A stretch of DNA of 64,000 bases from Anaerolinea thermophila (lineage in GTDB: Bacteria > Chloroflexota > Anaerolineae > Anaerolineales > Anaerolineaceae): the NCBI RefSeq assembly GCF_020723905.1, contig NZ_DYHZ01000001.1, positions 241,501-305,500 of the forward strand. The letters run 5' to 3'. Positions within the stretch are counted from its first letter, which is position 1, and each line of letters opens with the position of its first letter. This document shows positions 1 to 64,000 of the stretch, in pieces. Below the pieces are notes generated by a model, which was not told where the DNA came from, ran no database searches, and saw only the letters and a program-made list of their open reading frames with translations. The position numbers were made by a program, and so were the translations under genes.

Positions 1-2
1 AT

Positions 3-983
3 GGACAGACGGTGGGCATTCTTCTCTCTCCTCAACGGCTGGTCAATTTTCGTCCGGAAGAAGCCCGCTTTCTCAACCGCGTCAATCAGGCACTGGTAAT
101 CGGCGGGGCTGGCGCGTTGCTGATTGCCCTGATCATCGGCGTGTTCCTGGCGCGCACATTGACCCGTCCCATCAAAGATCTGACCCTTGCCGCCACCCGT
201 ATGGCGCAGGGGGAACTGGAACAGCAGGTGCAGGTACGTTCCAGGGACGAAATCGGGCAACTGGCACAGGCCTTTAATTTAATGAGCCAGCAAATCGCCC
301 GCGCCAATCAACTGCGCCGACAGATGACCGCAGACATTGCCCATGACCTGCGCACCCCGTTGACAGTCATTGCCGGGTACATCGAATCCATGCGAGACGG
401 CGTCCTGCAACCCACTCCCCAGCGGCTGGACCTGATTTATCAGGAAATCGAGCGTTTGCAGAAGATGGTCAACGACCTGCGGATGCTCTCACAAGCCGAT
501 GCGGGGGAACTCAACCTGCACCCACAGCCGGTTCAACCGGTTGCCCTGCTGGAACGCGCGGCGCAACTGTTTCAACACCATGCCAGCCAGGCAGGCATTA
601 CCCTCAAGGTGGATGTCCATGAACATACCGATTCCATTCTGGTAGATGAAGACCGCATGATGCAGGTACTGGACAATCTCATCAGCAATGCCTTGCGCTA
701 CACTCCTTCTGGGGGGGAAGTGACCCTGCGCGCCAGACAGGACGGCAAACGGGTGCTCTTGCAGGTTGCCGATACCGGTTCCGGGATTCCTGCGGAAGAA
801 CTGCCACACATCTTCGAACGCTTTCATCGCGTAGATCCATCCCGGCACAGCGAAAGCGGGGGAAGTGGACTGGGGCTTGCCATCGTGCGGGCGCTGGTTG
901 AAGCACAGGGCGGCAGGGTGAGTGCAGAGTCGGAACCGGGGAAAGGCACCACCATTTCTGTCGAATTTCCCGCTCTGGATTGA
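3..983 (+). CDS. Sensor histidine kinase, HAMP-HisKA-HATPase (5' end outside window)
   Basis: C-terminal part of a membrane sensor kinase of a two-component system. The reading frame is open to the window edge, so the sensor domain and true start lie upstream; the GTG at 12 is only an internal codon. Counting from that GTG, a membrane segment lies at about 27-47, HAMP at 47-100, the phospho-acceptor His at 111 (motif AHDLRTPL), the N box at about 220-232 (LDNLISNALRY), G1 DTGSG at 254-258 and G2 GSGLGL at 284-289, so all ATP-binding motifs are intact. It resembles BaeS-type envelope-stress kinases. The response regulator is not in the window and is probably upstream. Signal sensed: unknown. 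Confidence 0.9.
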   Translation, partial: GQTVGILLSPQRLVNFRPEEARFLNRVNQALVIGGAGALLIALIIGVFLARTLTRPIKDLTLAATRMAQGELEQQVQVRSRDEIGQLAQAFNLMSQQIARANQLRRQMTADIAHDLRTPLTVIAGYIESMRDGVLQPTPQRLDLIYQEIERLQKMVNDLRMLSQADAGELNLHPQPVQPVALLERAAQLFQHHASQAGITLKVDVHEHTDSILVDEDRMMQVLDNLISNALRYTPSGGEVTLRARQDGKRVLLQVADTGSGIPAEELPHIFERFHRVDPSRHSESGGSGLGLAIVRALVEAQGGRVSAESEPGKGTTISVEFPALD

Positions 984-1031
984 GGGCTGAGCCTGTGGTA
1001 TGATGAGCCGCAAAAGCATTGAGGATTCTTC

Positions 1032-1919
1032 ATGGGCGAAATTGCGGCACTGCTGACATCGGTTTTCTGGGCTTTTTCATCTATTATCCACACATTTGCA
1101 GGGCGCAGGGTCGGACCGGGGGTATTGAACCGTGCCCGTTTGCTCTTCGCAGTGATCTGGATTCTGCTAACCCACTGGATTCTACAGGGAACCCCCTTTC
1201 CCTTTCACGCCACACCCGAGCGATGGTTCTGGCTGGGGCTTTCTGGCGTGGTGGGGCTGGTGCTGGGAGACTGGTTCCTGTTCTATTCTTACGTCACCAT
1301 CGGCGCCCGGATGGGTACACTCATCATGGCAAGCGTCCCTATGCTCAGCGCCGTGCTGGCATGGATTTTCCTCGGCGAGACGCTTACGCCCGCCGAAATT
1401 TTCGGCATGGTGCTGGTTGTAGCGGGAATCTCCATGGTGATTCTGGACCGCACCAATGGCAATACCCATCTGCCACGGCGGGCATACTGGCTGGGGGTAC
1501 TGGCAGGGTTTGGCGGCGCACTGGGACAGGCGGGCAACCTCATCCTTGCCAAACCGGGTCTGGCGGGCGATTTTCCTTCCATTTCAGGGGTAGCAATTCG
1601 CATGGTCACCGCCACAGTTGTTCTATGGGGGATAACCTTCATAAAGAAAGAGGTGCGCCCTACCCTTGACGCCTTGAAAGATCGGCGTGCCCTGGGACTC
1701 ATTCTGCTGGGCAGCATGATTGGACCATTTGCCGGGGTGTGGCTTTCCATGGTAGCCATCCAGAACACACTGGTAGGAATTGCCTCTACTTTGATGGCGC
1801 TAAGTCCGGTGATTCTTCTGCCGCTCTCACGCTGGTTCTTCCATGAAAGCATTTCCTGGCGGGCGATTGCCGGAACCTTCATCTGCATGGCGGGCACAGC
1901 GGCGTTATTTTTGTTATAA
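1032..1919 (+). CDS. EamA/DMT-superfamily transporter
   Basis: Integral membrane protein of 295 residues, the usual length for the drug/metabolite transporter superfamily. It shows two tandem EamA-like halves with about ten hydrophobic segments; the first half ends near residue 140 (GMVLVVAGISMVIL) and the second runs to the C-terminus (FICMAGTAALFLL). Family members export small metabolites or amino acids; the substrate cannot be read from sequence. The ATG at 1032 lies 48 bases after the kinase stop, so the two may be co-transcribed. The stop TAA directly abuts the next gene. Confidence 0.85.
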   Translation: MGEIAALLTSVFWAFSSIIHTFAGRRVGPGVLNRARLLFAVIWILLTHWILQGTPFPFHATPERWFWLGLSGVVGLVLGDWFLFYSYVTIGARMGTLIMASVPMLSAVLAWIFLGETLTPAEIFGMVLVVAGISMVILDRTNGNTHLPRRAYWLGVLAGFGGALGQAGNLILAKPGLAGDFPSISGVAIRMVTATVVLWGITFIKKEVRPTLDALKDRRALGLILLGSMIGPFAGVWLSMVAIQNTLVGIASTLMALSPVILLPLSRWFFHESISWRAIAGTFICMAGTAALFLL

Positions 1920-2456
1920 TTGCCTCTCGTGCATACACAACCTTCAGAGATTGTATTTTCTTCTACCCAGGAAGTCATTGTATATACGCGTCCGCGGGGA
2001 AATCCCGGCGCCGACTGGCAGGAACTGGACCGCGGTCCAGGCGTATTCCGCATTCCAGCAGGTCACGAGGTCATGCTTCGACTGCGCAATGTGGACGATG
2101 ATGACCTGAAGACTCTGGTACGGGAAACAGCCGAATGTCCTGCCATTACCTTCCTGCATCTTGCAGAAAACCGCAAAATCACCGATGAAGGACTGCGCAT
2201 CCTGCAGGCATTCCGCTTTCTCTCCGGTTTGAACCTGAGTTCCTGCGACCTGACTGATCAGGGGCTGAAAGCGTTGAGCGCATTCCCGCGCCTTTCCCAC
2301 TTAAATTTATCCTTTTGCAACCGCCTGACCGATGCCGGGCTGAAACATCTGCGCGCTCTGCCCAACCTGAATTACCTGGACCTGCAGGGCTGTTTGAAAA
2401 TCACCCACGGAGGCATTGCCCGCCTGGGAAGGCGTGACCTGACCATTCACAGATGA
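1920..2456 (+). CDS. Small leucine-rich-repeat protein
   Basis: Protein of about 175 residues. Residues from about 70 on form three to four cysteine-containing leucine-rich repeats of the AMN1/F-box type, with repeating LxxLNLSxC and TDxGLKxL elements (for example LNLSSCDLTDQGLKAL). The first 60 residues are not recognised. No signal peptide or membrane segment, so probably a cytoplasmic protein-binding scaffold. The start is uncertain: TTG at 1920 abuts the preceding stop, and GTG at 1929 is in frame. Its TGA overlaps the ATG of the following LCP gene, which indicates translational coupling. Partner unknown. Confidence 0.7.
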   Translation: MPLVHTQPSEIVFSSTQEVIVYTRPRGNPGADWQELDRGPGVFRIPAGHEVMLRLRNVDDDDLKTLVRETAECPAITFLHLAENRKITDEGLRILQAFRFLSGLNLSSCDLTDQGLKALSAFPRLSHLNLSFCNRLTDAGLKHLRALPNLNYLDLQGCLKITHGGIARLGRRDLTIHR

Positions 2457-3442
2457 ACAAAAACCCATCTTATCCTGAGCCTTACGATCCATTAGCCGAA
2501 ACCCAACCTGCTCCCACCCTCGACTTCGACCCGTTAGCGGCATACCAGCCGATTCGTATCCCGAAAGAAGCGCCGCCCAGGAAAGTTCGCCCCAGAAAAT
2601 CGCGCGGCTGCTTCGGGTGTGTGAGCCTGCTGGTAATCCTGCTGGTGGTGATCACCAGCGCCATGGTGTTCTTTGCCTTTTTACCCGGCAAAACCCGCGT
2701 GCTGATTCTGGGTATTGACCTGAACAGCGACCGCGCCCCCAGAGGAAGTTTTGTGGGGCGGAGCGATACCATCGTCATCCTGCAAGCCGACCCGCTCAAA
2801 CCGCAGGTCAGCATGCTGTCCATTCCCCGGGATTTATGGGTGGCAATCCCCGGAGTGGGGGAAAACCGCATCAACACCGCCCACTTTTTCGCCGAAGCCA
2901 GCCAGGAAGGAAGCGGCGCGCAAGCCGCCATCCAGACCATCGAAGCCAATTTTGGTCTGCGCATTCCCTATTACGTGCGCCTGCGCTTTGAGGGCTTTTC
3001 TCAAATTGTGGATGCAATGGGCGGAGTGGACATCACCCTTGAAGAACCCATGGGGGGGCTGGATGCCGGCAAACACCACCTCAACGGCGAAGAAGCGCTG
3101 GCATTTGCCCGCAGCCGAAAAGGCGCAGATGACTTCTTCCGGATGCAACAGGGACAGATGGTCGTTGTGGCAGCCATGAAGAAAATGCTCAACCCGCTGA
3201 CCTGGTGGCGTCTGCCGGTCATTGTTCCGGCTTTCTTCAGCGCGGTAGATACCAATTTACCCGTCTGGCAAATGCCGCGCATCGGCCTTGCCGTACTGCG
3301 GGTAGGGGTGGATCACCTGGATCACCGCACCATTACACGAGAAATGGTGCAGCCCTTTGTCACCGAGGGAGGAGCCCAGGTACTGTTACCCCGCTGGGAA
3401 GTCATTTTACCGCTGGTCCAGGAAATGTTCGGCATCCCCTAG
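2453..3442 (+). CDS. LytR-CpsA-Psr (LCP) family protein
   Basis: Membrane-anchored protein of 329 residues. A proline-rich cytoplasmic N-terminus is followed by one membrane segment at about 55-77 and an extracytoplasmic LCP domain. LCP hallmarks are visible: RSDT near 103, SIPRD near 124, RINTAH, and the late ARSRKGADDFFRM motif with its Arg and Asp residues. LCP enzymes transfer undecaprenyl-pyrophosphate-linked glycopolymers to cell-wall or surface acceptors. The ATG overlaps the stop of the LRR gene. The gene converges on the PIG-L gene with only 16 bases between, and no clear terminator is seen. Confidence 0.88.
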   Translation: MNKNPSYPEPYDPLAETQPAPTLDFDPLAAYQPIRIPKEAPPRKVRPRKSRGCFGCVSLLVILLVVITSAMVFFAFLPGKTRVLILGIDLNSDRAPRGSFVGRSDTIVILQADPLKPQVSMLSIPRDLWVAIPGVGENRINTAHFFAEASQEGSGAQAAIQTIEANFGLRIPYYVRLRFEGFSQIVDAMGGVDITLEEPMGGLDAGKHHLNGEEALAFARSRKGADDFFRMQQGQMVVVAAMKKMLNPLTWWRLPVIVPAFFSAVDTNLPVWQMPRIGLAVLRVGVDHLDHRTITREMVQPFVTEGGAQVLLPRWEVILPLVQEMFGIP

Positions 3443-3458
3443 ACTTGCGAAAGAACGC

Positions 3459-4214
3459 TTAATCCTGCCCGCAGCAAATCCGAGCCCAGGTCTGGTCATC
3501 TACCAGCGTAACCACGCGGAACGACTCGGCATACAGCATTTCTTTGCCTTTTGCCCGTTCCGCCGCCCACTGACGGATCATCTCAGCGGGATCCCAGTCA
3601 CCCATCTGGCTTTTGTGGGCACGCAGGGCTTCAATTTTTACTTCGATGGTCTCAGTAATGTCCACATACAGATTGGCATGATCCCAGGTCGTCGCATACA
3701 CCTTGCGCACTTTATGGGCTTTGAAGCCCTCTTCGCGCTCAATCTCCTGAAAGAGGTGCGGTTGTCCGGCAGCGGGGAAAACCGCTTCCAGCGCTGCTAG
3801 CGAAGCCGCGCGATGATCGGGGTGATTGATGTACTCTTCTCCCGCCCAGACCACCGTGGGATCCCCCGTCACCACCACTTCCGGGCGAAAACGGCGAATT
3901 TCCCGCACCAGTTTTTTGCGCAGTTCCAGCGTGGGTTGCAGCATTCCATCGGGTTCGCGCAGGAAAACAATTTCTTTCACACCGGTAATTTCCGCCGCTT
4001 TTCGGGCTTCTTCTTCTCGAATCGCCGCAGCCTGTTCGCGGGTCAGGCTTAAATCGGCAATACCAACATCTCCGCTGGTGCAAAGCACATAACAAATGCG
4101 CGTCCCGGCGCGCGCCCAGCGTGCCATTGTTCCCGCACAACTGAATTCAATATCATCGGGGTGTGCGACAATCACCATCGCACTTTCCGGTACATAAAAC
4201 GCTGAACCTGCCAT
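3459..4214 (-). CDS. PIG-L (LmbE-like) deacetylase
   Basis: Zinc-dependent N-deacetylase family of 251 residues, full length. The metal-binding motif AHPDD lies at 17-21 and the second signature HPDH at 131-134. Family members remove acetyl groups from N-acetylglucosamine derivatives such as GlcNAc-inositol or GlcNAc-malate in thiol biosynthesis, or from antibiotic intermediates. The substrate here is not determinable; the [12 protein letters not shown] form is common in bacterial N-acetylglucosaminyl deacetylases. No signal peptide, so cytoplasmic. Single gene with its own upstream region at 4215-4365 shared with the divergent EAD1 gene. Confidence 0.88.
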
Positions 4215-4365
4215 GTTGCTTCAAAGCCTCCTGTTGTGAAACTGGCATTCATTCTACTCTGCCAAAAAAGAAATTGCAAACTTCAGGCTTTGACAGATTG
4301 GCTTTTCAGGAACAGGTTGAGTAAGATTAACACAGGCGGGAAACTTCTCCTGTAAGGAAATAGCC

Positions 4366-5451
4366 ATGACAATTTCCAAATCGTTTTTACGAGAACTGAT
4401 ACACGGGCTTTCCAGCGCCCTTACCCTTGAAGAACTGGACAGCATCCTCCAACAGGAACTGAACCGCTCGCTGAACGATTTTGCCCCCGGACGCACCCCC
4501 AGAGAGATTCTGGTCAGCCTGATTCTCACCGCTGAGGAGGAAGGCTGGCTTCCTCTCCTGATCAGCGCCGCCCGCCGATCCCATCCCTACCACCCTGCCC
4601 TGGTTGACATTTCGCGCCGCTTCGGGCTGTCTCCCACCGTTACCATTCAGCACAGCGCCAGTACGCCCCGCCCGGCGTCCCGCCAGCGACTGGAGAAAAT
4701 TTTACGCAATAACCTGCCTTTTCTCGACCCCGCCCGCTGGCGCGAACAAATGGCCCGGGTTGAACAGCAGGTGTGCCGGATTGAAATTGACCTCAACCCG
4801 CGGGGAACGGGCTTCCTCATTGCCCCCGAATGGGTGATGACGGCTTACCACGTCGTTCAGGAAATCCATGAAGGGAAAATCTCACCCCGGCAGGTACGGG
4901 TGCGCTTTCAGCATTTGCTTCCTCCCCATCAGGCGGTGCCTGCGGCAGGAGATGAATTTGCGCTCAGTAAGGACTGGCTGGTAGACTGGAGCCCGCCCTC
5001 ACCGGCTGAAGAGGTAGATGCAGAAGAGCCCCTCCCCACTCCCGAGGAAATGGACTACGCCATTCTGCAACTGGCCCAACCGGCAGGGCTTTTGCCGGTT
5101 TCCTCCGCCGTTGTCTCTTCACCCCCGCGAGGATGGATTTCTTTACCCGTCGCCTTCCCCGTTGTGAACGAAGCAGACCCTTTGCTCATTGTCCAGCACC
5201 CCCTTGGCGCGCCGTTGAAAATTGCTCTGGATACCCAGGGAATTCTGGGATGGAATGTCAACCGCACTCGCCTGCTGTACCGCACCAACACACAGGCTGG
5301 CTCTTCCGGCTCACCCTGTTTTACCCTCGACTGGCAGATCATTGCCCTGCATCAACGCCGGTTGAACGGTGCCAATCAGGGCTGTTCCCTTGAAGCAATT
5401 GCCCGGCTGTTACAGGAACGCAACATCTCCCTGCCCGAAAGTCTTGACTGA
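4366..5451 (+). CDS. EAD1-trypsin-like serine protease, conflict-system effector
   Basis: Cytoplasmic protein of 361 residues with two parts. Residues about 5-90 match effector-associated domain 1 (EAD1), a small helical adaptor; the pattern ending AEEEGWLPLLISAAR then HPYHPAL is typical. Residues about 130-350 are a trypsin-fold protease with the catalytic triad visible as His162 (TAYHVV), Asp230 (MDYAIL) and Ser314 (GSSGSP). In the families described by Aravind and co-workers, EADs recruit effectors to a separate NTPase-type sensor carrying a matching EAD, so this protease is probably held inactive until triggered. No EAD-bearing sensor is in the window. ATG at 4366 follows an AAGGA ribosome site. 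Confidence 0.82.
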   Translation: MTISKSFLRELIHGLSSALTLEELDSILQQELNRSLNDFAPGRTPREILVSLILTAEEEGWLPLLISAARRSHPYHPALVDISRRFGLSPTVTIQHSASTPRPASRQRLEKILRNNLPFLDPARWREQMARVEQQVCRIEIDLNPRGTGFLIAPEWVMTAYHVVQEIHEGKISPRQVRVRFQHLLPPHQAVPAAGDEFALSKDWLVDWSPPSPAEEVDAEEPLPTPEEMDYAILQLAQPAGLLPVSSAVVSSPPRGWISLPVAFPVVNEADPLLIVQHPLGAPLKIALDTQGILGWNVNRTRLLYRTNTQAGSSGSPCFTLDWQIIALHQRRLNGANQGCSLEAIARLLQERNISLPESLD

Positions 5452-5521
5452 ATCTTGAGCCGTCCCAGCCCTCTAACCCGAGAAAACAGGATACAATGAC
5501 CGTATTTCCATGGAGGTCAAA

Positions 5522-6475
5522 ATGGACGACTCCGCGCTTGCACGTTTATCAGCAGAACAACTTGCCGGGCTTTCGGATGAGCAGAAAGCCATCTTCTGTA
5601 CGCTTACACCCGACGATCAGGACTTTTTTGCCCGCACCTTTTCCCCAAACGATTTGCCCGGTGCACTGACCCGCAAAGGTGAAATCATGAACCGCCACGC
5701 CGAAGAACGAAAGCGCCTGGCTGAGATGCTCGAAGCCCTGCGGAAAGGCGCCCGGGAACATAAACCGGTGGAAGATGAAGCCGAAGGAGCGCTCACCGCG
5801 CTGGCGGCGGGGGTGCTGGGAGCAGGTGCAGTTGCCGCAGTAGCCACCGAGGGTTCGGCATCATATCAGGGGGTGGAACCAGATGACCTGATCGCCCCCC
5901 TGCAGGCAGAGTTCAACGGGCGCGGCAGTCTGATAACCTTCAGCGGCGATGCCAGCAACCTGACCGGCACCATCAGCCTGCTGACCAACGCAGGCGCCAT
6001 CCCGGCAATGACCATTCAACTTGTGCGTACCCCCACCGGATGCGATGTAAAGATCAACGACCTCACCCGTCCCGGCATGATTGAAATCGTGAAACAAGGG
6101 GGGAAACGTCTGCTGGGACTGGCAGGCGCGGGTCTCTCTCTCCTGCGGGGAGACGTGCGCGGCGCGGATGACCTGTTCGAAAAAGCCAGCCGTGCCCTTT
6201 CTGAAGGCGCCGGACTGGCGGAAATTGCCGGTCACCTGCAGTTGAAAGAACGCGCCTGGAAGGTCATCCGCCAGGCTGCGGAAGCGCTGGAAGCGGCTTA
6301 TCTCAAGCAAAAGCAAGCCGAACGCGCCGAACAACTGGCGCTGGAACGCGCCTGGGATGCCTATTATGCCTGTTCGACCTGCAGTGTTCCCTTTGGTGAC
6401 GACGATACTGAATGCCGGGTATGTGGAAGCGCTCGACCGGCTCCTCCATCTCAACCCGACCCGCGAAGAAAATAA
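5522..6475 (+). CDS. Unknown protein with C-terminal zinc ribbon
   Basis: Not recognised. I start it at ATG 5522 because the only good ribosome site, GGAGGT, ends four bases before it; an in-frame ATG at 5510 lies upstream of that site. The product has 317 residues: a charged helical N-terminus, a short Gly/Ala-rich hydrophobic stretch around residue 95-115, a middle beta-rich domain of about 110 residues, a helical region rich in Glu, Lys and Arg (a likely coiled coil), and a C-terminal CSTC...CRVC zinc ribbon followed by a proline-rich tail. It follows the EAD1 protease by 70 bases on the same strand, so a shared function is possible but unproven. Confidence 0.7.
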   Translation: MDDSALARLSAEQLAGLSDEQKAIFCTLTPDDQDFFARTFSPNDLPGALTRKGEIMNRHAEERKRLAEMLEALRKGAREHKPVEDEAEGALTALAAGVLGAGAVAAVATEGSASYQGVEPDDLIAPLQAEFNGRGSLITFSGDASNLTGTISLLTNAGAIPAMTIQLVRTPTGCDVKINDLTRPGMIEIVKQGGKRLLGLAGAGLSLLRGDVRGADDLFEKASRALSEGAGLAEIAGHLQLKERAWKVIRQAAEALEAAYLKQKQAERAEQLALERAWDAYYACSTCSVPFGDDDTECRVCGSARPAPPSQPDPRRK

Positions 6476-6492
6476 TTTTATTCTTTCCCCTT

Positions 6493-8148
6493 TCAGGGAG
6501 AAGCCGTACGCTGGAAATTCCCCCGCCCGGTTCCCCACAGAATGCGGGCTCCGGCGGTTCCCGGCAAATCGTACACCACCACGCCAGAGTGAGCGGTCAT
6601 CAAAATTACTTCCAGATCGGGATCAGAATCCACGCTGGCAAGGGTAGGCGCAGCTAACGCCCCGTTCCAGTTGGCATTGAACGGAGCCGGTAGCGATACC
6701 TCAAAGAGAGCCGTACCTTCAAAACTGACCATGTGCAGTTTTCCGGTGCGATTGGAACCCTTTGCCGCCCACGAGGCGAACAACACCTCGGCTTTTCCAT
6801 CGAGATCCAGATCGGCTACCACCGGTTCGCTGGCAAAGCGCAGAACCCCTTCTGAGGGTTGATAAACCTCAAAGGGCCAGTTGCCGTGTTCGGTTTTGTC
6901 CAGCCAGAACGCATGCACACGCCCATCATACGACGCAAAGAGAATTTCTTTCACCCCGTCTCCATCCAGATCGGCAACCACCGGGTTGGGTTCAGCACTT
7001 TCAATGACGTTATAGTCTTCCGCAATCGGCGCCCCCGTATCCAGCGGATTGGAGCGCCAATCCCATACGCCCACACGGAATCGTGACCGGTCGGCGTTAA
7101 AGATAAACGGGGCAATATAACGGCTCTGATAGGGGGATCTGGAACAATCATACATGTTTCCTGCCACCACCACTTCACGAATGCCATCGCCGTTCACATC
7201 GGCAATGGCAGCGGGTCCATCGGCAAAGTTGGCACGGTAACTCTCAGCACGAACGCCATCACATGCTCCCCAGCCTCGTTTTTCCACATCCAGGTTTTCC
7301 CACACCCCCACCTTTCCCCAACCCTTACCGGGGTAATCGGTATTACTGGCAGGTAATTGATTACCGCTGGCATCATAAGCATTGATGTAATGCACATCCG
7401 AAGGTACAACCACCTCAAGCGCGCTGTTGCCGGTGAAATTTCCTGCCGCAGGGTTGGCGTTATATACCCCCCACGCATACCCGCTGTCATTGCTCAGTTG
7501 AGGCCAGTTGGCACGGATCTGCCCGCTGGCGTTAAAAACCCAGGTATTCACCGCGCTCCCGTATGCACGGGTAGCCAGAATTTCCATGGGACTGCCGTTG
7601 CCGTCCAGATCTGCCACCAGCAATCCGCGCCACTCACCCGTGTGAGGTTTTTGATACCAGCCTGGCTTAAAGCGCCCCTGCAGTGTGTACACCGATACCA
7701 CCCCACCGGAGTGGGCAGTGATGATTTCCTGCATACCATCACGATCCACGTCCGAAACGGCAATGCCGGGCCAGGTGCGTCCAACGTTGCTCACCCCATC
7801 AAACCCTTCGGTGACATCATGCCCGGAACGGGTTTTCCAGAGGATTGCGCCGGTCTCTCCATCTATTGCCCAGATGGAGTAGGCAGAAGCCACAATATCC
7901 AGCCTGCCATCCCCATTGACATCCACCACGGCGGGCGAGGAATACCAGCCGGTTTCACACCAGGAGGAATAACACCCCAGGCGTTCAAACTTTAACACCG
8001 GCGCAGACAAGCCCCGGCTCACCAGCGGAAGATACAGCGTCGTTCCACCCCCGTTTTGCCCCCTAGCCAGGCCTGACAGGAAAAAAAGCAGCAGCAAACC
8101 GGTTCCCAGCACTCCCCATCTACCAAAACGCCGCAAGGATTGATTCAT
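6493..8148 (-). CDS. Secreted FG-GAP/VCBS beta-propeller protein
   Basis: Exported protein of 551 residues with an N-terminal signal sequence (charged start, hydrophobic GTGLLLLFFLSGLARG). Repeated calcium-binding-like DVNGDG / DLDGDG / DVDRDG motifs along the chain, for example VVDVNGDGRLDIV and VADLDGDGVKEILFAS, mark an FG-GAP/integrin-like beta-propeller. Just after the signal peptide lies LYLPLVSR, similar to the C-terminal tail motif of other secreted proteins here. Probable surface adhesion or binding protein; ligand unknown. Its ATG overlaps the stop of the upstream CYTH gene by four bases. It converges on the zinc-ribbon gene with a 17-base gap. Confidence 0.82.
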   Translation of the reverse strand: MNQSLRRFGRWGVLGTGLLLLFFLSGLARGQNGGGTTLYLPLVSRGLSAPVLKFERLGCYSSWCETGWYSSPAVVDVNGDGRLDIVASAYSIWAIDGETGAILWKTRSGHDVTEGFDGVSNVGRTWPGIAVSDVDRDGMQEIITAHSGGVVSVYTLQGRFKPGWYQKPHTGEWRGLLVADLDGNGSPMEILATRAYGSAVNTWVFNASGQIRANWPQLSNDSGYAWGVYNANPAAGNFTGNSALEVVVPSDVHYINAYDASGNQLPASNTDYPGKGWGKVGVWENLDVEKRGWGACDGVRAESYRANFADGPAAIADVNGDGIREVVVAGNMYDCSRSPYQSRYIAPFIFNADRSRFRVGVWDWRSNPLDTGAPIAEDYNVIESAEPNPVVADLDGDGVKEILFASYDGRVHAFWLDKTEHGNWPFEVYQPSEGVLRFASEPVVADLDLDGKAEVLFASWAAKGSNRTGKLHMVSFEGTALFEVSLPAPFNANWNGALAAPTLASVDSDPDLEVILMTAHSGVVVYDLPGTAGARILWGTGRGNFQRTASP

Positions 8149-8750
8149 ACGTCCGCTTCCTCCAGTCCAATGATAGAAAGGCGCACACTCACATCGCGCA
8201 ACGCCTCAAAGGTCAAACAGGTGGGAGGAAGCCCATAAGCCTGCCTCACCCGCTCGAACAAGCCCAGGTAACTTTCCGCCACCCGCGCTTCCCAGCGCAG
8301 ACCCAGGACGCTGGCAATGGCGTGAATTTTCTCTGCATTTTCACCCTCAATTTCCACAAAATTACCAAAAGGCATCTCATCCAGCACCACATGCGCATCC
8401 ATCAGGCGATAGGTGGTGCGGTACTTCTCATACATTGTGCTCACCCGGTACCCCAGCGCTTCCAGAAGACGACGCGCCGCCTCAAAATCGCTCACCTCTA
8501 CCTCGATTTCCTGGCGAACACTGACTTCCTGCCCGGGCTGAGCCGCGCCTTTATACGTCAGGACGGCACGGCTATCCCGCCGCAAACGGAGTACGCGCCG
8601 CTCGCGAGTCAATGTGCCTTCAGGGGTGTCAAACCGCAGATTGACCTCGTGCACGCGCGGCGCTTCCAGAACGGCACCCGCCTGTTCCAGACGTTTACGT
8701 ACCGTCTCGAGGGAACGCACCGGAAATTTGGCTTCGACCTCTTGTTCCAC
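8145..8750 (-). CDS. CYTH-domain phosphohydrolase / class IV cyclase family
   Basis: Protein of 201 residues with the signature ExExK at 4-8 (EVEAK) and alternating charged strands typical of the CYTH tunnel fold, such as VLRLRRDSRAVLTYKG and SVRQEIEVEV. Members hydrolyse triphosphates (thiamine triphosphate or inorganic triphosphate) or act as class IV adenylate cyclase; length and motifs do not separate these. Cytoplasmic. It is translationally coupled to the secreted beta-propeller gene by a four-base overlap, with no obvious functional link. Confidence 0.85.
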   Translation of the reverse strand: MEQEVEAKFPVRSLETVRKRLEQAGAVLEAPRVHEVNLRFDTPEGTLTRERRVLRLRRDSRAVLTYKGAAQPGQEVSVRQEIEVEVSDFEAARRLLEALGYRVSTMYEKYRTTYRLMDAHVVLDEMPFGNFVEIEGENAEKIHAIASVLGLRWEARVAESYLGLFERVRQAYGLPPTCLTFEALRDVSVRLSIIGLEEADV

Positions 8751-8847
8751 CGGCTTAACCTTTTCTCGGGAAAAAATTGTTTTACATCCTGTTAAATGGC
8801 TGGCTTTCTTTGATTGTATCTATTTCTGGAATGGAGAGATGAGAAAT

Positions 8848-9270
8848 CTATCTACGAAAACGAGATAAAATTTCCGGGATCATCTCTAACACAAAAGCCG
8901 CGTAAAGCAACCCGACCAGGGTCAACACGACAAGAAAACCCAGATTTAAAAGGGCTTCCCCCGAGCGGGAGAAGAACAACACATCTACCCAGTAAAGCCC
9001 TGCCCAGAGGACAATTTCGAAAAAGGCTATACGAAACCAGCGGGGTTTGCCCGACAATGTCAATCCTGCCGCACTCAGGGCTAACAGCGCCCATATCACA
9101 CCAGTGAGTAGCAAATATTCCCAGCCGGGCTGAGCACTGTATCGAATCAGGAAGTCTCGATCCGTCCATGCCCAGATGGCGCGCCCAATGCTTGCCCATG
9201 CCAGCCCAAGCAGAATCAGGGTTAAAGCGAACCTGTGGATGCGTATTCCACAACCTCTCGTCGAGGACAT
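8848..9270 (-). CDS. Small four-helix membrane protein, unknown function
   Basis: Not recognised. The 140-residue product is almost entirely hydrophobic, with four predicted membrane segments (for example LTLILLGLAWASIGRAIWAW and LLTGVIWALLALSAAGLTL) and a basic C-terminus. I choose ATG 9270 because a GGGAGGTG ribosome site sits just upstream, inside the end of the preceding glycosyltransferase gene. The open frame extends to 9315, but that would need a start without a site. The overlap with the glycosyltransferase suggests the pair is co-expressed. Confidence 0.65.
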   Translation of the reverse strand: MSSTRGCGIRIHRFALTLILLGLAWASIGRAIWAWTDRDFLIRYSAQPGWEYLLLTGVIWALLALSAAGLTLSGKPRWFRIAFFEIVLWAGLYWVDVLFFSRSGEALLNLGFLVVLTLVGLLYAAFVLEMIPEILSRFRR

Positions 9271-9284
9271 CTTTTCACCTCCCA

Positions 9285-11498
9285 TCAGGGCAAAGTCCCC
9301 CATTCCAGTTCCCACAGGTGCACATGTCCATCAGCAGAGTCGCTGGCATTCCACAGTTCCACCTGCAACATCGAAACTGACAGAGGATTTTCGAGCCGAA
9401 GGGTCACCATGCGTGGGAGAGGATCTTCCGGAAAATCCTGCTCCACCACATGAGGAGACTCTTCCGGCGTCTGCCACAGGCTCAAACGCACCCGGCTGGG
9501 TGTGCCGCCAATCCGAAGGCTGACCTGTTCAATGCGTTGAGGAACCGCGAAGGCAATTTTCAGAGTCAATGGGTTAATTCCTGCGGTGCGAATCAGTGTC
9601 GAGGGGTTGCGGTCGAATATATGCCGGAGTTCTCCCATATCCAGGCGGGTATGCGAAACCCGCAGGAGCATGCCATCAACCTCCAGCGATTCCTCGACTG
9701 GTTTCCTTCGCTCCGCCTGTTCCTGCGCCAGGAGTTCCTGAAAATCCGGGGCATAGCGCAGACGGACAAAGTAAAACCCCGGCGAACCGTCCGGACAGGG
9801 AAGTTCCTGTTCCACCTGAACTTCTGAAAAATACCGGCGGGGCAGTTCAAGATATTCCTGCGCCGTCATGACGAAGACCGTCTTTTCCGGGATAAATGGG
9901 CGGTAGGTTTCGGTATAAGCCAGATAAGAATTGATTTCCACCGGCGGCGGGTCCTGGGGCAGGAAAAAGCGAGCCAGCACATCCGTGCCGTTTGCCCAGG
10001 TGGGAGTCAGCACAACTTTCAAATCGGGTTCGTGTTTTAATCGGGTCTGGATTTCCGCAAACACCTGTCGAGCGCCGTACTGTACTCCATTCAAACCATA
10101 ATCCCGGGTCCAAAAAGCGCCATGAGTGAGGGCATCGTTGAGCATTGAGACATTCCCTGCCGCCAGCGCCAGGTAGATCAGCACCAGTAAACCATTCCCC
10201 CGAACCGGCGCCGGGATGTGATCCATTCGCTGGTTGATGGCGTCAAGAATCTTTTCCATCCCCAGCGCAGTGAACAATGTCAGAGGGATCACCATGCATA
10301 GCACCCGGGTAATTCCTTCTCCAACCAGCACTGCCCCCAGGGGAGACACCAGCCACGCCAGGAACACCGTGCGCGCGCGTGTGTCTCCACGAAACATCTG
10401 GAATACCGCCCAGACAAAACCCATCACCGTGAAAGGCGCAAGCAGGCGCGGAAAATGTCCGTAGTTTTTCATCACATGGCGGATGATGTCAAAACGAGGC
10501 TCTCCCCACCAGTAAGCCGGGCTGAGCAGGTTGAGGTAAATCTCTCCGGCGCGGCGCAGTTTATCCAGCAGGGGTAATTCTGCCAGCCAGTAAGACCCCA
10601 GAATCTCCAGATGTTGATTCAAGCCGGCAGGGTGGAGCATCAAAAAACGGATGAAAGGGATGAGCCACACCACCGCCACCGCCGCACTGATGAACGTAAC
10701 CCGCGGAGTACGCCAGTGCCAGCGCCAGTCCAGAACCACCAGCAGGAGCGACAGCACCGCTATGGTCAGACGCATGGGAGCATAGGCGTAAAACGTCAAT
10801 GCTGCAAAGGTGACTGCCCACGGGAGCGAAGCCGGATGATCCTGTAAATACCACAGGTAACAAGCCAGAAAAGCCGCAAAGAACGTGGTCCCCAGCGCGG
10901 TCTCGAAGGCAGTGCGGGAATGCAAAAACCAGGCCGGTGTGAGGGAAAGAATCAGCACCGCCAGCCAGGGGATACGGCTGGCAAACACCTTATGCATGGT
11001 CAGTCCCACTGCCAGCGCAGCGAGGAGCGTCATTACCGCCGCCGTTGCGCGGGTCACCTCGATGGAACGGGGAAACAACAACGTGGGAATAACCTGTAAG
11101 TAAACCGACACACTCAGGTTGTACTGCCCACCATTGGGGAAGTAAGTGGGCAGAAATTCGCCGGTGTATCCATGAAAGCCATCGCGAATCAAATCCGAAG
11201 CCAGCATGGTCTGGATGGCTTCATCAGAAAAGAAGTACACCGGAAATTGCGCCAGACCGGTCAACCGCACTGCCAGGTAGATTGCCAGCGCCAGCCAGAA
11301 GGCAACTGCCGGGAGAATGGTGCGCCAGCGTCCTTCATCCTTTGAGAAGGTGGCTTCATGCCGTTCCAGCACTTCATCGGCTTCGGAACGAATTTCCACC
11401 ACCAGATTCCCGGATTCCGCCAGTACCCGAACCCGCTTTGCTCCGGCAGGTAAAGGCAAATCCACTTGCAAGGGAGTTCGTCGGCGCAGGATGGACAT
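9285..11498 (-). CDS. GT39/ArnT-like membrane glycosyltransferase
   Basis: Polytopic membrane protein of about 737 residues resembling the dolichyl/undecaprenyl-phosphate mannosyltransferase superfamily. After a 60-residue cytoplasmic head come about ten to eleven hydrophobic segments; an acidic pair typical of the first loop of GT-C enzymes is seen as FFSDEAI. The C-terminal 200 residues are soluble and include a beta-rich domain that could bind carbohydrate. The family transfers sugars from lipid carriers to proteins or lipids on the outer face. ATG 11498 follows a GAAGG ribosome site and is preferred to TTG 11510. It starts 21 bases after the nadE stop. Confidence 0.78.
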   Translation of the reverse strand: MSILRRRTPLQVDLPLPAGAKRVRVLAESGNLVVEIRSEADEVLERHEATFSKDEGRWRTILPAVAFWLALAIYLAVRLTGLAQFPVYFFSDEAIQTMLASDLIRDGFHGYTGEFLPTYFPNGGQYNLSVSVYLQVIPTLLFPRSIEVTRATAAVMTLLAALAVGLTMHKVFASRIPWLAVLILSLTPAWFLHSRTAFETALGTTFFAAFLACYLWYLQDHPASLPWAVTFAALTFYAYAPMRLTIAVLSLLLVVLDWRWHWRTPRVTFISAAVAVVWLIPFIRFLMLHPAGLNQHLEILGSYWLAELPLLDKLRRAGEIYLNLLSPAYWWGEPRFDIIRHVMKNYGHFPRLLAPFTVMGFVWAVFQMFRGDTRARTVFLAWLVSPLGAVLVGEGITRVLCMVIPLTLFTALGMEKILDAINQRMDHIPAPVRGNGLLVLIYLALAAGNVSMLNDALTHGAFWTRDYGLNGVQYGARQVFAEIQTRLKHEPDLKVVLTPTWANGTDVLARFFLPQDPPPVEINSYLAYTETYRPFIPEKTVFVMTAQEYLELPRRYFSEVQVEQELPCPDGSPGFYFVRLRYAPDFQELLAQEQAERRKPVEESLEVDGMLLRVSHTRLDMGELRHIFDRNPSTLIRTAGINPLTLKIAFAVPQRIEQVSLRIGGTPSRVRLSLWQTPEESPHVVEQDFPEDPLPRMVTLRLENPLSVSMLQVELWNASDSADGHVHLWELEWGTLP

Positions 11499-11519
11499 CT
11501 TCGCCTTCAAAAGGATGGA

Positions 11520-12350
11520 TCAGGTACCCCAATCGCGCAGGTAGAGGAAGTCGTATCCCACCGTGCGGTTGCTCACTTTGGCAATAGGCGGGAGCATGCG
11601 TTTAAACTGGTTTTTGCGAACCCGCTCGACCACTGCATGAACAAAGCGAGCCTCAAACCCGGCTTCGATGCATTCCTGCGGGGTATAGCGTTCATCCACC
11701 AGCAGGTAAAGCAATTTATCCACCTCGGCGTAAGTAAAGCCCAGTTCGCCCTCATCGGTTTGTCCTGTCCATAAATCTGCAGATGGGGGTTTCTGGATGA
11801 TCACATCCGGAACACCCAAAGAGCGTGCCAGTTGTCGCACCTGCGTTTTGTAGAGATCGCCAATCGGGTTCAATGCACAGGCAGAATCTCCATAGAGAGT
11901 GGTGTAACCCAGAAGGATTTCCGTCTTGTTGCCTGTGCCTACCGCCAGCCCGTTGAACGCCGCCGTCTGATCGTAGAGGACAATCATGCGCATGCGCGCC
12001 ATGATGTTGCCCTTACGCAGGGAATCCATCTCCGGAAAATGGGCAATGAGCGGGTCAACCATTTCAGTAATTTCAAAGGTGTGAGACTGCACCCCCGTGG
12101 CTTCAATGACCATTCGGGCATGCTCAAGCGATTCTAGCGAAGAGGTGCGATAGGGCAGACATAGCGCCAGCACGTTCTGCGGACCCAGCGCTTCTGCGGC
12201 AAGGAAGCAGGATACTGCCGAGTCGAGTCCACCGGAGAGGTTAATCACCGCCCGCTCAAATCCCATGCGGGTAATTTCACTGCGAATGAAACCGGTAAGG
12301 ATGCGCCGCACCAGATCCGTGTTAATGCTCAGATTCACCTGTACTTTCAT
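11520..12350 (-). CDS. nadE: NAD(+) synthetase, ATP-pyrophosphatase subunit
   Basis: Synthetase of 276 residues that amidates deamido-NAD to NAD. The PP-loop motif SGGLDS lies at 39-44, and the C-terminal PPSADLWTGQTDEGELGFTY region is characteristic of NadE. It lacks the N-terminal glutaminase domain of glutamine-dependent enzymes, but the gene just upstream encodes a nitrilase-fold protein matching that domain. The two probably act as a split glutamine-dependent NAD synthetase. The ATG lies 3 bases after the stop of the upstream gene. Confidence 0.93.
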   Translation of the reverse strand: MKVQVNLSINTDLVRRILTGFIRSEITRMGFERAVINLSGGLDSAVSCFLAAEALGPQNVLALCLPYRTSSLESLEHARMVIEATGVQSHTFEITEMVDPLIAHFPEMDSLRKGNIMARMRMIVLYDQTAAFNGLAVGTGNKTEILLGYTTLYGDSACALNPIGDLYKTQVRQLARSLGVPDVIIQKPPSADLWTGQTDEGELGFTYAEVDKLLYLLVDERYTPQECIEAGFEARFVHAVVERVRKNQFKRMLPPIAKVSNRTVGYDFLYLRDWGT

Positions 12351-12353
12351 GGC

Positions 12354-13223
12354 TTACCTCCCGCTGAAATGGGTGCGGTCGCTGACAATCCGGTTGAGTT
12401 CCCGCTGAACCAGCGCTGTGCGCTCATCGCGTAACAGTGGCAGACGGGCACGGGTGCGATGCAGTTGATTCAGGTCTACTTCCACCAGTGTAAGGGCTTC
12501 TTCAAAGGCAGGACCTTCGGCAAGCAATTCACCGTTCGGATCATAAAGCGCCGCCTGTCCCCAAAAGTTCAAACCATCCTCAAAACCCACCCGATTGGTA
12601 TGCGCCACAAAACTGGTATAGAGGCTGGCATAGGCACGCAGGATGTGATTGACCCAACGCGATGAGTCCAGCACGTCTTTTCCCGTTACCCCCCTTCCGG
12701 GCGAAGCCGACATAAAAATGAACAAATCGGCGCCGTCCAGCCAGAGCAGGTAAGGCGGCGAAGCGTGCCAGAAATCCTCGCAAATCAACATACCCACCCT
12801 GCCATAGGCAGTATCAAATGCCTGCACGCTGTCCCCCCAGGCAAAGAAACGTCCTTCATCGAACAATCCGTAGGTAGGCAGGTACACCTTGCGATGCACA
12901 TGCAGCACCTTGCCGCGGGAAAGATACGCAGCCGCAATGTAAAAGCGATTGCGCACATCCTCTTCAACAAAGCCCACCACAATATCCAGCCGCTGACTTG
13001 CCGCCAGTAAAGGCGCAAAAACGGGGTCATCCACCCGCGGACGGCAGGCGACCATCGGGGTCAGATCCTGCAGAACGTACCCCGTCAGGGATAATTCTGG
13101 AAAAACCACCAGGTCTGCTCCCCGGGAATTGGCTTCCTCGATGATGGCAAGATGTTTTTCCAGATTTTTCTGCACGTTACCCAGCACAGTATTGATTTGA
13201 GCCAGAGCAAGGCATAATTTCAT
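12354..13223 (-). CDS. Nitrilase-superfamily amidase, probable NAD synthetase glutaminase subunit
   Basis: Carbon-nitrogen hydrolase of 289 residues starting MKLCLALAQI. The catalytic triad is visible as Glu43 (FPELSLTGY), Lys112 (HRKVYLPTYGLFDEGRFF) and Cys148 (LICEDFWH). The ...YGLFDEGRFF and CEDFWHASPP segments are those of the glutaminase domain of long NadE proteins, so I infer that it supplies ammonia to the adjacent synthetase. The open frame extends 40 residues upstream to 13343, but that stretch overlaps the Lgt-like gene; ATG 13223 overlaps that gene's TGA by four bases and is the likely start. Confidence 0.85.
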   Translation of the reverse strand: MKLCLALAQINTVLGNVQKNLEKHLAIIEEANSRGADLVVFPELSLTGYVLQDLTPMVACRPRVDDPVFAPLLAASQRLDIVVGFVEEDVRNRFYIAAAYLSRGKVLHVHRKVYLPTYGLFDEGRFFAWGDSVQAFDTAYGRVGMLICEDFWHASPPYLLWLDGADLFIFMSASPGRGVTGKDVLDSSRWVNHILRAYASLYTSFVAHTNRVGFEDGLNFWGQAALYDPNGELLAEGPAFEEALTLVEVDLNQLHRTRARLPLLRDERTALVQRELNRIVSDRTHFSGR

Positions 13224-13945
13224 AGGTTTGTTGGTTTTCCTCCTGAACGGCGATGAGCCATAAAATGCAAAATGGTAAAACAGGATAAGAAGAGCAACTC
13301 CAAAACCAGATAGACCCACGTATCCACGCGAAGATTGTTCCACCGGGGCATGGGATCTGCCCGAAAGAGGGAAGCCACCAGCCCCACCAGGGTGAGCCAG
13401 GTCAATGCCAGACTGGATAGCCAGCCCGAAGGGCGAGGGATGGGAATCAGGGCTTCCATTAACCCGTAAAAAAGGATCAAACTGAACGCCGCGAAGGGCT
13501 GAACCGGCACCCGCCAGGTCACCCAGCCCGCCTCATCAGGTGCAGGAACACCCAGCCAGCCAGGCCGGGCAACCGCCCCGTAGGCACAACCTGCCAGCCA
13601 GCATCCCAGCCAGCAACTGACTGCCAGCGGCGGTAAGAGCGGGTAAAGCCGATCTGCCATGCGAAAATACGGAACACGAAAGAGCAGAGAAGCCGCCCCA
13701 ACACCCAGTAATGCGCCGGTAATTGCCCCCGGCGCAGAAAGACCACCCAGCCAGAATTGAAAGATTTCCTGAGGAACCTGCCGAAAGTAAGCGAGATTGA
13801 CCAGCACATACCCCAGACGCGCACCTGCCAGCGCCCCAAGAATTGCCAGGATGGCGCCATCCAGCCACTGCAGTTCGCGCTGACGGCTGACGCGCCACAG
13901 TCCTATTCCTCCGCCGATCATGAGCAGTAGACTGAATTCGTTCAC
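13220..13945 (-). CDS. Divergent Lgt-like membrane protein
   Basis: Polytopic protein of 241 residues with the overall pattern of prolipoprotein diacylglyceryl transferase: GARLGYVLVN matches the GGRLGY region, GLSAPGAITG the GGMSFHGGLIG region, and WLGCWLAGCAYG the RIGNFINGELWG region. The histidine of the FHGG motif and the arginine and asparagine of RIGNF are replaced (by Pro, Trp and Cys), so it probably does not carry out normal diacylglyceryl transfer. It is first in a coupled set with the nitrilase and nadE genes. Possibly a repurposed paralog; function unknown. Confidence 0.7.
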   Translation of the reverse strand: MNEFSLLLMIGGGIGLWRVSRQRELQWLDGAILAILGALAGARLGYVLVNLAYFRQVPQEIFQFWLGGLSAPGAITGALLGVGAASLLFRVPYFRMADRLYPLLPPLAVSCWLGCWLAGCAYGAVARPGWLGVPAPDEAGWVTWRVPVQPFAAFSLILFYGLMEALIPIPRPSGWLSSLALTWLTLVGLVASLFRADPMPRWNNLRVDTWVYLVLELLFLSCFTILHFMAHRRSGGKPTNL

Positions 13946-14048
13946 CCAACCTCACCTGTGCGGGTATAACAAAATCATACCACAATCCCCCACCCACACC
14001 ACGCAGCCATACGTCCGTCATACCAAATTCTGGACAACTTTCCTGTGT

Positions 14049-14095
14049 AAAAAACTGCGGCGTTCCCGCAAACCGGTGGCAGGAACACCGCAGTA
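14049..14095 (-). terminator. Rho-independent terminator of the CARDB/MacB operon
   Basis: On the minus strand, 21 bases after the permease stop, arms ACTGCGGTGTTCC and GGAACGCCGCAGT form a 13-bp stem with one G-U pair and are followed by a run of six T. Confidence 0.8.
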
Positions 14096-14115
14096 CAGCA
14101 AGCCTGAACCCGTAA

Positions 14116-15435
14116 CTACTCGTACTTCAACGCCACCACCGGCACCATGGTGGCAGCGCGCAACGCAGGGTATAACCCCGAGAGAATGCCAACCAGCGTG
14201 GAGAAAACCAGCGCAAACAGTGGCAGCCAGGGTTCAATATATGCAGCCGGACCGGGCGGCTGCCCCCCAAACTGCACCGGATTGGTAAGGTAACTTGCTG
14301 CCAGCACATTAATCACCTGCGCCAGTCCCCATGCCAGCGCCACTCCACCCACACCTCCAATCAAACCAATGCCGCCTGCTTCTCCAAGAAAAATGCTCAT
14401 CACATCGCGGTTGGTGGCACCAACTGCCTTCATCAAACCAATTTCGCGGGTGCGCTCAAGAATCGCCATGGTCATGGTATTGGCAATGCCAATGGCGGCA
14501 ACCAGCAGGGCAATGGCGCCAATCCCGCCAAAGACAATCTGAATGATAGTGTAGAAATTATTCGCGCTCTGGATAAACTCCATCGGAGAGTATGCCTGAT
14601 ACCCCAGGTCGTTAATTTGTTTGGAAATCTCGGTGGTTTTTTTGGAGTCGGTGGTCTTGACATAGAGCATGTCATACCCCTCTTTATTGCGATTGATGCG
14701 CTTGCCCATCAACCACTCATTCATCTGGGTCAGGTCATCCATGCGCATGATCATACCGTAATCGGTCTCATCCATGCGTTGCTTAATGATGCCAGCAATA
14801 CGAACCGAGTACACTCGCTCGGTCATGGTGCCATCCTGAGCAAATTTCTGCACCACCAGTTTCAATTGTTTTCCTAAAATTTCTGGTTGCTCCGGTTGAG
14901 GCTGTCCGGGGCGCCAGCGCGGATCGTTAAATCCCTTGGCAAGGTATTCTCCCACCAGGGCTTCCCCGCGTTTCAATTCGGCAACCCCTTCTTTCATCTG
15001 GAAATTGAACACGCTCAAGTCAGGCGTATCATACGCCATGATGAAAGGGTAGGTTTCCATCCTTCCCGCCACCAGCCGGGCGCCACCCCGCAAAGAATCG
15101 CGGGGAATGACCTGTGCCACGCCTTCAATGGCAGAGAGTTCTGCGATAGCCTGAGGGGTGAGCAGTTTCGTCTGAGGCTGCCCTGACCCTCCCGAGCCGC
15201 CACCGCCAACCGGTTGACTCATTACCTCTCCATATTTAGGGTACACGGTAATCAGGGTCAGATTGCCTACCTGTGAAAACTGGCGGGTGGCATTGCGCTG
15301 CAAGCCGCTGGCAAGTGCCACCAGCACCACTACCGCCGCGGTACCAATCACCACGCCAATCGCGGTGAGTGCTACCCGTCCTTTACGGCGACCCAGGTTA
15401 TAGAAAACCAACCCCAGATAATCCAGGAATCGCAT
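14116..15435 (-). CDS. MacB-like ABC transporter permease (FtsX fold)
   Basis: Permease of 439 residues. An N-terminal membrane segment near 18-43 (VALTAIGVVIGTAAVVVLVALASGL) is followed by a large extracytoplasmic MacB-type periplasmic core domain to about residue 305, then three C-terminal membrane helices of the FtsX domain. The conserved [15 protein letters not shown] loop couples to the ATPase. A Gly/Ser-rich insert (GGGGSGGSG) sits in the periplasmic domain. It is last in the four-gene set at 14116-18462 and is followed by a terminator. The system probably exports or releases a substrate rather than importing one. Confidence 0.88.
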   Translation of the reverse strand: MRFLDYLGLVFYNLGRRKGRVALTAIGVVIGTAAVVVLVALASGLQRNATRQFSQVGNLTLITVYPKYGEVMSQPVGGGGSGGSGQPQTKLLTPQAIAELSAIEGVAQVIPRDSLRGGARLVAGRMETYPFIMAYDTPDLSVFNFQMKEGVAELKRGEALVGEYLAKGFNDPRWRPGQPQPEQPEILGKQLKLVVQKFAQDGTMTERVYSVRIAGIIKQRMDETDYGMIMRMDDLTQMNEWLMGKRINRNKEGYDMLYVKTTDSKKTTEISKQINDLGYQAYSPMEFIQSANNFYTIIQIVFGGIGAIALLVAAIGIANTMTMAILERTREIGLMKAVGATNRDVMSIFLGEAGGIGLIGGVGGVALAWGLAQVINVLAASYLTNPVQFGGQPPGPAAYIEPWLPLFALVFSTLVGILSGLYPALRAATMVPVVALKYE

Positions 15436-15461
15436 GGTTTATCCCTTTTCCTTAAATCCCA

Positions 15462-16904
15462 TCATGGACCTTTGAGAGGCGGAACCGGCACGCTTTCAAA
15501 TTCCTGCACCGGCGCTTCCCCTTCCGGCACAACCGGCTGGGGCAGGGCACTGTCCAGCCCTAACAGCCCACGCATGAAACGCCACACCTTCTGCCAGAAG
15601 GTTTCCTGAACAGGCTGCACCGGAATCTCTCCCTCTCCGGACGGCATCCCCGGCTCAATCACGGGCGCGCCTTCCTGCACCACCACCGGGATGATTTGCT
15701 CCACCTGACGGGGCTGATTGAAGTCATCGGTGTAATTCAACACCACCTTGATGGTCATCTCCCCTGCCTGCATGGGAGTAAAGGTGGTATCCAGCGTATA
15801 GAATCCACCCGGGTCCAGCGCGCCTACCAGCACCGTATTGTTCTGCAATTCCGCTCCTTCTGCGCTGACGGTCATATTGCCCAGCACCACAGTGGTCTTT
15901 CCCAGGTTCACCACCTGAATGGGCAGAATATTCGGCTGTCCAGAGAACAGCGGACCGGGATCTCGATAAAAATTCACCTCCAGTACGGGCAGGCGGTAGA
16001 TCAGCAGCGTTATGATCTGGTCATCTACCAGCCGAAGCCCTTTTGGATCGGTGTACACAAAGGAGATTTTGAGCGTGTACGCACCAGGATTGGCAGATAC
16101 ATTGACGACCAGATCCGAGGTGGTACTCAGGGATGCTCCTGCCGGAACATCTCCCAGAAACACCAGGTTGGAAGACCCTACCGGCGCAAAGACGCTCAAA
16201 TCGCCCCCAGCGCCGCTCACGCCGCCGGGTTGTGGCGTGCCGCCTGGATCAGGCGCCACGCCACCGCCTAGCACCATCGTCACCGAGCGGGCATCCGCAT
16301 TCCCCAAATTTCGCACATCCAGAGATAACTTAAAGAGGGAACCGGGCTGAAGCGGGTTGACATCGGTACGATAACTTGAAACCACCAGTTGAGGACGAAC
16401 CACCGGCGCCAGTGTGGGGGTTGGGCTGGGCGTAGGCGTAAACGCAGCGCGGTAGTAAATCCGCAATTGCAGGGTAATGGTAAAACGCTCGCTGTACTGC
16501 GTACCATCCGGACCTGTGTAGGACAGATTGAGCGGGATGGTACCGACCGGCTGCCCCGCAAGACTGGAACTGACCAGGAACCGCTGGGTGACTGTACGAT
16601 CTCCGCCTGCCGCCAGCATTCCCAAAGCCACAACCCCACCGGTTTCCTGAGGAAGGAATGAGTCATTGATGAAAGAGAGAATCAGGTTGCTGGCATCCTG
16701 CGTGGCGCTGATGTTCTTCAACTCCACAAACAGGTTGAAGGAATCGCCAACAGCAATGGTATCTTTATCCAGATAGTAGCCGTTAATGACCACCAGGGGG
16801 CGATCCGTCACCGGCGCAGGCGTCTGGGCAAACACACCTTGCCCGGGCATGATCAGCATCAACAGCAAACCGACTAAGAGAATGAGATGGTACCGTCTGG
16901 TCAT
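15462..16904 (-). CDS. Secreted CARDB/COG1361-like protein of an ABC export operon
   Basis: Exported protein of 480 residues: signal peptide MTRRYHLILLVGLLLMLIMPGQGVFAQ, then three repeated Ig-like domains of the CARDB/COG1361 type (recurring LVVINGYYLDKD, LVVSSYRTDVNPLQPG, LEVNFYRDPGPLFSGQ starts), with a Thr/Pro linker near residue 190 and a C-terminal Pro/Glu-rich tail. A hydrophobic WRFMRGLLGL stretch lies near the end. I start at ATG 16904, after GGAACGGAG; longer forms overlap the ATPase gene. Lying between ATPase and permease genes, it probably replaces the HlyD adaptor as the extracytoplasmic partner. Confidence 0.78.
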   Translation of the reverse strand: MTRRYHLILLVGLLLMLIMPGQGVFAQTPAPVTDRPLVVINGYYLDKDTIAVGDSFNLFVELKNISATQDASNLILSFINDSFLPQETGGVVALGMLAAGGDRTVTQRFLVSSSLAGQPVGTIPLNLSYTGPDGTQYSERFTITLQLRIYYRAAFTPTPSPTPTLAPVVRPQLVVSSYRTDVNPLQPGSLFKLSLDVRNLGNADARSVTMVLGGGVAPDPGGTPQPGGVSGAGGDLSVFAPVGSSNLVFLGDVPAGASLSTTSDLVVNVSANPGAYTLKISFVYTDPKGLRLVDDQIITLLIYRLPVLEVNFYRDPGPLFSGQPNILPIQVVNLGKTTVVLGNMTVSAEGAELQNNTVLVGALDPGGFYTLDTTFTPMQAGEMTIKVVLNYTDDFNQPRQVEQIIPVVVQEGAPVIEPGMPSGEGEIPVQPVQETFWQKVWRFMRGLLGLDSALPQPVVPEGEAPVQEFESVPVPPLKGP

Positions 16905-16938
16905 GTAAACACTCCGTTCCAAGAAAGACTGAATCCGT

Positions 16939-17670
16939 TCAACCCGCGCTCTTTTCTTCCTGCGGAAGCGCGCTGGCTTTCTCAAATTCTTCGCGAGAGA
17001 CCACCCTGCCATCCAGCAAATAGACGGTGTGGGTGGCAAACCGTAGCATGCGCGGATCGTGGGTGACCACCATCACCGTGCGCCCCTGCTGGTGCAATTC
17101 GCTGAGCAACTGCATAATGCTGTACCCCGTCACCGTGTCCAGGTTTCCGGTCGGCTCATCAGCGAGAATCAGACGGGGGTTATGCACCAGCGCACGGGCA
17201 ATGGCAACCCGTTGCTGCTGTCCACCGGACATCTCCGTAGGGCGGTGTTTCAGGTGGGTGGCAAGCCCTACCTGGGTGAGCAATGCTCGGGCGCGCGTGA
17301 GACGCTCGCCAGTGCGAATACCGCTGAAGCGCATTGGAAAAGCCACATTTTCCAGTGCGGTCATACTGGACACCAGATTGAACTGCTGAAACACAAACCC
17401 CACCGTACTTCGCCGATACAATGCCAGGGCATTTTCATCCATAACGCTCAAATCCCTGCCATCCACCAGAATCTGTCCACTGGTGGGACGTTCCAGACCT
17501 CCCAACAGATACAACAGGGTGCTTTTTCCCGAACCGGAAGGTCCCATCACCACCGTAAACGACCCGGCAGGGATATCCATATCCACCCCGGCAAGGGCAT
17601 GAACGCGCACCCGTCCCATAATGTAGGTTTTGCGTAATTGACGAATTGAAATGAACACGTCGCCATTCAT
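16939..17670 (-). CDS. ABC transporter ATP-binding protein, MacB/LolD type
   Basis: ATPase of 243 residues with Walker [10 protein letters not shown] near 44, Q-loop FVFQQFNLV, signature [15 protein letters not shown] and Walker [13 protein letters not shown], followed by VVTHDPRML with the switch His. Short linker residues and the LolD-type signature place it with MacB-like export systems. It is 34 bases upstream of the CARDB gene and 3 bases after the YIP1 gene, so it belongs to one operon. Confidence 0.92.
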
Positions 17671-17673
17671 AGG

Positions 17674-18462
17674 CTAAAACGGGAAAAATCCGCCGGTTTG
17701 CAGTCCGCTTAACTGCGCGCCAATAAAGCCGGGCAACGCCTGTAACACCAGCAAAAGGACAACCGCCACCAGCACTGAAATCACTGTCTTGCCTGTGGAA
17801 AGTCCGGAAGTGCGTTTTGCACCCAAAACAAGCAATACCACCTGCCAGACCAGATACAGATCTACAAAGGAAAGCAGAGAAGCAAGGAATACAGCACCGC
17901 CGCCGGTTTCTGCCTGAATGAAACCAGAAAGCCCCGGTTTCTGAATGCTGTGTTGGGTGGAAAGCACCGCCACGAGATGCACCAGTTCCCTGACTGCCAG
18001 GGGCATCAGGCTCCAACCTGCCACGCTAAACTCAGCAACGCGCGAACCCCGTCCGCCTGCCAGCGTCAGCACCAGGTGCACCAGCGCCGCCAGAATCACC
18101 CACGAAAGCCACACCTTTACCACTGCCACCACGGCTGGCAACACATAAATCAACGCAGGAGAAGGGTCAGGCTGGGCATTTTGCATGTACTCCTGCTGCA
18201 TCTCTGGAGACCAGTACTGAAAATCTGGCGGCGGCTCAACGGGTCTGGCAAGCAGTTCCTGCGTGCGCACCGGACCTGTTGCCAGCACCACTCCCAGAGA
18301 AATCACCGTCAGGAACAACACAGGCAGAATCCAGGTTGATACTTCTGTTTGGGCAATCTGATCAAATACCTGACGGGGACGCAGGAGGATGCGCCAGAGC
18401 CAGTCCCAGTGCCAGCGTTTCTGGGAGGTCTCCACTACCTCGATTTCTTCGATATTGGACAT
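17674..18462 (-). CDS. YIP1-family membrane protein
   Basis: Integral membrane protein of 262 residues. A soluble N-terminus ends in LWRILLRPRQVFDQIAQTEVS, the typical entry of bacterial YIP1 proteins, followed by five hydrophobic segments. ATG 18462 follows a GAGAGG site; the upstream extension to 18552 has none. First gene of the ABC export operon. YIP1 proteins often accompany MacB-like transporters in bacteria; their biochemical role is unclear. Confidence 0.75.
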   Translation of the reverse strand: MSNIEEIEVVETSQKRWHWDWLWRILLRPRQVFDQIAQTEVSTWILPVLFLTVISLGVVLATGPVRTQELLARPVEPPPDFQYWSPEMQQEYMQNAQPDPSPALIYVLPAVVAVVKVWLSWVILAALVHLVLTLAGGRGSRVAEFSVAGWSLMPLAVRELVHLVAVLSTQHSIQKPGLSGFIQAETGGGAVFLASLLSFVDLYLVWQVVLLVLGAKRTSGLSTGKTVISVLVAVVLLLVLQALPGFIGAQLSGLQTGGFFPF

Positions 18463-18574
18463 ATCATTTTCCTCTCTGGAAACAGGAATACGAATGGTGG
18501 AATTCTCAATATATGTAAAACGAGTGTAACTATGAAAAGGTTCCCATGTCAATGGATTTCAGGTCAAGATTTAC

Positions 18575-18610
18575 TAAAAAAATCTCCCCCTCCAGTTCAG
18601 GGGGAGATTT
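18575..18610 (-). terminator. Rho-independent terminator
   Basis: Arms AATCTCCCCCT and AGGGGGAGATT (18581-18609) with a 7-base loop; on the minus strand the stem runs into a T tract. It lies 54 bases after the stop of the secreted protein gene at 18664-19185. Confidence 0.88.
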
Positions 18611-18663
18611 AGAGAGTTTCCCTGATTACCAAAAGGTCAATGGAATCGGTCCCACTGGAAAAT

Positions 18664-19185
18664 TTATTTCGTCACCACCGGCAGGAAGGACAGATTGGTC
18701 ACCAGCCAGCCGTGTACGCGCACACGTACTGAGCAAACGTTGCCGCCATTGGCTTCGGCTCTCAAAAAATGGGTTGCCTGCACAATCAAGGCAGGTGACT
18801 GGAAATGATCGGAAAAGGTTTCTCTATCCAATTCTCTCATGTGAATGCCGTCTTCATTGTAGGTAGTGCCTCCGGAAATGTAAGAATCGTGAATGTAGAC
18901 ATGCAGGAGCCCTTTATCCAATCCGCAGGTGGAGGCTGGCGTAATGAACACATCGGTCACTAGCAGATAGTATCCTGTGGGAACCTGCGTAAATGTCGTC
19001 CCTGAAGCATCATGGAAACAGGTAAGGTTTTCAGTACTTCCAGCATTAACATTCGGCACCAAGCAGTAAATCGGGTAACCTACATTTCCCAGAGCAGCCT
19101 GTCCTCTGGTCTGAAAGACAAGAAAAACCAGCACGAGCGCAACGATCAACGCCGCGCCCATTAAGCCAAACATTCGCCTGTTCAT
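18664..19185 (-). CDS. Secreted hypothetical protein with LPVV-type tail
   Basis: Not recognised. The 173-residue protein begins with a signal anchor (MNRRMFGLMGAALIVALVLVFLVFQTRG), then a beta-rich domain with four cysteines (CLVPN, CFHDA, CGLDK, CSVRV) likely to form two disulfides. It ends LSFLPVVTK, similar to the LPLI/LPLV motif of other secreted proteins in the window. ATG 19185 follows GGGGAGGG; the longer open frame upstream overlaps the AT-rich promoter region. Single-gene unit with its own terminator, divergent from tyrS. Confidence 0.65.
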   Translation of the reverse strand: MNRRMFGLMGAALIVALVLVFLVFQTRGQAALGNVGYPIYCLVPNVNAGSTENLTCFHDASGTTFTQVPTGYYLLVTDVFITPASTCGLDKGLLHVYIHDSYISGGTTYNEDGIHMRELDRETFSDHFQSPALIVQATHFLRAEANGGNVCSVRVRVHGWLVTNLSFLPVVTK

Positions 19186-19290
19186 TTTTCCCTCCCCAAA
19201 AAATATACTTTTTAACATAATATATCCATAATTATTAAAATTCAATATCTTCAAGTCATTCCAAACCCTAAACTTCTGCGGAGAGGATAC

Positions 19291-19319
19291 CCTGTGGTAT
19301 ACTCTCGAACGTAAGGAGG
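19291..19319 (+). promoter_or_regulatory. tyrS extended -10 promoter and ribosome site
   Basis: TATACT at 19298-19303 is preceded by TGTGG, giving a TG-type extended -10, with no good -35. The strong ribosome site AAGGAGG at 19312-19318 is 12 bases before the ATG. The transcript leader would be too short for a T-box. Confidence 0.5.
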
Positions 19320-19330
19320 ACAGAAGCATC

Positions 19331-20611
19331 ATGAGTAACAATGCCTTTGAAGAACTGCAATGGCGCGGATTGATTTTTGATTACATGGAGGGTGTCCCTG
19401 AACTGCTGGCGAAGGAAAAGGTGACCGTGTACAACGGCTTTGATCCCACTGCCGACAGTTTACATGTTGGACATACCCTTCCATTGATTGCTCTGGCGCG
19501 CCTGCAGCGTTTCGGGCATACCCCAATTGCCGTTGCCGGCGGCGGCACGGGCATGATTGGCGACCCGAGCGGAAAATCCAGCGAGCGGCAATTGCTTTCC
19601 CGTGAGCAAATCGAGTACAACGTCTCGTGTATCCAGAAGCAACTGGCGCACTTCCTGGATTTCGAGGTCAAGAGCAACCCCGCCACACTGGTTAACAACG
19701 CCGACTGGTTGTTGAAACTGAATCTGGTGGACTTTCTGCGCGAAATCGGCAAGCACTTTACCGTCAATTACATGCTGGCAAAGGATTCGGTCAAAAGCCG
19801 TCTGGAACGCGAGGAAGGCATTTCGTTTACAGAATTTTCTTACATGCTTCTGCAGTCTTACGATTTCCTTCACCTGTACGATACCTTCGGATGCAAACTG
19901 CAAACCGGCGGCAGCGATCAATGGGGCAACATCACCGCAGGTGCCGAACTGATTCGTCGGGTACGCGGCGGACAGGCTTACGGTATGGTGTATCACCTCA
20001 TCACCAAAGCCGATGGGACCAAATTTGGCAAGACCGAATCGGGCTCCGTCTGGCTGGATCCGAACAAGACCTCACCATACCGCTTCTACCAGTTCTGGTT
20101 GAATACTGACGATCGGGACGTGATCAAGTACCTCAAGTACTTCACCTTCTTCACCCGCGAGGAAATTGAAGGGATGGAGGTCAGCCTTGCCGAACGTCCG
20201 GAACAGCGTGAACCGCACCGCGCGCTCGCCCGCGCCATGACGCAGATGATTCATGGCGAAACCGCTCTGGCTCGCGCAGAACAAGCCAGTCAGGCGCTGT
20301 TTGGTGGCGAACTGGAAAACCTGAATGCCGCGGAAATCGCCGATATTTTCTCCGAAGTGCCTGCCTGCGAAGTTCCACGCCATCAACTTGAAGGAGAGGG
20401 ATACCCGCTGGTCGACCTGCTGGTCACCTCCGGGGTTGCCCGCTCCAAAGGCGAAGCACGGCGCAATATTCAGGAAGGGGGCATCTATGTCAACAACCGG
20501 CGGGTGGAAGATGTGAACCGTGCCGTCAACCTTCAGGACGCCCTGCAGGGACAGTTTGTGGTTTTGCGAAAAGGGCGTAAAAACTACACCTTGGTTCGTT
20601 TGCTGGAGTAA
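19331..20611 (+). CDS. tyrS: Tyrosyl-tRNA synthetase
   Basis: Class I aminoacyl-tRNA synthetase of 426 residues, usual length for bacterial TyrRS. The HIGH motif appears as HVGH at 45-48, and the KMSKS equivalent as KFGKT near 231-235, the form found in TyrRS of the TyrS (not TyrZ) group. The tyrosine pocket segment GGSDQWGNI is present. A C-terminal S4 RNA-binding domain covers about residues 355-420 ([25 protein letters not shown]). Monocistronic, with its own promoter and terminator. Confidence 0.97.
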
Positions 20612-20618
20612 ACCTGCT

Positions 20619-20647
20619 ATCCCTCCCAAATATGGGAGGGATTTTGT
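20619..20647 (+). terminator. tyrS rho-independent terminator
   Basis: Perfect arms ATCCCTCCCA and TGGGAGGGAT (20619-20642) with a 4-base loop, followed by TTTTGTTTG, eight bases after the tyrS stop. Confidence 0.9.
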
Positions 20648-20676
20648 TTGTGCAAAACGGAAGAATTCAGTACAAT
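20648..20676 (+). promoter_or_regulatory. Probable promoter of the methyltransferase gene
   Basis: TTGTGC at 20648-20653, a 17-base spacer and TACAAT at 20671-20676. The start would fall near 20683, giving a leader of only about 11 bases, with no clear ribosome site before ATG 20694. Confidence 0.45.
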
Positions 20677-20693
20677 AACAGTACTCTATCTGT

Positions 20694-21719
20694 ATGGAGT
20701 CAGACCCACTTTCCTTACACCTGCCTGCCCTGAAAAGCGCTCTGGACGCCCGCTCAGGGCTGATTCAACCTCCCTACCGCTCTGCCATTCGCCTGTTCGC
20801 CGGTTTTTACGAGGGCTGGGAAGACCTGGTGGTGGATTTGTACGGCGCCACGCTCTTGCTGTGGAACTATGCCGACCATCCTGAGTGGCTCTCCCCTGAA
20901 ATTCAACAGTCTCTGATCGATTTTTATCGCCAGCATTTGCCTTTCCTGAGGGCAGTTTGGCTCAAGACCCGCCAGGCGCCCGAGCACCAGGGACGCATCG
21001 GCACGTTGATCTGGGGAGAACGCCCCGACCGCCGTATTCAGGAACACGGTGTCTGGTATGCCATTGATTTGGGCATGCATCAGGATGCCAGTTTCTATCT
21101 GGATACCCGCAACCTGCGCCTGTGGCTCAAAGAGCATGTCACCACCGAAACGGAAGTGCTCAACACCTTTGCTTACACGGGAAGCCTGGGAGTTGCCTGC
21201 CTGGCAGGCGGTGCGGCGCGAGTGGTGCAGGTGGACATCAACCGTCAATTCCTCAATCTGGCAAAAGACTCGTACAGTCTGAATGGCTTACCCATCATCA
21301 AAGGCGACTTTCTGCAGGAAGATTTCTTCCATGTTGCCGCGCGGATGCGCCGCAACGGTTCGGAGTACGATATTGTCATTATCGATCCGCCCTTCTTCTC
21401 CCGCACCGCTGGCGGGGAAGTGAATCTGGTTGAGGAATGCCTGCGGGTGATTAACAAAGCCCGTCCGCTGGTGCGACAAGGGGGCTGGCTGATTGCCGTC
21501 AACAACGCCCTCTTCCTGAGCGGAAAGGATTATTACACCTCGTTAAAATCGTTATGTGCGGACGGTTATCTGGCAATTGAAGAACTGCTGGATGTGCCCG
21601 AAGATATTACCGGCTACACCAGCACCCGCATCAATCCCCCACCGGTTGACCCCTCACCCTTCAATCACCCCACCAAAATTGCCATTCTGCGGGTATTACG
21701 AAAAAAGCCTCTCCGATAA
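20694..21719 (+). CDS. Class I SAM-dependent methyltransferase, RlmI-like
   Basis: Protein of 341 residues related to 23S rRNA m5C methyltransferase RlmI. Motif I is LNTFAYTGSLGVACLAGGA near 160-178, the adenosine-binding VVQVDINRQ follows, and the catalytic-loop motif DIVIIDPPFFSRT is near 229. An EEHR-like N-terminal part (VVDLYGATLLLWNYAD) is present, but the N-terminal PUA domain of E. coli RlmI is missing. Likely an RNA methyltransferase; the exact target is not determinable. Confidence 0.8.
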   Translation: MESDPLSLHLPALKSALDARSGLIQPPYRSAIRLFAGFYEGWEDLVVDLYGATLLLWNYADHPEWLSPEIQQSLIDFYRQHLPFLRAVWLKTRQAPEHQGRIGTLIWGERPDRRIQEHGVWYAIDLGMHQDASFYLDTRNLRLWLKEHVTTETEVLNTFAYTGSLGVACLAGGAARVVQVDINRQFLNLAKDSYSLNGLPIIKGDFLQEDFFHVAARMRRNGSEYDIVIIDPPFFSRTAGGEVNLVEECLRVINKARPLVRQGGWLIAVNNALFLSGKDYYTSLKSLCADGYLAIEELLDVPEDITGYTSTRINPPPVDPSPFNHPTKIAILRVLRKKPLR

Positions 21720-21747
21720 TTGACTCTATACAGAGACTCTTTCCCCC

Positions 21748-21776
21748 TTGACACCCTCTCGAGATAAAATTATTAT
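21748..21776 (+). promoter_or_regulatory. Near-consensus sigma-70-type promoter of the HlyD-MacB operon
   Basis: TTGACA at 21748-21753, a spacer of exactly 17 bases and TATTAT at 21771-21776. The predicted transcription start, about 21783, falls within the palindrome at 21780-21798. Confidence 0.75.
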
Positions 21777-21779
21777 TCG

Positions 21780-21798
21780 ATATCGTAATATTCGATAT
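21780..21798. promoter_or_regulatory. Palindromic operator over the transcription start
   Basis: ATATCGTAATATTCGATAT: arms ATATCG and CGATAT flank a nearly symmetrical centre. Its position right after the -10 hexamer suggests a repressor site (TetR, PadR or MarR type). No candidate repressor gene lies next to it. Confidence 0.55.
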
Positions 21799-21857
21799 GT
21801 TTATATTTCCGGGCACTTAACGGAAATCTCATCTTTTACAGAAGACAGGAACAAGAT

Positions 21858-23258
21858 ATGAAACGAACTCTGCTCACCCTTCTCATCATTGTCGCACTGG
21901 GCATTGGAGGTTACTTTGCCTACACCACCTGGCAAAGCAACCGAGCCGGCACTGCCAATACCTGGCAAACGGTCACTGTAACCCGGGGACCTCTGGTTGC
22001 TGTGGTGGGTGCAACTGGAACCGTTCGTGCCAATCAAACTGCCGTGCTGGCATGGCAAACCAGTGGACGGATTGCCGAAATTCACGCTGCGGTAGGGGAT
22101 GCAGTACAAAAGGATGAGGTGCTGGCAGTGCTGGATGAGAAATCCCTCTCGCAGTCCATCATCCTTGCCAAGGCAGATCTGGTAACTGCCAAACGCAACC
22201 TGGAAAACCTGAAAAATTCTCAACTGGCGCAAGCCCAGGCGTATCAAGCTCTGGTAGCGGCACGCAAGGAACTGGAAGATGCGCAACAGAACCGCGCCAG
22301 CAAGCAATATGCCCGTGCTCAATCTGATACCATTGAAGTGGCTCGGGCAAATCTGGCACTGGCGGAAGAAGAATTAAAGAAAGCCCAGGACACCTATGAT
22401 ATCTTCAAAGACCGCCCGGAAAGCGACCTGTTGCGAGCACAAGCCCTGACAGCGCTCAACGAAGCCCGCAAGAGGCGGGATCGCGCCAAAGCCAACCTGG
22501 AATACCTGACCGGTGGACCGGATGCGCTGGAAATTGAACAGGCCGATGCCCGCCTGCGCCTTGCCGAAGCCAGACTGGCTGACGCTGAACGGGAATGGGA
22601 ACGGGTCAAGAACGGTCCGGACCCGGATGATATCATGGCGGCTGAGGCACGGGTTGCCGCCATTGAAGCCACGCTGGAACTGATTTCGCTCAAAGCCCCG
22701 TTTGACGGTACGGTTACTGAAGTTCGCAGTATGGTGGGCGACTCGGTCAACCCCGGGACAATTTCCTTCCGGATTGACGACCTTTCCCGCCTGCTGGTAG
22801 ATGTGCAGATTACCGAGGTGGACATCAACCGCATTCAGGTAGGGCAAAATGCCACGCTGACCTTTGACGCCATCCCGGGAAAAGAATATCATGGCAGAGT
22901 CACAGAGGTAGGCAGAGTTGGCACCAATGTACAGGGTGTGGTGAACTTCTCCGTCACCCTGGAATTGACCGACCCTGACGAGGCTGTGCGCCCCGGCATG
23001 ACGGCAGCCGTGAACATCGAAACCGACCGGGTGGAGAATGTCCTGCTGGTTCCCAATCGAGCCGTGCGTCTGCGCGAGTCCAAACGGGTGGTGTACAAAC
23101 TGATCAACGGAACCCCCACCCCCTTTGAGGTGACGCTGGGATTGACCTCCGACGCCTACAGTCAGGTGCTGAGCGGGGTGAGCGAAGGAGATGTACTGGT
23201 GTTGAACCCTCCGGTGCAATTCCAGGCAGGTCCTCCAAGTGGTCGGATAGGGAATTAA
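21858..23258 (+). CDS. HlyD/MFP-family efflux adaptor
   Basis: Membrane fusion protein of 466 residues. N-terminal membrane anchor at about 5-27 ([21 protein letters not shown]), lipoyl-like half near 70-95 ([25 protein letters not shown]), a long alpha-helical coiled-coil hairpin from about 100 to 270 with two internal [10 protein letters not shown] / [12 protein letters not shown] repeats, the second lipoyl half ([13 protein letters not shown]), then beta-barrel and membrane-proximal domains. It links the MacB permease to the cell envelope. In a Chloroflexota cell, probably monoderm, it would not bridge to an outer membrane. First of three coupled genes. Confidence 0.9.
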
Positions 23259-23259
23259 T

Positions 23260-23949
23260 ATGAGCAGTGAATATGTCATTGAAGCCTACGATTTGACCAA
23301 AATTTACCGAATGGGCTCGGTGGAGGTACGCGCGCTGGCAGGGGTCAGCCTGAAGATTCGCCGCGGCGAGATGGTTGCCATCATGGGACCTTCGGGTTCA
23401 GGAAAGTCTACCCTGATGAACGTACTGGGTTGCCTGGATCGCCCAACCAGCGGACGGTACATGCTGGATGGTGAAGAAACTTCGAAACTCAACGACGACC
23501 AGTTAGCCTCCATCCGCAACCGCAAGGTAGGGTTTGTTTTCCAGTCCTTCAACCTGCTGCCGCGGGTCACCGCTCTGGGCAATGTAGAATTGCCTCTCCG
23601 CTACGCAGGGATGACCACAGGGAGAAGCGAGCGCGCAAAAGAAGCCCTGATTGCTGTGGGGCTGGCAGAGCGCCTGTACCATCGTCCCAGCGAACTTTCT
23701 GGTGGACAGCAACAACGGGTTGCCATTGCCCGCGCGCTGGTGAACAATCCTGCCATCCTGATGGCAGATGAGCCCACCGGTAATCTGGACTCAAAATCGG
23801 GGAAAGAAATCATGGAACTGCTGATCAATCTCAACCGCGAACGCGGGGCAACGGTGATCATCGTCACCCACGATCCCAACGTTGCCGCGCAGACTCAGCG
23901 AATCATCCGCCTGATGGATGGGTTGATTGTAGAGGATGGTGCAGTATGA
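23260..23949 (+). CDS. ABC transporter ATP-binding protein, MacB type
   Basis: ATPase of 229 residues: Walker [11 protein letters not shown]-loop FVFQSFNLL, signature [15 protein letters not shown], Walker [13 protein letters not shown], and the switch His in [10 protein letters not shown]. It starts one base after the adaptor stop and its TGA overlaps the permease ATG, so the three genes are translationally coupled. Confidence 0.94.
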
Positions 23950-25172
23950 TTGTGCTTCAGTCCATCATCGAAGCCCTGCAGAGTTTAACCGCCAATAAAC
24001 TGCGTTCGGCGCTGACCATCCTGGGCATCGTCATTGGGGTAGCGGCGGTAATTGCCATGCTGGCAGTGGGAAATGGCGCACAATCTGCCATTACCGGCTC
24101 GATTTCCGGCATCGGCACCAACCTGCTGTTTGTTTTTACCGGGAATCTTGAGGGGAACATCCGCAATGCCAAACCGCTCACCCTGGGTGATGTAGAAGCC
24201 ATTCGCGATGCCTTCCAGGCGCCGCACGTCGCCAACGCCGCACCTGCCATTCAGGCTGACCGCGAGGTGTCTTTTGGCGGAGAACGCACCCGTCCCACGT
24301 TAATCGGGATTACGCCGGAGTATCTGGAGGTGCGCAATTTTAAATTGAGCGAGGGCGAACCCATTAACGAATCCCACATTCTGGAGCGCGCCTCGGTAGC
24401 GCTGATTGGCACAGAAGTTGCCGATAAACTGTTTGGCACACGCGAAGGCATTACCGGGCAGATCATCCGCATTGAGGGACAGCCCTTCCGCATTCTGGGC
24501 GTGCTCGAATCCAAAGGGGGTGGTGCCTTTGGCAGTCAGGACAACGTGGTCATGGTGCCTTTCTCCACCGCGCAGGAACGGCTTATCCGCCGAACGCGCG
24601 AACGGGTGGATATCATCTTTGTGCAGGCAGTGGATGCCAATTCCGTCTCTCTGGCGGCAGAGGAAGTGGCGCAAATTTTGCGCCAGCGCCACCGCACCGA
24701 AGTGGGTGCCGATGACTTCACCATTTTTACCCAGCAGGATTTCATCTCCACTGCGAGGCAAATCACCTCGGTGCTGACCATCTTCCTGGGGGGCATCGCC
24801 GCCATCTCATTACTGGTGGGAGGCATCGGCATCATGAATATCATGCTGGTCTCGGTCACCGAGCGCACACGGGAAATTGGCTTACGAAAAGCACTGGGAG
24901 CGCGTAAGCGCGATATCCTTATTCAATTCCTCACTGAGTCATCTCTGCTCTCGCTCATCGGTGGGCTGATTGGCATTGCCCTGGGCTGGCTGATCGCCTT
25001 TGTGGTTGGGCAGATTGCCGCCGCTAACAACACCGAGTTAAACCCCGTGGTGGGCATGGATGCTATCCTGCTGGCTACCCTCTTCTCTACAGCGGTAGGG
25101 CTGTTCTTTGGGATCTACCCCGCCAGCCGCGCCGCCAATCTGGAACCCGTCGAAGCACTGCGGTACGAGTAG
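23946..25172 (+). CDS. MacB-like ABC transporter permease
   Basis: Permease of 408 residues: first membrane helix at about 20-42, MacB periplasmic core domain to about 275, then three helices with the FtsX coupling motif [20 protein letters not shown] and the terminal PVEALRYE typical of the family. Together with the adaptor and ATPase it forms a tripartite exporter for peptides, macrolides or lipids. Paralogous to the permease at 14116-15435, which uses a CARDB protein in place of HlyD. Confidence 0.92.
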
Positions 25173-25200
25173 TTCTATAAAACCTTTGCAAACGGAACAA

Positions 25201-25243
25201 AGCCCCTTCTGAAGAGAACATGGACCTCCAGAAGGGGTTTTAA
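25201..25243 (+). terminator. Rho-independent terminator of the HlyD-MacB operon
   Basis: Arms CCCCTTCTG (25203-25211) and CAGAAGGGG (25230-25238) with an 18-base loop, followed by TTTTAA. It lies 30 bases after the permease stop. Confidence 0.85.
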
Positions 25244-25279
25244 CATCTTGCTTTATCGCTATGGAAAGTTTCAGCCTGT

Positions 25280-26059
25280 CTAACTGGAAGATTGTAAGCA
25301 AGCCAGAACATCAGGGAGCAGAAGGTGGGTGGTTGCCAGCGCCTCGCCGCCGTAGATGGTCTCATTGCCCTGCCAGTCGCCAAAAAAACCGCCGGCTTCG
25401 CGGAAGATGGGCGGAAAAGGCGCACAATCCCACTCGTTCATGATGGGGTCCAGCATGACCTCGGCTCTGCCGGTTGCCACCAGCAGGTAGCCATAGGCAT
25501 CTCCCCACCCCCCTCGATGATAAGACGCTGCCTGAATGCGCTGCCAGGCGGCATCCTTGCCGGTTTTCTGGAAATTGTACGGGTCGGTGCTGGTGACCCA
25601 GGCTTCTGAAAGACGGGTTACGGTGGAGACCCGTGCCCGCCGACCGTTCCACCAGCAGCCTTCGCCGTCCGCGGCGGCAAGCATTTCATCCATGGCAGGG
25701 TAATAGGCAACCCCCACCCGCACCCTGCCTTCAATTTCCAAGCCCAACAGGACGGCGTACAGCGGGATACCTCGCAGGAACGATTTTGTGCCATCAATCG
25801 GATCAATGAACCAGCGATGGGTGGCACCCTCGCTCTCCTGAACGCCAAACTCCTCACCCACAATGGCATGACTCGGGAATCGTTTTTCAATGCGCTGGCG
25901 AATCAACTGTTCGGATGCGCGATCAGCCAGGGTCACGGGGGAAGAATCGGCTTTGAACTCTGCCTGAACGCCTGTCTGAAAATAAGCCAGAGTGGACCGT
26001 CCCGCCAGATAAGCCGTCTCAACAGCGAAATCCAGATAATCGCGAAGTGAAGTGGACAT
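25280..26059 (-). CDS. Inositol monophosphatase family (HisN-like) phosphatase
   Basis: Magnesium-dependent phosphatase of 259 residues. The metal sites are seen as GEEFG near 66-70, the core motif WFIDPIDGTKSF near 82-93, and the late motif NEWDCAP. The WFIDPIDGTKSFLRGIP form is that of histidinol-phosphatases of the HisN type, though inositol or FBPase activity cannot be excluded. ATG 26059 has a GGAGGG site four bases upstream and is preferred to the longer frame. Single gene, divergent from the ABC leader. Confidence 0.85.
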   Translation of the reverse strand: MSTSLRDYLDFAVETAYLAGRSTLAYFQTGVQAEFKADSSPVTLADRASEQLIRQRIEKRFPSHAIVGEEFGVQESEGATHRWFIDPIDGTKSFLRGIPLYAVLLGLEIEGRVRVGVAYYPAMDEMLAAADGEGCWWNGRRARVSTVTRLSEAWVTSTDPYNFQKTGKDAAWQRIQAASYHRGGWGDAYGYLLVATGRAEVMLDPIMNEWDCAPFPPIFREAGGFFGDWQGNETIYGGEALATTHLLLPDVLACLQSSS

Positions 26060-26122
26060 CAAACCCTCCAGAGAGAGATTTTCTGGTGATGATAACATAC
26101 GAAACAGATTCGGGAAAAGGGG

Positions 26123-26151
26123 TTGTCAAAATCTTTCCCGAAGAGTACAAT
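26123..26151 (+). promoter_or_regulatory. Promoter of the leader-controlled ABC operon
   Basis: TTGTCA at 26123-26128, a 17-base spacer and TACAAT at 26146-26151; predicted start near 26158, giving an untranslated leader of about 200 bases. Confidence 0.7.
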
Positions 26152-26157
26152 TGCCCA

Positions 26158-26340
26158 AGTTATGGACAGTTCGGGAAGTAGTCGCTTACCTGAGGAACTG
26201 CCTCGAACAGAGGTTGCGCTGCAATCGGGCAAGGATTGCAAACAGGGAGTTTAAAGGCTTTCGCGGGATAGGGCTCCCTGCTCAAGATCAGCCGATGATT
26301 TGGAGCGCATCGCCTCTGGCGGGGCGCTCCAATCTTTTTA
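26158..26340 (+). ncRNA. Candidate riboswitch/attenuator leader, class unassigned
   Basis: Leader between a good promoter and the ABC permease gene. Stable elements: short GAGG/CCTC hairpins at 26192-26214, hairpin TGCAATC/GATTGCA (26220-26226 with 26234-26240), hairpin CAGGGAG/CTCCCTG (26243-26249 with 26274-26280) with a 24-base internal part, and a terminator at 26297-26340. Segment GCGCTGCAATC (26216-26226) can pair with the left terminator arm GATTTGGAGCGC (26297-26308) with one mismatch and one bulge, and it overlaps the first hairpin, so ligand-type switching is plausible. I could not match it to TPP, FMN, cobalamin, SAM, lysine, glycine, guanidine-I, yybP-ykoY or fluoride consensus motifs. 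Confidence 0.6.
26297..26340 (+). terminator. Leader terminator (attenuator) before the ABC permease gene
   Basis: Arms TGGAGCGC (26301-26308) and GCGCTCCA (26324-26331), extended by GATT/AATC, then CTTTTTA. It ends 20 bases before the ATG at 26360, so it would stop transcription ahead of the operon. Confidence 0.8.
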
Positions 26341-26359
26341 AGAGCGGAGGTGAAACACA

Positions 26360-28084
26360 ATGACCCTATCCACGCGTTCGTTTTCCATGGGGGCGGGTTC
26401 GGAACGCCGCTTTGGAATTGCCGATGTGCTGGTGTTGTTTGGACTGGCAGCCCTCCTCTATGCGGGTGTCCGTCTGGCAATCAATGCCCCTCCCAGCGTT
26501 CAAGAACCCGTGATTTCCCTGCAACCGCATGTGCTGCCATGGTACGCTCTTCGCTCCGTGAGCCGCATGCTGGCGGCTTACCTGCTTTCGATGGTATTTA
26601 CGCTGGTGTACGGGCGCGCTGCGGCTTATAACCGCCGCGCCGAACAGGTACTGATTCCTCTGCTCGATGTTTTACAATCGGTACCGATCCTGTCATTCCT
26701 GCCGGTGGTCCTGCTGGGGTTGAGGGCAATCTTCCCGGAGCGTTTGGCAGCAGAATTGTCTTCGATTGTGTTGATTTTCACCAGCCAGGTCTGGAACCTG
26801 ACCTTTGCCTGGTACCAGTCCCTTCGCACCATCCCCAAAGAACTGCGGGAAGCCAGCGCGATTTTCCGGCTCAATACCTGGTTCCAGTTCAAAACGCTGG
26901 AACTTCCCTTTGCCGCCATTGCACTGGTATGGAACAGCATGATGAGCTGGGCTGGTGGGTGGTTTTTCCTGATGGCGGCGGAAATCTTTACCGTGGGTGA
27001 ACAGGATTACCGTCTACCCGGGCTGGGGGCGTACCTGCACGAAGCCGCCAATCAGGGCAACATTACCGCGATTCTCTGGGGAGTATTGGCACTGATACTG
27101 ACCATCCTGGTTCTGGATCAACTGGTCTGGCGTCCGCTCATGGCATGGACAGAGCGCTTCAAACTGGAGATGGTGGAAAGCGACAATCCCCCTACGTCCT
27201 GGTTTTACGACCTGCTCGGGCGCTCGCACATTTTGAACTGGCTCAACCAGCGGATTTTTACACCGCTGGATGAAGCCCTGGACGCGCGCATGGCACGCTG
27301 GTTTCCTCCCAAACCCATTAAACCCGTCAACGGGGGAAAACTTACTCCCGTAGAAATCCTCCTGGGTTTGGGGCTGCTGGGGATCATCCTGTACGGGGCA
27401 ACACAGGCATTCCATTTGCTGTTCAGCATTTCATGGTCCTCGTGGGGGGTGATCGCTCTGGGTGTGGGAGCAACCTTCCTGAGGGTGATGATTTCTTTAA
27501 TCATTGCGCTGGCATGGACAATCCCTGTGGGGGTTGCCATTGGCACGAACCCCCGCCTGGCGAGTTTCTTCCAGCCACTGGTGCAGGTCATTGCATCTGT
27601 TCCGGCAACAGCCATTTTCCCCATCTTTGTGCTTTTACTGATTCAACTACCCGGTGGGCTCAATCTCTCGGCTGTGCTGCTGATGTTGATGGGCACCCAG
27701 TGGTACCTGCTGTTTAATGTGATTGCCGGTGCCAGCGCCATTCCCCAGGATTTACGCTATACTGCCCGACTCATCCACCTGAACAAATGGGAACAGTGGC
27801 GCACCCTCATCTTACCGGCTTTATTCCCCTATCTTGTCACCGGGATGATTACGGCTTCCGGGGGTGCATGGAACGCCAGCATCGTCTCCGAGTACATCAC
27901 CTTTGGCGGCAGAGTGGTGAAAACACTGGGGATTGGCGCATTGATTACCCATTCAACCGCCCAGGGAGATTACAGCATGTTGCTGGCATCCACCCTGGCA
28001 ATGGTGGTCACTGTAGTACTGATTAACCGCCTGTTCTGGCGGCGGATGTATCTGCTGGCTGAAGAACGTTATCGCATGGAGTGA
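26360..28084 (+). CDS. Duplicated ABC permease, NitT/TauT-like anion importer
   Basis: Permease of 574 residues holding two BPD_transp_1 domains in one chain. The first covers about residues 60-265 with the EAA-type loop TIPKELREASAIFRLNTW; the second covers about 345-570 with SAIPQDLRYTARLIHLNKWEQW. They are joined by a cytoplasmic linker. This layout fits the duplicated-permease group of anion transporters (COG4986-like). The substrate is unknown; no substrate-binding protein is encoded nearby, which is unusual for an importer. ATG 26360 follows GGAGGTG. It is probably controlled by the leader at 26158-26340. Confidence 0.85.
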   Translation: MTLSTRSFSMGAGSERRFGIADVLVLFGLAALLYAGVRLAINAPPSVQEPVISLQPHVLPWYALRSVSRMLAAYLLSMVFTLVYGRAAAYNRRAEQVLIPLLDVLQSVPILSFLPVVLLGLRAIFPERLAAELSSIVLIFTSQVWNLTFAWYQSLRTIPKELREASAIFRLNTWFQFKTLELPFAAIALVWNSMMSWAGGWFFLMAAEIFTVGEQDYRLPGLGAYLHEAANQGNITAILWGVLALILTILVLDQLVWRPLMAWTERFKLEMVESDNPPTSWFYDLLGRSHILNWLNQRIFTPLDEALDARMARWFPPKPIKPVNGGKLTPVEILLGLGLLGIILYGATQAFHLLFSISWSSWGVIALGVGATFLRVMISLIIALAWTIPVGVAIGTNPRLASFFQPLVQVIASVPATAIFPIFVLLLIQLPGGLNLSAVLLMLMGTQWYLLFNVIAGASAIPQDLRYTARLIHLNKWEQWRTLILPALFPYLVTGMITASGGAWNASIVSEYITFGGRVVKTLGIGALITHSTAQGDYSMLLASTLAMVVTVVLINRLFWRRMYLLAEERYRME

Positions 28085-28088
28085 GACA

Positions 28089-29402
28089 ATGAACCTGAAT
28101 TCGCAAACTTCTCTGGTGGAATTGAAACATGTCCAACAGGTGTATGGCAGTGGCGCACGCCGCTTTACCGCTATTCAAGATATCAACCTGACCATTCGAG
28201 AAGGTGAGTTTGTCGCCCTGTTAGGTCCCTCAGGATGTGGCAAAAGTACCCTACTGCGCATCATCACCGGGCTCCAGTCACCCACCGAGGGAGCGGTGTT
28301 GTATCGAGGACAGCCCTTAAAGGACGTTAATCCTCACGCCACCATTGTCTTCCAGACCTTTGCGTTGTTCCCATGGCTTACCGTTTATGAGAACGTGGAT
28401 CTTGCCCTCAAGGTGCGCGGCATTCCTGCTGAAGCGCGCCATAACCGTACCCTTGAACTGCTCGATAAGGTTGGGTTGGATGGTTTTGAAACAGCATATC
28501 CCCGCGAACTTTCCGGAGGCATGCGTCAGAAAGTAGGCTTTGCCCGCGCCATTGCCGTTGAACCGGAACTGCTATGCCTGGATGAGCCGTTCTCTGCCCT
28601 GGATTTGCTCAGCGCTGAGTCGCTGCGCGGCGAGTTGATGGAATTGTGGCTGAGCGGCAGTATTCCGACCCGGGCGATCTTAATGGTAACGCACAATATT
28701 GAGGAAGCAGTGTTTATGGCTGACCGGGTGATCTTGATGGACAAAGAACCCGGACGGGTGGTGGGAACCCTGGAGATTAATCTACCCCATCCGCGCCAGC
28801 GCAAATCCCCGGCGTTTCAGGCAGTGGTGGATCAGGTTTACGCTGCACTGGCCGGACAGACCCAACCAGAAGCCGTTGAACTGGGGAGTGCCCCCGGTGA
28901 ACCCGGCACCACCCGCCGACTGCCGCAGGTGCGCATTAACGAGTTGACCGGTTTGCTGGAACACCTTGTCGAAATTCCCGGAAAGCGCGAGGATATTTAC
29001 CGCCTTGCTGAGCCGCTTGGAGCCGATTCGGATCACCTGCTGGATCTGATCGAAGCCGAAGAACTGCTCGGGTTTGTTCGAGTGCAACAGGGTGATGTGA
29101 TTCTGACCGATCTGGGTGAGACCTTTGCCGAAGCGCGCATCCTTGCCCGAAAAGAGATTTTCGCCACCCGCATCCGGCGCCTGCCTATCTTCCGCTGGTT
29201 GCTCAGTATGCTTCGCAAGGCGGATGAACAGCGTCTGGAATGGGATGTTGTGCAAGCCGCGCTGGAACTGGAATTCCCGCCGGACGAAGCAGAACGTCAA
29301 TTGGACACGATTGTAGACTGGGGACGTTATGCTGAGGTGCTGGCTTACGACGACAATGAGGGGATGATCTATCTGGAAATGGAACCCACTGTGGAAAAAT
29401 AA
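28089..29402 (+). CDS. ABC ATPase with C-terminal AAA-associated domain
   Basis: Protein of 437 residues. Residues about 10-250 are an NitT/TauT-type ATPase: Walker A GPSGCGKST, Q-loop VFQTFALFPWL, signature LSGGMRQKVGFARAI, Walker B LLCLDEPFSALD, switch His VTHNIEEA. Residues about 285-430 form the AAA-associated C-terminal domain, a winged-helix-like tail (LLEHLVEIPGKREDIYRLAEPLG) that is thought to be regulatory. It starts 4 bases after the permease stop. The second gene of a two-gene importer. Confidence 0.9.
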   Translation: MNLNSQTSLVELKHVQQVYGSGARRFTAIQDINLTIREGEFVALLGPSGCGKSTLLRIITGLQSPTEGAVLYRGQPLKDVNPHATIVFQTFALFPWLTVYENVDLALKVRGIPAEARHNRTLELLDKVGLDGFETAYPRELSGGMRQKVGFARAIAVEPELLCLDEPFSALDLLSAESLRGELMELWLSGSIPTRAILMVTHNIEEAVFMADRVILMDKEPGRVVGTLEINLPHPRQRKSPAFQAVVDQVYAALAGQTQPEAVELGSAPGEPGTTRRLPQVRINELTGLLEHLVEIPGKREDIYRLAEPLGADSDHLLDLIEAEELLGFVRVQQGDVILTDLGETFAEARILARKEIFATRIRRLPIFRWLLSMLRKADEQRLEWDVVQAALELEFPPDEAERQLDTIVDWGRYAEVLAYDDNEGMIYLEMEPTVEK

Positions 29403-29417
29403 TCTCATTCGTTAAGA

Positions 29418-29455
29418 GACCAGCCCCCTTGATCGGGGGCTGGTCCGTTGATTTT
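29418..29455 (+). terminator. Terminator between convergent genes
   Basis: Arms GACCAGCCCCC (29418-29428) and GGGGGCTGGTC (29435-29445) with a 6-base loop, followed by the weak tail CGTTGATTTT. Serves the ABC operon and possibly also the convergent gene. Confidence 0.65.
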
Positions 29456-29464
29456 CAGCAAGAT

Positions 29465-30517
29465 CTATTTCACCGTGATGGTGATGGGCAGGGTGCAGAG
29501 GGTTTTGTTCCCGGAAACAATTGACCACGTGGCACTGTACGTTCCCGCTTTGTCCGGCGCCAGCATATCCACGATGATGTTGACAGTTTCGCCGTTGCGG
29601 ACGGTGGTTTTGAAGTCATATATTGACTTCTTGTGCATGGATGTGCCGCTGACAAACTTGTAATCCACCGAATGTTGATCCCAGTCCTTGCCGCTGGTGT
29701 TCTTCACCTGCCAGATGGCGTCAAAGTCCTCACGGGGTTTGAGCGCCTTGCTCGGGCTGGTACTGATGATCTGGCATACCGCGCCGCTGGATGGGGGCGG
29801 GGTCGGTGAGATCACCGTACCGCTGGAGACATTCCGGAAAGCATTGTAAGCATACTGCTTCTGTGGGCTGTCCAGCCGGATGGTAATCCAGTCCACGCCC
29901 TTGACCGACTCGGGCAAAGTAACCGTAAACTTGAAGGAACCGCCACTGCCGGAATTGATTTTGTCCACGACCACATAATCCTTGAAGAAAGTCTTGAATG
30001 GCCCAACCCGTACGGTAAAGGTCTGGTTGGCAGGGAAGCGATAGGCTTGAACGGTTACGGCTTTGTCTTTCTCTACGGCGATAATCTCGATGGAGGGTTT
30101 GCCTGTCGTGCTCTGGGTTGGCTGAGCGGTCGGCGTAGCAGTCTTGTTATCAAACCAGTTGTAACTGTAATAACCAGAAGCGCTGTCAATGCGCAGAGCA
30201 ATCCGGCTCAAGCCTTTGAGGCTTTGAGGAATATTGAAGGTGGCTTCAAAGATTCCATCTGCCCCGGACTTCGCCGTGCCGACAACCGTGCCGCCGATGG
30301 CGTAGTTGCCCATCTTATCCATGCGAGCAGTGAATTCGGTGTTCTTGGGCAGATTGCTGGCGCGAATTTTCACCCACTCATCTACTTTCACTTCCAGAAT
30401 GGTGATAGTGGGAACGCCATCTGCCCGAACAGTGGGGGCAAATGCGGTGAGCATGACCATACTCAACAAGAGCGCGCTCACCAGAAACGATAAGAATTTT
30501 TTCGATTGTGCAAACAT
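29465..30517 (-). CDS. Secreted protein with NBR1-Ig-like C-terminal domain
   Basis: Exported protein of 350 residues: signal peptide FLSFLVSALLLSMVMLTAFAPTVRA, two related beta-sandwich repeats (VPTITILEVKVDEWVKIRASNLPKNTEF... and KPSIEIIAVEKDKAVTVQAYRFPANQTF...), a Pro/Thr linker, and a C-terminal domain matching the Ig-like fold first described in NBR1 (KPREDFDAIWQVKNTSGKDW). Such domains are frequent in secreted Chloroflexota proteins and serve in cell-surface binding. ATG 30517 follows AGGAGG; the upstream extension has no site. Ligand unknown. Confidence 0.75.
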   Translation of the reverse strand: MFAQSKKFLSFLVSALLLSMVMLTAFAPTVRADGVPTITILEVKVDEWVKIRASNLPKNTEFTARMDKMGNYAIGGTVVGTAKSGADGIFEATFNIPQSLKGLSRIALRIDSASGYYSYNWFDNKTATPTAQPTQSTTGKPSIEIIAVEKDKAVTVQAYRFPANQTFTVRVGPFKTFFKDYVVVDKINSGSGGSFKFTVTLPESVKGVDWITIRLDSPQKQYAYNAFRNVSSGTVISPTPPPSSGAVCQIISTSPSKALKPREDFDAIWQVKNTSGKDWDQHSVDYKFVSGTSMHKKSIYDFKTTVRNGETVNIIVDMLAPDKAGTYSATWSIVSGNKTLCTLPITITVK

Positions 30518-30613
30518 ACATCCTCCTGTGGAATACTCTCCAGAATATCCGTGTGATTGTGGATCAATCTTTATGACGAATCCATGAAGAAAAAGTTCCC
30601 CGGAAGTTTTCAT

Positions 30614-30652
30614 TAAAAAAAAGCCCCTCAAGACCTGGTTTCTTGAGGGGTT
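30614..30652 (-). terminator. Rho-independent terminator of the acyltransferase gene
   Basis: Arms CCCCTCAAGA (30624-30633) and TCTTGAGGGG (30641-30650); on the minus strand the stem is followed by eight T. It lies 21 bases after the acyltransferase stop. Confidence 0.9.
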
Positions 30653-30672
30653 GGATTTCGTCTGGTAAAAAT

Positions 30673-31368
30673 TTACGCCGAAGCCAGCGTACCCAGCGCA
30701 TTGGGGGTGCGCGTCAGGCGGATTTCGCTTTCCCGCGCCAGTTCAATGATATGATGCATGATTGTGCTGGAAACCGAACGCACCTGTTCACGGTCTTCGG
30801 CATCCCCATGGAAGAACAGGGGTTCGCCTGCGGTCATGGCATACGGGCCGCGCAAATACCAGCGTCCGTATTCCACCTGTCCTTTGACGGTTGAGCGCAC
30901 GGTATGCACCCGGCTTTTGTCCAGATGAATGCCCACCGGGATCACCGGCGCGCCGCTCGCCAGCGCAAGACGAGCCACCCCTGTACGTGGTTTGCAAAAG
31001 CCACCCTCTTCCGGACTCAAAGCGCCTTCGGGGAAGATGATGATGTTGTAACCTTTATCCAGATACTCCAAAGCGCGGTCGATGGCTTGTTGGCCCTCGC
31101 CTGCTTTCACCGGGATGTGCCCGGAACGGCGCAGATATGTCCCCAGAATGGGCACCTGAAACAACAGATTGTTGATGAGAATGAAGGATTGCTCTCCCAC
31201 CATGGCGGCTACAAAGAAGGGATCGGTTGTAGTCGGGTGATTCGGAGCAAAAATTTTGGCTCCGCCTGGAGGGGCGGCACGCCGCTCCACATCCAGATCC
31301 AGCATCACATTGGAATAGGTCTTAACGACCGGCTTGGAAGCCCAGTAGAGCAGTTTTTCAGATACCAT
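30673..31368 (-). CDS. PlsC-type lysophospholipid acyltransferase
   Basis: Acyltransferase of about 231 residues. The catalytic NHxxxxD motif is NHPTTTD, and the acyl-acceptor motif is IIIFPEGALSPEEGG. It lacks predicted long membrane segments, though VPILGTYLRRSGHIPV matches the conserved middle block. Members acylate lysophosphatidate or related lipids at the cytoplasmic membrane. The start is uncertain: ATG 31368 (MVSEKLLYW) has only a distant GGAAAG site, and the frame is open to 31464. Confidence 0.8.
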   Translation of the reverse strand: MVSEKLLYWASKPVVKTYSNVMLDLDVERRAAPPGGAKIFAPNHPTTTDPFFVAAMVGEQSFILINNLLFQVPILGTYLRRSGHIPVKAGEGQQAIDRALEYLDKGYNIIIFPEGALSPEEGGFCKPRTGVARLALASGAPVIPVGIHLDKSRVHTVRSTVKGQVEYGRWYLRGPYAMTAGEPLFFHGDAEDREQVRSVSSTIMHHIIELARESEIRLTRTPNALGTLASA

Positions 31369-31623
31369 TTTCAAATCATCTTTCCAGAGGCGTGACAAAA
31401 TTTCGTTACCGATGACCCCAGCATAACAGACCTGACACGCCAGTGGAACTGCTCCGGGATACATCCTTTTTGAAACCGGTCATATGAGGTTCGAAACAAC
31501 AGTGGGAGTAAGCCTATGACCTCAGGTTTCATGTAGTATAACCCGGTTTCACGAAATTGGATACGGGCTTGACCTTACAGGTTTGCAAAGCCATATAGAT
31601 GAATTTCCGGGCATTGCTTCCTC

Positions 31624-31652
31624 TTGACAGAAAAGGTTCTCGCTCCTATACT
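31624..31652 (+). promoter_or_regulatory. Consensus-like promoter of the arsR-P-type ATPase operon
   Basis: TTGACA at 31624-31629, exactly 17 bases, then TATACT at 31647-31652. The predicted start (31659-31660) coincides with the ATG of the ArsR gene, so the mRNA would be leaderless. Confidence 0.82.
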
Positions 31653-31654
31653 TG

Positions 31655-31680
31655 AACATATGAACAATAATTCATATGTT
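31655..31680. promoter_or_regulatory. ArsR/SmtB-type operator
   Basis: Perfect inverted repeat: arm AACATATGAA (31655-31664), six bases, arm TTCATATGTT (31671-31680). The TGAA-N6-TTCA core matches operators of SmtB/CadC/CzrA regulators. It covers the transcription start and first codons of the regulator. Confidence 0.8.
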
Positions 31681-32064
31681 TTCAAAAAAGAATCCCCAAA
31701 TTTGCGTTGTGAAGATAACCGTTTGCACGAAGACGCCATCCAGCAGGCACAGGCAGACCTGATTGATGGCTTGACGGCAACCCGCCTGGCGGCGGCGTTC
31801 CAGGCGCTGGCAGACCCCAGCCGGGTACGTCTTATCTCGGCACTGCTGAAGCAAGAATTATGCGTCCATGACCTGGCAGCCGTGCTGGGGATGAGCCAGA
31901 GCGCTACTTCGCATCAACTGCGGGTCCTGCGCGCATGGGGATTGGTGCGCACTCGCAAAGAAGGGCGTATTGTCTATTATGCTCTGGATGATGATCACAT
32001 TCGGGAACTGTTTCAACGCGGGCTGGAACACGTCCGCCACCAACATCCCGTTCAACACCCATAG
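31660..32064 (+). CDS. ArsR/SmtB-family metal-responsive repressor
   Basis: Winged-helix repressor of 134 residues. The recognition region ELCVHDLAAVLGMSQSATSHQLRVLRAWGLV lies near residues 65-95, with VHD where the CadC/ArsR alpha-3 site has VCD, so one Cys ligand of that site is a His. The C-terminal helix carries His residues (HIREL, EHVRHQHPVQH) in the position of the CzrA/SmtB alpha-5 zinc site. It probably senses Zn, Cd or Pb and represses itself and the ATPase 14 bases downstream. The start cannot be the TTG at 31624, which is the -35 hexamer; ATG 31660 is at the transcription start. Confidence 0.88.
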   Translation: MNNNSYVFKKESPNLRCEDNRLHEDAIQQAQADLIDGLTATRLAAAFQALADPSRVRLISALLKQELCVHDLAAVLGMSQSATSHQLRVLRAWGLVRTRKEGRIVYYALDDDHIRELFQRGLEHVRHQHPVQHP

Positions 32065-32078
32065 GAGTCTTTCCAGGT

Positions 32079-34271
32079 ATGAAGAAAACCTACCTCATCG
32101 AAGGCATGGATTGTGCCGATTGCGCACGACATGTTGAAGAAGGCGTCCAAAAACTTCCCGGGGTGCAGTTCGCCCGGGTTGACTTTGCCACAGCCACCCT
32201 GACTCTGGAGGGAGACTGGGATGAATCCGCGGTACATCAGCGGGTACAGGCGCTGGGCTACCGCCTGAAAGATGAGCATCAACCCCCAACCACAAAACCA
32301 GAACCCTTCTGGCTGGGGTTAGGACGTTATCTGATTGACCAGGCGGAAACCCGCCTTGCCCTGATCGGGGGTGGGTTGCTCCTTCTTGCAGCCTTGCTTC
32401 AATTACTTGCGGGATCGTCTCCGCTTGTTTACCCCATTCAGTTGCTTGCTCTGGGGCTGGCAGGTTATCCCATTGCCCGCAGTGCTCTGGCAAACCTGTT
32501 CATCAATCGCAGTATCAGCATTAACCTGTTGATGACCCTTGCTGCCATCGGTGCCGTCATTATTGGCGAGAGCGGAGAAGCGGCAACGCTCATCTTTTTA
32601 TTTGCGCTGGCAGAAGCGCTGGAAGGCTACACCACCGACCGCGCCCGCCGTACGTTAAGCGGATTGCAAAACCTCACTCCCACCCATGCCCTGCGTCTGG
32701 AAGCCGACGGAGAACGCTGGGTGCCGGTGCAGACACTGACTCCGGGCGACCGCGTGCGGGTACGACCGGGAGAACGCATCCCTGCCGATGGCGTGGTGCA
32801 ATCCGGCGCTTCTGACGTCAACCAGGCACCCATCACTGGAGAAAGTATGCCTGCCTGCAAGCAACCCGGCGATCTGGTCTTCGCCGGGACGGTCAACGGC
32901 AGTGGAGCGCTGGAGATTGAAGTTTCCCGCCCGGCAAAAGACAGCACCCTGGCGCGCATCATCCAGATGGTCACCGAAGCACAGGCACGGCGCGCACATC
33001 TCCAACGCTGGATTGACCGCTTTGCCGCAGTGTACACCCCCGCTGTGGTGGTCATTGCCTTGCTGGTTGCCATCATCCCGCCGGTGTTGTTCGGTGAACC
33101 GTTCTGGAATACCCCGGCAGGACACGGCTGGCTGTACCGCGCACTGGCATTGCTGGTGATTGCCTGCCCATGTGCACTGGTGATCAGCGCGCCGGTGACC
33201 ATTTTGAGCGGGCTGACCGCCGCCGCCCGCCAGGGGGTGCTGATTAAAGGAGGAGTCTATCTGGAAACCCTCTCGCGGGTCAAACGGATCGCCTTCGATA
33301 AAACCGGCACCCTCACCCTGGGCAAACCCGTGCTGACCGACCACCGCGCGGTGGACTGCCCCGGCTGTGAGGACCGCTCCGCCTGCCCTGCCTGCCGTGA
33401 CGTGCTGGCTCTGGCAGCAGCGCTGGAACGCGCCAGCGCCCATCCACTGGCACATGCCGTGGTTTCCGCCTCGCAAATGCAGGGGATACATCAGCAGTAC
33501 CCCACCGCCCGGAATTTAATCACCCTCAACGGCGGGGGTATTCAGGGCATTGTCCAGCAGGATGTGATTACGCTGGGCAGTCACGCACTGTTCGACGGGA
33601 ACTATCCTCACAGCCCAGAACTGTGCACGCAGGTAGAAGCCCTTGAACAACAGGGAGAGACCACCATGCTCCTCTCGCAAAACGGGACGGTGCGCGGTTA
33701 CCTGGCAGTAGCCGACGAGGTACGCCCGGAAAGTCGTCAGGTCATGGAAGACCTGCGCCGGATGGGGATCCGCACCATCATGCTCACCGGTGATCATCCG
33801 GCGGCGGCACAGCGGGTTGCCGGACAGTTGAGTGTGGATGAGGTACGCGCCAGCCTGCTTCCTGAACAAAAGTTACAGGCAGTGGAAGAACTGGCACGTT
33901 CGGACGGGACGCTTGCCATGCTGGGAGACGGCATCAACGATACGCCGGCATTAAGCGCGGCGCAGGTGGGCATCGCCGTCGGCGGCACGGGAAACGCTCA
34001 AGCCATGGAAACTGCCGATGTAGTTCTGTTAAGCGGCGACCTGAGTAAACTGCCCTACACCCTGCGGCTGGCACGATTCGTCATGCGCATCATCCGCCAG
34101 AACGTGGCTTTCTCGCTGGGGGTGAAAGCACTTTTCCTGATTCTGGCAGTGATGGGCACCGCGACGCTGTGGATGGCAGTACTGGCGGACATGGGCGTTT
34201 CTCTCCTGGTGATCTTCAATGGTCTGCGTCCTCTGCGCTTCCCGCAAGGCACGTTTCATCCAAACGGGTGA
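32079..34271 (+). CDS. Heavy-metal-exporting P1B-type ATPase (Zn/Cd/Pb group)
   Basis: Membrane pump of 730 residues. N-terminal HMA metal-binding domain with GMDCADC at 9-15, membrane metal site CPC at about 363-365, phosphorylation motif DKTGTLT near 407, SAHPLAHA (HP motif) near 454, TGDHP and GDGINDTPAL near 615. The last membrane helices carry DMGVSLLVIFNGLRPLR, whose Asp is the marker of the Zn/Cd/Pb subgroup. An extra cysteine cluster, CPGC..CPAC, sits at about residues 427-439 between the P and N regions. Controlled by the adjacent ArsR protein. Confidence 0.93.
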   Translation: MKKTYLIEGMDCADCARHVEEGVQKLPGVQFARVDFATATLTLEGDWDESAVHQRVQALGYRLKDEHQPPTTKPEPFWLGLGRYLIDQAETRLALIGGGLLLLAALLQLLAGSSPLVYPIQLLALGLAGYPIARSALANLFINRSISINLLMTLAAIGAVIIGESGEAATLIFLFALAEALEGYTTDRARRTLSGLQNLTPTHALRLEADGERWVPVQTLTPGDRVRVRPGERIPADGVVQSGASDVNQAPITGESMPACKQPGDLVFAGTVNGSGALEIEVSRPAKDSTLARIIQMVTEAQARRAHLQRWIDRFAAVYTPAVVVIALLVAIIPPVLFGEPFWNTPAGHGWLYRALALLVIACPCALVISAPVTILSGLTAAARQGVLIKGGVYLETLSRVKRIAFDKTGTLTLGKPVLTDHRAVDCPGCEDRSACPACRDVLALAAALERASAHPLAHAVVSASQMQGIHQQYPTARNLITLNGGGIQGIVQQDVITLGSHALFDGNYPHSPELCTQVEALEQQGETTMLLSQNGTVRGYLAVADEVRPESRQVMEDLRRMGIRTIMLTGDHPAAAQRVAGQLSVDEVRASLLPEQKLQAVEELARSDGTLAMLGDGINDTPALSAAQVGIAVGGTGNAQAMETADVVLLSGDLSKLPYTLRLARFVMRIIRQNVAFSLGVKALFLILAVMGTATLWMAVLADMGVSLLVIFNGLRPLRFPQGTFHPNG

Positions 34272-34411
34272 GAGGCGAATCAACATTTTTGATGATGAAA
34301 AAAACGGATAAATCCGGTATCCTGTAAGCAGTTCAGGGATGCTTCTCAGGGTGTTTTTTCGGGGAATACTGGTGGAACCTTCTGAACGAACTTACAGGTG
34401 ATTGGATGGGA

Positions 34412-34450
34412 GCAAAACGCCGGCAAGCCATGACCGGCGTTTTGCCATTT
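34412..34450 (+). terminator. Hairpin terminator after the metal ATPase
   Basis: Perfect 12-bp stem, GCAAAACGCCGG (34412-34423) and CCGGCGTTTTGC (34433-34444). The T run is inside the stem, so it could work in both directions. The rest of 34272-34542 holds a TATAAT -10 at 34497-34502 for the next gene, without a clear -35; nothing else is seen. Confidence 0.65.
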
Positions 34451-34542
34451 AACCGATGCTTAACATGGTTTGGACGTGACTTTTCCCGATTTATTCTATA
34501 ATTCCCTTACCTTCTTTTCAATCCATCCAACGAGAGGAGTTT

Positions 34543-37500
34543 ATGATATTTATGAAACCACAAAGATTTTGGGCGCGCCTCGCCCTGGGAGTGGTATTGT
34601 TTGCCTATGTGTTGCTGGGCGGCGTTGCCCCTGCCTTCGCCGACAGTTCAGCGCAAAGCCTGCCCTTTGCGCAGGACTGGAGCAACACCAGCCTGATTAC
34701 AACAGATGACAACTGGTCGGGGGTACCGGGAATCACGGGGTACCGCGGAGATGGGCTTGTCTCTACAACCGGAGTAGATCCCCAAACGGTTCTGGTTGAC
34801 GGTACCAGCACACCTGTAGATGTAAATGCCAACCAGACCAATCCCAACACCTTTACTACCGGGGGTGTCACCGAGTTTCACCTCACCGATCCCGTTGTGG
34901 CTTTGGCAGGATCGGGCACTGCCAGAGCACCATTTCTGCTCATCAACCTCAATACTACGGGATATGAGTCGATCCGGGTCATGTACAACCTGCGCGATCT
35001 GGAAAGCGGTGCAGATAATGCGATTCAGCCCATAGCCCTGCACTACCGCGTGGGCAACAGCGGCAACTTCACCAACGTCCCCGCAGCCTTCGTTGCCGAT
35101 GCCACCGATGGTCCCAATATTGGCGGTAGAGTCACCTCTGTTGATGTTGTCCTGCCTGCGGCAGTGAACAGTCAACCGCTGGTGCAGATTCGCATCATGA
35201 CCACCGATGCGGGTGGAAGTGATGAATGGGTTGGCATTGACGATATTCAGATCAGCGGAACGCCGTTAAGCGGCGACCTGGCGCCTTACGTAGCCGCCAG
35301 CACCCCGGCAAACGGAGCCAGCGGGGTAGCCCTGGATGCCAACCTGCAGGTGACCTTCTCCGAGCCGGTCACTCTCAGCGATCCATGGTTCAGCCTGTCC
35401 TGCAATCGTTCAGGCACCCACACGGCTGTGGTGACGGGGGGACCAACCGAGTACACCCTCAACCCGGATGTGGACTTTGTCTATTCGGAATCCTGCACCC
35501 TCACCGTGACCGCCAGCGCGGTTGCCGACCAGGACGAGCCCATCCAGACCATGAGCGCCGACTTTACGGCAACCTTCGCCACCACTGCGCCATCACTGGT
35601 ATGCGGCGAGCCGTACATTCCCATCAATGCCATCCAGGGGAGCGGACTGACCTCACCTTACCAGAACAGTACCGTGACCACAGAAGGCGTGGTAGCCGCA
35701 GTGTTCCAGGGGACAGGCAAACTGGGGGGCTTCTTCCTGAATTCCCTCAACAGCGCTATTGACAGCAACCCGGCAACCTCAGAAGGCATTTTTGTGTATG
35801 CCCCATCGGCATCTATCAATGTGGGGGATCGGGTGCGCGTTTCCGGCACGGCGCAGGAATACTCCGGATCGTATGGCGCTATGGCACAGATGACCCAGAT
35901 TGGCGATTCTCCCACCGTGAATGTATGCTCCAGTGGCGAAACGGTCACCCCCTTCCCGCTGATTCTGCCCCTGCCTGCAGAAGCCGATCCCCAGACCTAT
36001 CTGGAACGCTATGAGGGTATGCTGGTGACCATCAGCCAGCCGCTCACCGTCCAGCAGAATTACTTCCTGGGGCGCTTTGGGCAGTTGACCCTGGGCACAG
36101 GAGGGCGCATCTTCACCCATCTCAACAGCGGCACAGGCTCTTATGCCGACAATCTGCGCCGCATGATCGTGCTGGATGACGGTGCTACGGCTCAAAATCC
36201 TGCCCCCATTCCTTACTACGCCAGCGATGGCGCTGTGCGTGCCGGGGATGTGATCCCAACCCTGACAGGCGTCGTGGATCAGGGACGGGTCAACAGCAGT
36301 AACACCGGCACTGTCTTCCCAGACGTGTTCTACCGCATCCATCCCACGCTTGCGCCCACCTTTGAGAGCCAGAATCCGCGCCTCCCAACCCCACCCCTTG
36401 TGGGCACAGGGATGAATGGCACGGTAAAAGTAGCCGCAATGAACGTGCTGAACTACTTTGTCACCCTCAATCAAACGCCATATCCAGCCGGTTCGCCCTA
36501 CAATGCCAGCAACACTCCTCGCGGCGCCAACACCGCCACCGAATTCACCCGCCAGCAGGATAAAATTGTGCGCGCGCTGGCAGGGTTAAACGCGGATGTG
36601 GTGGGCTTGATTGAAATTGAGTCCTGGACAGGTGCCGATGCGGTCAACAACCTGGTCAGTGCGCTGAACACCTATCTGGGTTCGCCAGTGTACGCCGCTG
36701 TGCCCGACCCGGCAACGGGTGTGGGCGGCGATGCCATCAAAGTTGCTCTGATTTACAAGACTGCAACGGTGGAACGGGTGGGCGATTCGCTCAGCACCAG
36801 CGCTTCGCCGTTCAACCTGTACCGCTATCCGGTCGCGCAAGCCTTCCGCGACAAAACCACTGGGGAAGTCTTTACCGTGGTGGTCAACCACTTCAAATCC
36901 AAGAGTTGTTCCGGCACACCCACCGGCGGAGATGTGGATCTGGGCGAAGGCGTGGGGTGCTATAATGCCACACGCGTTGCCATGTCCAACGCCCTGCTGA
37001 ACTGGATCAACACCACCCTCATCCCCACCACCGGAGACCCGGATGTCGTTGTCATGGGAGACTTCAACGCTTACGGTGCAGAACAACCCATTCTGACGCT
37101 GGAATCTGGCGGGCTGGTGAACACAGGTAAACAGTATGAGGGCGTGGATACCTATTCATACGTGTTCGACGGTATGGCAGGCGCACTGGATCACCTGTTC
37201 GTCACCTCTTCGCTGTCCGCCAGGGTCAGCGGCGCCGGGCACTGGCACATTAATGCCGATGAACCTTCGGTGATTGACTACAACACCGAGTTCAAGACGG
37301 TGGATCTGTACCAGCCCCATCCCTACCGTTCATCCGACCATGATCCCATTCTGGTGGGGCTGGACTTCCGGTCATACGGGGTAAGTCTTCTGCCCGATAA
37401 CGATGCCAGATCTGGAGCGGTCAACAGCACCGTGACCTACACGCTCACCCTGCGCAACACCGGCAACATGAGCGATACCTACACCTTTACCTCCGAATTG

Positions 37501-38385
37501 CTCTCCGGAGAAAACTGGAGTGTGACCCTGCCCGATCCGGTGACTCTGGCAGGAGGCGCTTCCCGGGATGTGACAGTTCAGGTGAGCATCCCCGCTACTG
37601 CCAGCATCGGGCAGACCAGCCAGATTCGCGTGACCGCTACCTCTCAGTTCACCTCTGCCATAAGCGCCTCTTCTACCCTGACGACGAGTGTGGGAACTTC
37701 TTACGGGGTTACCCTTGCCCCCACCAGCGATGCAAAGAATGGTTTTCCAGGTGATACGGTCACCTTTACGCTCGCTCTGCGCAACACCGGCAACATGAGC
37801 GATACCTTTAACTTTAGTTCTGAACTGCTTTCCGGTGAAAACTGGAGCGTGATCCTGCCCGATCCGGTGACTCTGGCGGCAGGCGCCTCCCAGGATGTGA
37901 CAGTTCAGGTGAGCATCCCCGCTACTGCCAGCGGCGGGCAGACCAGCCAGATTCGTGTGACCGCCACCTCTCAGGCAAACACTGGCACAAGCGCTTCTTC
38001 CACTCTGACGACAACCGCTCAGTCGCTGGGGGTAAACTTCATCCCCACCACAGATGAAAAGACTGGCAGACCCGGCGTCACCTTGACCTATATACTGACG
38101 CTGGAGAACTCCGGCACAGTGGCAGATACCTACACCCTCAGCGCAATTTATCAAAGCGGCGAGACCTGGGCGCCCACCCTCTCGGATAGTGAAGTCACTC
38201 TGAACGCTGGCGCCACCCGCACCATCACCGTGACGGTAACTGTGCCGGCAAACCTGTTGCAGACAAGGCAAAGTGTGTACCGCATCCGGGCGGTTTCTCA
38301 GACCCGTTCATTGGTCGTTGCCGAAAGCACCCTGACCAGCCGGGGAGAACCCTACACGTTGTTCATGCCGTTGATCATCCGGTAA
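34543..38385 (+). CDS. Giant secreted nuclease, ExeM/NucH-like, with Ig-like repeats
   Basis: Exported protein of 1280 residues. A signal peptide (LGVVLFAYVLLGGVAPAFA) is followed by a beta-sandwich domain, a Big_5-like Ig domain (ASTPANGASGVALDANLQVTFSEPV), an OB-fold domain (CGEPYIPINAIQGSG...), and an endonuclease/exonuclease/phosphatase domain from about residue 620 to 945 with MNVLNYF, VGLIEIE, GDFNAYG and SDHDPILVGL. The last 335 residues are three Ig-like repeats of about 105 residues ending in LFMPLIIR. ExeM-type enzymes degrade extracellular DNA for biofilm turnover or phosphate supply. Single gene with its own strong terminator. Confidence 0.85.
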   Translation: MIFMKPQRFWARLALGVVLFAYVLLGGVAPAFADSSAQSLPFAQDWSNTSLITTDDNWSGVPGITGYRGDGLVSTTGVDPQTVLVDGTSTPVDVNANQTNPNTFTTGGVTEFHLTDPVVALAGSGTARAPFLLINLNTTGYESIRVMYNLRDLESGADNAIQPIALHYRVGNSGNFTNVPAAFVADATDGPNIGGRVTSVDVVLPAAVNSQPLVQIRIMTTDAGGSDEWVGIDDIQISGTPLSGDLAPYVAASTPANGASGVALDANLQVTFSEPVTLSDPWFSLSCNRSGTHTAVVTGGPTEYTLNPDVDFVYSESCTLTVTASAVADQDEPIQTMSADFTATFATTAPSLVCGEPYIPINAIQGSGLTSPYQNSTVTTEGVVAAVFQGTGKLGGFFLNSLNSAIDSNPATSEGIFVYAPSASINVGDRVRVSGTAQEYSGSYGAMAQMTQIGDSPTVNVCSSGETVTPFPLILPLPAEADPQTYLERYEGMLVTISQPLTVQQNYFLGRFGQLTLGTGGRIFTHLNSGTGSYADNLRRMIVLDDGATAQNPAPIPYYASDGAVRAGDVIPTLTGVVDQGRVNSSNTGTVFPDVFYRIHPTLAPTFESQNPRLPTPPLVGTGMNGTVKVAAMNVLNYFVTLNQTPYPAGSPYNASNTPRGANTATEFTRQQDKIVRALAGLNADVVGLIEIESWTGADAVNNLVSALNTYLGSPVYAAVPDPATGVGGDAIKVALIYKTATVERVGDSLSTSASPFNLYRYPVAQAFRDKTTGEVFTVVVNHFKSKSCSGTPTGGDVDLGEGVGCYNATRVAMSNALLNWINTTLIPTTGDPDVVVMGDFNAYGAEQPILTLESGGLVNTGKQYEGVDTYSYVFDGMAGALDHLFVTSSLSARVSGAGHWHINADEPSVIDYNTEFKTVDLYQPHPYRSSDHDPILVGLDFRSYGVSLLPDNDARSGAVNSTVTYTLTLRNTGNMSDTYTFTSELLSGENWSVTLPDPVTLAGGASRDVTVQVSIPATASIGQTSQIRVTATSQFTSAISASSTLTTSVGTSYGVTLAPTSDAKNGFPGDTVTFTLALRNTGNMSDTFNFSSELLSGENWSVILPDPVTLAAGASQDVTVQVSIPATASGGQTSQIRVTATSQANTGTSASSTLTTTAQSLGVNFIPTTDEKTGRPGVTLTYILTLENSGTVADTYTLSAIYQSGETWAPTLSDSEVTLNAGATRTITVTVTVPANLLQTRQSVYRIRAVSQTRSLVVAESTLTSRGEPYTLFMPLIIR
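37371..38350 (+). repeat. Tandem Ig-like repeats inside the nuclease gene
   Basis: Three units of about 330 bases starting near 37371, 37701 and 38022. The first two are strongly conserved at DNA level (shared CGCAACACCGGCAACATGAG at 37459 and 37789, exactly 330 apart), suggesting recent duplication; the third is diverged. Confidence 0.8.
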
Positions 38386-38402
38386 ATCCAATTTTCATCC
38401 TT

Positions 38403-38450
38403 CATCCCCTCACAAGGGAAAATTCATCCCTTTGTGAGGGGATTTTTTTG
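38403..38450 (+). terminator. Terminator of the secreted nuclease gene
   Basis: Arms ATCCCCTCACAA... (38404-38419) and TCCCTTTGTGAGGGGAT (38427-38443) form a long stem with one bulge, followed by seven T. Confidence 0.9.
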
Positions 38451-38459
38451 GTTTTCCTC

Positions 38460-38488
38460 TTGACATTGGTCCTAACTGAAACTATACT
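38460..38488 (+). promoter_or_regulatory. Promoter of the riboflavin-transport operon
   Basis: TTGACA at 38460-38465, a 17-base spacer and TATACT at 38483-38488; start near 38495, ten bases before the FMN aptamer. Confidence 0.82.
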
Positions 38489-38504
38489 GTGTGAAAACAA
38501 AAAC

Positions 38505-38623
38505 ATACCTTCGGGGCAGGGTGAAATTCCCGACCGGTGGTGAAAACCCACGAGCCTGTTTGCCGCAGGCACGACCCGGTGCAATTCCGGGGTCGACGGT
38601 ACAGTCCGGATGAAAGAAGGTAT
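38505..38623 (+). ncRNA. FMN riboswitch (RFN element)
   Basis: Clear RFN aptamer. P1 pairs ATACCTT (38505-38511) with AAGGTAT (38617-38623). Conserved blocks are CGGGGCAGGGTGAAATTCCC, GACCGGTGGT, GCCGCAGGC, the CCGG helix, and the 3' consensus GACGGTACAGTCCGGATG. It should bind FMN and shut off the downstream ABC importer when FMN is abundant. Two terminator hairpins follow at 38665-38737. Confidence 0.97.
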
Positions 38624-38664
38624 TCCTGTGAGAACAGTTCCTGTGCATCACAGGCTGAGAAATT

Positions 38665-38696
38665 GCCCCGAAACCCCTGGTTTCGGGATTTTTTCT
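38665..38696 (+). terminator. First terminator of the FMN riboswitch
   Basis: Arms CCCGAAA (38667-38673) and TTTCGGG (38681-38687) followed by ATTTTTTCT. The segment TGCCCCGAA (38664-38672) is complementary to 38510-38518 in the aptamer's 5' strand. Confidence 0.75.
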
Positions 38697-38707
38697 CCCC
38701 GTCATCC

Positions 38708-38737
38708 TGCCCCGAAGGGAAACCTTCGGGGTTTTTC
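38708..38737 (+). terminator. Second, start-codon-proximal terminator of the FMN riboswitch
   Basis: Arms CCCCGAAGG (38710-38718) and CCTTCGGGG (38723-38731), a GAAA-type loop and TTTTT, directly before ATG 38738. TGCCCCGAAGG (38708-38718) is a perfect 11-base complement of CCTTCGGGGCA (38508-38518) in the aptamer, so it can serve as antiterminator partner. Confidence 0.75.
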
Positions 38738-39556
38738 ATGACAAAACAGGAAGCAACCTCTTTGCCGGTTTCTCATCTTCTGCGGAAGTATGTGCTTCAG
38801 CACCGCATGGGATTTGTACTGCTCTCTCTGGCGCTGGGCATCCTTATCTGGCAGGGCATCACCCTCACCGGATGGGTGCCTGCCTACCTTCTCCCGGGAC
38901 CTTTTGAGGTTGCCGCACGCTTCTGGCGCGCCCTGCTGGATGGCACCATCCCGCGTCACTTCTTTGCCACTCTGCAGGAAGTTGTGCCGGGCTTGCTCCT
39001 CGGCAGTGTGACCGCTTCTGTGCTGGGTTATCTCATCGCCAAATCCCACGTACTGGAACGTCTGCTTTCCCCCTACCTGGTTGCCAGCCAGGCAGTGCCG
39101 GTTGTTGCCATCGCCCCACTGTTGATCATCTGGTTCGGTCCGGGCATTACCTCAAAAATTCTGATCTGCGCGCTGGTGGTCTTCTTTCCAGTGCTGGTCA
39201 ATACGGTGGTTGGATTGCGGGCTGTGCCGCAAAACCTGCGCGATTTGATGCGCAGTCTCCGCGCGCGCCCATGGCAGATGGTATGGTATCTGGAAATCCC
39301 CGCGGCAATGCCGGTTTTTCTGGGGGGACTGCGCGTGGGCGCCACCCTCTCAGTCATCGGCGCAGTGGTAGGGGAATTTGTGGGAGCCGACCGGGGCTTA
39401 GGTTTTCTGATTAATGTGGCACGGGGGCAGTACGATCATCCGCTGGTGTTTGCCGCCGTGCTGACTCTGGTGGGTATGGCACTGGCTCTCTACGGGCTGG
39501 TGTTGCTTGCCGAACGCCGCTTTTTACGCTGGCAGATTCCCAATATTCCAAGGTGA
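38738..39556 (+). CDS. ribX: ABC permease of FMN-riboswitch-controlled riboflavin importer
   Basis: Permease of 272 residues of the NitT/TauT/ThiX type with about six membrane segments and an EAA loop (RAVPQNLRDLMRSLRARPWQMVWYLEIPAAMP). Its place right after an FMN riboswitch, with a ThiY-like binding protein and ATPase, matches the RibXY riboflavin importer described for Chloroflexota. ATG 38738 lies immediately after the terminator T tract and has no good ribosome site. A TTG at 38759-38763 with AGGAAG upstream is an alternative start. Confidence 0.85.
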   Translation: MTKQEATSLPVSHLLRKYVLQHRMGFVLLSLALGILIWQGITLTGWVPAYLLPGPFEVAARFWRALLDGTIPRHFFATLQEVVPGLLLGSVTASVLGYLIAKSHVLERLLSPYLVASQAVPVVAIAPLLIIWFGPGITSKILICALVVFFPVLVNTVVGLRAVPQNLRDLMRSLRARPWQMVWYLEIPAAMPVFLGGLRVGATLSVIGAVVGEFVGADRGLGFLINVARGQYDHPLVFAAVLTLVGMALALYGLVLLAERRFLRWQIPNIPR

Positions 39557-39561
39557 GGTAT

Positions 39562-40539
39562 ATGAAGTCCAGAATTGTCTCTTTGTTGTTCATCGTTGTC
39601 CTTTTATTGTCCGCCTGCTCGCCGCAGCAAAATGCCACCCCCGAAACGTTGATTCCCATCCGTCTGCCCGTGGGGTACATTCCCAACGTTCAGTTTGCCC
39701 CTCTGTACGTAGCCATTGAAAAAGGTTACTTCCGTGATGAAGGGCTGGACGTAAGCGTAGATTACAACATGGAAGTGGACAACCTGGCACAGATTGCTGC
39801 CGGAAAACTGGATTTTGCCATGATTTCCGGCGATCAGGTCTTGCTGGGACGCGCCAAAGGCATGCCGGTGGTCTATGTCATGGCATGGTACCAGAAGTAT
39901 CCGGTCGGGATTGTTGCCCCTGTATCGGAAAACATCTTCAAGCCCGAGGATTTGAAAGGGAAACGCATTGGCATTCCCGGGCTGTTTGGTGCCAGTTACA
40001 TTGGCGCAAAGGCTCTGCTTTCTGCAGGCGGATTGAGCGAGTCGGATGTCACCCTGGACGCAATTGGTTTCAATCAGGTGGAAGGCATCACCTCAGGGCG
40101 TGAACAGGCCGCTGTGGTGTATATTGCCAACGAACCCGTGCAATTACGCGCGCTGGGATACGACCTGACCGTTCTGGCGGTTTCAGATTACATGGAACTG
40201 GTGTCCAACGGTCTGGTGACCAGTGAAAAAATGGTGCGGGAAAACCCTGAACGGGTAAGGCGAATGGTACGCGCGCTCATCAAAGGGCTGGACGCCACCA
40301 TTGCCAACCCCGATGAAGCCTATGAGTTGAGCAAAAAACACGTTGAGAATCTGGCTCAGGCAGATGAAAGCGTGCAGAAAGCCGTGTTAACAAGTTCCAT
40401 TGAATTGTGGAAAGCCGAGCGACTGGGCTATTCCAATCCCAGAGGCTGGGAAAATATGCAGGAAGTCCTGCTGAGCATGGGACTGCTGAGCGAACCACAG
40501 GACCTTTCCAAAGCCTTTACGAACGAATTTGTTCCCTGA
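39562..40539 (+). CDS. ribY: Riboflavin/precursor-binding lipoprotein (NMT1/ThiY-like)
   Basis: Substrate-binding lipoprotein of 325 residues. Signal peptide with lipobox LLSAC, then the NMT1/THI5-like fold starting LPVGYIPNVQFAPLYVAIEKGYF with GLDV and FAMISGDQVLLGRAKG blocks. Family relatives bind the pyrimidine HMP; with an FMN riboswitch upstream, riboflavin or a flavin is the likely ligand. ATG 39562 follows AAGGTGAGG, and the frame's GTG at 39553 overlaps the permease stop. Coupled with the permease and ATPase genes. Confidence 0.85.
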   Translation: MKSRIVSLLFIVVLLLSACSPQQNATPETLIPIRLPVGYIPNVQFAPLYVAIEKGYFRDEGLDVSVDYNMEVDNLAQIAAGKLDFAMISGDQVLLGRAKGMPVVYVMAWYQKYPVGIVAPVSENIFKPEDLKGKRIGIPGLFGASYIGAKALLSAGGLSESDVTLDAIGFNQVEGITSGREQAAVVYIANEPVQLRALGYDLTVLAVSDYMELVSNGLVTSEKMVRENPERVRRMVRALIKGLDATIANPDEAYELSKKHVENLAQADESVQKAVLTSSIELWKAERLGYSNPRGWENMQEVLLSMGLLSEPQDLSKAFTNEFVP

Positions 40540-40551
40540 AAGAGACACAAG

Positions 40552-41346
40552 ATGAGCAATCGGACGATGATGACTTTCGAGGTAGCAAGCCCCTCAACGG
40601 CTCTCCAACCTTATCTGAGGGTGGATGACGTAGGCATGCGCTATCCCAACGACAACGGCGGGATAGAAGCCCTGCGTGGGGTGCAATTTGATTTGCATCC
40701 TCGCGAGTTTGTCTGTGTGCTGGGACCATCGGGATGCGGGAAAAGCACCCTCCTGCGCATCATCGCCGGTTTGCTCACCCCAACCCATGGAGAGGTGATT
40801 TTCTATGCTCCAGCCGCTTCGCGCATCAGTCTTGTTTTTCAGGATGCCAATTTGATGCCCTGGCGCAACGTGCGGGAGAACATCGCCCTGCCGTTGATTT
40901 TGCAGGGCATGCCGCGCGCCCATGCCCTCCAGAAAGCCGATGTGTGGCTGGAAATCGTTGGATTACAGGGCTTCGGTGATGCTTTACCGCGTGAACTTTC
41001 CGGCGGAATGGCTCAACGCGTTGCCATTGCCCGTTCGCTGATTCAGGAACCGGGCTTGCTCTTACTGGACGAACCGTTTGGTGCGCTGGATGCGCTCACC
41101 CGCGAGAAAATGGCAGATGAACTTCTGCGCCTGTGGCAGGAACACCGCACGACCGTGTTGATGGTCACCCATTCTATCAGTGAAGCCATTTTACTGTCTG
41201 ACCGGGTGCTGGTGTTCAGTTCCCGTCCCGGGCGGGTGGTGCTGGATCTGGACGTCAACCTTCCCCGTCCAAGAGAAGAGGAAATGCGCTACACATCCGA
41301 ATTTGGAAGGCTGGCGCGCGAATTGCGCCGCGCCATTACCGATTAA
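40552..41346 (+). CDS. ABC ATPase of the riboflavin importer
   Basis: ATPase of 264 residues, NitT/TauT type: Walker A GPSGCGKST, Q-loop VFQDANLMPW, signature LSGGMAQRVAIARSL, Walker B LLLLDEPFGALD, switch His VTHSISEA. It starts 12 bases after the binding-protein stop and closes the riboswitch-controlled operon. It completes a full importer, whereas the original RibXY description lacked a dedicated ATPase in some genomes. Confidence 0.88.
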   Translation: MSNRTMMTFEVASPSTALQPYLRVDDVGMRYPNDNGGIEALRGVQFDLHPREFVCVLGPSGCGKSTLLRIIAGLLTPTHGEVIFYAPAASRISLVFQDANLMPWRNVRENIALPLILQGMPRAHALQKADVWLEIVGLQGFGDALPRELSGGMAQRVAIARSLIQEPGLLLLDEPFGALDALTREKMADELLRLWQEHRTTVLMVTHSISEAILLSDRVLVFSSRPGRVVLDLDVNLPRPREEEMRYTSEFGRLARELRRAITD

Positions 41347-41365
41347 CTCTCAGCGCTTTTTCGCC

Positions 41366-41410
41366 AGCGGAAAGAAGGCTGTTTCTGTCCCCCTTCTTTC
41401 CGCTTTTTTA
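41366..41410 (+). terminator. Terminator of the riboflavin-transport operon
   Basis: Arms GCGGAAAGAAGG (41367-41378) and CCTTCTTTCCGC (41392-41403) followed by TTTTTTA. It overlaps the end of the convergent GNAT gene by three bases. Confidence 0.9.
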
Positions 41411-41845
41411 TTTCGGGGGAAGATAATACCGGTACACGTTGGTCTGGCGGAGTTGAAACCCAACGCGCTGGTACAGCCGATTTGCCGCCTCGCGCGCCGG
41501 TCGAGAAGTGAGATTAACCGAATCAGCGCCCAGTTCATGCGCCATGTCAATTGCAGTGCGCGTCAGGGCTTCGCCGAAGCCCTGCCCGCGGGAACCCGCA
41601 TCCACCACCACGTCCTCAATCCAGGCATGTGTGCCGGAAGGGGTATGAAACACCACCAGAGTGAGCATACCGGTGATTCTGCCGGAATCATCCCGGGAAA
41701 CCAGCAGAGTGCTGGCTTCGGAATGGACAATGCGTTCCAGCGCCTGCCGGTCAGGAACGGGATGTCCGGGATTTAACTGCGGCATCAGCCTTTGCATGGC
41801 TTCCAGCAATTCATCGGTGACAGCATGCACAACTTCAATGGGCAT
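41408..41845 (-). CDS. GNAT-family N-acetyltransferase
   Basis: Acetyltransferase of 145 residues. The acetyl-CoA motif A is VVDAGSRGQGFGEALTRTAIDMA (Q/RxxGxG/A as RGQGFG), and motif B contains LYQRVGFQLRQTNVYRYYL. The substrate cannot be inferred. Its ATG overlaps the stop of the CNNM gene by 11 bases, so it is the last gene of the minus-strand set. Confidence 0.85.
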   Translation of the reverse strand: MPIEVVHAVTDELLEAMQRLMPQLNPGHPVPDRQALERIVHSEASTLLVSRDDSGRITGMLTLVVFHTPSGTHAWIEDVVVDAGSRGQGFGEALTRTAIDMAHELGADSVNLTSRPAREAANRLYQRVGFQLRQTNVYRYYLPPK

Positions 41846-43235
41846 GGGCGGGTTCCTTTCGCAGAGGGGATGTTTTTTGAGGTACAGGTTCGCTCTGTAG
41901 AGCGGGTTTTGACAATCGGCGCATCAGCACCCGTGCAATCCGCAGACGGTCCATGGCTTCTACTCGCAGGCTGACGCCGTTTTCCGGGACCAGCACTTCC
42001 TCACCAACAGCAGGAATGCATCCCAGTTTTCCTAAAACGTATCCAGCAATGGTATCGTAATTGGGGTCCTGGAGGTGCAAGCCAAAAGTCTCATTGATGT
42101 CTTCAATCAAGGTCATACCGTCAATCAAAACACTGCCATCTTTGAGGGATTGAATGGCAGGAGGTTCAGCATCAAACACATCCTGCACATCGCCGACAAT
42201 TTCTTCCAGCAAGTCCTCCAGCGTGACCAGTCCTGCCGTACCGCCGTATTCATCCAGCACAATGGCAATATGCTGACGACGTTCACGGAAAAGCATGAGC
42301 AAATCGTTGACGGGAAGGCTATCTGGAACGAACAGAGCCTCGCGCACCAGATCACGAGCGCACCCATTTTCCAGACGATTTTCAACCCAGCGCGCCATCA
42401 AATCTTTGAGGTGCAGGATGCCAATAATCTGATCCAGATTCTCCTCATACACAGGAATCTTGGTCACGCCTTCCCGCACTGCCAGTTCTGCCGCCTCCGT
42501 CAGGGGTTGTTCGGCTTCCACCGCGATGATCTCGGTGCGCGGCACAGCCACCTGCCGCACCACCCGCTCGCCAAAATCAATGACCGCGGTGAGCATCTCC
42601 CGCTCCGAGTCGTCCACCAGTTGTTCCACCTCCGGGCTGGTGACAATCTGACGCAATTCCTCCACAGAACTTACCAGAGCGTGGGCATGCCCGGTAGACG
42701 GGATTCCCAGGATTTTCAAGATGGTGCGGGTTGCCCAGTCGAGCAAATCAATGAAGCCCCGAAAAACACTGACAAACGCATTCATCGGACGCGCCGCCCG
42801 CAGAGCAAAGGCTTCGGGATCACGCAGTACCGCAACCTTGGGCACCTGTTCTCCCAACACCACATGTAATCCTGTGACAATGGTAAGGGAAAGCACCAGC
42901 GGCAAAACCTCCACCGCCTGCCGCAGGAACATCCATTGAGGTGGAAGCAGGCCCTGTTCAAAAAAAGGCTCAAGCCACGCCTCAAAGGCTTTCTCACCCA
43001 CCGAACCGAGCGCCAGACTGACCAGTGTGATCCCCAGTTGGGAAGCGGCGATCAAACGGTCGCGAGCCGCTTCATCCTCCAACCAGCGATGCACCAGTTG
43101 AAGCGCCGGATGATTCGGATCAGCCAGCAAATCCAGGCGAGACCGGCGGGAAGCCACCACAGCAAACTCAACGCCCACAAAAAAGGCGTTGAGCGCAATT
43201 AAAAAGAAAATCAAACCGATCTGAAGAATACTCAT
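41835..43235 (-). CDS. CNNM/CorC-family transporter-associated protein (CBS domains)
   Basis: Membrane protein of 466 residues. DUF21/CNNM transmembrane domain over about residues 1-190 with the family's FFVGVEFAVVASRRSRL start, two CBS domains at about 215-335 (VPRTEIIAVEAEQPLTEA; VPDSLPVNDLLMLFRERRQHIAIVLDEYGGTAGLVTLEDLLEEIVGD), and the C-terminal CorC_HlyC domain (GMTLIEDINETFGLHL...YDTIAGYVLGKLG). Members move Mg2+ or Co2+ or regulate their transport. Its start overlaps the MEMO stop by four bases. Confidence 0.92.
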   Translation of the reverse strand: MSILQIGLIFFLIALNAFFVGVEFAVVASRRSRLDLLADPNHPALQLVHRWLEDEAARDRLIAASQLGITLVSLALGSVGEKAFEAWLEPFFEQGLLPPQWMFLRQAVEVLPLVLSLTIVTGLHVVLGEQVPKVAVLRDPEAFALRAARPMNAFVSVFRGFIDLLDWATRTILKILGIPSTGHAHALVSSVEELRQIVTSPEVEQLVDDSEREMLTAVIDFGERVVRQVAVPRTEIIAVEAEQPLTEAAELAVREGVTKIPVYEENLDQIIGILHLKDLMARWVENRLENGCARDLVREALFVPDSLPVNDLLMLFRERRQHIAIVLDEYGGTAGLVTLEDLLEEIVGDVQDVFDAEPPAIQSLKDGSVLIDGMTLIEDINETFGLHLQDPNYDTIAGYVLGKLGCIPAVGEEVLVPENGVSLRVEAMDRLRIARVLMRRLSKPALQSEPVPQKTSPLRKEPAHAH

Positions 43236-44077
43236 ACCGTGCGGAGTACTGCGGCGGCGCCATACCCCACTACGGCAGTGGAATCTCCCGTTTCATCCGC
43301 CGAGGTACTGTGATGAAGAATGACCACGCGATTCGCTCCCAAAGCACGCGCCGTCCACAGGGTTGCCGCAACCGCCCCCACCCCACAGGCAAAACCCTTT
43401 CCGGTCATTTCGGCTTCCAGCAGGGCGGCTGGATCGAACGATTCCAATCGTCGAAGCATCTCGGCATCCAGTTGATGGGCGATTCTCTCCGGATAAAAGT
43501 GAGACAGATCGGTGCTGGCAACCAGCAAGGCACAACGGTCTTTGAGGACTTTTGCCAGACACTGCCCCAGTGCCTCCAAAACCTTCGGGGAATGAGAACG
43601 CACCATCAACGGAAGCAGGCGGAAATCGCCCTGAAGCGCCACCTGCAGGAAAGGCAGTTCGATCTCCAGCGAATGCTCGCCATCGTATGCCACCCGCGTC
43701 AGCGCAAGATGATGCTCTGCCAGTTCCTGCTCCAGGGCTTGTACGGCTTCCCGATCGACGGGGACAACTCCCAGCGGTGTGGCATAGGCTTGATGCGCGG
43801 TGGTGATTAAATCGGCAGAGTGCATGGCATGGAAAGGAGAAAGTACCGCCACAACCTCAGGGCTTTGTCCGCGCACTGCGGCAAAGGCATGTCCGGCAGT
43901 GCGTCCGGAATAGCGGTGTCCGGCATGGGGAGCCACCACCCCGACCACTTCCCCCTGCAGAGAGGGAAGCCGGGCTTCATTGAGGTACGTTTCTACCTGA
44001 TGGCGAAGGCGTTGAGCATCGCCGCTGTACCACGTCCCCGCAATGGGGGAAGGCCTGATGTCGGAAACTGCCACCAT
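43232..44077 (-). CDS. MEMO1/AmmeMemoRadiSam-B family protein
   Basis: Protein of 281 residues of the MEMO family, fold related to class III extradiol dioxygenases. Conserved elements: WYSGD near 16-20, PHAGHRYSGRTAG, SPFH, and ACGVGAVAATL holding the conserved Cys. Proposed copper/redox or non-heme iron roles in other organisms; bacterial function is unclear. The usual companions AmmeMemoRadiSam A and the radical-SAM protein are not beside it. ATG 44077 follows AAGGAGG and lies 10 bases after the peptidase stop. Confidence 0.88.
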   Translation of the reverse strand: MVAVSDIRPSPIAGTWYSGDAQRLRHQVETYLNEARLPSLQGEVVGVVAPHAGHRYSGRTAGHAFAAVRGQSPEVVAVLSPFHAMHSADLITTAHQAYATPLGVVPVDREAVQALEQELAEHHLALTRVAYDGEHSLEIELPFLQVALQGDFRLLPLMVRSHSPKVLEALGQCLAKVLKDRCALLVASTDLSHFYPERIAHQLDAEMLRRLESFDPAALLEAEMTGKGFACGVGAVAATLWTARALGANRVVILHHSTSADETGDSTAVVGYGAAAVLRTV

Positions 44078-44087
44078 GGGAACCTCC

Positions 44088-45299
44088 TTACTGCAGGAAA
44101 CTCCATGGATTGACGCGGACCCCTGACTCACTCATAATCTCAAAGTGTAAATGCGGACCGGTAGAACGACCGGTGCTGCCCATTGCGCCAATGGTATCTC
44201 CCTGAGAAACGCTTGCGCCGCATCCGGCGTAAATTTGGCTCAGGTGCGCGTACAGGGTCTGCCAGCCGTTGCCATGATCAATGACCACCACGTACCCGTA
44301 GCCATTCTCATTCCAACCGGAGTACACCACCACACCCGAATCAGCGGCGTAAATGGGATTGCCAATGCGTCCGGCAATGTCAATACCCCAGTGATTGGTT
44401 TCCGGGGAATAGTCATACCCCGAGAGCCAGCGTTCAGTGGTGGGCCAGACAAACGAGCCATTGCCGATATAGCCGTCCACCTGTGTGCCGCAGTAGCCGG
44501 GACCAAAAATCCTGGCTTTTGCCGGATCGCGGCGGCTGATGAAGGGCGCTGACCAGGAAATGAAATCGCGTTTTCCACCGGGGACAAACACCAGCGTTCC
44601 GGGTTCAATATTCGGCTTGGACAGATCGCCCAGTTTAGCGGCGTCCAGATGATTACCGGGCCAGTCAATGATGGTCTCGGGGGTCACACCATAAAATTCG
44701 GCGACTTTCAACAGACTGTCGCCTTCGTGCCAGCGATAAAGCACGCCATCCACCGGCAAAATGTTCAGTTTCATGCCAACCTGCAGGCGGTGAGGATCAT
44801 CGGCAAGCGTTTCAAAGTTACCCCACAGGATGGATTGGGGCTTCAAGCCAAATTTTTCGGCAATTCCGAAAACCGTATCACCCTTTTGTACTTCGTAGGT
44901 GATGATCTCAAAACGGGGGCGGGACGGCACATAGGTATCCAGACGCGCCAGGCGGGTAATCCCGTTAGAAACAGAAACCGTAACCGGTTTGAAAACGGGA
45001 ATTTGCACGGTAGGCGTTGGCGATGGAAGGGGAGCGGCAAGGACAGCCTGTTCAGCGGCTTGCACCTCACCCTTTAAATAGAAACGCGCCATCACCCAGA
45101 TGACCAGCAAAATCAGGGCAATGGAGACAATTACCGTTCCGGCACGGAGGGCAACCTCCCCCAGTCCCAGACGTAAGATATTTTCCCAGATCAAAGCCCA
45201 GCGCGATGCCGGACGCGTTTCCTCTGCGGCTAACCCCGACTCCCCTGTCTCTTCTATCTCAGAAGAAAGGGAAGATGGAAGGTGAGAATCCTCAGTCAT
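44088..45299 (-). CDS. Membrane-anchored LysM-M23 endopeptidase
   Basis: Protein of 403 residues: cytoplasmic Glu-rich head, membrane helix at about 48-73, two LysM-like modules (YEVQKGDTVFGIAEKFGL... and YRWHEGDSLLKVAEFYGV...), then an M23 peptidase domain at about 295-400. Zinc ligands appear as HWGID (His-x3-Asp) and HLHFE. M23 enzymes cut peptide cross-links in the cell wall; the LysM modules bind peptidoglycan. First gene of the set with MEMO, CNNM and GNAT. The 166 bases upstream (45300-45465) hold only weak promoter-like elements. Confidence 0.9.
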   Translation of the reverse strand: MTEDSHLPSSLSSEIEETGESGLAAEETRPASRWALIWENILRLGLGEVALRAGTVIVSIALILLVIWVMARFYLKGEVQAAEQAVLAAPLPSPTPTVQIPVFKPVTVSVSNGITRLARLDTYVPSRPRFEIITYEVQKGDTVFGIAEKFGLKPQSILWGNFETLADDPHRLQVGMKLNILPVDGVLYRWHEGDSLLKVAEFYGVTPETIIDWPGNHLDAAKLGDLSKPNIEPGTLVFVPGGKRDFISWSAPFISRRDPAKARIFGPGYCGTQVDGYIGNGSFVWPTTERWLSGYDYSPETNHWGIDIAGRIGNPIYAADSGVVVYSGWNENGYGYVVVIDHGNGWQTLYAHLSQIYAGCGASVSQGDTIGAMGSTGRSTGPHLHFEIMSESGVRVNPWSFLQ

Positions 45300-45465
45300 T
45301 GTTCAGTTGTTCCTCTGCCTAGCATGATAACACATGCAGCTAAGCGGGTCAAGTTAGGAAAAGCCAATGTGTACCCAATCAATCTCCAATAAAATCACCC
45401 CTTCACCAATTTGTTCACGATGAAATCGCGATTCTCCCAGATCTTCTGGAAAGCATCAGGGGATT

Positions 45466-46362
45466 TCAGGCAGATTTCATTTGTCTCTTTCGAGCGGCGT
45501 AGAAATACAGCGCAATCAAAGTTGCCACATAGGGCACCATGGCGGTGAATTGAGCAGACACCCGATAGCCCTGCAAAAGCAAGCCCAGACCATCTGAAAA
45601 ACCAAACAGCAGAGAAATCAGGGCAACCCCCAGCGGGTTTCCGTTGACCAGAATAATCGCCGCCAGAGAAATCCAGCCCCGTCCGGCGGACATGTTTTCG
45701 GCAAACAGGTTTACGTATCCCAGCGAAAGAAATGCCCCACCCAGCCCACACAGCACGCCGCTGGCAAGCAAAGAAAGAGCGCGCATACGGCTGGAAGGCA
45801 CACCACTGGAATCCAGACGGGCAGGATTATACCCCGCTGCGCGCAGGCGCAACCCAAAGCGGGTGTGGAAAATTAAAAAATAGGAGAGGAAGGTAGCAAC
45901 CACAGCCACCCAGACCATCAGATTCTGCCCGGAGAGAATTTCTCCCACAACAGGGATGTTTTCGATCAGCGGAATGCGAACAGAGGGGATGGGCTGAATC
46001 CCGGCATTGGAGAATACCCCTTTGACACTGAAAATTTTACGCAGCATATAGGTGGTTGCCCCCACGGCAAACAGGTTAAGGGCAATGCCGGTGACAAATT
46101 CATCGGTCTTCAATATCACCGCAAACAGGATGAAAATCAACGCCAGCAACAAGGCGCCCAAAACCGCCAGCAGGATACCCACAAGCCACGACCCCGTGTA
46201 ATAAGAACCCAGCACTGCAAAAAACGCGCCGGTCAACAGCATCCCTTCCATGGCAATGTTGAACACCCCGGCATAGAAAGTATAGGCTCCGCCCAGCGCC
46301 GCCAGCAAAATGGGCGTGGCGCCAGAAATCATGCCATTAATTAATCCGATGAGAATTTTCAT
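45466..46362 (-). CDS. ABC permease of a nucleoside importer (NupQ-like)
   Basis: Permease of 298 residues with about eight hydrophobic segments. The ATPase-contact loop [23 protein letters not shown] is typical of the RbsC/BmpB-type second permease of nucleoside importers. It ends with a basic stretch ([12 protein letters not shown]). Last gene of the four-gene BMP operon; its start overlaps the preceding permease stop by four bases. Confidence 0.88.
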
Positions 46363-47396
46363 GTACGCGCCTCCCGTGCCCTGCGCCGGGCAGACAGTTG
46401 CTCTACCAGCGTGTTGAGATATTCGCGGCTGGCGACAATCACCAGCACCAGGACTGCCTGTAAAACCTGAGAAATTTCATTGGGAACACTGGTGATGAGT
46501 TCCATCCCCAACGCACCGGTTTGAATGGCACTGAAAAATAAACCATACAGGAAAGTCGCCAGGATGCCGTTGTTGGCAACAATGGCAATCATGACCCCGT
46601 CCCAGGCGTAATTCGCGCCCAGACCCCGGATGAAACGATGCGTGCTTCCCATGACCACCAGACCACCTGCCAGACCTGCCAGAGCGCCCGTCATCAACAT
46701 CACCGAGACAAAATTCCGGTTAATGTCGCATCCACCGAGCCGCGCAAACAAAGCATTTTGACCGGTGATGCGCCACTCGTAACCGGCTTTCCAGCGGGAG
46801 AAGACAAACCACGAAACCAGTACCGCCGCAAACATGAACAGAATCATCGAGTTGAATTCTCCCCATTTGGGCAACCAGCCGCTGGCAGCAATTTGCGGCG
46901 TCATGGGAGAAAAAGCGGAAGGGTCTTTGAATGGTTCTGTAATTGCCCAGGCAGTGAAATAATCGGCAATCATGTTGAGCATCAACGTGACGATGAATTC
47001 GCTCATATCGAAAAATCGGCGTAACAGCGCTGCAATCCCTGCCCAGATCATACCTCCCAGCATTGCCAGCAAGGCAAGCACGGGGATCATTAACGCGGGC
47101 GGCAAATCCAGATAAAGCCCTCCAACCGTGGCAAATAAAGCGCCCATTACCAGTTGACCGGGCTGTCCCAGGTTGACTACCCCGGATGCAAAGGCAATCG
47201 CCGCTGAAAGTCCGGGAAGCACCAGCGGCACAGCGTTGCGCAGGGTGGTGGCAAAAGGGTAATACCCGAATAGAGAAAACTGGAAGAGGGCTTGATAGGT
47301 TTCCAGCGGATTATAACCCTGCAGGACAAGCAGAACTGCCCCCAACAGCAAAGCCACCAGAATACCAATCAGAGCGTTCAACACTTTTTGTTTCAT
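46359..47396 (-). CDS. ABC permease of a nucleoside importer (NupP-like)
   Basis: Permease of 345 residues, the longer partner of the pair, with about nine membrane segments and loop [18 protein letters not shown]. Together with the shorter permease and the two-domain ATPase, it gives the architecture of basic nucleoside importers (Bacillus NupOPQ-NupN). Overlaps the ATPase gene by four bases at its start. Confidence 0.88.
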
Positions 47397-48925
47397 GGGC
47401 TTGTCCGGTGTCCTCCCAACATTAAGGCTCCCACTTCCTGCGGCGTGGTTTGCTCTACGGGCAGGTCTCCCACCAGTTGACCGCGATACAACACCAGAAT
47501 CCGATCAGAAAGCAGGAAAATTTCTTCCAGATCAGCAGAAATCATCAACACCGCGCGCCCTTCGGCGCGAATTCGCAAAATCTGGTCGTGAATGTATTCC
47601 ATTGAACCGACATCCAGTCCCCGGGTAGGCTGGTCGAGGAGGACAAAATCACTCTGGAGCATGAGTTCCCGCCCCACAATGACCTTTTGCTGATTTCCTC
47701 CCGAAAGGGTGCGAAAGGTGGCGCGCGGCGATGAGACCACCACGGAGAAAGCATCAATCAACTGGCGGGTAAACTGTTGCGCATATCGGGTGTTGAGCAA
47801 TATCCCTCGCCAGCCCGAAAGGTTTGGATTCAGACGATGATGGGTCATGATGGCATTTTCCCAAACGGAAGCCGTCAAACTGGCACCCATCTTGCCGCGA
47901 TCCTGCGGGACAAAGGAAATCATCCGGCGTCTCTCAAGAATATCGCAATGGGTGATATCCCTGCCACGGACGAGAATGCGCCCGCTGGTAGGTCGTTGAA
48001 TACCCATCAGGGTGTTGACCAGTTCAAATTGCCCGTTTCCTTCTACTCCCGCCACGCCGACGATTTCCCCCTCGCGCACTTCAAAATTCAGGTTATCCAA
48101 TCGGACGCGCCCATGATCTTCGCGCAGGGTGAGGTGCTCCACCTGCAAAACAGGATCGCCGGGAGTCTGCGGCTTCCTCCGGGTGGTGAAAATCACCTCA
48201 CGTCCCACCATCATCCGTGCCAGTTCCTGGCGGTTGGTGCTGGCGGCATCTACCGTGTCCACCTTTTTGCCCTTGCGCATGACGGTGATGCGGTCGCTGA
48301 GTTCCAGCACCTCTTCCAGCCGATGGGAGATGAAGAGAATCGTATGCCCGCCATCCCGCAAGCGGGTCAATTCGGCAAATAATTGAGGAATTTCCTGCGG
48401 TGTGAGCACTGCCGTGGGCTCATCCAGAATGAGCACTTCCACATTGCGGTACAGGAGGGTAAGAATTTCCACCTTCTGACGGGCGGCAACAGAAATCTCT
48501 TCCACGCGGGCATCCGGATCCAGGTTAAACTGAAACTCATCAATCTTTTGCCGAACCAGTTCGCGGGCACGGCGGCGATCCAATTTGCCCAGCCAGTTAA
48601 CCGGCTCAACACCCAGAACAATGTTCTCCCAGACAGTGTATTCGGGGATGAGAACGATTTCCTGATGCACCATACCAATGCCCGCGCGAATGGCTTCGCC
48701 CGGCTCGCGGAACGATACCGGCTTCCCTTTGAACCAGATTTCACCGGAATTCGCATGGGTCAATCCATAAAGCACCTTCATTAAGGTGCTTTTTCCCGCG
48801 CCGTTTTCTCCCACAATCGAATGGATTTCACCACGCCGAAACTCCACGCTGACATCGTCCAATGCCAGGACACTGGGAGGGTACACCTTGACCATGTGGC
48901 GCATTTCAATCAGGTTAGAGTCCAT
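47393..48925 (-). CDS. Two-domain ABC ATPase of the nucleoside importer
   Basis: Tandem ATPase of 510 residues. First half: Walker [10 protein letters not shown], signature [12 protein letters not shown], Walker [12 protein letters not shown]. Second half: degenerate P-loop GVEGNGQ, signature [15 protein letters not shown], Walker [13 protein letters not shown] with Gln in place of the catalytic Glu. This asymmetry is normal for sugar/nucleoside ATPases of the RbsA/NupO type. ATG 48925 is chosen over GTG 48934. It is separated from the binding-protein gene by a hairpin. Confidence 0.92.
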
Positions 48926-48955
48926 GCCCTTCACCCTTAAGCCATGTTTCAGGAA

Positions 48956-48985
48956 GATGGGTGAAGCACACCGGCTTCACCCATC
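48956..48985 (-). repeat. Intra-operon stabilising hairpin
   Basis: Perfect 12-bp inverted repeat GATGGGTGAAGC (48956-48967) and GCTTCACCCATC (48974-48985) without a T run, between the binding-protein stop and the ATPase start. It probably blocks 3' exonucleases and so boosts binding-protein mRNA relative to the rest. Confidence 0.6.
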
Positions 48986-49014
48986 GGAAATGCGGTATGA
49001 AGAGAACCGGCAAC

Positions 49015-50049
49015 CTATTGCCAGACGTTCTGATTGTTGTACATCTCAATCTTCAGAGTGCCGTCCACAATTTGCTGACGGATTGCCAGAACTTTATCCA
49101 CAATACTTTGAGGCAGCACCTGCACTTTGGCTTCCAGAGCAATATCCACGCCGCCCTGAGCAATGCCGTATTTCAGCACCTGTCCTGGCTTATACGTGCC
49201 TTCGTGGATGGTCTTGTACACGTCCTCAATGGCTTTGCCCACGTTTTTAATGTCACTGGCGATGACATAACCGGGTTCCAGGTCGTTCTGGTTGGTATCC
49301 ACACCGATGGCGTATAACTGGCGCTCACGGGCGGCTTGCAGAACGCCAATACCCGCCGCCGCCGCAACCTGGAAGACCACATCGGCTTTCTGATCGTACA
49401 GTTGCAAAGCGGCTTGCTTGCCGCGCGCCGAGTCATCCCATGCGCCGCCGAGGGATTTCTTCAACACCTGAATTTCAGGATCCACCGATTTCGCGCCATT
49501 CTCGTAAGCAAAGACAAAAGCGCTCACCACCGGATCCACGTCACCACCCACCACGCCGATGATTTTGTCTGCGTTGATATTGGGAATGCTGGTGTCCAGG
49601 GTTGCCAGCCCGGCTACCACGCCAGCAAGATAAGCGCTCTCTTCCTCGATAAAATCCACCGAGGTGATGGTCTTCTTGCTGTTTTCCACCACCGTATCAA
49701 TGTTGACAAAGATTTTATCGGGATACTGATCGGCAAATTCCTTGAGTTGATCCTCAAAGCCGTAGGAAATGACGAAGATCACATCGGCAAAATCCACCGC
49801 CGCGCGCAGAGAGGGTTCATATTTGCCGGCATCGAAATTGCACTCGAGGGTGCGGGTTTCCACCCCATACTGCTTGGCAATATTGTCAATGCCAGCCTTG
49901 CCGGAATCGTAGAAAGCGTTATCTCCCAGTGCGCCGTTAATCAGATACACCACCCGTTTGGGCTGTTCCTGGGTTTTAGCGGCAGGGGCACACGCCACCA
50001 GACTGAACACAAAAACAGCAATCAAAAGGACAAGAAGCGACTTTTTCAT
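49015..50049 (-). CDS. BMP-family nucleoside-binding lipoprotein
   Basis: Lipoprotein of 344 residues with signal peptide MKKSLLVLLIAVFVFSLVAC (lipobox LVAC), then a BMP/PnrA fold: VYLINGALGDNAFYDSGKAG, SYGFEDQLKEFADQYPDKIF and VVGGDVDPVVSAFVFAYENGAKSVDP. Family members bind purine nucleosides for ABC import. First gene of the operon. A TATAAT -10 on the minus strand at 50114-50109, with a poor -35 (TATCAA, 17-base spacing), lies upstream. Confidence 0.9.
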   Translation of the reverse strand: MKKSLLVLLIAVFVFSLVACAPAAKTQEQPKRVVYLINGALGDNAFYDSGKAGIDNIAKQYGVETRTLECNFDAGKYEPSLRAAVDFADVIFVISYGFEDQLKEFADQYPDKIFVNIDTVVENSKKTITSVDFIEEESAYLAGVVAGLATLDTSIPNINADKIIGVVGGDVDPVVSAFVFAYENGAKSVDPEIQVLKKSLGGAWDDSARGKQAALQLYDQKADVVFQVAAAAGIGVLQAARERQLYAIGVDTNQNDLEPGYVIASDIKNVGKAIEDVYKTIHEGTYKPGQVLKYGIAQGGVDIALEAKVQVLPQSIVDKVLAIRQQIVDGTLKIEMYNNQNVWQ

Positions 50050-50212
50050 TTTGATTTCTCCTCACACACGAAGTTTGGAATCGAGCAAAACTCGCCAGGA
50101 ATAAAAAAATTATACTCCCCTCATCCCCCTTTTGATATTGCCATTTGTCCCATTCATTTCACCCATTGGTACCCCCTGGATCCAGTGTTGCTATGATTTC
50201 ACCTTAAACGCC

Positions 50213-50236
50213 AGAAAGAGGGCTCTCACCCTCTCC
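50213..50236 (-). terminator. Weak terminator candidate after the polymerase gene
   Basis: Arms AGAGGG (50217-50222) and CCCTCT (50229-50234), on the minus strand followed by TTTCT; 64 bases after the polymerase stop. The rest of 50050-50299 holds the BMP promoter and nothing else clear. Confidence 0.4.
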
Positions 50237-50299
50237 TGTTGCCGGATCCGGGGGAGATTGCCGCGCTCACTGCGCTTGCATATCCCCCTTCACAGTCTC

Positions 50300-52462
50300 T
50301 CATTGACCCTCAGGAATGGGAGCCAGCGGATGAACAGGCAAAGGCACAAACAGCAAACGAGGCTGAAAAGGAACAGGGGGAGGGCTTTCTAACGGCTGAA
50401 GGATTTCCTCTGCCGCTCGTTGTACCAGACGGGCATAACGGTCCACGTCCACCATCGAGGGGGCAGGCATGTCCACACTGACGCCCTGACGGGTAAACCA
50501 GAAATGCAGGCGCATCCCTGCCCGCACAGCAACTCCCCGCTCTGCCAGCAATCGCGCCGCCTGAGCGGCGGGACCGGGTTTCCGGAAACTCTCCGGCGCC
50601 CGGCTTAGTTTCACTGCCACTTTGAGCACCGCAGGAGGAATTTGCCCCCGGCTCAATCGCTGGAGTTCCCGCTGAACCAGGACTCTGGCATCGGCAACCC
50701 GCTCGCGGGGATCTTCTGCCTGAGCCAGAATACGTAAAATTTCCCCCTGAACACTGGCGGCAAACGCACAGGTGTCGTGACGGCGCAGGGCAAGCCCCCG
50801 CACTTTCAGAGTGCCATCTTCAAAGACGCCAAAGTACCGGTTGGGCACCGGCGTCCTGCCATCCTGCCGGGAGGGCAGGAAAACCAGCCAGCGGTAAATT
50901 CCTTCCAGCGTCACCCCAATGGAGGTTCTAGCTTGAATGGCTTCCAGCAGGGGGGCAACATCTTCACGGCACAGCCCACCCTCGCGATGCACGAATAAAC
51001 TATCCACGTACATATGCAGAACGGTAAAGCCCTGTTCTTCTGCCAGTTCCTTGGCTTGCAGAAGCAGTTCCCGGCTCAGGGCAGTCACCTTTTCATGCGA
51101 CTCCACCTTCCCAAAGCGCGCATTCTTATATCCCAGATAGCCAAAACACACCACCAGCAGCCATTTCAGCGCGGACTGGCGGGCTTTAAGCCCGGCAATG
51201 CGCTCATCTCTCGGATCAAGGGTTTGCAGGCGCTGTTTCAGCGCCAGCCGTTTGCGTAAGAGAGGGGTCAGGGTACGTGGAATCAAGCCGGGCGGGGCAT
51301 CGGGATGTGCCAGCGTTTCAGGGGAGATATTGGCTTGCACCATAATCGAAGGGTACATGGAGGCAAAATCAATCTCAGCCACATGGCGATACACTCCAAC
51401 CAGTGGCTGATAGATCATCCCCCCGCGGTCTGCACGAATCAAGTCGCTCAACGTGCGCGGGGATTCGGCTTGCTGTTTGACGGCAGGAATCAACACCCCT
51501 TCCTGGAGTGCGGTCAACATCTGCATGGCAGTAATGCCCGCCCCCGGCGACTTGCGCGCGGTTTCCTGCACCCCCAGTTGGGTCACCCGTGCCAGTTCCA
51601 TGGCGCCTTCCAGCCCAATTTCACCAAACAGGGCAGCGTTGCGCCGGTCGATGTGCCAGCGTCCAAACAGGAAGGCTTGCTCACCGCGATAAAGCACCTG
51701 TCCATAGGCAAACAGGGTGCGAGCCGGACGCACTGCTACTGCCATCCCTGGGTCGCGATTGAGATTGAACTCTGGAAACACTTTCTGGAGAAAAGGGAAA
51801 AGCCAGGTATCTCCATAATCAGTGAGAATCACATCAGGATCAAAACGGGAGAGCAATGCGCGCAAATTTGCTCCAAACGCCCGCAGAGGCTCAAGGCTCA
51901 AACGGTACCGGAACGTCTGAAAGCGCAGATCCAACCAGGCAGGCGGGGACAGGTGAGGATCGTCCGGCAGTTCTACTTCCAGAATCCGCAGGGAGGGAGC
52001 AGACGGATCCAGATCCCAGGGCGAGTCCAGAGGACTCAGCATGAGAATCTGTTCGCCATCGGTGGTAAAGCGGCATTGACCCAAAAGATGCACGCCTGTA
52101 TGCCCCGCCAGCCGGACACCCAGAGGCAGGTCGGCATCGTAGTAATCCAGCAGAGGGAAGTTTCGGCGCAGGTCATGGTACACAGCCTGCGCCGATGCGG
52201 GGTCAGGCAGGGTCACCGCCATCACAGGACACTGCCCGCGGAAGAGATCCTTTCGGTCCTGGCGCTCACACGACACAGAACGACTGCTAAGGTAGCGCCA
52301 TGCCTGACGCAAGTCTGCCCGCCCTCCGGTAACGTAGAAAGTCACAGGGAGGTGCATACGCAAGAGCCAGCGTTTTCCGGTCTGGTCAATCAGCCACAGC
52401 ATGGGAGTGCCATCCGGGCGCAGGTACACATCCATTAACCAGCCAAGGCATTCAACCTTCAT
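50300..52462 (-). CDS. Divergent family B DNA polymerase, probably proofreading-deficient
   Basis: Polymerase of 720 residues. Palm motif A is EIDFASMYPSI with Asp365; motif B is ARQSALKWLLVVCFGYLGYKNARFG near 428-450; motif C is LHMYVDSLFV, keeping the second Asp (487) of DTDS while the first is Tyr. The thumb block RGLALRRHDT lies near 555. In the exonuclease region Exo I reads LEVE instead of DIE, and the YN-D-FD motif reads DYGDTWLF, so proofreading is probably lost. QPRLLF near the C-terminus fits a hexapeptide clamp motif. ATG 52462 overlaps the stop of the coiled-coil gene by 11 bases. Confidence 0.85.
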   Translation of the reverse strand: MKVECLGWLMDVYLRPDGTPMLWLIDQTGKRWLLRMHLPVTFYVTGGRADLRQAWRYLSSRSVSCERQDRKDLFRGQCPVMAVTLPDPASAQAVYHDLRRNFPLLDYYDADLPLGVRLAGHTGVHLLGQCRFTTDGEQILMLSPLDSPWDLDPSAPSLRILEVELPDDPHLSPPAWLDLRFQTFRYRLSLEPLRAFGANLRALLSRFDPDVILTDYGDTWLFPFLQKVFPEFNLNRDPGMAVAVRPARTLFAYGQVLYRGEQAFLFGRWHIDRRNAALFGEIGLEGAMELARVTQLGVQETARKSPGAGITAMQMLTALQEGVLIPAVKQQAESPRTLSDLIRADRGGMIYQPLVGVYRHVAEIDFASMYPSIMVQANISPETLAHPDAPPGLIPRTLTPLLRKRLALKQRLQTLDPRDERIAGLKARQSALKWLLVVCFGYLGYKNARFGKVESHEKVTALSRELLLQAKELAEEQGFTVLHMYVDSLFVHREGGLCREDVAPLLEAIQARTSIGVTLEGIYRWLVFLPSRQDGRTPVPNRYFGVFEDGTLKVRGLALRRHDTCAFAASVQGEILRILAQAEDPRERVADARVLVQRELQRLSRGQIPPAVLKVAVKLSRAPESFRKPGPAAQAARLLAERGVAVRAGMRLHFWFTRQGVSVDMPAPSMVDVDRYARLVQRAAEEILQPLESPPPVPFQPRLLFVPLPVHPLAPIPEGQ

Positions 52463-52739
52463 GGTTGCGGCGCAAAAGGGCAATTTCCTGCTGAAGGTGC
52501 TGGACTTCCTGTTCCAGAAGCATCACCCGACGCGATTGCTCCAGGAGCATGGCCAGCAGAGCGGCTTCGAACGGCAGGAGCATCTCCGAAGCGGTGATTG
52601 CCGCCAGATGCGGGCGAGCAGAAGCCAGCAGAGCATCCAGCAGCAGTTGATCGCTGCGCCGCAGTGCCCGCCGAAAGCCCTGAAGAGCGGCTTCGGTCTC
52701 GTTCAACTGCCGGGTGAGCGTTGGTACAGTGCGTCCCAT
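52452..52739 (-). CDS. Small coiled-coil protein of the polymerase cassette
   Basis: Not recognised. The 95-residue product is wholly helical, with heptad-like leucines in its second half (AMLLEQSRRVMLLEQEVQHLQQEIALL), predicting a dimeric coiled coil. It starts 8 bases after the RecA-like gene and overlaps the polymerase start by 11 bases, so all three are probably made in fixed ratio. It may be a bridging subunit between the RecA-like protein and the polymerase; this is inference from position only. Confidence 0.7.
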   Translation of the reverse strand: MGRTVPTLTRQLNETEAALQGFRRALRRSDQLLLDALLASARPHLAAITASEMLLPFEAALLAMLLEQSRRVMLLEQEVQHLQQEIALLRRNHEG

Positions 52740-52747
52740 ACCTGCTG

Positions 52748-53287
52748 TTAGAAGAGGGAAAACTGAACGGGCGGCGCAGAAGGCTGAGGTTCGAGCCAGA
52801 GCGCATCAGCGCGCTGACAGACGACCTCAAACAACGAATACCGACGCGGGGTAGGTGGGGGAGTCAGGGTGACAATCACCGGCGCCAGCACACGCAGGGA
52901 ATCGCTCCGTTCTAAACAGCGTTTCAACAGGGATTGCGCCTCCTTCAACGGCAGGGTCTCATCGTAAAAACTTGCCAGCAGATCCAGCAGGATGCAGGGG
53001 ACAGAGGAGGGAGAACTCTCTTCCAGCAATGCCAGCATCTGATATGCCGTGAACGCCCGCCGCACATAAATGCGCTGACTCACTTCTTCCACAGCAGGAG
53101 TATGACGGCGAATCAACCGCGTCAACGGGTAGGCTTGCAGGCGATTACCGCCATCCAGAACCTGTACCGTCCCGCCTAATGCCAGCCGGACAATCAGGGG
53201 GGAAATGTGGTCAGCGGCGGCGTGCGTCGCACAGATCACTGCCATCGAACCGGCAGGAAAGGATTGGGAAAGCATGATGTCGTTCAT
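52748..53287 (-). CDS. RecA-like protein lacking Walker A, with terminal clamp motif
   Basis: Protein of 179 residues resembling the RecA/RadA core: a strand-rich start (GSMAVICATHAAADHISPLIVRLAL) where the P-loop should be, but with no GK[ST]; then VQVLDGGNRLQAYPL, QRIYVRRAFTAYQMLALLE and a Walker B-like CILLDLLASF near 98-107. The C-terminus is QFSLF, close to the QL[SD]LF beta-clamp pentapeptide. By analogy with ImuA, it may be an inactive RecA paralog that organises a translesion polymerase. Family assignment rests on pattern resemblance, not on a search. It is 72 bases after the LuxR gene. Confidence 0.65.
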   Translation of the reverse strand: MNDIMLSQSFPAGSMAVICATHAAADHISPLIVRLALGGTVQVLDGGNRLQAYPLTRLIRRHTPAVEEVSQRIYVRRAFTAYQMLALLEESSPSSVPCILLDLLASFYDETLPLKEAQSLLKRCLERSDSLRVLAPVIVTLTPPPTPRRYSLFEVVCQRADALWLEPQPSAPPVQFSLF

Positions 53288-53359
53288 CGCTTTCCATGGT
53301 AAGCCATGAAAAGCCTTTTGCCCATTCCCTCTGGGAGGAGAAAGCAGGGGATTTTGTGG

Positions 53360-53776
53360 TTAACCCGTGGGGGGATTTTCCCAGGATGAAAAATCCCACT
53401 CCGCAAGCAGGCGGCGCAGTTCGCTTTTGCTGTGCACTTCAAAGTGAGCCAGCGCATTGCGCAGATGAGTCTTGACCGTTTCGGGAGAGATGCCCATGCG
53501 TTGAGCAATTTGCCGGTTGGTGTACCCCAGACAGGCAAGCGCAACTGCCTGCTGCTCCCGCGGAGTAAGCAGTAGCCAGCGCCGCCAGAGATCCTCGCGC
53601 AGGTGCATGGTCTGCAAAGCCGTATCAATGAGTTGTTCGGCAAGTTGCGACTCGGGAACTCCCGTCTGCTGTGCAAGCAGGCGCAACAGGTCTTCGGTGC
53701 GCTGAGAGACCTCAAAGGTGCGTGCTTGTTTTCCGGGCGCTCTCCACCACCCCCGCAGCCACTCCCACAGGTTCAT
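53360..53776 (-). CDS. LuxR/GerE-type transcription regulator of the polymerase cassette
   Basis: Protein of 138 residues. The C-terminal HTH covers about 68-125: LTPREQQAVALACLGYTNRQIAQRMGISPETVKTHL is a typical GerE helix-turn-helix. The N-terminal 60 residues are helical with a ribbon-helix-like segment (TEDLLRLLAQQTGVPESQLAEQLI), without a receiver domain. The ATG coincides with the predicted transcription start, giving a leaderless mRNA. It may fine-tune the cassette. Confidence 0.82.
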   Translation of the reverse strand: MNLWEWLRGWWRAPGKQARTFEVSQRTEDLLRLLAQQTGVPESQLAEQLIDTALQTMHLREDLWRRWLLLTPREQQAVALACLGYTNRQIAQRMGISPETVKTHLRNALAHFEVHSKSELRRLLAEWDFSSWENPPTG

Positions 53777-53782
53777 GATTTC

Positions 53783-53811
53783 ATTGTATTAGAACAAAAG
53801 TTCTATGTCAA
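53783..53811 (-). promoter_or_regulatory. Promoter of the polymerase cassette
   Basis: On the minus strand TTGACA (53811-53806), a spacer of exactly 17 bases and TACAAT (53788-53783). Start predicted at about 53776, the first base of the LuxR ATG. Confidence 0.8.
53790..53805. promoter_or_regulatory. LexA-type SOS box inside the promoter spacer
   Basis: Perfect palindrome TAGAACAAAAGTTCTA. The GAAC-N4-GTTC core is that of Gram-positive LexA (Cheo) boxes. It fills the space between -35 and -10, where LexA binding would block RNA polymerase. Confidence 0.75.
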
Positions 53812-53895
53812 GAAAAGAAACCCCGCATTTTCCGTATCCCCCTTCCAAGAGTTTTGGATGGCGTTTTCCCCATCGAAAACTTCCTCTACAGGCAT

Positions 53896-53930
53896 TCAAA
53901 ATGGGGTGTCCGCAGAGGAGCACCCCATTC
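53896..53930 (-). terminator. Terminator of the glucan phosphorylase gene
   Basis: Arms AATGGGGTG (53900-53908) and CACCCCATT (53921-53929); on the minus strand followed by TTTGAA. It lies 45 bases after the stop. Confidence 0.65.
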
Positions 53931-53974
53931 CGTCATGACCTGTTCTGTGAACGAACTACTGCCGGTTCGGCACT

Positions 53975-56900
53975 TCACTGAGAAGCGCGGGCAAAGGTGA
54001 CCACCAGGTGCTTGATTTCCCCATCCCGCCAGAAGATGTGGCGACTGGTCTCGACATCCAGGCGGCGCCCTGCCAGCCGGCGAGAGGTCTCATCGGCAAA
54101 GTGAATCTGGATTTCATCGCGCTCGCCCAGTTGCACTGTAACAGGCGTCTGGCAAACAAAAGAGGTGAGCGAACCTGCGGGCAGGTGCAGAGTCTGCTGT
54201 TCACCGGATACATCCAGATAGGTGAAAGTGCGCGGGGACAAAAGCAGTTCATCAGTATCCAGAAGAAACGGATTGAAGACCAGTCGCCCTTCTGCAAACT
54301 GGACTCCAACCTCCGCCTGACGGGTGAGAATCTCTTCTTTGACCGTACCGGTCATACCGGGCTGGCGAGCGCCGCGTCCTTTGGGGGTATGAGAATAGGG
54401 GTCGGTAGGGAAAGCGCCATACTCAGCAGGCGACTTGTGATACCCCAGTCCCGCCCGGATATCCCGGTACGCTGCGCGCAAGCCCTCTGCCGTCTCTTCA
54501 TGCTGACAGCGCAGGGCAGTCTCCTGAACTGCCAGCAGGAGTTTACTCACCATGTGCCAGTACACGCTGCCCAACCCTTCATAGGCAAAGAAAGTACCGG
54601 AACGCCCGGTAAACTCTGCATGCCGGAAGGTAGTTTCAAACAGGTGCTGAATGGCTTCACCTTCCTCTTCTACCAGTTGGGCATACGCCGGATGGCGCTT
54701 CAGTGCCTCCAGCGCTTTACGCACATCCTTCACATTTCGCAGGTCACTGGCAAAATGATACAGACCGTGAATATCCCGGGTGAACAGGGTGGTGTCCTGA
54801 TTCTCCACCAGCAAAGCCGGTAATTTCAAATGGCTGACCTGTTCAGGTACAAGTGTATTCTTTTTCAGGAAGGAAGGCAGTACGCGATCAGGGTAGAGAA
54901 TGTACGTATGCTGATCGGCACGATAGAGAGCACTGTTACGCAGGCTTTGCAAAAGTTTGAGAGACTCCTCCCCGCTGAGCAAACCGGAAGATAGGATAGA
55001 CACCTGCCCCTCAAGCATTTCGTACAGGCGGTCTACATAAGCCCGTCCCGGTTCGAGACGCAACAGGTTGTAGGAATGGTAGAGAAAATCTGGACGCCGA
55101 TTGGCACGCAGGCTGTGATCCACATATTCCTGCGCCATCGCCAGGAACGCCTGTAATTCACTGGCAGACAACTGGCTCAATGCGCCGCTGAAACCGTGAT
55201 GATAAAGACGCCAGCGGTACTCACTCCCCGACTCGCCCAGCGCATCCATCATGGCACGGCGTTGTTCAGGGGTAAATGTGCCCTCCAGAACAGGATGGAA
55301 CTGCTTTAACACGGCGGCAATTGCATCGAGCAGGTCTTTCACCTCACTGTGCAGGGTAAAAGCGCCGCTTTCGTGCTGAATCAACTGGCGGAAAAAGGCG
55401 AGAAAACGGCGCAGGTATCCAAGCGTGACCACCGAGAGCCCGCGTCCCACCAGGGCATTGTTGGCATCGTTCCACTCAGGGCGCTGGGTATTCATCCAGA
55501 TACCGCCCTCGGGAACAAAGTTGACCAGTTTTGCCAGCAGCAGGGTGAGCAGTTTCTCAGTGAAGGAAGCATGCACCACATTGCCTTCGGAATCGCACAA
55601 AAGACGCGCATCACTCCCACGCTGTTTCACCTCCTGCTCAATACGCCTGTGCAGGGCGTGATCGAACACAATCGTATTGTAAGGATCCTTCTGTAACTCG
55701 CTGTAGGGTTTGATGCGATAGGGAACATTGGCATAACTTAAGAACGGTTGATTGAGCCGTTCGCGGATTGCGCCGGGGTAAAACGCCTCGCTGGCTTCCA
55801 TCAATTTTTGCAGATAGATGATCTGATGATCGCTCCAGTAGCCAATGTTTGCCCAGGGGTTGCCCTCTTCAGGGACTTCCCAATCCAGCCCGGCCCGGTT
55901 GATACGGTAGGGGTTATAGCCATCAGCAGTGGTAGCGCACAGGAAGGTGTTGAGCATGGCTTCAATGTATTGGGGATACGAATAAGCCAGCGCTTCCCAG
56001 TTCTGGAAGATATCGCGCCAGTTTCCTTCATAATCCAGGCGCAGAGAGCCATCCCGTTTTTTGATATTGATGAAAAAGCGATTCCACGGACGGCTGGGGT
56101 CACCATGTCGGCGGCTGAAGGTCAAAGGCAAATACGTGTGAATCAGCCGGCGAAGGTCAGGAGCATCGAGTTCTGCCACGCGGGCATACAGATCGGAAAG
56201 ATGAATGTTGTCTGGCAGAGCGGCAAAAAATTCCGCGTATGTCTCTGTCAGGTTATGTTGGTGAATATGCACGAAATCCATCAGGTCGGCTTTTTCAATC
56301 CAGTAGGAACGGGCAAAAACGCCCCCGCGCATGATGTTGAACAGCACATTGGCATAGTGATGCGTGGTGGCAAGCCCACTTTCAGAGATCTGTAAACCGT
56401 CGGCGCTGGCAACAAACTTCTGCAGGTTAAATGTGGTGAAATCAATATCCTGTTCAATAGCCTGCTTTTGCTCTTCAAACGGCAACCGCAGGAAGTCCCG
56501 CAGGCGCGCCAGCGCGGCATGATCCAGATGGACATCGGCAACCTGATACCAGTTGATTTCCTCACCAGCCTGCAACCTCACGTGGGCATGGACAAAGTAA
56601 GCCCCGCGCTCCCCCCGGACTTCTTTTTCCGGTTCAATTTGCCCTCCAAAGCGGAAAGCGTCTAATTGATTGGAAGAAAGCAGGAAGCCAAGGGGATTAA
56701 GCCCCACCTGAAATACAGTGTTCGCCGCCAGCGATTCGCTGGGTTCTGCCAGGTCGGTCAGGCGGGAATTGAGGGTAAAAAGCCCCAGGTTGGTTTCTTC
56801 GTCCAATTCACTGCGCTTGTAAGCATCCAGCAGGCAACTGAAGATATTTTGAACACTGGCGCTGACATTGGCGGGCAGGATGTTTTGTAAACCGTCCAGC

Positions 56901-57445
56901 AACTCCACTTCGCAGGGGGTCTGGAAATGGCTCGCATTGCGCAACCAGGCAGTCTTCACGAAACCAAACCGGTCACTGGTGCGCCAGGCATACCGGAATA
57001 CCAGTTCCAGAGAATGATTGATTTCTTCAAACACCAGGGCAGTTCCGGGAATATTTTTGTAGAGATTGCGCTCGACGTGGTACTGTCCCTGCTGACGGAC
57101 GGAAAAGGGCTCCCAGAGCCAGGTTTGGGCGCCGCGGGTCACGCGCAGGATGGTTTTCGGTCCGGTGTTTTCGCTGTTTTCAGTGATTTTATCTTCGGTA
57201 TAGTAAGGAAACAGCGCCTGATCGGCATGTGCGCGACCGGCAGTCACTCCGCCGGTAGAAGCGACAAACAGCCAGTGATCGGCGCCGCTGACAATGCTCA
57301 TGAAGAAGGGCGGCATGGCGTCATAATGCTGAATTTTGTAATAAGTCTCCCTCAGCATGGGGACATATCCCCCGATTGGTTCAACAGGCGGGGGAGTGAG
57401 CAGGGTTTCTCCAATATAGGTGGGAACACGTTTAGATTTCAGCAT
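53975..57445 (-). CDS. Large GH94-like glycoside phosphorylase, probably beta-1,3-glucan
   Basis: Protein of 1156 residues without signal peptide, so cytoplasmic. The N-terminal third is beta-rich (HWLFVASTGGVTAGR), followed by a helical part with repeated aromatic motifs typical of an (alpha/alpha)6 barrel, such as LDYEGNWRDIFQNWEALA and NIGYWSDHQIIYLQKLME. PEWNDANNAL near residue 656 resembles the WND block that holds the catalytic Asp in GH94 phosphorylases. Size and context (two GH16 genes and a sugar importer) point to the beta-1,3-glucan phosphorylase families GH149 or GH161. The exact family could not be decided without a search. Confidence 0.65.
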   Translation of the reverse strand: MLKSKRVPTYIGETLLTPPPVEPIGGYVPMLRETYYKIQHYDAMPPFFMSIVSGADHWLFVASTGGVTAGRAHADQALFPYYTEDKITENSENTGPKTILRVTRGAQTWLWEPFSVRQQGQYHVERNLYKNIPGTALVFEEINHSLELVFRYAWRTSDRFGFVKTAWLRNASHFQTPCEVELLDGLQNILPANVSASVQNIFSCLLDAYKRSELDEETNLGLFTLNSRLTDLAEPSESLAANTVFQVGLNPLGFLLSSNQLDAFRFGGQIEPEKEVRGERGAYFVHAHVRLQAGEEINWYQVADVHLDHAALARLRDFLRLPFEEQKQAIEQDIDFTTFNLQKFVASADGLQISESGLATTHHYANVLFNIMRGGVFARSYWIEKADLMDFVHIHQHNLTETYAEFFAALPDNIHLSDLYARVAELDAPDLRRLIHTYLPLTFSRRHGDPSRPWNRFFINIKKRDGSLRLDYEGNWRDIFQNWEALAYSYPQYIEAMLNTFLCATTADGYNPYRINRAGLDWEVPEEGNPWANIGYWSDHQIIYLQKLMEASEAFYPGAIRERLNQPFLSYANVPYRIKPYSELQKDPYNTIVFDHALHRRIEQEVKQRGSDARLLCDSEGNVVHASFTEKLLTLLLAKLVNFVPEGGIWMNTQRPEWNDANNALVGRGLSVVTLGYLRRFLAFFRQLIQHESGAFTLHSEVKDLLDAIAAVLKQFHPVLEGTFTPEQRRAMMDALGESGSEYRWRLYHHGFSGALSQLSASELQAFLAMAQEYVDHSLRANRRPDFLYHSYNLLRLEPGRAYVDRLYEMLEGQVSILSSGLLSGEESLKLLQSLRNSALYRADQHTYILYPDRVLPSFLKKNTLVPEQVSHLKLPALLVENQDTTLFTRDIHGLYHFASDLRNVKDVRKALEALKRHPAYAQLVEEEGEAIQHLFETTFRHAEFTGRSGTFFAYEGLGSVYWHMVSKLLLAVQETALRCQHEETAEGLRAAYRDIRAGLGYHKSPAEYGAFPTDPYSHTPKGRGARQPGMTGTVKEEILTRQAEVGVQFAEGRLVFNPFLLDTDELLLSPRTFTYLDVSGEQQTLHLPAGSLTSFVCQTPVTVQLGERDEIQIHFADETSRRLAGRRLDVETSRHIFWRDGEIKHLVVTFARASQ

Positions 57446-57466
57446 GGCAGATTCTCCATCTCACAC

Positions 57467-58255
57467 TCAAAGGGTGGTAATTTTGACCCAATCTACCACA
57501 AAGCGCACAGAGTGGTTTTGAATTTCCTGTACGGTAGCAGAAGGCAACCCATAATAGGGTTGATGGACGCCGTTCGTTTTGAAGGGATACGTGCCGCCCA
57601 GGGCAAGGTTGAGGATCAGGAATTTTTCATGATCAAAAACCCACGGCCCAAAAAATGAGACCATCGGGCGGGTGATTCGGTAAATCAACTCATCATCCAC
57701 ATAAAACAACAACATCTCCGGCATACACTCAGCCGTGTACACGTGCCATTCAGCAATGCTATCCGGCGGCTGAAAGTATTTTTTATTGACCAGACCAGCC
57801 TCACCGGAGTAATTGGGACCATGAACGGCTGCACTGACCCAATCCGGCTCCCCTACTGCCTCCATCACGTCAATTTCGCCGCAGACCGGCCAGGCGCCCT
57901 GTGTACCCAATGCCCAGAATGCCGGCCAGGCGCCGCTGATCGCCGGTATCTTCAACCGGGCAGAAACCCGTCCATAGCGAAAGGTGATTTTACCACGCGT
58001 GTGTACCCGTCCAGAAACAAAATCAACATGCGCACCCTGTGGCGTGCTGAAACCAGGACGGTAATGTGCCTGCAGAACCAGCGCGCCGTTGCAATCTGCC
58101 TCATGATGCGAAACATAGACGGTTTCGGGCGAATCAATGTAAGCCTGCTGTTCATTGTTATATATCTTGCCCGTGACCTCTACATTCCAGACATCCCGAT
58201 TGAGATGCGTTGCAGTGAAATCGTCAAAGAAGAGTGTTTCAGGGCTGTCTTTCAT
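57467..58255 (-). CDS. GH16 beta-glucanase without signal peptide
   Basis: Glycoside hydrolase of 262 residues. The catalytic GH16 motif is GEIDVME, with Glu127, Asp129 and Glu132. SARLKIPAISGAWPAFWALG is the typical preceding strand region. It acts by the retaining mechanism on beta-1,3- or mixed beta-glucans. The N-terminus MKDSPETLFFDDF has no signal peptide, unlike the adjacent paralog, so it may be cytoplasmic. It overlaps the upstream GH16 gene by 17 bases and is followed by the phosphorylase gene. Confidence 0.88.
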   Translation of the reverse strand: MKDSPETLFFDDFTATHLNRDVWNVEVTGKIYNNEQQAYIDSPETVYVSHHEADCNGALVLQAHYRPGFSTPQGAHVDFVSGRVHTRGKITFRYGRVSARLKIPAISGAWPAFWALGTQGAWPVCGEIDVMEAVGEPDWVSAAVHGPNYSGEAGLVNKKYFQPPDSIAEWHVYTAECMPEMLLFYVDDELIYRITRPMVSFFGPWVFDHEKFLILNLALGGTYPFKTNGVHQPYYGLPSATVQEIQNHSVRFVVDWVKITTL

Positions 58256-59078
58256 AAACTCTCACATAATCCACCAGGTACTGGGCGGGGAAGACCGTCT
58301 GTGGGCTGACCATGCCACCCAGGGTTCCGCCAACCGCCAGGTTGATAATGAAGAAAAACGGCTGATCAAACACCCAGGGGCGACTGCCCACATCCTCGCG
58401 CGTGACGGTGTGGTAGGCTTCCCCATCATAGAACCAGGTAATCTGGTTTTCGTCCCATTCAATGGCATAGGTGTGAAAATCATCGGCAATGTTGTAGGAT
58501 TGACGATACCACTTACTGAAACCCAGTGCGCCTGAGTAACCCGGACCATGCAGGGTCCCGATAATCAGGTCAGGTTCTCTGCCAACGTATTCCATGATAT
58601 CAATTTCCCCGCAATCGGGCCATCCCACCTGCTTAAAATTTGAGCCGAGCATCCAGAAAGCGGGCCAGAAACCTTTCCCCTGGGGGACTTTCAGACGGGC
58701 TTCCATCCTGCCGTATTGGAATTCCTGCAAACCCTCGCTTTTCAGACGGGCAGAAGTGTAATAAGATCCGTTGTACTTTTCCTGACGCGCTTCAATCACC
58801 AGAAGACCGTTTTCAATGCGGGCATTTTCTGGACGATCGGTATAATACTGCATTTCCCCATTTCCCCAGCCATGCCCCCCAATGTCATAGGTCCAGTTGG
58901 CACGGTCTATTTTGTCGCCATCAAATTCATCATGCCAGCGCAGAGTCCAGCCTTCGAGCGCAGGAATGGGCGTGGGAGAGGGTTTGAAGAGTGCAGTAGA
59001 AGCACAACCTGCGGTATTGATAACCATCACAAAGCAAAGGAGAAGGAGGAGAAAGGTTGAAGTAAATGTGCGTTTCAT
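58239..59078 (-). CDS. GH16 laminarinase-like lipoprotein
   Basis: Extracellular GH16 enzyme of 279 residues. Signal peptide with lipobox TAGC (Cys25), a Pro/Thr linker, then the catalytic domain with GEIDIME holding Glu158, Asp160 and Glu163. WTLRWHDEFDGDKIDRANW is the conserved GH16 entry. Tethered to the membrane surface, it should release laminari-oligosaccharides for the importer encoded next to it. It starts 19 bases after the permease stop. Confidence 0.92.
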   Translation of the reverse strand: MKRTFTSTFLLLLLCFVMVINTAGCASTALFKPSPTPIPALEGWTLRWHDEFDGDKIDRANWTYDIGGHGWGNGEMQYYTDRPENARIENGLLVIEARQEKYNGSYYTSARLKSEGLQEFQYGRMEARLKVPQGKGFWPAFWMLGSNFKQVGWPDCGEIDIMEYVGREPDLIIGTLHGPGYSGALGFSKWYRQSYNIADDFHTYAIEWDENQITWFYDGEAYHTVTREDVGSRPWVFDQPFFFIINLAVGGTLGGMVSPQTVFPAQYLVDYVRVYERQP

Positions 59079-59097
59079 TGCAAATTCCTGTGAGTGT

Positions 59098-59943
59098 TTA
59101 GCCCTTAACCGAACCGGCGGTCAAACCGGAGACGATATACCGTTGCAGGAAGAGGAACAGAACCAGCATGGGCAGGGTCAGCAGCAGAACTGCAGCAGCC
59201 AGCGTGGGCCAGTTGCTTCCATAAACGCCCTGGAAGACAATCAAGCCTCTTGTAATGGGGTAATAATTTTTATTCGTCAGGTAAATGGTAGGCGCAATCA
59301 CCTCATTCCAGATACCGATGGCATGCAACACGATGACGGTGGCAACGGCAGGTCGAATGAGAGGCAACACGATGGTCCACACAAAGCGAGCATATCCACA
59401 CCCGTCAATTGCGGCAGCCTCGTCCAGTTCCTTTGGAATGGTTTTGATGTAATTGACAAGGATCACAATCCCAATGGGATTGACAAGGAACAACAGGATA
59501 TAACCAATCGGGTTGTTATACAATCCCAGATTCAGAATGAGCTGGAACTGCGGAATGAGCGCGGGAGGCAGAAAGAGAGCAATGACAAACAAAGTCAAAA
59601 TGACCCCGGAGTATTTGACATAGCCGCGCGCTATCGGAAAAGCCACAAAAACGGCAGTAAGAATATAAATGATGGTTGCCGAGAAGGTGTAGAGGATAGA
59701 ATTCAGCAGGTAGCGGGGGAAATTGGCTTTGATCCACGCTTCCCGGAAGTTTTCAAAATGCAGTTCGGTTGCCAGCGAAGTGGCGTCTTTCATAAAAGAA
59801 GGCGTGGTTTTCAGGGATGTATTCACCAGCATCAGAATGGGTCCAATGTACAGCAGTGCAAAGAAGATCATGACCAGATAGGAACCAATCACATCCCAGG
59901 GAATTCTTCGCGATTTGAATTTACTTGCGGTTTGAGTGCTCAT
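59098..59943 (-). CDS. Sugar ABC permease, MalG type
   Basis: Permease of 281 residues with six membrane segments and the EAA loop TIPKELDEAAAIDGCGYARFVWTIVLPLIRPAVATV. Belongs to the carbohydrate uptake family 1 importers. Its start overlaps the MalF-like gene by four bases. Substrate inferred from the neighbouring GH16 and phosphorylase genes: beta-1,3-gluco-oligosaccharides. Confidence 0.92.
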   Translation of the reverse strand: MSTQTASKFKSRRIPWDVIGSYLVMIFFALLYIGPILMLVNTSLKTTPSFMKDATSLATELHFENFREAWIKANFPRYLLNSILYTFSATIIYILTAVFVAFPIARGYVKYSGVILTLFVIALFLPPALIPQFQLILNLGLYNNPIGYILLFLVNPIGIVILVNYIKTIPKELDEAAAIDGCGYARFVWTIVLPLIRPAVATVIVLHAIGIWNEVIAPTIYLTNKNYYPITRGLIVFQGVYGSNWPTLAAAVLLLTLPMLVLFLFLQRYIVSGLTAGSVKG

Positions 59944-60866
59944 CCCAGAATCCTCTTTTCTCTGCGCTGCAGGAAGGTTTGGAGCGTCATACCAATGACC
60001 AGTACCAGCAGAAACAAGACAATTGAAGCCGCGGCAGCATAACCCTGCCGAAAAGTGGAGGTTACGCTACCCGAGGTTTGGCCAAAGCCAGTCGCATAAA
60101 TGAGGTAACCAAGCACCTGGGTACCGTTTCGGTAGCCCAGCAATACCAGAAAGAGTTGCCAGGCTTGCAAACTGCCGATTGCATTGAGCAACAGATTGGT
60201 ATTGACACTGGGGGTAAGCAGCGGCCAGGTCACGTTCTTGAAAACCTGCCAGGCGTTTGCCCCATCAATCCGCGCCGCTTCATACAACTCCACAGGAATG
60301 GTTTGCAAACCCGCAATGAATATCATCATGGTGATGCCCATGTTTGCCCAGATTTGCACAAAGATCACCCAGGCAAAGGCTTCGGCAGGCTGACCGCCTA
60401 AAAATTCCGAGCGCATGCCGAAAAGCGCCAGAAGTTTTGCCATGGGACCCCCTAACGGGTAGAGAAACAAAGACCACATCAAGCCCTGAATGACTACCCC
60501 AAGAATGACCGGCATAAAATAAATGGTGCGGAAAATATTGGTGAATTTAAGTTTCTGATTGACAATCAATGCAACCAGCAGACCCAGCGCGAACTGCACC
60601 GTGGTGACCACGAAACTGAAGATCAGCGTTCGTTTAAGCGCATCCAGATTATCAATTGAAGCACGTCCCATGAAAAGAAATTCACGGTAGTTATCGAAGC
60701 CAATCCAGTTTACGGGCGCGCCTTTAATACCGGTAGCATCGGTAAAGGAGAAAAAAAAGGTTGCAATGGAAGGTCCAAGCGAGATTAAAAAATAGAAAAA
60801 CAAACCGGGTAAAAGCAAAAGATAGGGGGTTAACTTCGACCAGCCGCGACCAAAATGGTAAGACAT
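59940..60866 (-). CDS. Sugar ABC permease, MalF type
   Basis: Permease of 308 residues with six membrane segments and EAA loop TIPVELYEAARIDGANAWQVFKNVTWPLLTPS. Partner of the MalG-type permease. It is preceded by a strong hairpin after the binding-protein gene. No ATPase is encoded in the window; a shared MsmK-like ATPase elsewhere probably energises the importer. Confidence 0.92.
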   Translation of the reverse strand: MSYHFGRGWSKLTPYLLLLPGLFFYFLISLGPSIATFFFSFTDATGIKGAPVNWIGFDNYREFLFMGRASIDNLDALKRTLIFSFVVTTVQFALGLLVALIVNQKLKFTNIFRTIYFMPVILGVVIQGLMWSLFLYPLGGPMAKLLALFGMRSEFLGGQPAEAFAWVIFVQIWANMGITMMIFIAGLQTIPVELYEAARIDGANAWQVFKNVTWPLLTPSVNTNLLLNAIGSLQAWQLFLVLLGYRNGTQVLGYLIYATGFGQTSGSVTSTFRQGYAAAASIVLFLLVLVIGMTLQTFLQRREKRILG

Positions 60867-60886
60867 GCAATCACCTTTCCTTTCTG

Positions 60887-60930
60887 GAAAAAAGGCTGGG
60901 CTTCCTGTCAGAGCAGGAAGCCCAGCCTCT
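60887..60930 (-). terminator. Intra-operon terminator/stabiliser after the binding-protein gene
   Basis: Perfect 15-bp arms AGGCTGGGCTTCCTG (60893-60907) and CAGGAAGCCCAGCCT (60914-60928); on the minus strand followed by six T. It gives partial termination, so the binding protein is made in excess of the permeases. Confidence 0.85.
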
Positions 60931-60938
60931 GGTAAGGA

Positions 60939-62279
60939 TTACTTCACAGCATCCAGTCCGGCTTGCAGGTCTTCCTGAACCTTATTGGCGAGTTCTACGG
61001 GATCATCGAAGGTGCCAAACGGTTTGAAGTACGAAGCCCATGGATTGGCATACTGCCCGGCGCCTTTCGGAGCAACCCAGTACTGTTCGTAACCAACCCG
61101 GAAGTTGGCGAGGTAAGGAGCAATCTCCGCACCAATCTTGGTATTCAGTTTCGCGGTGGGCTGGGTGGGAATGAAACCAACAGCATCCACAAACGCCTGG
61201 TAATTCGCGGGCTCAGAGAATTCTTTGAGGTACAGCAAAGCGGCGTCTTTGTTAGGCGTGTTGGCGGCAATTGCCCAACCCTGGTCATATTTACCGAACC
61301 AGTACTTATTGTCTTCGGGGTTATCCGAACCGGGGAAGGGGATATAGCCCCAGTCGAAATCGGGCTGAGCGGCTTCAATTGCAGGAGCATACCAGCTACC
61401 GCCGGGGAACATCGCCACGGCGCCAGAAGCAAAGCGACCGGGCGCAGCATCGCCAGCGATACCGCTCGCGCCTTCTTCCATCATATCGCGAGCATAGACC
61501 TGCATCTTGCGCCACATTTCAAGCGATTTTTCGTCATTCCACTTGATTTTACCGGTCCACAACCCCTCTACCAGAGCGGCCTGATCTGGATAGATGGCAC
61601 CAAGCAAACCATAGGCGCCCACGAAAATGGGCCAGCCGTCTTTACCGCCAGCGGTCATGCAGGGAATATTGGCGGCTTTGAAGATTTCGCAAGCGGTAAC
61701 CAGTTCCTGCCAGGTGGTGGGAACTTTGACATTATATTGTTCAAACAACTTCTTGTTGTAATAAATGCCGCTGTAAACCACACGCCCAAGATTGACCGCA
61801 TACACCTTGCCATTGTAGGTGCCGGCATCCTTGATCGCGTTAGCATCATAGTTCTGAACGAAATCCTGACCGGTCAGGTCCATCAGCAAACCGGCTTCGA
61901 TCAACTGCTGCCAGTTGGGTGGATCAGCCTGTTTCATGTACGGCTGGACTGCATTGGCAAAGCCAAAGATGTCCAGGACATCAATGTCGTTTGCCGAGAG
62001 ACGGGTCTGCGAAACCGTGCTGAGGTCATTGGCATTGACAACTGACATGTCAACGGTGATTTCGGGATGCCGCTCCTGGAATTGTTTGTTGAACGATTCC
62101 ATGAAGGCAACCATGGGCGGGTTTTGGTGAACCAGCACGCGCAGAGTAACTTTTTGTGCAGGCTTCTCACCCTGGGGTTGAGCGCTCTCCGTAGCAGTGG
62201 CTTGGGGAGTGCCGCAGGCAGCCAGAAGGGTGGCAAAAACCACCATCAGGCTTAAGACGATAGATATTTTTTTGGACAT
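60939..62279 (-). CDS. Sugar-binding lipoprotein of the ABC importer
   Basis: Extracytoplasmic solute-binding protein, family 1, of 446 residues. Signal peptide MSKKISIVLSLMVVFATLLAAC with lipobox LAAC, then the fold typical of maltose/cellobiose binders (VTLRVLVHQNPPMVAFMESFNKQF; aromatic residues near the binding site such as GGSWYAPAIEAAQPDFDWGYIPFPG). ATG 62279 follows AAGGAG; the frame upstream to 62426 is open but has no site. Likely ligand: laminari-oligosaccharides. Confidence 0.9.
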   Translation of the reverse strand: MSKKISIVLSLMVVFATLLAACGTPQATATESAQPQGEKPAQKVTLRVLVHQNPPMVAFMESFNKQFQERHPEITVDMSVVNANDLSTVSQTRLSANDIDVLDIFGFANAVQPYMKQADPPNWQQLIEAGLLMDLTGQDFVQNYDANAIKDAGTYNGKVYAVNLGRVVYSGIYYNKKLFEQYNVKVPTTWQELVTACEIFKAANIPCMTAGGKDGWPIFVGAYGLLGAIYPDQAALVEGLWTGKIKWNDEKSLEMWRKMQVYARDMMEEGASGIAGDAAPGRFASGAVAMFPGGSWYAPAIEAAQPDFDWGYIPFPGSDNPEDNKYWFGKYDQGWAIAANTPNKDAALLYLKEFSEPANYQAFVDAVGFIPTQPTAKLNTKIGAEIAPYLANFRVGYEQYWVAPKGAGQYANPWASYFKPFGTFDDPVELANKVQEDLQAGLDAVK

Positions 62280-62348
62280 TGCTTCTTCTCCTTCTACAAG
62301 GTTTGGAAAATAGGAGTGGGGTTGATGGAATGACGTACCCTGCTTTCC

Positions 62349-62378
62349 ATTGTAAGGATGAGGCTTTGCCCTTGTCTT
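62349..62378 (-). promoter_or_regulatory. Possible promoter of the glucan-uptake operon
   Basis: On the minus strand AAGACA (62378-62373), 18 bases, then TACAAT (62354-62349). This is in the gap downstream of the hybrid regulator gene; the -35 is weak and no operator is clear. Confidence 0.4.
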
Positions 62379-62444
62379 GGAGAAAAGCGGCTTTGGAGTG
62401 GATAAAACATAGAAACGGGTTTTCACGAGGTAGAGGCAAGAGCA

Positions 62445-64000
62445 TTAAGCACGTCGGAAAGCCTCTGGGGAGCGACCGGTTTCACGATGGAAAATCCGAC
62501 TGAAGTATCCACTATCACTGAAACCCACCCTCATCGCAATTTCAGTCACACTTAATTCGGTTTCCTTTAACAACTTTTTGGCTTGATGGATGCGGTAACG
62601 TTGTAAATACTTGATAGGCGTGGTCCCTAACTCCTGACGAAAGCAGAAGGTGAGATAATCCTCTGAAATATTCACGTATCGGGCAATATCGCTCCGCGTA
62701 ATCGGCTGGGTGTAATTTTCATGGATAAATAGCATTGCCTTCCGCACCAGTCGCTGTGCTTCCTGGCTCAAACGGCGTCTGCGCTCCAGAACCGCACCGA
62801 TATGTTCCATGGTTTCATCCATTGCAAACAAGCCTTTTTGCAACACAACTGCCACACCTTCATTCAATCGCGCCATATCGGCATCAGTCAGATCTTTACC
62901 CGTAATCACAATGACCGGGATGTTGCTCGCCCAGTGGGCTTCACGCATGGCTTGCAGCACAGCGAAGCCATCCATTTCCGGCATTTGCAGATCCAGCAGA
63001 ACCAGGTCCACTTTTTCTTTCAGCAAAACATTGAGCGCCTCGCGCCCATTTTGCGCCACAAACACACGATTGGTGGGAGAATGCAGGCGAATCATGCGCA
63101 CATACATATCCAGCGCATTGACATCATCGTCAACAACCAGAAAAGTGCGCACAGTTTGCGCCGGCGCTTCCGAAAGCGCCAGGTGTTGATCAATGGCGCG
63201 CAGGAGCGCTTCGGGTTCAATGGGTTTGGTCAGGTAATTCAGATTGAGCAGTGCTTCACCCTGACCGGAAGCATTGTAAAACATCACTGGAATTTCTCGC
63301 GCCGCTACCAGGCTTTTAATGGTCTTCATCGCGTTCCATGCCATGCTGGCTTCATTCTTCACATCCAAAACGATGGCATCTGGCGGGTTGAGTACCAGTT
63401 GTGCCTGCCACACTTTTGGCTGGTCAAGCGGTGCCTGAATCAGGTGCACGCCCTGCTGACGCAGCCGTTCTACCAGAGACTGACGGTCTTCGGGAACCTG
63501 AAACAACCAGAGAATGGTTTTACCAGTAGATGGCTTTTGGGCAGTGGGGAGAGCGTCATCCGTCGACGGGGAAATTTCAGGCAACTTCACTGTGAAAGTT
63601 GCCCCTTCCCCCGGAACGCCGCTCGAAGAGACCTCAATCCTGCCGCCGTGCATTTCTACAAGGGTTTTGCAAATTGCCAGCCCCAGCCCCAAACCGGGAT
63701 AGCCCCCCTCAACACTGCGTTCGGAGCGGTAAAAGGTGTCAAAAATCCTGGCTTGCTCTTCAGGAGAAATACCCATGCCGGTATCGCGCACGCTGATGCA
63801 AACCTGCCCATCCTCTGTCGAAACAGACAGACTGACCTCACCGGTTGCTGTGAATTTAACGGCATTATTGACCAGATTCAGGGCAATCTGGCGCAATCGA
63901 ACCCGATCGCCCCATACCCAGGGACCATTTTCGGGAAGTTCAGCGCGCCAGGTCAACCCCTTATCCAGAGCCAGTTGATTTCCACTTTCGGCTACCACCC
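62445..64000 (-). CDS. Hybrid histidine kinase-receiver-AraC regulator (5' end outside window)
   Basis: C-terminal part of a long one-protein signalling regulator. HATPase domain with N box LRQIALNLVNNAVKF, DTGMGIS and GLGLAICK; a degenerate receiver-like domain; a receiver domain with phospho-acceptor DLQMPEMDG and VVDDD; and a C-terminal AraC-type double HTH ending FSDSGYFSRIFHRETGRSP. The start and sensor part lie beyond the window. Likely activator of the adjacent glucan-uptake genes, as hybrid regulators are for polysaccharide loci in Bacteroidota; this is by analogy. Confidence 0.9.
   Translation of the reverse strand, partial: VVAESGNQLALDKGLTWRAELPENGPWVWGDRVRLRQIALNLVNNAVKFTATGEVSLSVSTEDGQVCISVRDTGMGISPEEQARIFDTFYRSERSVEGGYPGLGLGLAICKTLVEMHGGRIEVSSSGVPGEGATFTVKLPEISPSTDDALPTAQKPSTGKTILWLFQVPEDRQSLVERLRQQGVHLIQAPLDQPKVWQAQLVLNPPDAIVLDVKNEASMAWNAMKTIKSLVAAREIPVMFYNASGQGEALLNLNYLTKPIEPEALLRAIDQHLALSEAPAQTVRTFLVVDDDVNALDMYVRMIRLHSPTNRVFVAQNGREALNVLLKEKVDLVLLDLQMPEMDGFAVLQAMREAHWASNIPVIVITGKDLTDADMARLNEGVAVVLQKGLFAMDETMEHIGAVLERRRRLSQEAQRLVRKAMLFIHENYTQPITRSDIARYVNISEDYLTFCFRQELGTTPIKYLQRYRIHQAKKLLKETELSVTEIAMRVGFSDSGYFSRIFHRETGRSPEAFRRA

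Follow-up and report, generated by a model that had tools for sequence, protein, structure and literature searches.

A cassette in which the family B polymerase PolB2 is combined with iRadA, an inactive protein of the RadA/RAD51 fold, and with PPB2, a small partner protein with an MGRT start, has already been described (Makarova 2014, PMC4104785; Timinskas 2025, PMC11791011), and lexA genes were reported near bacterial polB2 in the same two papers. The literature basis of the present comparison consists of parts of these papers and of PMC2527604, PMC7544198, PMC12926913, PMC8764526 and PMC7390963. The PolB2 experiments found in these parts concern the archaeal Dpo2 of Sulfolobus islandicus, which belongs to the same polymerase group as the PolB2 discussed below. 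Dpo2 is damage-inducible and drives targeted mutagenesis; it is an active polymerase without exonuclease and extends mismatched ends. Its regulation is not known to involve LexA or LuxR. In the searched portions of the main texts on PolB2 the word stem Chloroflex was not found, and the word LuxR is absent from the main text of Timinskas 2025 (PMC11791011). Among open-licence PMC full texts, no paper was found for PolB2 with LuxR or for PolB2 with Chloroflexi.

The locus compared here lies in a 64,000-nucleotide stretch of DNA from Anaerolinea thermophila (the window). The original prediction had placed four genes in one direction here, for a LuxR-type regulator, a RecA-like protein, a small protein and a family B polymerase, and all four were confirmed at these positions on the minus strand: luxR (53360..53776, 138 aa, a LuxR/GerE-type HTH protein with the C-terminal WDFSSW), iRadA (52748..53287, 179 aa), PPB2 (52452..52739, 95 aa) and PolB2 of the bacterial G2 group (50300..52462, 720 aa). 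The genes are closely spaced, and those of PPB2 and PolB2 overlap by 11 bp. The order iRadA-PPB2-PolB2 is the only one reported for the bacterial PolB2 mutasome, so the combination cannot be called undescribed, as had been assumed. A neighborhood survey across Chloroflexota, which had been proposed as a check, found this order conserved, with PPB2 called in 55 of the 57 rows having iRadA; loci interrupted by contig ends (without upstream sequence or iRadA call) were left out and two loci were counted twice (L055/L159 and L061/L172). With profiles built from the class of A. thermophila itself, iRadA and PPB2 were also seen to adjoin some archaeal PolB2 genes.

The polymerase matches the Pfam family DNA_pol_B at 2.5e-25 and NCBIfam NF004416 with 373 bits, which is under the curated cut-off of 516. 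No exonuclease-domain family was found among its Pfam matches up to E 1. The exonuclease catalytic residues remain unaligned with Pyrococcus-type polymerases, where the stretch aligns weakly (7.5 bits), and are not conserved across 23 relatives. This supports the predicted erosion of the exonuclease and a loss of proofreading, as far as sequence can indicate it. In the alignment with these relatives, motif C reads YVD instead of DxD (51002..51010, minus strand): the second Asp is present in 23/23 and the first in 0/23, its position being taken by Y, I, L or N. The D(K/R) motif of PolB2 is represented by D345 and R346 (51425..51430, minus strand); the Asp is again found in 23/23, and the next residue is Lys or Arg in 13/23. 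The Y-family model PF00817 had no match in the genome itself (99.96% complete), while the same search detected the family in 11 of 14 control genomes. The cassette may thus be the main dedicated damage-bypass machine of this organism.

Single-protein scans of Pfam and NCBIfam gave nothing useful for the 179-aa iRadA or for PPB2, and iRadA was placed only by profiles and fold comparison. A 42-row iRadA profile matched RadA in the PDB at 6.7e-12, the AlphaFold model of iRadA (pLDDT 93) resembles RAD51/RadA chains, and the Walker A pattern GxxxxGK[ST] is absent from its sequence. The earlier description as a RecA-like protein without Walker A is borne out, and profile and model support a RadA/RAD51 fold without ATPase motifs that would serve as an inactive partner. 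The C-terminus of iRadA carries QFSLF (52751..52765, minus strand), which resembles a beta-clamp-binding motif and recurs in relatives; when searched for with a loose regular expression, it was picked up in 43 of 62 iRadA rows from Chloroflexota, a count that includes duplicates and at least one spurious match (L160). Of the two clamp-binding-like motifs originally pointed out, only this one recurs, as QPRLLF of the polymerase was not found again among the relatives' polymerase C-termini compared. Another clamp-like string, QMELPLF, is present in the polymerase C-termini of two loci (L063 and L065). The gene first described as encoding a coiled-coil protein is indeed present, and its product is PPB2, a known member of the PolB2 cassette. 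The window PPB2 begins with MGRT, as do 20 of 23 full relatives' rows, with MGNT in one and MGHT in two (L071, whose start is missing, was left out). Of the heteropentamer and the clamp binding of the PolB2 mutasome, the clamp-like motif is what the sequence shows here. The cassette is a bacterial copy of the described DNA-damage mutasome, and its identity as a PolB2 mutasome is almost certain.

The first gene, whose product matches the Pfam family GerE at 5.5e-15, had been named as a LuxR-type regulator and given no role; its presence is confirmed, and it proves to be the new part. Its sigma-70-like promoter (TTGACA, 17 nt, TACAAT; 53783..53811, minus strand) lies 6 nt before the ATG. The match covers 11 of 12 consensus positions, with one found against 0.6 expected in the region, and by itself is not beyond chance. 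Between the -35 and the -10 lies the LexA-type operator AGAAC-N4-GTTCT (53791..53804), which as AGAAC-AAAA-GTTCT occurs once in the window against 0.04 expected. The LexA-type palindrome noticed earlier in this promoter is thus substantiated: of 30 lexA loci of the class (those that came with loci among 33 LexA-domain matches), 28 carry its complete core box, GAAC-N4-GTTC, ahead of the gene, versus 10 of 237 control windows. The organism's own lexA promoter contains a 7/8 box in the same layout as the luxR promoter; this lexA gene sits on another contig than the cassette. Upstream of luxR, the box is complete in 35 of 42 rows and reaches at least 7/8 in 39, compared to 7 and 90 of 1559 random windows, respectively. 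It is complete in 25 of 39 Chloroflexota cassette loci, a count that includes loci without local luxR and leaves out those interrupted by contig ends. The recA promoters mostly carry the variant GAAC-N4-GTGC, and the box is complete in only 4 of 24 (from 27 RecA matches). GAAC-N4-GTTC is not rare in the genome itself, with 42 sites versus 19 for the reversed pattern, and the argument therefore rests on promoter position and conservation. On these grounds LexA very probably controls luxR, and the operator would make the locus a member of the SOS (LexA) regulon. The position of the box in the luxR promoter would also suit an autoregulatory operator of LuxR itself. This is extremely improbable, since the same core box is found at lexA and also directly at iRadA in genomes without full-length luxR found, and LuxR was rejected as the owner of GAAC-N4-GTTC.

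Of the 57 Chloroflexota rows, 42 have a luxR gene with the WDFxxW tail ahead of the cassette; two of the 15 rows without LuxR are technical (L153 at a contig edge, L180 with a broken iRadA). Such a gene was not found in 37 cassette loci from other or unnamed groups, many of which are incomplete. The search of 25 genomes detected full-length luxR (E < 1e-40) in 13, of which 12 also have PolB2; among the 7 genomes without a PolB2 match, 1 has it. At most three first-look PolB2 candidates were scored per genome, and the weakest matches are partly other polymerases. The one genome with full-length luxR and no PolB2 match is G271, and in G130, where there is no full-length luxR, PolB2 is represented by a fragment at the end of a contig.

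Directly before iRadA, close to its start, lies a second conserved promoter element of about 75 bp (53293..53367, minus strand), composed of GGxTTAxCC, C-rich repeats, an inverted repeat and TAnnnT, which is proposed as a LuxR-dependent iRadA promoter. An alignment of 30 sequences shows no variation at the T, the A and the final T of its -10-like TACCAT (53296..53301, minus strand). A held-out profile, whose training set was restricted to 27 sequences from loci that carry luxR (including close relatives of each other), gave 11.3-30.4 bits at 8 of the 9 loci that lack a local luxR, whereas the best of 3,779 control 80-mers reached 4.5 bits; model R1, trained on the window and loci without local luxR too, does not belong to this test. 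The two locus classes were drawn after the motif had been seen and before the luxR search. That search found luxR elsewhere in the genome for five of the nine loci, and all five unlinked genes read have a 7/8 or 8/8 LexA-type box (two further matches, L231 and L232, are left out of this reading). One of these loci, L146, gave no element score. In the cultured Bellilinea caldifistulae, luxR is unlinked. The other four of the nine loci keep the element, yet the search of their genomes turned up no luxR; these are MAGs of 1.6-2.3 Mb and of untold completeness. The profile scored none of 16 loci from other groups and none of four loci from genomes without any luxR found. In these last four genomes, a 7/8 or 8/8 LexA-type box lies directly at iRadA; they form three lineages on the PolB2 tree, two of them nested among luxR carriers by topology alone. 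Rows with divergent LuxR score in only 2 of 8 cases (7.1 and 10.2 bits). L057 and L058 have an ordinary LuxR and, at iRadA, an additional LexA-type box; one scores 3.7 bits, within the control range, and the other 9.5, above it. In the genome itself, the iRadA promoter is the sole significant match (1.8e-6, next 0.1) among the 150 of 768 first-look candidates scored.

It is likely, judging from this pattern, that LuxR acts on the iRadA promoter, while retention by descent could account for part of the conservation. LexA might instead directly control a single luxR-iRadA-PPB2-PolB2 transcript, with LuxR regulating something else and the second element being an unrelated factor's site or a read-through or termination feature. 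The box at the first promoter, the close spacing of the genes and the absence of a terminator-like site from those listed between luxR and iRadA agree with such an operon. It is nevertheless unlikely in view of the invariant T-A-T near the iRadA start and of an element that persists without luxR upstream and is missing in 4/4 genomes in which the search found no luxR. A luxR terminator would not persist in loci without luxR, and the C-rich inverted repeat was rejected as one for this reason. LuxR could also belong to the mutasome itself, as a structural or DNA-binding subunit, since its gene is adjacent and its conserved tail (27 LuxR rows, divergent ones excluded) could be a docking peptide. 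This is highly improbable: luxR was found neither in the 37 loci of other or unnamed groups mentioned above, many of them incomplete, nor in four genomes keeping the cassette, its presence follows the promoter element, and a member of the same family stands first in loci that have a LexA-type box and contain TIR and PCMT genes in place of PolB2.

The best explanation, with a probability of roughly 0.68, is an SOS-controlled PolB2 translesion mutasome of iRadA, PPB2 and PolB2 with a LuxR relay. DNA damage would lead to LexA cleavage and luxR transcription. LuxR would then accumulate and bind the second element, in which the inverted repeat is centered some 30 bp before the -10, near -42, where an activator standing in for the -35 is usually found. 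This would drive iRadA-PPB2-PolB2, probably as a near-leaderless transcript, to which read-through from the luxR promoter may contribute. The three proteins would assemble, iRadA would tether the mutasome to the beta clamp by its C-terminal QxxLF, and PolB2 without proofreading would extend lesion-blocked ends at the cost of mutations. It seems reasonably probable that this relay has two tiers, in which LexA represses luxR and LuxR, apparently at one genomic site, activates the mutasome, and that LexA repeatedly took over the mutasome promoter directly in luxR-less genomes. An element that is kept without local luxR, and is missing from genomes in which no luxR was detected and a LexA-type box lies at iRadA, fits such a relay, and the pattern across genomes amounts to a natural rewiring experiment. 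If this reading is true, the cassette offers a bacterial SOS-wired PolB2 mutasome for testing.

Compared to the PolB2 mutasome, as far as the consulted parts of its literature describe it, the window shares the gene order, the MGRT of PPB2, the lost first Asp of DxD, the D(K/R) motif, the eroded exonuclease, the RadA fold without Walker A, the clamp-like iRadA motif and the bacterial SOS link. It differs in being led by luxR, with lexA on another contig, and in that iRadA and PolB2 both contain a clamp-like string, a situation called rare in the published surveys. What looks new is that a regulator gene, itself under SOS control, appears to switch on the cassette in Chloroflexota. ImuA-ImuB-DnaE2 combines an inactive RecA-like partner, a clamp tether, SOS control and error-prone synthesis. 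The parallel drawn to it originally stands for this mutasome-like logic, which the window cassette shares, and is functional only. The assignment was rejected because PF00817, and with it the Y-family-like ImuB, has no match in the genome and the polymerase is of family B rather than a C-family DnaE2. E. coli Pol II is likewise an SOS-induced B-family polymerase but proofreads, and assignment to its group was rejected since the window polymerase lacks, by sequence, an active proofreading exonuclease. E. coli Pol V is similarly multisubunit with a RecA-fold partner but belongs to the Y-family. Mutagenic polymerases are a danger to the cell that carries them; in E. coli, their action is delayed through the processing of UmuD. 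The relay would postpone mutagenesis until damage persists and, if true, would represent a different, transcriptional solution.

The cassette consists of four genes on the minus strand, found at the very coordinates at which the original prediction had placed them: a LuxR/GerE-type HTH protein of 138 aa (53360-53776; Pfam GerE, 5.5e-15), the inactive RadA/RAD51-fold protein iRadA of 179 aa (52748-53287), the small polymerase partner PPB2 of 95 aa, which starts with MGRT (52452-52739), and the family-B polymerase PolB2 of 720 aa (50300-52462; Pfam DNA_pol_B, 2.5e-25). Against NCBIfam, the top model for the polymerase is a type-B polymerase, at 373 bits and under its cut-off of 516. The cassette is flanked on one side by ABC transporter genes (Bmp, ABC_tran) and on the other by the gene of a 1156-aa protein (53975-57445), directly upstream on the same strand, for which no Pfam match was found at E 0.001. 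These flanking genes look unrelated to the cassette.

The prediction of a RecA-like protein without Walker A was confirmed. No Walker A occurs in the iRadA of the window, a 42-row iRadA profile finds RadA structures (6.7e-12), and the AlphaFold model (pLDDT 93, pTM 0.87) matches RAD51/RadA. The eroded proofreading of the polymerase held up as well: no exonuclease-domain family is found among its Pfam matches, and its exonuclease residues do not align with the Pyrococcus-type ones in what is a weak alignment.

The SOS box, a LexA-type palindrome AGAAC-AAAA-GTTCT, is indeed present in the promoter, at 53791-53804 between the TTGACA and the TACAAT of luxR. The promoter of the genome's own lexA is laid out in the same way, its box differing in one place. 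The core GAAC-N4-GTTC, scored out of eight positions, is complete at 28 of 30 lexA loci (at least 7/8 in 29/30), compared to 10/237 control windows (at least 7/8 in 25/237). Upstream of recA, where the usual form is GAAC-N4-GTGC, it is complete in 4/24 (at least 7/8 in 16/24; controls: 1/230 and 34/230, respectively). Upstream of luxR a complete box is observed in 35 of 42 rows and one of at least 7/8 in 39; the corresponding counts are 7 and 90 in 1559 random 230-bp windows, and 0 and 1 in 19 cassette loci of other groups. Five loci (L057, L058, L065, L067, L072) carry 7/8 or 8/8 boxes before luxR and also directly before iRadA.

A second conserved element of about 75 bp directly precedes iRadA (53293-53367, minus strand). 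It is composed of GGxTTAxCC, C-rich repeats spaced by about 11 bp (by eye) and runs of C and G that form an inverted repeat, with TAnnnT following a few bases upstream of the iRadA start codon. Across an alignment of 30 sequences, this hexamer never varies in its T, its A and its last T. The center of the inverted repeat lies about 30 bp ahead of the -10, and most sequences have no visible TTGACA, a layout that suggests an activator-dependent promoter. A model of the element, with the window included in its training, was used to score up to 150 first-look candidates per genome. In the window's own genome it returned the iRadA promoter at 1.8e-6 and no other candidate below 0.1; among the candidates scored in G253, G308 and G111, no significant match was found.

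The element was then scored across loci in a held-out test, with a profile whose training was limited to 27 sequences from loci that carry luxR. Eight of the nine loci without a local luxR score for the element (11-30 bits), the top control being 4.5 among 3,779 80-mers. None of the four loci from genomes with no luxR found scores, nor do any of 16 other-group loci. Two of eight rows with a divergent LuxR score (7.1 and 10.2 bits), and the two rows that pair an ordinary LuxR with a further LexA-type box at iRadA reach 3.7 and 9.5. The two locus classes had been set up after the motif was seen and before luxR was searched for; the luxR search served as the independent check. Over whole genomes, this search located luxR elsewhere in five of the nine: G299 (Bellilinea), G302, G304, G305 and G306. 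G302 (L146) has an unlinked luxR, yet is the one locus without an element score; the four of the nine genomes in which the search did not find luxR are MAGs of 1.6-2.3 Mb. All five readable unlinked luxR genes carry a 7/8 or 8/8 LexA-type box. In G253, G280, G307 and G308 full-length luxR was not found, and a box of 7/8 or 8/8 is present in their iRadA promoters themselves. The cassette therefore seems to stay under LexA control, either via luxR or directly. In the PolB2 tree (support values left aside), the loci of these four genomes fall into three lineages, and two of these are nested among luxR carriers. The unlinked luxR of G306 adjoins a second iRadA-like gene. At L228, in the genome of L166, a LuxR gene lies beside a second iRadA-like gene, which is followed by a UvrC-like start (both by eye).

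The polymerase was matched in 32 of 298 genomes of the class, the weakest matches being partly other polymerases. Across named genomes of bacteria and archaea, a scan yielded 110 relatives. Among the best 80 of these 110, the nearest are Anaerolineae (Bellilinea caldifistulae, 65%; Anaerolinea thermolimosa, 62%), followed, by record title, by Armatimonadetes, Nitrospirota, Pseudomonadota, Deltaproteobacteria or Thermodesulfobacteriota, Methylomirabilota or NC10, Patescibacteria and archaea. Next to archaeal PolB2, iRadA and PPB2 genes were detected with the profiles of this class (L207, L209-L212). After merging of Chloroflexota rows with identical iRadA, 57 rows with an iRadA gene remained. 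PPB2 was called in 55, and LuxR lies upstream in 42 (40/55, as two loci were counted twice). At 37 loci from other or unnamed groups, LuxR was not found in the 4.5 kb searched upstream; many of these loci are shortened, and 19 have iRadA with upstream sequence. Because of this distribution, LuxR looks like a lineage-specific addition to the cassette. Full-length LuxR (E below 1e-40) was found in 13 of 25 genomes searched, 12 of which have PolB2; of seven genomes without a PolB2 match, one (G271) carries it. G233, G039, G253, G280 and G130 hold PolB2 or a fragment of it, with no full-length LuxR at this threshold.

Some loci deviate in composition. L055/L159, a single locus under two labels, has the order LuxR, iRadA, PolB2, and PPB2 was not found; the coding strand of L055 has no MG(R/H)T start. 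At L166:5226-5996, iRadA and PPB2 matches share one reading frame, an apparent fusion of a kind reported in Timinskas 2025 (PMC11791011). In more distant families (L064-L067), the N-terminus of the LuxR encoded ahead of iRadA is hydrophobic and membrane-like rather than soluble (by eye).

Two clamp-binding-like motifs had been proposed, and one of them gained support. The clamp-type QFSLF at the iRadA C-terminus has counterparts of the form QPxLF or QLxLF at the C-termini of many relatives. QPRLLF near the end of the window's polymerase was not found again among the polymerase C-termini that were compared. L063 and L065 have a clamp-like QMELPLF near the PolB2 C-terminus, and the iRadA of L065 ends without such a motif; in these two loci the polymerase may have taken over the clamp tether from iRadA.

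Upon DNA damage, LexA would probably be cleaved and luxR expressed. LuxR would then probably act on the second element, leading to expression of the mutasome, which, tethered to the clamp, would probably extend past lesions without proofreading. According to published abstracts, the Sulfolobus homolog Dpo2 is induced by damage, accounts for targeted mutagenesis, copies undamaged templates faithfully and extends mismatched ends efficiently; by homology, the PolB2 of the window may behave likewise. No Y-family polymerase match (PF00817) was found in the window's own genome (99.96% complete), G299 or G309; one is present in G253, G308 and G213. Elsewhere, LuxR kin with a complete LexA-type box heads another putative operon, in which LuxR is joined by genes for a TIR-domain protein and a PCMT methyltransferase (L219:4228-5905, L220:3051-4695). 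This would be a second SOS operon with a LuxR of the cassette family, and perhaps defence-like. The LuxR of L220 is a paralogue, its likeness confined to its second half.

The original reading as a mutasome was right in spirit; its claim of an undescribed combination was not, since the cassette is described in two papers. In Makarova 2014 (PMC4104785), PolB2 was connected to a small helical protein and to an inactivated RadA, with several bacteria included and lexA present in some cases. Timinskas 2025 introduced the names PPB2 and iRadA, built a model of a heteropentamer and reports iRadA-PPB2-PolB2 as the only bacterial gene order, the MGRT start as conserved in PPB2, the first Asp of the PolB2 DxD as mostly lost, the exonuclease as lacking an active site, and clamp motifs on iRadA or PolB2, rarely on both. 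Each of these traits that is testable here is found in the window. Its PPB2 shares the MGRT start, and the DxD change is matched by a YVD in motif C, where 23 aligned members have an invariant second Asp and Y, I, L or N in the first position; the D(K/R) motif is D345 R346. The system itself is already known; the LuxR gene with its element makes the cassette of the window a new variant, with a proposed two-tier circuit that is open to testing.
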